Positions 1 through 20,308 of a DNA stretch of 20,308 nucleotides are shown here, piece after piece. The stretch covers positions 1 through 20,308 of IMG/VR virus record IMGVR_UViG_3300017760_000147; one strand, given 5' to 3'. The notes beneath the pieces are model-generated. The model had not been told where the DNA came from, did not search any database, and saw nothing but the letters and a program-made list of their open reading frames with translations. The translations under genes were made by a program, and so were the position numbers. Within the stretch, counting starts at the first letter, position 1. Each line of letters opens with the position of its first letter. This DNA comes from a virus.

Positions 1-51
1 AAGGTACGTACTCATTTAGCTGGGATAACAGGCGCTGGAACAGATTATTGA
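1..51 (+). CDS. C-terminal end of an unknown upstream gene (partial)
   Basis: Frame 1 is open from the first base and ends at TGA 49-51, giving KVRTHLAGITGAGTDY as the last residues. The gene begins outside the window. The short Gly/Thr-rich tail carries no diagnostic motif, so no function is assigned. Its position just upstream of the lysis and fibre genes would fit a tail or internal virion protein, but this is only inference from gene order. The next possible start (TTG at 48) overlaps its stop as TTGA. Confidence 0.55.
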   Translation, partial: KVRTHLAGITGAGTDY

Positions 52-266
52 AACAAGGGTGGATTATAGTGTGGAGGAAACGAAACCGCACCACTCAAAA
101 ATATCATATATATAAAGTATCCTATAAGTGCAAGCAGCTAATTAGTAGAATGTATCGTATTATGTTAGGCGAAGAAAATATGCCTACAACTAAATTAGAA
201 AATAGTAATAGATATAGCTATAAAGTAATAACAAAAGCAATTGAATATGCCAACAAAGACAAATGA
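48..266 (+). CDS. Small basic hypothetical protein, start uncertain
   Basis: A 72-residue frame opens with TTG at 48, overlapping the previous stop by four bases (TTGA), and ends at TGA 264-266, overlapping the next gene by 20 bases. The N-terminal half is very rich in Lys, Arg and Tyr, which could indicate nucleic-acid or envelope contact, but no domain is recognisable. An ATG at 180 with a GAAGAAA leader would give a 28-residue protein instead. I do not recognise it. The frame is open across nearly the whole interval, and no other frame covers the interval, which is the main argument that something is encoded here. Confidence 0.4.
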   Translation: MKQGWIIVWRKRNRTTQKYHIYKVSYKCKQLISRMYRIMLGEENMPTTKLENSNRYSYKVITKAIEYANKDK

Positions 267-714
267 AATAAATAAAACTTCACCAGCAAAGGCTATACCG
301 CCGCAGCTTATAATGCCTATGATAAAAGGTACCGCTGGTTCTTTAGCTGGAATTGCTACAGGTGTTGGAAGTGAAGTTGGTCAACTAAAAGACGAATTTA
401 AAGAAAAAGGCTATAAAGATCTAAAGTTTGGCAAAAAATTAAAAATGCTAGCTGGAGCAGGTGCTAGAGTCACGGGAGGCGTTTTGCAAGGTGCTTTAGG
501 AGGATTAGTAACAGGTTTGACGGGTAGCGATATGGGTGTTAACAGTATAAAAGGAAGTGTTTTAGGTAATAACAATCCAGAAGCTCCAGAGCCTACAGAA
601 AATATCGCACAAAATTCTAGTGTGCAACCAAATCCAGTATTTGATCCTAATGGACAAAACATGATACAAAATGTTACAAGTCCAGAAAACACTTACGGAT
701 CTTTATTTACATAA
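247..714 (+). CDS. Gly/Ala-rich hypothetical protein, possible internal virion protein
   Basis: The 155-residue product starts at ATG 247 (an in-frame TTG lies at 241, but ATG is preferred). The N-terminal third is Lys/Pro-rich. Residues about 27-45 (MIKGTAGSLAGIATGVGSE) and 72-100 (AGAGARVTGGVLQGALGGL) are Gly/Ala-rich, mildly hydrophobic stretches of the kind that make amphipathic membrane-active segments. A charged Lys/Asp/Glu segment separates them. The C-terminus is Asn/Pro/Gln-rich and probably disordered. I do not recognise the family. Small glycine-rich proteins next to virion genes often turn out to be structural or DNA-ejection proteins, but this is inference only. The next gene begins 11 bases downstream. 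Confidence 0.7.
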   Translation: MPTKTNEINKTSPAKAIPPQLIMPMIKGTAGSLAGIATGVGSEVGQLKDEFKEKGYKDLKFGKKLKMLAGAGARVTGGVLQGALGGLVTGLTGSDMGVNSIKGSVLGNNNPEAPEPTENIAQNSSVQPNPVFDPNGQNMIQNVTSPENTYGSLFT

Positions 715-725
715 AAACAAAAATT

Positions 726-893
726 ATGCCAAGTTACGGAGAAAAACAAAAGCCAGCAGGAGTTGCTTTACAAAAAGAAAAACCTGTTATAGGAAAAAGA
801 GTTATGACATCTAAAGATGGTACGATAACCAATAGTCTTATTATAGATAACGTTGTCTATAAAGGCAACCCAGCTTTAGAAGCTCAAAAATAA
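726..893 (+). CDS. Small hypothetical protein, 55 residues
   Basis: The frame starts at ATG 726 and stops at TAA 891-893, which overlaps the ATG of the next gene in a TAATG junction. This tight coupling supports real translation. The product is Lys-rich at its N-terminus (MPSYGEKQKPAGVALQKEKP) and has a short beta-prone C-terminal half (TNSLIIDNVVYKGNPALEAQK). There is no transmembrane segment, signal peptide or catalytic motif. The function is unknown. It lies between a Gly-rich unknown and the holin-like gene. Confidence 0.6.
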   Translation: MPSYGEKQKPAGVALQKEKPVIGKRVMTSKDGTITNSLIIDNVVYKGNPALEAQK

Positions 894-1051
894 TGGGTAC
901 ACAGGACTTGAAGTTGTATTTACTAAATGCTTCTTCATTTACTCTAGCTAGCATGAACTGGATAGAGCCTGCTTTAGAAGTTATACTACTAATGCTGACC
1001 ATTGGGTACACTGTGCACAAGTGGATGTTGTTACATAATAAAAAGAAATGA
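893..1051 (+). CDS. Small one-TM membrane protein, holin-like
   Basis: A 52-residue protein, translationally coupled on both sides (TAATG at its start, ATGA with the amidase at its end). Residues about 28-46 (LEVILLMLTIGYTVHKWML) form one clear transmembrane helix. They are followed by a basic tail (HNKKK) that should stay in the cytoplasm. A weaker hydrophobic stretch lies at residues 9-19. The size, single TM, basic tail and four-base overlap with an endolysin gene fit a small holin, antiholin or other lysis regulator. The sequence alone cannot choose among these. A three-TM holin candidate occurs separately at 2358-2810, so this one may modulate timing. Confidence 0.6.
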   Translation: MGTQDLKLYLLNASSFTLASMNWIEPALEVILLMLTIGYTVHKWMLLHNKKK

Positions 1052-1461
1052 GGAACATAAACGAGATTATAATACACTGCTCTGCTACTAGAGAAGGTCA
1101 AGATATATCAGTTGATACTATTAGAGATTGGCATGTAGACGGTAGAGGCTGGTCGGATATTGGTTATCATTTTTATATAGAGCTAGATGGTTCTATAAAA
1201 AAAGGTAGAGATATAGATAAGACAGGCGCTCATTGCAAAGGTCACAATCGTAATTCAATAGGAATTTGTTATTGCGGTGGTGTTGAGAGTGATGGTAAGA
1301 CCCCTAAGGATACTAGAACACCAATACAAAAAGAAAGTTTGATACACGTGCTTAAAACACTTAAGGCGATGTATCCAGAAGCTATTATTTATTCACACAA
1401 TGAGTTTGCTAACAAAGCTTGTCCAAGCTTCGACGCAACTGGAGAATATAAAAACTTATGA
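1048..1461 (+). CDS. N-acetylmuramoyl-L-alanine amidase, endolysin (T7 lysozyme type)
   Basis: A 137-residue zinc amidase of the Amidase_2/PGRP family, expected to cut the MurNAc-L-Ala bond of peptidoglycan during host lysis. Key residues line up with T7 lysozyme. H10 (IIIHCSATR), H117 (YSHNEF) and C125 (KACPSFD) would bind zinc, with Y40 (GYHFYI) and K123 as the catalytic Tyr and Lys. The spacings H117 to C125 (8) and K123 to C125 (2) equal those of T7 lysozyme. The GWSDIGYHFYI and TGAHCKGHNRNSIGIC motifs are typical. There is no signal peptide and the domain is single, so a holin is needed for access to the wall. The start ATG overlaps the upstream stop (ATGA), and the stop overlaps the next ATG. 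Confidence 0.95.
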   Translation: MRNINEIIIHCSATREGQDISVDTIRDWHVDGRGWSDIGYHFYIELDGSIKKGRDIDKTGAHCKGHNRNSIGICYCGGVESDGKTPKDTRTPIQKESLIHVLKTLKAMYPEAIIYSHNEFANKACPSFDATGEYKNL

Positions 1462-1607
1462 AGTCAAGAGGGTTAGGCGATAGTATAGAAAAGTTTACAA
1501 AGGCAACTGGAATAAAAAAGTTGGCAGATAAAATACCAGGTGGTTGCGGTTGTGATGAGCGCAAGCAATGGTTTAATAATAACTTTCCTTATAATATGAA
1601 CAAGTAA
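1458..1607 (+). CDS. Small Cys-motif hypothetical protein (49 residues)
   Basis: The ATG at 1458 overlaps the amidase stop (ATGA), and the TAA at 1605-1607 overlaps the next ATG (TAATG), so it sits in a chain of coupled genes. The N-terminal half, GLGDSIEKFTKATGIKKLAD, looks helical. The second half contains a GGCGCDERKQW motif with a CxC pair and ends in FPYNMNK. As I recall, short phage proteins with a GLGD..IEKxTKATGIKK start and a CGC..RK motif recur in Bacteroidota phages, usually near endolysin genes, without assigned function. The CxC could bind a metal or be redox-active. The product is too short for the usual ORF cutoffs. Confidence 0.7.
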   Translation: MKSRGLGDSIEKFTKATGIKKLADKIPGGCGCDERKQWFNNNFPYNMNK

Positions 1608-1984
1608 TGGCTTTTAAAATAGAACCTCCTTATAAATTTAATCACGTACCAGTTTACAGAACACTTGAAGAAGACGGTGTTTTAGGTATAGCAACTAATA
1701 ATGGAGCTATAAGAATAAATAAAGACATTACAGATCCTGCTCAATTAAAAAGCGTTGTAGCTCATGAACTTGTTCACTATGATCAAATGATGCCTGATAG
1801 TAAAGACACTGGTAGGTTTGGCTATGACAACGAACATATGTTTTTTAAACCTAAAGGAAGCTCTAGTACTATAAAAACTAAAAGAAGCAGTAAAGTAGAT
1901 GGAGCACATTATCTAGCTCACGAGAAAGAGGCTTCTGATCCTAAAGTGCAAAGAAAAATTAAAAACAAATACAATGAGTTATAG
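1607..1984 (+). CDS. HExxH zinc metallopeptidase-like protein
   Basis: A 125-residue protein with the zincin motif HELVHYDQ at residues 53-60 (two His ligands, catalytic Glu54) preceded by a helix (AQLKSVVAHEL). A third ligand could be a Glu in the later HEKEASD segment near residue 106, which resembles the E-x-E-A glutamate region of gluzincin-like phage proteins. The N-terminal part (INKDITDPAQLKSVVAHE) resembles the layout of ImmA/M78-like and related small metallopeptidases. Substrate is unknown. In this context, between the endolysin and the holin, candidates are peptidoglycan peptide or lysis-protein processing. It is only a putative enzyme. It ends with TAG immediately followed by TAA in frame. 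Confidence 0.75.
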   Translation: MAFKIEPPYKFNHVPVYRTLEEDGVLGIATNNGAIRINKDITDPAQLKSVVAHELVHYDQMMPDSKDTGRFGYDNEHMFFKPKGSSSTIKTKRSSKVDGAHYLAHEKEASDPKVQRKIKNKYNEL

Positions 1985-2285
1985 TAAAGATCATTCAAGA
2001 AAAAATCCATTAGCGCCTAGTAGAATGTACGGCATGAGTTCTTCAGCTAATACTAGTGAATTTACTGAATCATCACCAATGGAGAGTGAGTCTGCTAGAG
2101 TTGAAAATCCTATAGATATTGATGAGAAAGATAAATCAAAAAAGCCAGATGCTACTAAAATAATAATTAATGGTAAAACATTAACTGTTGATCAAACGTC
2201 AGGAAAAAAACAAAGAGTTACAAGAAACGGTAGAATAGTTGGTTATGTAGAGAATAACAATCCAAAAACCTTTATTTCTGTTTAA
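1974..2285 (+). CDS. Hypothetical protein with Ser-rich disordered N-terminus
   Basis: The 103-residue frame starts at ATG 1974 and overlaps the end of the metalloprotein gene by 11 bases. Residues 1-45 are rich in Ser, Asn and Met and look disordered (SRMYGMSSSANTSEF). Residues about 46-60 are acidic and Lys-rich. The C-terminal 45 residues form a likely beta segment (TKIIINGKTLTVDQTSGKKQ, then GRIVGYVENNNPKTFISV). No known domain or catalytic motif is visible. Position in the lysis-to-virion transition is the only functional hint. Confidence 0.7.
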   Translation: MSYSKDHSRKNPLAPSRMYGMSSSANTSEFTESSPMESESARVENPIDIDEKDKSKKPDATKIIINGKTLTVDQTSGKKQRVTRNGRIVGYVENNNPKTFISV

Positions 2286-2295
2286 TATATTTATA

Positions 2296-2361
2296 ATGCA
2301 ACCAGGTAGTGATTATGAATTCCCTAACGCTAAATGGGTGAAAGAAATTAAATTAAAATGA
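2296..2361 (+). CDS. Tiny 21-residue ORF coupled to the holin
   Basis: ATG 2296 to TGA 2359-2361 encodes a 21-residue peptide beginning MQPGSDYEFPNAKWVKEIK. Its stop overlaps the holin start in the same ATGA arrangement used by other gene pairs here, and it fills a gap of about 70 bases that otherwise has no gene. It may be a real micro-protein or a leader whose translation sets holin expression. There is no recognisable domain, and it is far below standard gene-finder limits. Confidence 0.4.
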   Translation: MQPGSDYEFPNAKWVKEIKLK

Positions 2362-2810
2362 GTGAGAAGAAAACATTTAAAGAAACTAAAGTAGGTGCTT
2401 TTCTAGCTAGTAAAGCTCCTAAAGTTTTACAAGCGCTTGGAGATGTACTACCTAATCAAGGAACACTTGGTGTGGTAAAAAATTTAATTTCAAGTGATAC
2501 TAAGATTAAAGCTGTAGACAAAGAACAAGCAATGAAGCTTATAGAGCAAGACATAGCTGAAATGAAAGAAGTATCTAGTAGATGGAGATCTGATATGAAG
2601 TCAGATTCTTGGCTTAGTAAAAACACTAGACCGTTAGCTTTGGTATTCTTAACTGGATCAGCTGTATTTATGATGGCTGTAGATTCTTTTCACTTACAAT
2701 TCGACGTTGATGAATCGTGGATAAACTTATTAAAAACGTTGCTGGTAACAGTATATGTAGCATACTTTGGATCTAGAGGTGCTGAAAAAATTACAAAAAT
2801 AAATAAATAA
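2358..2810 (+). CDS. Holin, GTA-type three-TM family
   Basis: A 150-residue protein resembling the GTA_holin_3TM family. The N-terminal half is amphipathic (FLASKAPKVLQALGDVLPNQ). The motif EVSSRWRSDMKSDSWLSKNT followed by RPLALVFL is the hallmark segment just before the membrane part in such holins. Clear hydrophobic segments are residues about 92-111 (RPLALVFLTGSAVFMMAVDS) and 121-137 (WINLLKTLLVTVYVAYF). The N-terminal LGDVLP-containing helix may be the third. The tail is basic (GSRGAEKITKINK). The role would be to permeabilise the inner membrane so that the cytoplasmic amidase reaches peptidoglycan. The next gene starts five bases later after an A-rich leader. Confidence 0.8.
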   Translation: MSEKKTFKETKVGAFLASKAPKVLQALGDVLPNQGTLGVVKNLISSDTKIKAVDKEQAMKLIEQDIAEMKEVSSRWRSDMKSDSWLSKNTRPLALVFLTGSAVFMMAVDSFHLQFDVDESWINLLKTLLVTVYVAYFGSRGAEKITKINK

Positions 2811-2815
2811 ATAAA

Positions 2816-3118
2816 ATGGCAATAAGAGGATTAGAAGGCACTCAAAATGCAGAACCAAGAGTTTTTGCTCACGATGCTTTAGACTTAAAACCAGGTAACT
2901 ACACTTTAGGTGATAGAATACCTAATACTGATAGTATAGGCGTAGCTTTATATATTGGAGTAGGTATGGACATAACTGTAACTTTAGAAGGTGGTTCAAC
3001 ACCTGTTTTATTCAAAGGTGTTACAGCTGGTTCATTCTTACCGGTTTTAGCTATAAAGATAAACGCTTCTAGCGCTACGTTAGATGCTGCAGGTGGAGAG
3101 ATAATAGCTTTATACTAG
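2816..3118 (+). CDS. Small spike-base/decoration-like structural protein
   Basis: A 100-residue, Gly- and beta-rich protein. The pattern GVALYIGVGMDITVTLEGG, then a VLFKGVTAGSFLPVLAIKI segment and a short hydrophobic end (GEIIALY), matches a small all-beta phage virion protein pattern (cf. Rhodobacter GTA spike base protein rcc01079-like sequences), where L-Y-x-G, V-T-x-x-GG and V-x-AG-x-F-LP-V are conserved. The likely role is a structural piece at the base of a tail spike or fibre, consistent with the two giant adhesin genes directly downstream. It ends with TAG. Two codons later in the same frame the next gene begins. Confidence 0.65.
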   Translation: MAIRGLEGTQNAEPRVFAHDALDLKPGNYTLGDRIPNTDSIGVALYIGVGMDITVTLEGGSTPVLFKGVTAGSFLPVLAIKINASSATLDAAGGEIIALY

Positions 3119-3124
3119 TATAGT

Positions 3125-6100
3125 ATGTTTATGGGACTAGGGATGCCAATCCCTGATTTATCGAATAAGCCAGGCCCGGGTAGACCAGGTTGGGGACCAG
3201 CAGGTTCATACGATTTTCAGTTTGAGGTAACAGGTGATGTAGTTATAGAAGCTTTTCCAAACACTACTGGACAATCGTTTACTATTAAGTGGCAAAATGG
3301 AAGTACTACTCAAACGAGTGGAAGTTCTACTATAAATAGTCCTGTTGGTGCTGGTGCTGGTATTATTTCTATAAATAACGAGCTTGACAATACTTACGCT
3401 GATGAGTTTAAAATTGTCAGTGGTCAAAATAATATAACTAAAGTAATATCTTGGGGTAGAAATCCTTGGTCAATAGTAGAAGAAGCTTTTAAAGACTGTA
3501 TTAACTTAACAGATATAGGTACTACATCTTTTATAGCTGGAACAGCTCAAAGATCTAATCAACCATCTGGTTGTATAATGGGTAAAATGTTTTTAGGTTG
3601 TACTTCATTATTAGAAGTAGATATTAGAACGTGGGATTTATCAACTAGTGGAGCTAGCTGGAGACTTGGAGGTCCTTTTGCTAATTTAGCTAACTTACAA
3701 AAATTAGATGCTACTGGATTAAAAATAAAATTCTTTGATTCTAACAATGTTTCTACATTTAATTTCGCAAACATAGGAACTAACGTAACTGATGGGTGTG
3801 AGTTTAAAATGGCAGGTCTTGATCTATCAACTTCTTCAACTGGTTATTTAGATAACTTATTTAATGGAACAAAATTTAAAGCTGGATCAAATTTATCTAA
3901 TTGGAAATTCCCAGTTAACTTCAATCCCGCAGGTTGGAGAGGTTACGGTTGGTTTCAGAATTGCATATTAAACGACGGTATTTTAGATGTATCAGGATGG
4001 ACTACTTGGCCTGGTAATATGCTTCCTTATTTTGGTAGCTTTAACTCCGCTTTAACAAGTCAAGGTACTGCTAAAGTAGATTTATCTAATTTTGGGTTAA
4101 CTAATGTCTTTGATTTTTCAAATGTTTTTAATAATTGTAAACTAAAAGAGGTAATAGGTTTTAGTACATGGGGAGCTTGTGCTGGTAATGCTAATATAGG
4201 CTCAATGTTTAGTAGTGCTTCACTAATGAGAATTGATCCTAGTGATAATTTTTCTGATACTTTTATAGCTAGTCTTACACCAACAAGTGTAACTAAGGCT
4301 TTCCAGCTTTTTGGGTATGATCTGTTAGACTCACAGCGTGGGGTCCATATGAACTTTAATAATATAGATTTTTCCAATATTGGAAGCTTTTATTTCACTT
4401 GGAGATTTGCTAAACTATTAGATGCTCCTGATTTTAGCACTGCTACTTTTGATAATAATAACCCAGTTAGTTTTGAAAGCGCTTTTACAAACTTTAACAC
4501 TTTAAATGCGGACTCTTCAATTGTTTTAAATGGTGGTAAGATAACTAGTTTTCTTTATACGTTCCAAGGTACTAGAGTAAATACTGTAAATATAGACAAC
4601 GGCGTAGATTTATCTGCTTTAACAACTGTAGCTGCAATGTTTTATTATTCTCCAGTTGGTACAGCAACTCTACCTTCTAATGCTGATTATAGTTCTTTGA
4701 CTAACTTTGGTAGTTGGAATACTAATTATGGTGGGTTTAGCGTTTGCCAAGGTGACATACTAATGAGGAGGCTAAAAGCCACTAACCTTAACACTAACAT
4801 AACTGCTAATCTTCCAAAAATAACTGAATCGCCTGCTTTAGTTAATTCAGACAGAGATGTCTTAGAAAACGATAGAGGTTGGAACATAATTACTCCTACT
4901 CCAGACGCTCCTTTACCATTTGCTTATCCATCATATTTTGTTGATAGAGACGTTTACAGCAACATAACGCCATCTAGCTTTCCTGCTGGAAGCACTTTTA
5001 GTTCTACTAATGCTGGTATGACTATAAATGAAAACACAGGTGTTGTATCTTGGGCTAGTAATTTTAGCGGTGAAAGTATTATAAGATGTACTTATCCAGA
5101 TGGATGTTACAATGAGGTTAATATGCTTGTGGGTGTTCCTATGGTATATAAAGTAACCGTTGGAGACTCTAATTACGGTAACGGAGATCTAGGTTTTCAA
5201 GTTCAATCCATAGGAGACTACAGAACACAAAGCGTTGCTATTGATCTTGGAGATGGTACTACAGTTTCAGGGGTGGATGGTATTAATCACACATATGCTA
5301 CAGCTGGTGATTATGATATATCTATATTTGGTAACTTTGATCCTTGGTTTTATAATCTCTCAAATGACGCTAATAAATTAAGAGAAGTGTCTAAGTGGGG
5401 TGAATCCAACCACAGCTTAGGAGGACAGTATACTGGAAATTTTTCTCAAAGAGGAGCTTTTAATGGTTGTAACAATATGGATATAACAGCAACAGATGCT
5501 TGTGTATTCTTACCAGGTGTATCTTTAAAACAATCATTTGCTTATTGCTATAATTTAACTAATTCTAATGGTTCTATGAACACTTGGGATGTTTCAGAAG
5601 TAACTGACTTCAATAGTTTGTTTTACGATGTTTTTAACAAACAATTTCCAATAGATCAATGGGTTTTTGGAACATTAGCCGATACGGGTGGTATAAACCT
5701 TGGTGCTATGTTTCAAAGAACTAGTTTTAATACAGATATAAGTACTAGAGTTAGATCAGACGGGCAATTAGCATGGGATACAGAAGGTGTAACTAATATG
5801 TCTTCTATGTTTATAACGTGTACAAGTTTCAAACAAGATATAAGTAATTGGAATACGGATAATGTAACATCTTTTTCCGGTTTTCAAAATCCAAATGGAC
5901 AAACTAGCGTTGGAATGGACGTTGACATGTCTACTAAGCAGGTGACTGTAGGTACTAAAACATATATTGCGTGGGATGTGAAAAGCTGTACTAGTTTTTC
6001 AGGGATGTTTGGTAGTAACCAACGTCATGGTGGTGCTAAACCTAGAAACTTAATAAATTGGAACACGTCTAGCGCAACAAGCATGAGTAATATGTTTCAA

Positions 6101-9100
6101 AAAGCTAGGGTTGACCCTAATGGACCAGCATGGAATTTAACACCTAGACAAGTCACTGTAGGAACAGGCGCAACGGCTAGAACTTACAACGCATGGGATG
6201 TTAGTAATGTAGAAAACTTTAAATCATTATTCGAAGAAGGTGTTAATCTAAATGGACCTAATTCTCAAGTTGGTATAACTCGGGCTTGGATTGATGGAAT
6301 AGAAGATTGGGATGTAAGCGGTTCTACAGGTGATTTAAGACAAGTGTTTTTTGAAAGTAATATAGGAACTATAGATTTATCTTCATGGAACGCTTCAATA
6401 GAGAAAGGTTTCTATTTCGCTGGGCTTGGTTCTAGTCTTATAAGTAGCTTTGCTGGATTAGATATAACAAATTTAGGCACAGGGTCTGAGAGTAACTGGG
6501 GTTATTGGAGTCAACAAAACTCATACACGAGCATAAATGCTAGTGGAACAACTACTAACTACGATGATACACTAACCGCTTGGGGTGCTCAATCAGCTAA
6601 TATTGTTAACTCAGGAGTTCCTTTAGATTTTGGTACTAGTAAATATTCACCTGGAAACCCCTTAGCTGTTCAAAGAGGTAATGTTAGTAATCCATCAGGT
6701 ATACCTTCAGGGCAAATGTTTGTTTATGATGCAAATGTAGTTCTTAAAGAATTAACTAGTGTTGGTGATATAGTGCAGCTAATGAATGGTGGTAGCACTT
6801 ATGGGGAATTTGCTAAAATAACAGGTTACTTATCCACTGATGATAGAGTTGCTTTTGTAGATGTATTAGGTGGTGCTAATTTTCCAGTTAATTGGCCAGG
6901 AGTAACTTGGCAATATCAAATCTATGATTCAGACGCTGCTAAAGGAAGATATGCTTTACTAGAAGCCGGTTGGACAATAACAGATGGTGGTGTTGATATA
7001 CCATTTGAATCTGCTGAAATAGAAATAGAATTAGAACCAGGCCAAGAAACTTTTACTATAGGAAGTTGGGGGTATATGAATGCTAAAATAGATTGGGGTG
7101 ATGGAAATGGATTTATTAATAATCCAGCTACAAACCAGCCATATACTAGTTATATAAATTCTTTTACTTATCCAACGACAGGGCAAACTGAGATATATAG
7201 AGTAAAAATAAGAGAAAACGACACTGAAACCTTTAATGGGTGGAGATTTGGTCAATATGGTAATAAAGACAGAGTTAGAAAAATAATAGCTTGGGGAAGT
7301 CAAATAGCTACAACATATTCCAAAGCTTTTCAAGGTACTAATCTAAACAAAACAGGCTTCACTAATACGCTTCCTGTTGACGCTAACGGAAAAGTTACTA
7401 AACCTACTTGGGTTACTAGTATTACTAATTTTTCCATAGCTTTTGCTCAGTGTAATATGCCAGCTAATGCAGACTGGTCTAACTGGGCTAGTGGTGTAGC
7501 TGCTACTAATTTGAGTTCAATGTTTAGTGGTAATGCTAACTTTACTTGTACTGGACTCTCTAATTGGGACTTAAGTAAAGTAACTAACATTAGTGGTTTT
7601 GTTTCTGGTACAGCTTTCAATTCAGATATATCTGGATGGGATCTTCAAAGTTGCACAAGCGCTTCTTCTTTGTTTAGTAGTACACCTTTCAATCATCCAA
7701 GTATATCTAATTTAAACTTATACAATATAACTACTATAACTACTATGTTTTCTGGTTGTACTGCATTTAACCAAGACATTGATACTAAAGTTGTAGGAAC
7801 TGGAGCTGACGCTTATTTAGCTTGGGATACGGCTAATGTAAATGATATGCACGGATGCTTTAATGGCGCTACAAGTTTTAACTATTCAATAGGCAAATGG
7901 AAGATTGATCTAACTAGTCTTAGAGGACTTGCTAGTTTCTTCGCTTATGTAGGTAACAATGTTACGGGTGGATATACACATGATTTATTAACAAAAGATG
8001 TTACTATTGGCACTGGCACTCCAGTTGCTAAAACTTATGTAGCATGGGATGTAGGCCAAGTTAATGGTTTTGGTTCTTCTACTAATAACTACCCTACAGC
8101 AATGGGTGCATTCTTTGGTGGTAATTTTAATGGAGATATATCAAACTGGGACATGAGTGGCTTAGGTCAACTTGGCAATCCACAGTATGGCTATGCTGGA
8201 GAATGGTCTAAAATGTTTTACAACAACGATTTATTTAATCAAGATATAAGTCGTAAAACAATTACAAACGTAAGTGGTAAAGGAACGTATACCGCTTGGG
8301 GTATGAGTGACTGGATAGGTGGTATATATTCATTTTACAATGCTTTAGCTTTTGATCAAAATATTGGTAATTGGGCATTAAACACAAGTGACACTTCTAG
8401 CAGAAGTATGAGTAGATTCTTTAGAGGTTCTGGTATGTCAACAGCTAATTATACAGATACTTTTGTTGGTTGGGCTAACACTGTTAAAGCCAACGGTGGT
8501 TTTCCAAAAAATAAAGCTTTTGCTGACCAAACAGGTATGACCTTTGACTCAAATAGGTCTGGTGGTGCTAATTTTGCTAACGCTTGGGAAGCTAGATCTT
8601 ACTTGACTGACACTGTTGCTAATGGCGGTGCTGGTTGGTCAATATCTAGTGACGCTATACTACCTCTACTAGTTCCTAGTACAAGTTCTTTATCATTTAA
8701 TGGATCTACAGAATATATTGATGTACAAGCTAGTCCAAGAGCATTAGTTGGTAATAGTAACGCTTACACAATATCTGCTTATGTGTTTATAGAAGAAGCT
8801 GATATAGCTGAAGAAAACTATTTTATAATAGGAGCAATGAGTGGTACTGAAAGATGGTATTTTAGAGTTAACGATGGTTATGTTGGTTTTGGTTATGGTA
8901 CTATTATATCAAGCACAACCTTAACACCTATAACAGCTGGACAATGGAACCATGTTGCTGTAACCTACAATGGGACAAACACGCATAAAATATATGTAGA
9001 TGGTGGAAATCCTAAGTACACTAGCACTTCTAGTACTGGTCAAACTATAACAACTAACGATGCTTATATAGGTGCATTAAACAATGGTGCAGATTCACTA

Positions 9101-9256
9101 CACTTTAAAGGTAAAATTGATGAAGTAATGGTTTGGAACACAGAACTTGCTCAAGCTAATATACAAACTCTTGCTAATGCTGTAGGATCAGGTAATGTAC
9201 CAAATCCAGAACAATTATCAACAGGACTCCAACTATGGAACCGAATGGGAGATTAA
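3125..9256 (+). CDS. Giant phage adhesin/tail fibre: PKD-like + DUF285 repeats x3, LamG cap
   Basis: A 2043-residue predicted surface or tail-fibre protein. The N-terminus (GLGMPIPDLSNKPGPGRPGW) is a Gly/Pro-rich segment resembling the start of other marine phage fibres. Three modules follow, each a PKD-like beta domain and then a long DUF285/BspA-like repeat region (WDxSxVTxMSxMFxxxTxFNxDIS type). Module 1 covers residues about 30-585 with a degenerate PKD. Module 2 has its PKD at about 675-736 (DLGDGT at 707, then HTYATAGDYDISIFG) and repeats to about 1160. Module 3 has its PKD at about 1298-1370 (DWGDGNG at 1323) and repeats to about 1840. An Ig-like segment lies at about 606-669. The C-terminus (about 1853-2036) is a LamG/concanavalin-type domain. 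No catalytic motif is seen. It probably binds a host receptor. Starts at 3131 and 3143 are also possible. Confidence 0.85.
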   Translation: MFMGLGMPIPDLSNKPGPGRPGWGPAGSYDFQFEVTGDVVIEAFPNTTGQSFTIKWQNGSTTQTSGSSTINSPVGAGAGIISINNELDNTYADEFKIVSGQNNITKVISWGRNPWSIVEEAFKDCINLTDIGTTSFIAGTAQRSNQPSGCIMGKMFLGCTSLLEVDIRTWDLSTSGASWRLGGPFANLANLQKLDATGLKIKFFDSNNVSTFNFANIGTNVTDGCEFKMAGLDLSTSSTGYLDNLFNGTKFKAGSNLSNWKFPVNFNPAGWRGYGWFQNCILNDGILDVSGWTTWPGNMLPYFGSFNSALTSQGTAKVDLSNFGLTNVFDFSNVFNNCKLKEVIGFSTWGACAGNANIGSMFSSASLMRIDPSDNFSDTFIASLTPTSVTKAFQLFGYDLLDSQRGVHMNFNNIDFSNIGSFYFTWRFAKLLDAPDFSTATFDNNNPVSFESAFTNFNTLNADSSIVLNGGKITSFLYTFQGTRVNTVNIDNGVDLSALTTVAAMFYYSPVGTATLPSNADYSSLTNFGSWNTNYGGFSVCQGDILMRRLKATNLNTNITANLPKITESPALVNSDRDVLENDRGWNIITPTPDAPLPFAYPSYFVDRDVYSNITPSSFPAGSTFSSTNAGMTINENTGVVSWASNFSGESIIRCTYPDGCYNEVNMLVGVPMVYKVTVGDSNYGNGDLGFQVQSIGDYRTQSVAIDLGDGTTVSGVDGINHTYATAGDYDISIFGNFDPWFYNLSNDANKLREVSKWGESNHSLGGQYTGNFSQRGAFNGCNNMDITATDACVFLPGVSLKQSFAYCYNLTNSNGSMNTWDVSEVTDFNSLFYDVFNKQFPIDQWVFGTLADTGGINLGAMFQRTSFNTDISTRVRSDGQLAWDTEGVTNMSSMFITCTSFKQDISNWNTDNVTSFSGFQNPNGQTSVGMDVDMSTKQVTVGTKTYIAWDVKSCTSFSGMFGSNQRHGGAKPRNLINWNTSSATSMSNMFQKARVDPNGPAWNLTPRQVTVGTGATARTYNAWDVSNVENFKSLFEEGVNLNGPNSQVGITRAWIDGIEDWDVSGSTGDLRQVFFESNIGTIDLSSWNASIEKGFYFAGLGSSLISSFAGLDITNLGTGSESNWGYWSQQNSYTSINASGTTTNYDDTLTAWGAQSANIVNSGVPLDFGTSKYSPGNPLAVQRGNVSNPSGIPSGQMFVYDANVVLKELTSVGDIVQLMNGGSTYGEFAKITGYLSTDDRVAFVDVLGGANFPVNWPGVTWQYQIYDSDAAKGRYALLEAGWTITDGGVDIPFESAEIEIELEPGQETFTIGSWGYMNAKIDWGDGNGFINNPATNQPYTSYINSFTYPTTGQTEIYRVKIRENDTETFNGWRFGQYGNKDRVRKIIAWGSQIATTYSKAFQGTNLNKTGFTNTLPVDANGKVTKPTWVTSITNFSIAFAQCNMPANADWSNWASGVAATNLSSMFSGNANFTCTGLSNWDLSKVTNISGFVSGTAFNSDISGWDLQSCTSASSLFSSTPFNHPSISNLNLYNITTITTMFSGCTAFNQDIDTKVVGTGADAYLAWDTANVNDMHGCFNGATSFNYSIGKWKIDLTSLRGLASFFAYVGNNVTGGYTHDLLTKDVTIGTGTPVAKTYVAWDVGQVNGFGSSTNNYPTAMGAFFGGNFNGDISNWDMSGLGQLGNPQYGYAGEWSKMFYNNDLFNQDISRKTITNVSGKGTYTAWGMSDWIGGIYSFYNALAFDQNIGNWALNTSDTSSRSMSRFFRGSGMSTANYTDTFVGWANTVKANGGFPKNKAFADQTGMTFDSNRSGGANFANAWEARSYLTDTVANGGAGWSISSDAILPLLVPSTSSLSFNGSTEYIDVQASPRALVGNSNAYTISAYVFIEEADIAEENYFIIGAMSGTERWYFRVNDGYVGFGYGTIISSTTLTPITAGQWNHVAVTYNGTNTHKIYVDGGNPKYTSTSSTGQTITTNDAYIGALNNGADSLHFKGKIDEVMVWNTELAQANIQTLANAVGSGNVPNPEQLSTGLQLWNRMGD

Positions 9257-9266
9257 AAAATAATAA

Positions 9267-12200
9267 ATGGCAGAATATATAAATCCACAATGGCGTCTAC
9301 CTAACGAAAAGACAGGAAATAATAAAGGTTATAGTATGAACTTTAGTGGTCAACAAATAAATTCAAGTTCAAATTTAGGTATTTCAGGAGCATCACCAAG
9401 AACATTCTCAGCTTGGATAAAAACCACTGATGCTGGTGGCGGTTGGGATGTAATTGTAGCTACTGGTAACACGGGAAATACTGGAAACAATTTTGAGTTA
9501 GATTTTAGATCGGGTAAAATAACTTTCAACGATTGGGGTACAGATACGTTTAGCGGTGCTACTGTTAATGATGGTAATTGGCATAATATATGCTTAACAT
9601 ATAATGGAACTATTTTAAAATTATATATTGATGGAATAGAAGACACTGCGGGAGATTTTCCAGCAACAAAGTCTGTTAGCTCAACAGATACACCAGTTAG
9701 AATTGGTGGAATGAACCATAATTCAAAATATTTTAATGGTCAAATATATGGAGTAGCCATTTTCGACTATGCTCTTCCAGCAATTGGATCAAACTCTGTA
9801 GCAACTCTTTATAATAGTGGCACACCTTTTAACCCAATGGCTTTGTCTAGTCCACCTGTGGCTTATTACCCACTTGGTAATTCAGCTCACATGGGGTCTA
9901 ATTACCTAACGCCAAATGGTGCTCTTCAAGATTATGTTTTTGATTTTGATTCTGATTATATAGATTTCGGAACTAGTTTAGGTGATTCTTTAGGTAGTTC
10001 TTACTCTGGAGATTTAACTGTTTCAATGTGGTTAAAATTTGATTCTATAAGCACTCAGAACGGATTGTTCTATATAGGAGACTTGGCTGGCGGAGGTGGT
10101 AGTTTTTGGATTAACAGTTCTATAAGTAGATTATGGTTACAAGCTAATAACGGAACTGCGGGTTATGCTTGGTGTGATATTTCTTCTTTAAACACGACTG
10201 ATTGGTATAATTTAACTTGTGTATATAAAGGATATGATATTGCTAATTCTAAAATTTACATAAATAATGTTCCTCAAACATTAACAACTTATGGTAATTT
10301 TAACTACACTTATGACTTTACTGGTAAAAAAACTACTATTGGAGATTATTATAATACTCCACCTTTAGCTCCTTTTTATGGCGAAATGTCAAATGTACAA
10401 GTATTCAACACGGCATTAATAGGATCGGAAGTAGAAACTCTTTATAACTACGGCTCACCAATACAAACTTTAGCTAATATACCTCAAAACTCTAATCTAA
10501 AAGCTTGGTACAAACTCGATGCAACTGAGATTTATAATTTACTATCTGTTGATGGCTTTAGCGCTACTGATAACACCGGGGGCGGTGGTGGTGGTGGCGG
10601 TAGTAAATTCGTATCAAATCCTCTTTACGTGGGTAGTGGAGGTTCTGGTGGATCAGGTATAGTTGTATTAAAATACCCTACTAACTTAAATGCAGCTTTT
10701 AGTGCTGGATTAACTAAATCAGACGTAATAAATGGTAGTAATACTATAACCTCTATAAAATCTGGAACTGGTACTGTTGCTTTTGGTAATGCTGGAACTA
10801 TAAGTGATTACTTAATAGTAGCAGGCGGCGGCGGTGGAGGTGGCGCAGTGAATCTTTCTAATGGAGAAGCAGGTGGCGGTGGTGGCGGCGGTGGAGGTTT
10901 GTTAAATGGAACGTCGCTAAGTGTTAGTGCTCAATCATACAATATTACTATAGGAGAAGGTGGGTCCGGTGGTTTAAAAACTACGGGTGGTACAATAGGT
11001 AGTCAAGGAGAAAATGGCCAAGATTCTATTTTTTCAACATTTACAGCTATAGGTGGAGGCGGTGGCGGTGCTGGTCAAGTTGGTAGCAACGCTTTATCTG
11101 CTGGAAAAAACGGTGGATCTGGTGGCGGCCCAGGTGGCTCTAGTGGTGCTCTTACAAGCGCTGGTGGGACAGGCTCTCAAGGCTCTGACGGTAGTGCTGC
11201 TTCTAATAAAAGAGCCGGTGGTGGAGGCGGAGGCTACTCTAATACTGGAACAGCTGCCACGAGTAATGAAGTTCCTGGAAATGGAGGAAACGGGTATTTA
11301 TATTCTCTAACAAGTACTTATTATGCAGGCGGCGGTGGAGCTGGTGTTTGGCACAATACTGGAACAGCGCCTAGCGGTGGATTATCTGGAGATGGAAGTA
11401 CAGGAATAGGTGGTGCTCCTAAACAACAAGGCGATATAACTCCAGAAGGTCCTAATTTTACAGACTGGTGGAAAATATTAGACGACAGCAATAATTCTAA
11501 CGATGGCGCAAGCTCAGGAATGTCTCAATCAAACCTTATTCAAAGTGACTTATTAACAACTTCAAGCTATAGCCCGTATGCCATGAGTTTTGATGGTAAT
11601 GATAGAATAAACTTAGGACTTGAAAGCGACCTCAACATAGGTAGCGCTTCAAAGTGTTCTACCAGTTTGTGGTTTAAAAAAGACGATGAAAATAGCGGTT
11701 GCTTGTGGGGTTATAATTATGGAGATGCGAGTGGTAGTGGGTACTATTTTTGGCTTAACTCTGGTAATTTAAGAATAGCGGTTGGTAAAAATGGTTTAAC
11801 AGGTAGTTTTGGTTATTACCAAATATCATCTAGTGATTTACCAGTAGGCGTATGGCAAAATATTGTTGTTGTTTTTGATGGAACACTTGCTTCTGGTGAT
11901 GATAGAATAAAAGTTTATCAAAACGGAAACTTATCTGATGGCACATATTCTGATTCCAGTAATTTTCCTACAACACTTCCAGATGGTAATGGAGCTAGTA
12001 ATAGAAACGTATACTTAGGACAGTTACAATTAGGTAATGGTAATTTTTCTTATGATTTTAATGGTGAAATTTCAAATGTGTCAATATGGAATACTAATTT
12101 AACAGTGACGCAGGCTAGAGAGATTTATAACAAAGGACTACCTAGCAATTTACACAACTTTTCTGGCACGGCTCCTGTAGCGTGGTGGCAGTTAGGATCT

Positions 12201-12431
12201 AATAGTTCTTTTGCTGGCAACTGGACAGTTTTAGACGAAATAGGTTCAAATGACGGAACTAGTAATGGTATGCTAGAAAGCGCTATAGTAGATGGCGTAG
12301 GAACAAGCGGTAATGGAGTTTCAACAAACATGTCATTTCCAATAAATATATCAGGATCTTCTCCAAATGGTGAAGGAAATTCTTTAAGTGTAAACATGAC
12401 GCTAGCTAATATAGCTGGTGGTGTAAATTAA
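9267..12431 (+). CDS. Tail fibre/adhesin with three LamG domains and a glycine-rich insert
   Basis: A 1054-residue protein. LamG/concanavalin-like domains are visible at residues about 22-188 (RTFSAWIKTT, NWHNICLTYNGTILKLYIDG, GQIYGVAIFDYAL), 222-400 (LTVSMWLKF, GEMSNVQVFNTAL) and 771-965 (STSLWFKKDD, WQNIVVVFDG, GEISNVSIWNTNL). Between the second and third lies a poly-glycine region (about 437-728) containing DYLIVAGGGGGGG and many G-rich runs, which may form a polyglycine-II sandwich like that in S16 gp38-type adhesins. The C-terminal 90 residues (VAWWQLGSNSSF, VLDEIGSNDGTSNGM) form a conserved-looking tail found with phage LamG fibres. The likely function is reversible binding to surface glycans. 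The gene follows an A-rich leader of 10 bases. Confidence 0.85.
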   Translation: MAEYINPQWRLPNEKTGNNKGYSMNFSGQQINSSSNLGISGASPRTFSAWIKTTDAGGGWDVIVATGNTGNTGNNFELDFRSGKITFNDWGTDTFSGATVNDGNWHNICLTYNGTILKLYIDGIEDTAGDFPATKSVSSTDTPVRIGGMNHNSKYFNGQIYGVAIFDYALPAIGSNSVATLYNSGTPFNPMALSSPPVAYYPLGNSAHMGSNYLTPNGALQDYVFDFDSDYIDFGTSLGDSLGSSYSGDLTVSMWLKFDSISTQNGLFYIGDLAGGGGSFWINSSISRLWLQANNGTAGYAWCDISSLNTTDWYNLTCVYKGYDIANSKIYINNVPQTLTTYGNFNYTYDFTGKKTTIGDYYNTPPLAPFYGEMSNVQVFNTALIGSEVETLYNYGSPIQTLANIPQNSNLKAWYKLDATEIYNLLSVDGFSATDNTGGGGGGGGSKFVSNPLYVGSGGSGGSGIVVLKYPTNLNAAFSAGLTKSDVINGSNTITSIKSGTGTVAFGNAGTISDYLIVAGGGGGGGAVNLSNGEAGGGGGGGGGLLNGTSLSVSAQSYNITIGEGGSGGLKTTGGTIGSQGENGQDSIFSTFTAIGGGGGGAGQVGSNALSAGKNGGSGGGPGGSSGALTSAGGTGSQGSDGSAASNKRAGGGGGGYSNTGTAATSNEVPGNGGNGYLYSLTSTYYAGGGGAGVWHNTGTAPSGGLSGDGSTGIGGAPKQQGDITPEGPNFTDWWKILDDSNNSNDGASSGMSQSNLIQSDLLTTSSYSPYAMSFDGNDRINLGLESDLNIGSASKCSTSLWFKKDDENSGCLWGYNYGDASGSGYYFWLNSGNLRIAVGKNGLTGSFGYYQISSSDLPVGVWQNIVVVFDGTLASGDDRIKVYQNGNLSDGTYSDSSNFPTTLPDGNGASNRNVYLGQLQLGNGNFSYDFNGEISNVSIWNTNLTVTQAREIYNKGLPSNLHNFSGTAPVAWWQLGSNSSFAGNWTVLDEIGSNDGTSNGMLESAIVDGVGTSGNGVSTNMSFPINISGSSPNGEGNSLSVNMTLANIAGGVN
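10575..11450 (+). other. Glycine-rich module inside the LamG fibre gene
   Basis: This coding stretch consists of GGN-rich codons producing Gly runs of up to nine residues, broken by Ser, Ala, Asn and Thr. It begins with a short Gly run and a GSGGSGIVVLKYP ending (10575-10678), continues with a beta linker (FSAGLTKSDVIN to GTGTVAFG, about 10697-10790), then a new start DYLIVAGGGGGGG (from about 10805) and the main Gly-rich body to about 11440. Local GC is clearly higher than in the flanks because of GGC/GGT/GGA codons. Such regions also open a spurious second frame (11053-11310), which is not a gene. Confidence 0.75.
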
Positions 12432-12438
12432 AAATAAA

Positions 12439-12687
12439 ATGAATAATACAATATATACAATTGTAAACTTATCTGATACTAACGCTATTATATTTAGCCA
12501 AGTAGCAGAAGACTCAACTCAATCAATGAGAAGAAATATAGCAAACACTCAAGGTGTTATATCTTATTTAGTTGAACCAAGTTTTATAACTAATGGAGCA
12601 TTAACTCCAGTTAGTACATTAAATCAAACAGAGTTTTTAGCTTTAATGCAAACTCCTGAGTGGAAACCAGCAGATCCAACAGACTAA
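12439..12687 (+). CDS. Small hypothetical protein downstream of the fibre genes
   Basis: An 82-residue protein after an A-rich leader (TAAAAATAAA) directly behind the LamG fibre. It opens with a beta segment (TIYTIVNLSDTNAIIFSQVA), then ESTQSMRRN-like helical and YLVEPSFI segments, and ends NQTEFLALMQTPEWKPADPT. The ILDFSQV-type motif and the acidic, Trp-containing C-terminus (TPEWKPAD) recall short proteins that follow fibre genes in Bacteroidota phages, but I cannot name a family. A fibre-associated or assembly role is inferred from position only. Its stop overlaps the next ATG (TAATG). Confidence 0.7.
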   Translation: MNNTIYTIVNLSDTNAIIFSQVAEDSTQSMRRNIANTQGVISYLVEPSFITNGALTPVSTLNQTEFLALMQTPEWKPADPTD

Positions 12688-12902
12688 TGATAAGAATATT
12701 AGCAACAGATAAAGACACTTGGTTTATAACATATAATGATGATAAATCTATAATACATTATGGTGAAGCACTTGAAGGAACATCTATAGATAGTGGTCAA
12801 CCAGATAATGATCCATTATACTATGACAAAGCTGATTGGTTAATTAGGTTAGCTGAGCTTGGCGTAGACCCAGAAGAAATTGCTAAATATAATGATGTAT
12901 GA
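12687..12902 (+). CDS. Small acidic paralogue A of a tandem triplet (possible fibre accessory)
   Basis: ATG 12687 (TAATG overlap) gives 71 residues. This start is preferred to an upstream GTG at 12660, which would run well inside the previous gene. The pattern WFITYNDDKSIIHYGEALEG, then DKADWLIRLAELGVDPEEI parallels the next two proteins: an aromatic W-I/F-I-T-Y/W beta strand, a central G-rich turn, then D..W...L.E.G[IV].P near the end. There are no TM segments or catalytic motifs. As a small acidic protein directly behind tail fibres it might act as a fibre assembly chaperone or minor component, which is inference. It ends ATGA with paralogue B. Confidence 0.7.
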   Translation: MIRILATDKDTWFITYNDDKSIIHYGEALEGTSIDSGQPDNDPLYYDKADWLIRLAELGVDPEEIAKYNDV

Positions 12903-13108
12903 GTAGTATAGCTTTTCCAAACCCTCCCTTGTATTGGATTACGTGGGAAGATGATACTGAAACAACTGTTCAAGGGTATGGCCTTGTAACTACTGAAGAA
13001 AGATTAGACACTATAAATCATTTAACAACCTACATAGACGAAGTTGTATGGAAAAGTGTTCTATTAGAACATGGTATTGACCCAGACCCAGAAGAGGAAG
13101 ATGAATAA
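12899..13108 (+). CDS. Small acidic paralogue B of a tandem triplet
   Basis: A 69-residue protein starting in an ATGA overlap with paralogue A. Its shared frame is YWITWEDDTETTVQGYGLVT, then IDEVVWKSVLLEHGIDPDP and a very acidic end (EEEDE). Relative to paralogue C it shares YWI[TA][WY]E, GYG[LF]V and [DE]..W...L.EHGI.PDP, so the three arose by duplication or belong to one family. Function unknown; a role with the fibres is inferred from position. The stop is TAA at 13106-13108, immediately followed by ATGTAA, which is not a gene. Confidence 0.7.
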   Translation: MSSIAFPNPPLYWITWEDDTETTVQGYGLVTTEERLDTINHLTTYIDEVVWKSVLLEHGIDPDPEEEDE

Positions 13109-13123
13109 ATGTAAAAAAAGATT

Positions 13124-13345
13124 ATGAGTGGTAATATTCCTATAGACAACCCTGCTGTTCGAACTTATTGGATAGCATATGAAAACTCAATGAAAGAAGT
13201 AGTTGAAGGTTATGGCTTTGTAGATCCTCATCAAAAGCTTTTATCTAAATGGTTTATTGATGAAACCATAGATGAAGACGAGTGGATAGCTGAGCTAAAG
13301 GAGCATGGTATAACGCCTGATCCAATACCTGATCCACCAGAGTAA
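13124..13345 (+). CDS. Small acidic paralogue C of a tandem triplet
   Basis: A 73-residue protein after a 15-base gap whose last bases are AAAAAAAGATT. Core pattern: TYWIAYENSMKEVVEGYGFV, then IDEDEWIAELKEHGITPDP and an acidic, Pro-rich end (IPDPPE). It is closest to paralogue B (GYGxV, EHGI.PDP) and more distant from A. The acidic composition and short length suggest a binding or assembly factor, not an enzyme. Function is unknown. Confidence 0.7.
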   Translation: MSGNIPIDNPAVRTYWIAYENSMKEVVEGYGFVDPHQKLLSKWFIDETIDEDEWIAELKEHGITPDPIPDPPE

Positions 13346-13370
13346 AATAAATATAATTAAATTAAATCAA
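13346..13370 (+). promoter_or_regulatory. A/T-only leader before the coiled-coil gene
   Basis: Between the stop of paralogue C and ATG 13371 there are 25 bases that are all A or T except one C. There is no purine-rich Shine-Dalgarno motif. A-rich, SD-free leaders are characteristic of Bacteroidota translation initiation, so this is read as the initiation region. I see no hairpin or convincing promoter boxes. Confidence 0.4.
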
Positions 13371-13619
13371 ATGAAAATTAAAGAAGAAGAATTATTATTA
13401 ATTCAAGAACAACAAAAACAGCTTAATGAGCTTGTTCACAATATAGGTATGTTAGAAAGCCAAAAACATGGATTACTTCATGATATAGCTGGAGCCAACA
13501 AAGAGATAGAAGATTACAAAGAAGTGTTAGAAGCTGAGTATGGCCCAATAGAAATAAACCTAGAAGACGGCTCTTATACTAAGATAGAAGAAGATGTCGA
13601 AAGTAATAAGGAAGATTAG
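13371..13619 (+). CDS. Small coiled-coil protein
   Basis: An 82-residue, Gln/Glu/Leu-rich protein. Residues about 3-55 form a long heptad-like helix (LLLIQEQQKQLNELVHNIGM, then LESQKHGLLHDIAGANKEIE). The C-terminal part has an NLEDGSYTKIEE segment. A helical bundle or oligomerising tether is likely. I recall similar short coiled-coil proteins before the SDYK-type small protein in Bacteroidota phages, with no assigned function. The stop is TAG at 13617-13619, followed in frame by TGA after three codons. It overlaps the next gene by 26 bases. Confidence 0.7.
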   Translation: MKIKEEELLLIQEQQKQLNELVHNIGMLESQKHGLLHDIAGANKEIEDYKEVLEAEYGPIEINLEDGSYTKIEEDVESNKED

Positions 13620-13821
13620 TATAGGTTCTGATTACAAGAATGATGCAATGCATTATTCAACTGGTCAGGAAGTGTACGGTGGACATACTATTAGTGATAT
13701 TCTTTTTGAAGATCAAGATCAATCATATAATATTTTTATAACTAAAAATAATGAAGTCTTGCCTTGGAAAAAGTTTAACGCTAATATGGCAATATCTGTA
13801 GAGTACGATTTAAAGTACTAA
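13594..13821 (+). CDS. Small conserved-type hypothetical protein (75 residues)
   Basis: Starts at ATG 13594 inside the preceding gene (26-base overlap, leader GAAGAAG) and ends in a TAATG junction with the GroES-like gene. The motif KISIGSDYKNDAMHYSTGQE, then SYNIFITKNNEVLPWKKFN and ISVEYDL suggests a small mixed alpha/beta fold with a Tyr/His-rich N-terminal motif (YKNDAMHY). I believe this pattern recurs in Bacteroidota phages near terminase genes, but no function is known to me. Confidence 0.7.
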   Translation: MSKVIRKISIGSDYKNDAMHYSTGQEVYGGHTISDILFEDQDQSYNIFITKNNEVLPWKKFNANMAISVEYDLKY

Positions 13822-14414
13822 TGAAAAGTTTATACAGTTTCATTGTTAAACCACTAGATGAAAGGTATGACAATATTAGAAAGGTTGAAGAAAAAGAGCT
13901 TATTATTAATACAAGTATTGAAAACCATAGGTTTGTTAGTAAAAAAGCTGCTGTTGTATCTACTCCAGCGGCTTACACCTCAAAGATAAAAGTAGGTGAT
14001 GAGCTTTACGTACATCACAACATATTTAGAAGATGGTATGATCAAAAAGATAGAGAACGTAATAGCTCTACATTTTTTAAAGATGACTTATATTTTGTTT
14101 CACCAGAACAAATATACATGTATAATCTTAAACCACATTTAGATTATTGTTTTGTAAAACCACTTAAAAACCAAAACATTTTAGAGAACAGAAAAGAACA
14201 ACCTAACGTTGGTGTAGTGAAATATAGTAATAGTTCATTAGAAACGCTAGGAATCACTCCTGGAACACTTATTACGTTTACCCCTGACTCTGAGTTTGAG
14301 TTTATTATAGATGGTGAACGACTTTATTGTATGAAATCAAATGATATAGCTTTAACGCATGAATACCAAGGAAACGAAAAAGAAAATAATCCAAGCTGGG
14401 CAAAAGGCGATTGA
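13821..14414 (+). CDS. GroES-like co-chaperonin, apparently two tandem domains
   Basis: A 197-residue protein. The first domain (about 5-98) has FIVKPLDERYDN, a region with HRFVSKKAAVVSTP, then KVGDELYVHHNIFRRW at about 57-72, and ends YFVSPEQIYMYN, which follows the Cpn10 order (V-x-P-x-x-RY, x-V-x-x-TP, VGDxVxVxHN, F-V-x-x-xxI). The second (about 105-184) repeats the order: CFVKPL, GVVKYSN, GITPGTLITFTP, then MKSNDIALTH. Such phage co-chaperonins (T4 Gp31, RB49 CocO) replace or assist host GroES so that GroEL folds the capsid protein. The location just before terminase and portal fits that role. The family assignment is by motif pattern and is moderately confident. Its 3' end overlaps the small terminase by 56 bases. 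Confidence 0.65.
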   Translation: MKSLYSFIVKPLDERYDNIRKVEEKELIINTSIENHRFVSKKAAVVSTPAAYTSKIKVGDELYVHHNIFRRWYDQKDRERNSSTFFKDDLYFVSPEQIYMYNLKPHLDYCFVKPLKNQNILENRKEQPNVGVVKYSNSSLETLGITPGTLITFTPDSEFEFIIDGERLYCMKSNDIALTHEYQGNEKENNPSWAKGD

Positions 14415-14634
14415 GGAACTTATAAAGGTAGCAAAAGAAAAGATTGTAGACTCAGACGACGATGTAAGCGCTGATAGATTAAAGAATGCTGCCGCTACTA
14501 AAAAGCTAGCAATAATGGATGCTTTTGAAATATTGACTAAAATACAGGATGAAGAAGACATGCTGAATAATAAACCTAAAGAAGTTAAAATAGAAAAAGC
14601 TTTTAAAGGTTTTGCAGAAGGGAGAAGTAAGTGA
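14359..14634 (+). CDS. Probable terminase small subunit
   Basis: A 91-residue, Lys- and Asp/Glu-rich helical protein directly before the large terminase, overlapping it by GTGA. Helices: KKIIQAGQKAIEELIKVAKE, then a Asp-rich loop (DSDDDVSADR), then LKNAAATKKLAIMDAFEILT and a coiled end (KIQDEEDMLNNK). The K-N-A-A-A-T-K-K-L-A-I-x-DAFEIL stretch resembles the helical core of small terminase proteins preceding Bacteroidota phage TerL genes. Role: recognising packaging sites and regulating TerL. No classic HTH can be proved by eye. The start is the first ATG of the frame, and the 56-base overlap with the co-chaperonin is the longest in the window. Confidence 0.6.
   Translation: MNTKETKKKIIQAGQKAIEELIKVAKEKIVDSDDDVSADRLKNAAATKKLAIMDAFEILTKIQDEEDMLNNKPKEVKIEKAFKGFAEGRSK
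14621..14630 (+). promoter_or_regulatory. Shine-Dalgarno-like site for the GTG-started terminase gene
   Basis: GGAG at 14621-14624 lies six bases before GTG 14631. It is one of the few purine-rich SD-like sites in the window; most other starts have A/T-only leaders. Together with the GTGA overlap it decides the GTG start of the large terminase. Confidence 0.45.
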
Positions 14635-16859
14635 GTTACAAGCAAACACTTTGGAGAGAAATTAAGGACGTTGTAAATCCTAAGATATTAGCTAAAAACA
14701 ATAGATTTAAAAAATGGGAGTATGGTTATAACTCTGATTATGATTTTATAGTAATAAGTAAAACTGGAAAAATTGGACAAATCATTGAAATACAAGATCT
14801 CAGGATTGCTTTACCAGCAGCAGATGAACCGTTTAAACGAAGCGAAAAGAAAGCGGAGCAACGTTGGGAAAGACAAGAATATCCGAAAGAGCTAAGTAAA
14901 ATTAAAAGTAGATTTGACTGGGAAGAATATCCAGCTGAATTTAAAGAAAAGTGGTATGATTACATCGACGAAGAATTCAAAAGGCGAGAAAATGGTTATT
15001 GGTTTTACAATAACGGCGTGGCTAATTACATTACTGGTACTCATTACATGTACCTCCAGTGGTCAAAAATCGATATTGGAGCACCAGACTATAGAGAAGC
15101 TAACAGACTCTTCTTTATATTTTGGGAAGCATGTAAAGCAGATACAAGATGTTACGGAATGTGCTATCTTAAAAACAGACGATCTGGATTCTCTTTTATG
15201 TCATCAGCGGAACTTGTTAACCAAGCTACAATATCTTCCGACGCTAGATTCGGCATATTGTCCAAGTCTGGTTCAGATGCCAAAAAAATGTTCACAGATA
15301 AAGTTGTACCCATATCAGTCAACTACCCGTTCTTCTTTAAACCCATTCAAGATGGTATGGACCGGCCAAAAACGGAGCTTGCATATCGTGTTCCGGCATC
15401 AAAGCTTACTAGAAGAAAGCTTGAGTCAAATGAACAACTTAGAGAACTAGAAGGACTTGATACAACTATTGACTGGAAAAACACAGGTGATAACTCTTAT
15501 GATGGTGAAAAGCTAAAACTATTAGCTCATGATGAAAGTGGTAAATGGGAAAGACCTGATAATATATTAAATAACTGGAGAGTTACAAAAACTACGTTAA
15601 GACTAGGATCAAGAATCGTAGGCAAGTGTATGATGGGCTCAACTTCAAATGCTTTAGATAAAGGTGGAAATAACTTCAAAAAACTATACTACAATTCAGA
15701 CGTTACTAAAAGAAATAGAAACGGACAAACATCTTCTGGCCTCTACTCTCTTTTCATCCCTATGGAGTGGAACTACGAAGGATTCATGGATACTTTTGGA
15801 TTTCCTGTCTTCGTTAGACAAAAGGGTTCAGTCAAAGGAGTCGATGGTTTTGACATTGCAACAGGAGTCATTGAACACTGGGAAAACGAAGTTGAAGGAC
15901 TCAAGTCAGATCAAGACAGTTTAAACGAATACTATAGACAGTTTCCAAGAACTGAAGCTCACGCGTTTAGAGATGAAACTAAAGAAAGCCTGTTTAATTT
16001 AATTAAAATTTATGAACAAATAGATTTTAACGAAGAATTAAATAACAAAGCTAGCGTCACGAGAGGTAAATTTATGTGGGAAGGTGGGATTAAAGATACT
16101 AGGGTTCAGTTTGTTCCTGATAAAAATGGTAGATTTAACGTTAGCTGGGTTCCACCAAGTGGATTACAAAATAGAATTATAGTAAAAAATGGTATTAAGT
16201 ATCCAGGTAACGAGCATTTAGGCGCTTTTGGATGTGATAGCTACGATATATCAGGAACTGTTGATGGTAAAGGATCTAATGGTGCTCTACATGGTCTAAC
16301 AAAGTTTAGCATGGAAGATGTGCCACCTAATCACTTCTTTCTAGAATACATAGCTAGACCTGAAACATCAGAAATATTCTTTGAAGAAGTTTTAATGTCT
16401 TTGGTATTTTATGGCATGCCAATATTAGCTGAGAATAATAGACCTAGATTATTATACTACTTAAGAAGAAGAGGTTATAGAGGTTTTAGCATGAATAGAC
16501 CTGATAAACTATGGAACAGATTATCTGTTACAGAAAAAGAAATAGGTGGAATACCTAATTCAAGTGAAGATATTAAACAAGCGCATGCAGCGGCAATAGA
16601 AGCTTATATAGAAAACTATGTTGGTATATTAGATGGTAAGTTTGGTGATATGTATCTTCAAGAAACCTTACAAGATTGGTCTAAATTTAATATAAACAAT
16701 AGAACTAAGTATGATGCAACTATCAGCTCTGGTTTAGCTATTATGGCTTGTAACAAGAACAATTATAGACCTAATGCAATTAAAAACAAACAGCCACTTA
16801 ATTTAAGTTTTAAAAAATACGATAATGAAGGGTTTGTTTCAAAAATACAAAATAAATGA
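14631..16859 (+). CDS. Terminase large subunit (packaging ATPase and nuclease)
   Basis: A 742-residue protein read as TerL, the motor that pumps DNA into proheads and cuts it. GTG 14631 is the start, in a GTGA overlap. In the ATPase half, YLKNRRSGFSFMSSAEL (K181-S188) stands where Walker A is expected but lacks a GKS/GKT. MMGSTSN (G336-N340) looks like the C-motif region. In the nuclease half, GAFGCDSYDISG (D536, D539) and TKYDATISSGLAIMA (D695) are the acidic residues of an RNase H-like site. The NGYWFYNNGVANYITGTHYM region and RQFPRTEAHAF segment resemble Bacteroidota phage TerL proteins. The length is in the upper range for the family. It ends ATGA with the portal gene. Confidence 0.85.
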   Translation: MSYKQTLWREIKDVVNPKILAKNNRFKKWEYGYNSDYDFIVISKTGKIGQIIEIQDLRIALPAADEPFKRSEKKAEQRWERQEYPKELSKIKSRFDWEEYPAEFKEKWYDYIDEEFKRRENGYWFYNNGVANYITGTHYMYLQWSKIDIGAPDYREANRLFFIFWEACKADTRCYGMCYLKNRRSGFSFMSSAELVNQATISSDARFGILSKSGSDAKKMFTDKVVPISVNYPFFFKPIQDGMDRPKTELAYRVPASKLTRRKLESNEQLRELEGLDTTIDWKNTGDNSYDGEKLKLLAHDESGKWERPDNILNNWRVTKTTLRLGSRIVGKCMMGSTSNALDKGGNNFKKLYYNSDVTKRNRNGQTSSGLYSLFIPMEWNYEGFMDTFGFPVFVRQKGSVKGVDGFDIATGVIEHWENEVEGLKSDQDSLNEYYRQFPRTEAHAFRDETKESLFNLIKIYEQIDFNEELNNKASVTRGKFMWEGGIKDTRVQFVPDKNGRFNVSWVPPSGLQNRIIVKNGIKYPGNEHLGAFGCDSYDISGTVDGKGSNGALHGLTKFSMEDVPPNHFFLEYIARPETSEIFFEEVLMSLVFYGMPILAENNRPRLLYYLRRRGYRGFSMNRPDKLWNRLSVTEKEIGGIPNSSEDIKQAHAAAIEAYIENYVGILDGKFGDMYLQETLQDWSKFNINNRTKYDATISSGLAIMACNKNNYRPNAIKNKQPLNLSFKKYDNEGFVSKIQNK

Positions 16860-18886
16860 TAGAAACTAGTTATGGAAGTTCATTTCCGGATCAGGTAGTA
16901 CCTGATGCAGTTAAAGCGTCTTATGACTATGGATTAAAGGTAGGACAAGCTATAGAAGGCGAATGGTTTTCTGGCACTAGAACAGGTGCTGGAGGTTATA
17001 GATTTTCAACTAACTACAATAACTTCCATCAATTAAGACTATACGCTAGAGGAGAGCAATCTGTTCAAAAGTACAAAGACGAACTATCTATAAATGGTGA
17101 TTTGTCTTACTTAAATCTAGACTGGACACCTGTACCTATTATTTCTAAATTTGTAGACATAGTTGTTAATGGAATGTCTCAAAAGAACTATGATATTAAA
17201 GCTTATGCTCAAGATCCTTCTTCCACTGGTAAAAGATCTGCATATGTTCAAGGTCTAATGAAAGATATTTATGCTAGAGAATATATAGCTAAAGCAAAAG
17301 CTCAATTAGGATTAGACGTTTCAACAGGTGGCGGTAAATCTAATATGCCAACTAACCCAGACGAGGTGTCTGTCTATATGCAGCTTAACTACAAGCAAGG
17401 AATTGAAATAGCTCAAGAAGAAGCTATTAACTATGTATTAGACTATAACAAGTATGACTTAGTCAGAAGAAGATTGAACCATGATCTAACGGTATTAGGT
17501 ATAGCTTGCTCTAAAACTGAGTTTAATTTACAAGAAGGTGTTGGAGTTAGCTATGTTGATCCTGCTAATTTAGTTTATTCATATACTGAAGATCCAAATT
17601 TTGAAGATATATGGTATGTAGGTGAAGTAAAAGGGCTTAGCATGGCTGAACTTAAAAAGCAGTTTCCAATGCTTACACCCGAAGAATTGAAGGAAATAAG
17701 TAAGTATCCAGGTAATTCTAACTATAGAAACGATTGGAATAGCGGTGTTTTAGATGATAAAATTCAAGTAATATATTTTGAATATAAAACATTTACTAAT
17801 CAAGTGTTTAAAATAAAAGAAACTCCAAATGGTTTAGAAAAAGCATTAGAAAAAACAGATGCTTTTAATCCACCAGAAGAAGTTAACTTCACTAAAGCTT
17901 TTAGATCTATAGAGGTACTGTATAGCGGCGTTAAAATATTAGGACATCCTAAAATGTTAAGATGGGAAATGGCTCAGAATATGACTAGGCCAGGTGCTGA
18001 CACTACTAAGGTCAATATGAACTACAATATATGCGCTCCTAGAATGTATAAAGGACGTATAGATTCACTAGTTAACCGTATAACAGGTTTTGCTGATATG
18101 ATTCAATTAACACATCTTAAACTGCAACAGGTTTTATCTAGAGTAGTTCCTGATGGTGTTTATATGGATGTAGATGGTTTAGCTGAAGTAGACTTAGGCA
18201 ATGGAACAACTTACAATCCACAAGAAGCTTTAAACATGTATTTTCAAACAGGTTCTATTGTTGGTAGATCATTCACTCAAGATGGTGACATGAACCCTGG
18301 TAAAGTTCCTATTCAAGAATTACAAAGTGGTAATGGTGGGGCTAAAATACAGAGCTTAATACAAACTTACCAGTATTACTTACAACTTATTAGAGATGTA
18401 ACGGGACTAAACGAAGCTAGAGATGCTAGCAGTCCTGATAAAAACTCATTAGTAGGTTTACAAAAAATAGCTGCTGCTAATTCAAATACAGCAACTAGAC
18501 ACATACTACAAGCTAGTTTATATTTAACACTTAAGAACTGTGAAAACATATCTCTTAGAATAGGTGATGCTTTAATGTTTCCTTTAACTAGATCAGCATT
18601 ACAAACAAGCATAACTAAGTTTAATGTATCTACATTGACAGAGCTCATGGATAAGAATATCTATGACTTTGGAATATTTTTAGATCTTGAACCAGATGAT
18701 GAAGAAAAAGCTAAGTTAGAAGAAAACATACAGGTAGCTTTAAAAACTGGTGGTATTGACTTGGAAGATGCTATAGACATTAGAGAGGTTAAAAACTTAA
18801 CACTAGCTAATCAATTGCTAAAACAGCGTAGACAGCAAAAGCAAGCAGCTGAACAGCAAATGAAATTACAGCAAATACAACAGTAG
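16856..18886 (+). CDS. Portal protein (as read to an in-frame amber stop)
   Basis: A 676-residue portal, the dodecameric ring at the head vertex through which DNA passes. It is recognised by position after TerL and by portal-like features: N-terminal YARGEQSVQKYKDELSINGD, SYLNLDWTPVPIISKFVDIV near residues 82-100, a long central stem (KGRIDSLVNRITGFADMIQL), and the late VTGLNEARDASSPDKNSLVG segment around residue 515-535. The frame ends at TAG 18884-18886 after a Gln-rich helix (LLKQRRQQKQAAEQQMK). The same frame continues without a stop to TAA 19289-19291 with matching Gln-rich coiled coil, so the full gene is likely 16856-19291 (811 sense or amber codons). The ATG overlaps TerL's stop (ATGA). 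Confidence 0.85.
   Translation: MIETSYGSSFPDQVVPDAVKASYDYGLKVGQAIEGEWFSGTRTGAGGYRFSTNYNNFHQLRLYARGEQSVQKYKDELSINGDLSYLNLDWTPVPIISKFVDIVVNGMSQKNYDIKAYAQDPSSTGKRSAYVQGLMKDIYAREYIAKAKAQLGLDVSTGGGKSNMPTNPDEVSVYMQLNYKQGIEIAQEEAINYVLDYNKYDLVRRRLNHDLTVLGIACSKTEFNLQEGVGVSYVDPANLVYSYTEDPNFEDIWYVGEVKGLSMAELKKQFPMLTPEELKEISKYPGNSNYRNDWNSGVLDDKIQVIYFEYKTFTNQVFKIKETPNGLEKALEKTDAFNPPEEVNFTKAFRSIEVLYSGVKILGHPKMLRWEMAQNMTRPGADTTKVNMNYNICAPRMYKGRIDSLVNRITGFADMIQLTHLKLQQVLSRVVPDGVYMDVDGLAEVDLGNGTTYNPQEALNMYFQTGSIVGRSFTQDGDMNPGKVPIQELQSGNGGAKIQSLIQTYQYYLQLIRDVTGLNEARDASSPDKNSLVGLQKIAAANSNTATRHILQASLYLTLKNCENISLRIGDALMFPLTRSALQTSITKFNVSTLTELMDKNIYDFGIFLDLEPDDEEKAKLEENIQVALKTGGIDLEDAIDIREVKNLTLANQLLKQRRQQKQAAEQQMKLQQIQQ
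18884..18886 (+). other. In-frame amber codon inside the portal reading frame
   Basis: The codons read CAA CAG TAG GCT CAA, so the frame changes from Gln-rich to Gln-rich across the TAG. A single C-to-T change of CAG would make it. The frame then runs 134 codons to TAA. From 18887 to 19033 there is no ATG, GTG or TTG in frame, which argues against a separate downstream gene beginning near here. Confidence 0.85.
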
Positions 18887-19033
18887 GCTCAATCACAAGC
18901 AGAAGCAGCTGAAAAGCAAGCATTAGCTGAAACTCAAAAACAACAAATATTAACAGAGCAAAAAGTACAGTTTGAACAAGCTAAAGTACAATTTGATGTT
19001 GAGAAGTATAGGCAAGAAGCTGAAGTAAAGATA

Positions 19034-19291
19034 ATGATTATGAACCAGCAGCACAAGTTTGATTTAGAATTAAAGCAAATGGAGGTTGACGGTTTAAAAA
19101 CCAAAGAAAAAGAAATTGAAGACCGCAAAGATGAAAGAGTACGTATTGAAGGTACTCAGCAGTCTCAACTAATAGACCAAAGACAAAACGATTTATTACC
19201 AACAAGCTTTGAAACAAGTGCAACTGAAAAAGATCAGCCAACACCTAGTGAAGAGCCTATGCCAATGCTCAATCCTTTTGGAATGGGTTAA
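19034..19291 (+). CDS. Portal C-terminal segment after the amber codon (nominal ATG-start ORF)
   Basis: If only ATG starts are allowed the ORF begins at 19034 (or 19040), giving 85 residues, but the open frame reaches back to 18887 and is the same frame as the portal. The segment is Gln/Glu/Lys-rich coiled coil (MNQQHKFDLELKQMEVDGLK), then EDRKDERVRIEGTQQSQLI, DQRQNDLLPTSFE and a Pro-rich end (EEPMPMLNPFGMG). The RxxGTQQSxxIxQRxNDLLPxxFE motif is, as I recall, at the C-terminus of Bacteroidota phage portal proteins. It is therefore more likely the tail of the portal (readthrough or pseudogene fragment) than an independent gene. Confidence 0.6.
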   Translation: MIMNQQHKFDLELKQMEVDGLKTKEKEIEDRKDERVRIEGTQQSQLIDQRQNDLLPTSFETSATEKDQPTPSEEPMPMLNPFGMG

Positions 19292-19313
19292 TTATTAATT
19301 ATTATATTATATT
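19292..19313 (+). promoter_or_regulatory. A/T-only leader before the scaffold-like gene
   Basis: Twenty-two bases between the portal TAA and ATG 19314 are exclusively A and T. There is no SD motif and no hairpin. It fits SD-free initiation of the Bacteroidota type, and its A/T content alone cannot prove a promoter. Confidence 0.35.
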
Positions 19314-20308
19314 ATGTCAGAAAAAGAAGAAGTAAAAGAGGCTCCTGATGGGACCTTAGAACAAGGTGAATTTAAAATTAAAAAGAAACCTAAAAAACTA
19401 GTTAAAACAGAACCTACGACTAAAGTAGATTTAACTAAAAAAGAAGAAGAAACAAAACAACCTGAAGAAACTAAAGAAGTTGTACAAGAGATTGTAGAAG
19501 AAAAGGTTGAAGAAAAAGTAGAAACTAAGGAAGAACCAGCCAAGGAAGAAGAGTTTACTGTTATAAATGAAGTATCAGAAGATGAAGTTCCTGTAGAAAA
19601 ACCGGTTGAAAAAGCACCTGAGCCAGTTGCTGAGCAAGTAGATTTACCTGAAAACGTAGAAAAACTTGTTGAGTTTATGAAAGAAACTGGTGGCACATTA
19701 GAAGACTATGCTAGATTAAGCAGAGATTATACTAACGTTGATGAAGATGTTTTACTTAGAGAATACTACAAACAGACTAAGCCTCACTTAGACAGAGAAG
19801 AAATAGATTTTGTATTAGAAGACAAATTTTATTTTGATCCTGAAGAAGCTGAGGAACGTGAGCAAAAGAAAAAGAAACTTGCTTATAAGGAAGAAATTGC
19901 AAAAGCCAAAAACTTTTTGGAGGAAACGAAAAAGAAGTATTACGACGAGATCAAGTTGAGACCGGGCGTTACTCAAGAACAACAAAAAGCAACTGATTTT
20001 TTCAATAGATATAACAAAGAACAAGAGGTAGCAAAGCAAAGTCATGAAAGCTTTAAAGCTGTAACTAAAGACTATTTTACTAATGATTTCAAAGGTTTTG
20101 ATTTCGAGGTTGGTGAAAAGAAATTTAGATACGGTGTTAAAGATGTTAATGAAGTTGCCGAGGCGCAATCTGATCTAACAACATTTATTAAGAAGTTCTT
20201 AAACGAAGATGGTACAGTTAATGATCCAGGTGCATACCACAAAGCTATATACGGAGCTAGAAACATCGACACTATTGCTTCTCATTTTTATGAGCAAGGT
20301 AAAAGTGA
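19314..20308 (+). CDS. Head scaffold-like protein (partial, runs off right edge)
   Basis: ATG 19314 opens a frame that stays open to the last base, so at least 331 residues are present and the C-terminus is missing. The first ~110 residues are extremely Glu/Lys/Pro-rich (KPKKLVKTEP, EIVEEKVEEK, DEVPVEKPVEKAPEP), as expected for a flexible scaffolding tail. Then come ENVEKLVEFMKETGGTLEDY, ARLSRDYTNVDED and a helical region rich in Glu/Lys (EEAEEREQKKKK). After that GFDFEVGEKKFRYGVKDVNE looks like a small folded unit. Position after terminase and portal, plus this composition, points to an internal capsid scaffold. The ORF is not bounded by a stop in the window. A protease fused to or near it cannot be excluded. 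Confidence 0.7.
   Translation, partial: MSEKEEVKEAPDGTLEQGEFKIKKKPKKLVKTEPTTKVDLTKKEEETKQPEETKEVVQEIVEEKVEEKVETKEEPAKEEEFTVINEVSEDEVPVEKPVEKAPEPVAEQVDLPENVEKLVEFMKETGGTLEDYARLSRDYTNVDEDVLLREYYKQTKPHLDREEIDFVLEDKFYFDPEEAEEREQKKKKLAYKEEIAKAKNFLEETKKKYYDEIKLRPGVTQEQQKATDFFNRYNKEQEVAKQSHESFKAVTKDYFTNDFKGFDFEVGEKKFRYGVKDVNEVAEAQSDLTTFIKKFLNEDGTVNDPGAYHKAIYGARNIDTIASHFYEQGKS

Follow-up and report, generated by a model that had tools for sequence, protein, structure and literature searches.

A glycine-rich domain, probably circularly permuted, in the linker between two LamG domains of a phage fibre protein

The window, i.e., the whole stretch of DNA analysed, is a virus record of 20,308 bases, with a phage terminase (phrog_6681) and a phage portal (phrog_6547). 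The terminase matched 87 phage records, the best with 63% identity (Caudoviricetes) and the other 86 below 60%; Flavobacterium (68) and Cellulophaga (15) were the main hosts of these phages. The fibre is encoded on the plus strand by an open frame of 1054 amino acids (positions 9267–12431), in which Pfam recognised a repeated LamG chain of three Laminin_G_3 stretches (PF13385, E 1.1e-48) and a Gly_rich_2 domain (PF21722) scoring 58.1 bits, well above the curated family cut-off of 24.3. Directly upstream lies an open frame of 2043 residues (3125–9256) with five DUF285 stretches, a C-terminal LamG and a weak PKD-like stretch below the cut-off, and a GroES-like co-chaperonin (phrog_13932, E 4.5e-22) is located at 13821–14414, between the fibre and the terminase. 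The features of the fibre gene are the following.

9267–12431, plus strand: fibre gene, with the order LamG1, linker, LamG2, linker A, glycine-rich insert, linker B, LamG3, conserved C-terminus.
10373–10538, plus strand: linker A, the left flank, ending with SNLKAWYKLDATEIYN (from DNA comparison with relatives).
10539–11453, plus strand: the insert of 305 codons (915 bases), probably one circularly permuted module similar to Gly_rich_2 (from profile and flank alignment).
10572–10679, plus strand: END segment, NTGGGGGGGG to GGSGIVVLKYP (from the alignment and from profile positions 200–266, which match the first part of the insert together with the hairpin).
10680–10787, plus strand: hairpin segment, TNLNAAFSAGLT to GTGTVAFG (from profile, alignment and comparison of leaders with tails).
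10806–11453, plus strand: START and body, DYLIVAGGGG to ITPEGP (from profile positions 1–196; no END follows downstream of the body).
11454–11617, plus strand: linker B, the right flank, beginning with NFTDWWKILDDSNNSNDGASSGMSQSNLIQSDL and leading into LamG3 (from DNA and peptide matches to relatives).

The peptide SNLKAWYKLDATEIYN begins at fibre residue 409 (base 10491) and is followed by LLSVDGFSATDN and a glycine run, after which come END, the stretch from FSAGLT to GTGTVAFG, START, the body up to ITPEGP and finally NFTDWWKILDDSNNSNDGASSGM, all in one open frame, just as a previous sequence-only reading had described them. The insert is in frame at both edges. Its END segment, C-terminal in ordinary modules, is N-terminal in the window, and the hairpin segment behind it corresponds to the tail of most phage modules sampled and to the leader of the others.

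Using linker A as the query, 29 related loci were found in viral contigs, some of them identical or nearly identical (L045/L072, L050/L071, L046/L074 and L057/L060/L061/L068–L070). The linker continues without a glycine-rich module in 29 out of 29, which is the uninterrupted form that the earlier reading had proposed to look for. DNA similarity to the window ends at 10538 in 26 of these loci, at 10539 in two and at 10548 in one; Pfam analysis of the next 200 residues in 10 loci placed Laminin_G_3 above the cut-off in nine and gave no match in L048. On the other side, DNA similarity of the right flank to L057/L060/L061 begins at 11511, and at the peptide level the joined flanks align with the uninterrupted linkers of L002, L003, L064 and others; the right edge of the insert was set by such a gapless alignment to within a codon or two. 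Several relatives carry linker A, then a LamG, a type-B linker and one further LamG. Gly_rich_2 was present only in the window among the 40 records searched with Pfam (0 of the 39 others, many of which are fragments; the more distant LamG hits L012–L025 were left out). Since the linker is unbroken in the relatives and Gly_rich_2, in the records searched, is confined to the window, positions 10539–11453 are best read from these comparisons as an insertion or as a domain exchanged for a LamG in the same slot, with identical borders either way. The suggestions that a glycine-rich stretch had entered a linker between LamG domains in a modular fibre, and that it owed its order to some recombination, were thus borne out. 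An ancestral layout was rejected, as none of the relatives examined shows it, and the finding named beforehand as fatal to the insertion, the same layout throughout the relatives, did not turn up. The break of the linker is real, with one correction to its position: LLSVDGFSATDN most likely belongs to the insert, because similarity to the relatives ends at 10538.

The profile comparisons showed how the insert is organised. Its best Gly_rich_2 stretch covers profile positions 4–201 of 226 with residues 500–717 in one piece, while the profile end lies upstream, so that PF21722 is not covered in order by one stretch; the START, body and END motifs are shared with the other members seen, but their order is broken. 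By its sequence, the insert appears as a permuted relative of Gly_rich_2 and not as a standard member. Against a profile derived from 20 ordinary viral-contig modules, the whole protein matched in two pieces of reversed order (positions 193–266, then 1–196; with the insert scored from NTGGG onward, 200–266, then 1–196). When the pieces were rejoined in the ordinary order, a single domain spanning positions 1–266 scored 136.7 bits, compared with 50.7 and 78.4 for the native fragments. Among all 305 rotations of the insert, the eight best begin 0 to 7 residues before DYLIV, their best domain reaching 139.0–139.6 bits as against 78.3 in native order. The gain in the whole-sequence score was modest: 14 bits on rejoining (136.9 versus 122.8) and 12 bits in the rotation test, where the native order gave 127.5. 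The top score of 200 shuffled inserts was -2.6 bits. In tandem arrays of such modules the start-to-start spacing ranges from 254 to 312 residues (n = 10), and the 305 residues of the insert exceed nine of these ten values. Because the END piece and the body are complementary and give a full module when rejoined, the sequence argues that the insert is one circularly permuted domain rather than a module plus a fragment. A module with the stub of a second one, as first proposed, was rejected on the same complementarity of profile positions, and the insert, whose length lies within the range of the tandem spacings, shows no sign of a second module. The end-spacer-start order, though present as described, is not unusual in itself: END-tail-START is the ordinary joint between neighbouring modules in tandem arrays (L026, L028, L029).

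Direct sequence searches located few relatives of the insert. With the low-complexity filter on, tblastn against phages gave no match for the insert or its END-START part; the alignment, searched under the same filter, found five loci in viral and two in genome contigs. The body alone had no relative in viral contigs and the insert none among PDB sequences.

An assembly artefact, in which reads from another phage's glycine-rich gene were merged with the LamG gene or a longer array of identical units collapsed to one copy, has to be considered for a metagenome contig, where glycine repeats assemble poorly, and the left junction recurred in no second contig of a collection that may omit near records. 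Nonetheless, both joins lie outside the glycine runs and in frame, the left one at the position where the relatives also diverge from one another. An accidental join would also have to deliver two complementary halves with the codon use of the flanks (summed chi-square p 0.71; glycine codons p 0.15), a comparison of low power which likewise led us to reject a foreign composition of the insert. A collapsed array would alter copy number alone and leave the permuted borders unchanged, and altogether we regard an artefact as improbable. Repeat analysis within 9101–12700 listed short linker repeats and glycine-codon repeats; no direct or inverted repeats were listed at the edges of the insert. The hexamer TAATTT is present at both edges (10535–10540 and 11453–11458), which, in DNA rich in A and T, hints weakly at a join through short homology.

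The reverse nesting, in which LamG domains entered a turn of a glycine-rich module and END and body stem from two larger interrupted modules, has a precedent in L030, where two open frames (from about 1427 and 7983) hold LamG-like stretches inside glycine-rich modules at approximately profile position 66. The L030 insertion, however, is in another turn; the window fibre lacks an upstream START and a downstream END, and the relatives have an unbroken LamG linker, which makes such nesting very improbable here. The partial modules of L030 are interrupted by LamG.

Sampling of ordinary modules was extended with an END-anchored search of viral contigs, which yielded at least 119 stretches and, from 163 open frames in 117 loci, at least 161 full modules in ordinary order; among the END-anchored matches listed, none of the 12 open frames with partial modules had the order of the window. 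The earlier loci contained 80 full modules (a redundant set), and among their partial ones only those of the window place END before START. Identical open frames were removed, as were modules without a recognisable START or END and those that began beyond profile position 30 or stopped short of 180. This left 180 modules, 147 of them in single-module frames and 143 once frames truncated at the right edge of the locus were excluded. The residues following END fell into distinct classes: 5–10 in 14 modules (leader type), 33–43 in 128 (tail type) and 290 in one, left unscored, which by eye is a tail type followed by additional protein. The short-end modules, 13 and not 14 because one is cut at the left edge, all had a leader hairpin (such as GGYKYHTFTSSGTFTV) upstream of START, while the long-end modules had a tail in 128 of 128 cases and a leader in none (leader profile, E 0.01). 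Hence, in loci L026–L257 a homologous hairpin stands either before START (13/13) or after END (128/128) and never at both ends; these counts are not independent events because near-identical frames remain (e.g., L028, L205), and they lean to the tail type, as 120 of the 142 modules came from the END-anchored scan, whose KYP pattern favours it. At E 0.01 the leader profile matched 14 of the 128 tails (best 1.8e-14) and the tail profile 4 of the 13 leaders, while neither matched any of the 128 stretches before START; only this contrast with other stretches counts, since a short C-terminus was the criterion for selecting leaders, and these in turn supplied the leader profile. Because the profiles cross-match in this way and the stretches before START do not, leader and tail seem to be one element standing at opposite ends. 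In the arrays, a single hairpin copy serves as the tail of one module and stands before the START of the next. Bacterial proteins inspected by eye include both the leader type (L113, L117, L124, L133, L138) and the tail type (L089). In 296 Bacteroidota genomes, 27 matches stop early in PF21722, of which three were inspected; L133 is an ordinary leader-type protein, L135 has glycine-rich runs with no START or END recognised by eye, and L129 yielded no open frame under the filter used.

Since the hairpin is found at either end and never at both, the glycine-rich domain seems, on sequence grounds, to be naturally circularly permuted at the hairpin as a general property of the family, with the window representing a third cut; this cut point has a single example, no other sampled module being cut there. 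Such a leader-or-tail rule would account for the many phage modules whose PF21722 match begins only at position 10–23, and would suggest treating the hairpin in annotation as one shared element.

Structure models are in line with a single domain. The AlphaFold model of the insert in native order had a pLDDT of 78.6 and a pTM of 0.80, compared with 90.6 and 0.90 for an ordinary module (whose input alignment comprised 19 ordinary modules). The END strand (residues 42–48) and the START strand (87–95) lie in blocks with pLDDT 94–95, while residues 1–8 and 278–314, among them roughly the final 29 residues of the module piece by the seam, are below 50. The insert is thus predicted to form one compact domain, whose well-modelled sheet takes in the START strand as well as the N-terminal END strand; the model leans on tandem-array slices and is not an independent proof, because its input alignment held slices in the same register. 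Among solved structures, VIA-align placed first the myocyanophage Pam3 fibre gp24 (7ypx) and the tail tip of mycobacteriophage Bxb1 (9d93), at Z values (9–10) only somewhat above the 7–8 which, by the tool's own note, is reached by models without a clear match. Residues 67–274 of the window model align with residues 76–256 of the Pam3 fibre (Z 10.0, rmsd 3.9, 167 aligned) and 69–274 with 38–247 of Bxb1 (Z 9.2, 172 residues); the ordinary module aligns by residues 1–247 with 102–280 of Pam3 (Z 10.0, rmsd 3.9, 164 aligned) and by 1–242 with 65–267 of Bxb1 (Z 10.4). The predicted model therefore has the fold of these TNF-like plus glycine-rich fibres, with a body alike in all three, and the later part of the hairpin segment aligns from Pam3 residue 76 onward. 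In contrast, the closing strand, C-terminal in Pam3 and Bxb1 according to the matched ranges of the ordinary module, is N-terminal in the window: judged by the same ranges, a leader strand would precede START as in the solved fibres and the closing strand would be absent from the C-terminal end. The following VIA-align rows had Z of about 5, three of them being LTK/ALK glycine-rich domains. Foldseek against the PDB gave no match at E ≤ 0.001 for either model, whereas the window model had 48 matches at this threshold in BFVD, most named glycine-rich domain-containing protein. Salmonella phage S16 gp38 was listed for neither model by Foldseek or VIA-align, which excludes nothing.

Taken together, we favour, with a probability of roughly 0.7, a LamG fibre that gained one complete, circularly permuted glycine-rich domain in its LamG2–LamG3 linker, likely from a tandem array. 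The source would be an array of glycine-rich modules, in which END-tail-START joints are ordinary, and about one period would have been taken out of it or left from it. The module appears to have been opened before NTGGGG, in a variable turn that separates the last two long glycine runs. The up-and-down order of the runs would put this turn on the base side, so that both new ends would face the LamG chain and leave the distal loops free. Such loops may take part in recognition of the host surface: receptor binding was proposed for the distal ends of the Pam3 glycine-rich loops, and in the polyglycine sandwich of the fibre adhesin S16 gp38 the glycine-rich motifs alternate with variable loops that are related to host range (PMC6851490). 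The insert is therefore likely, by analogy, to act as an added receptor-binding module, a second surface-binding unit on a chain of lectin domains. The settings differ: the Pam3 domain forms the distal tip and that of the window lies inside the LamG chain, while the glycine-rich part of S16 gp38 grows from beta-helix turns (PMC6851490). If the reading is right, a phage can add a whole surface-binding domain in the middle of a fibre by rotation, keeping the chain on either side, and such a domain would be expected to fold whichever of several start points it is given.

How a single period came into the slot admits more than one origin. A tandem pair or array already sitting there may have been trimmed from both sides, the one-period remainder reflecting selection for a foldable unit, an origin that would not conflict with the permuted fold. 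Viral contigs do contain arrays joined END-tail-START in this way, and trimming requires no circle; on the other hand, trimming alone would not predict so little profile overlap between the two pieces (193–266 and 1–196), and none of the 29 relatives has an array in the slot, so that we keep it as a tentative possibility. For the favoured permuted domain, a bolder view, which we consider rather unlikely as a whole, is that the glycine-rich domain is a topological ring which phages and bacteria open before the hairpin, after the hairpin or, in the window, at the base-side turn, and that a DNA circle of one period, released by a tandem array and integrated via TAATTT homology, gave rise to the window form. 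If true, ring and circle together would let a fibre take up an already folded receptor-binding domain in mid-chain, its two ends pointing to one side.

Mosaicism of phage receptor-binding proteins, in which unrelated domains are swapped between fibre genes, has been described (Nat Commun 2023, PMC10684548); the stem "permut" occurs 0 times in the main text of that paper as accessed. By title or abstract start, the open-library search returned no paper on permuted glycine-rich fibre domains, which is not a proof of absence; the sole paper combining "circularly permuted", "glycine-rich" and "tail fiber" (PMC3482391) has, from the part available, polymorphic toxin systems as its topic.

The left flank itself is unusually conserved. 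At third codon positions within 10428–10538 (111 bases), mean agreement with the relatives was 0.93 compared with 0.73 for the terminase, and all 23 rows, repeated loci included, had the higher value in the linker; after removal of seven repeated loci, the values were 0.91 for linker A (28 loci) and 0.73 for the terminase (18 loci). This stretch is a possible recombination handle, and its conservation suits an exchange of fibre domains between conserved linkers, though it may have another reason. The LamG2 core, by comparison, had a DNA match in only one of 46 loci, L073, where its counterpart (1111–1520, 85% DNA identity over 410 bases) is encoded in a different, upstream open frame; on this placement, adjacent fibre genes seem to exchange LamG domains.
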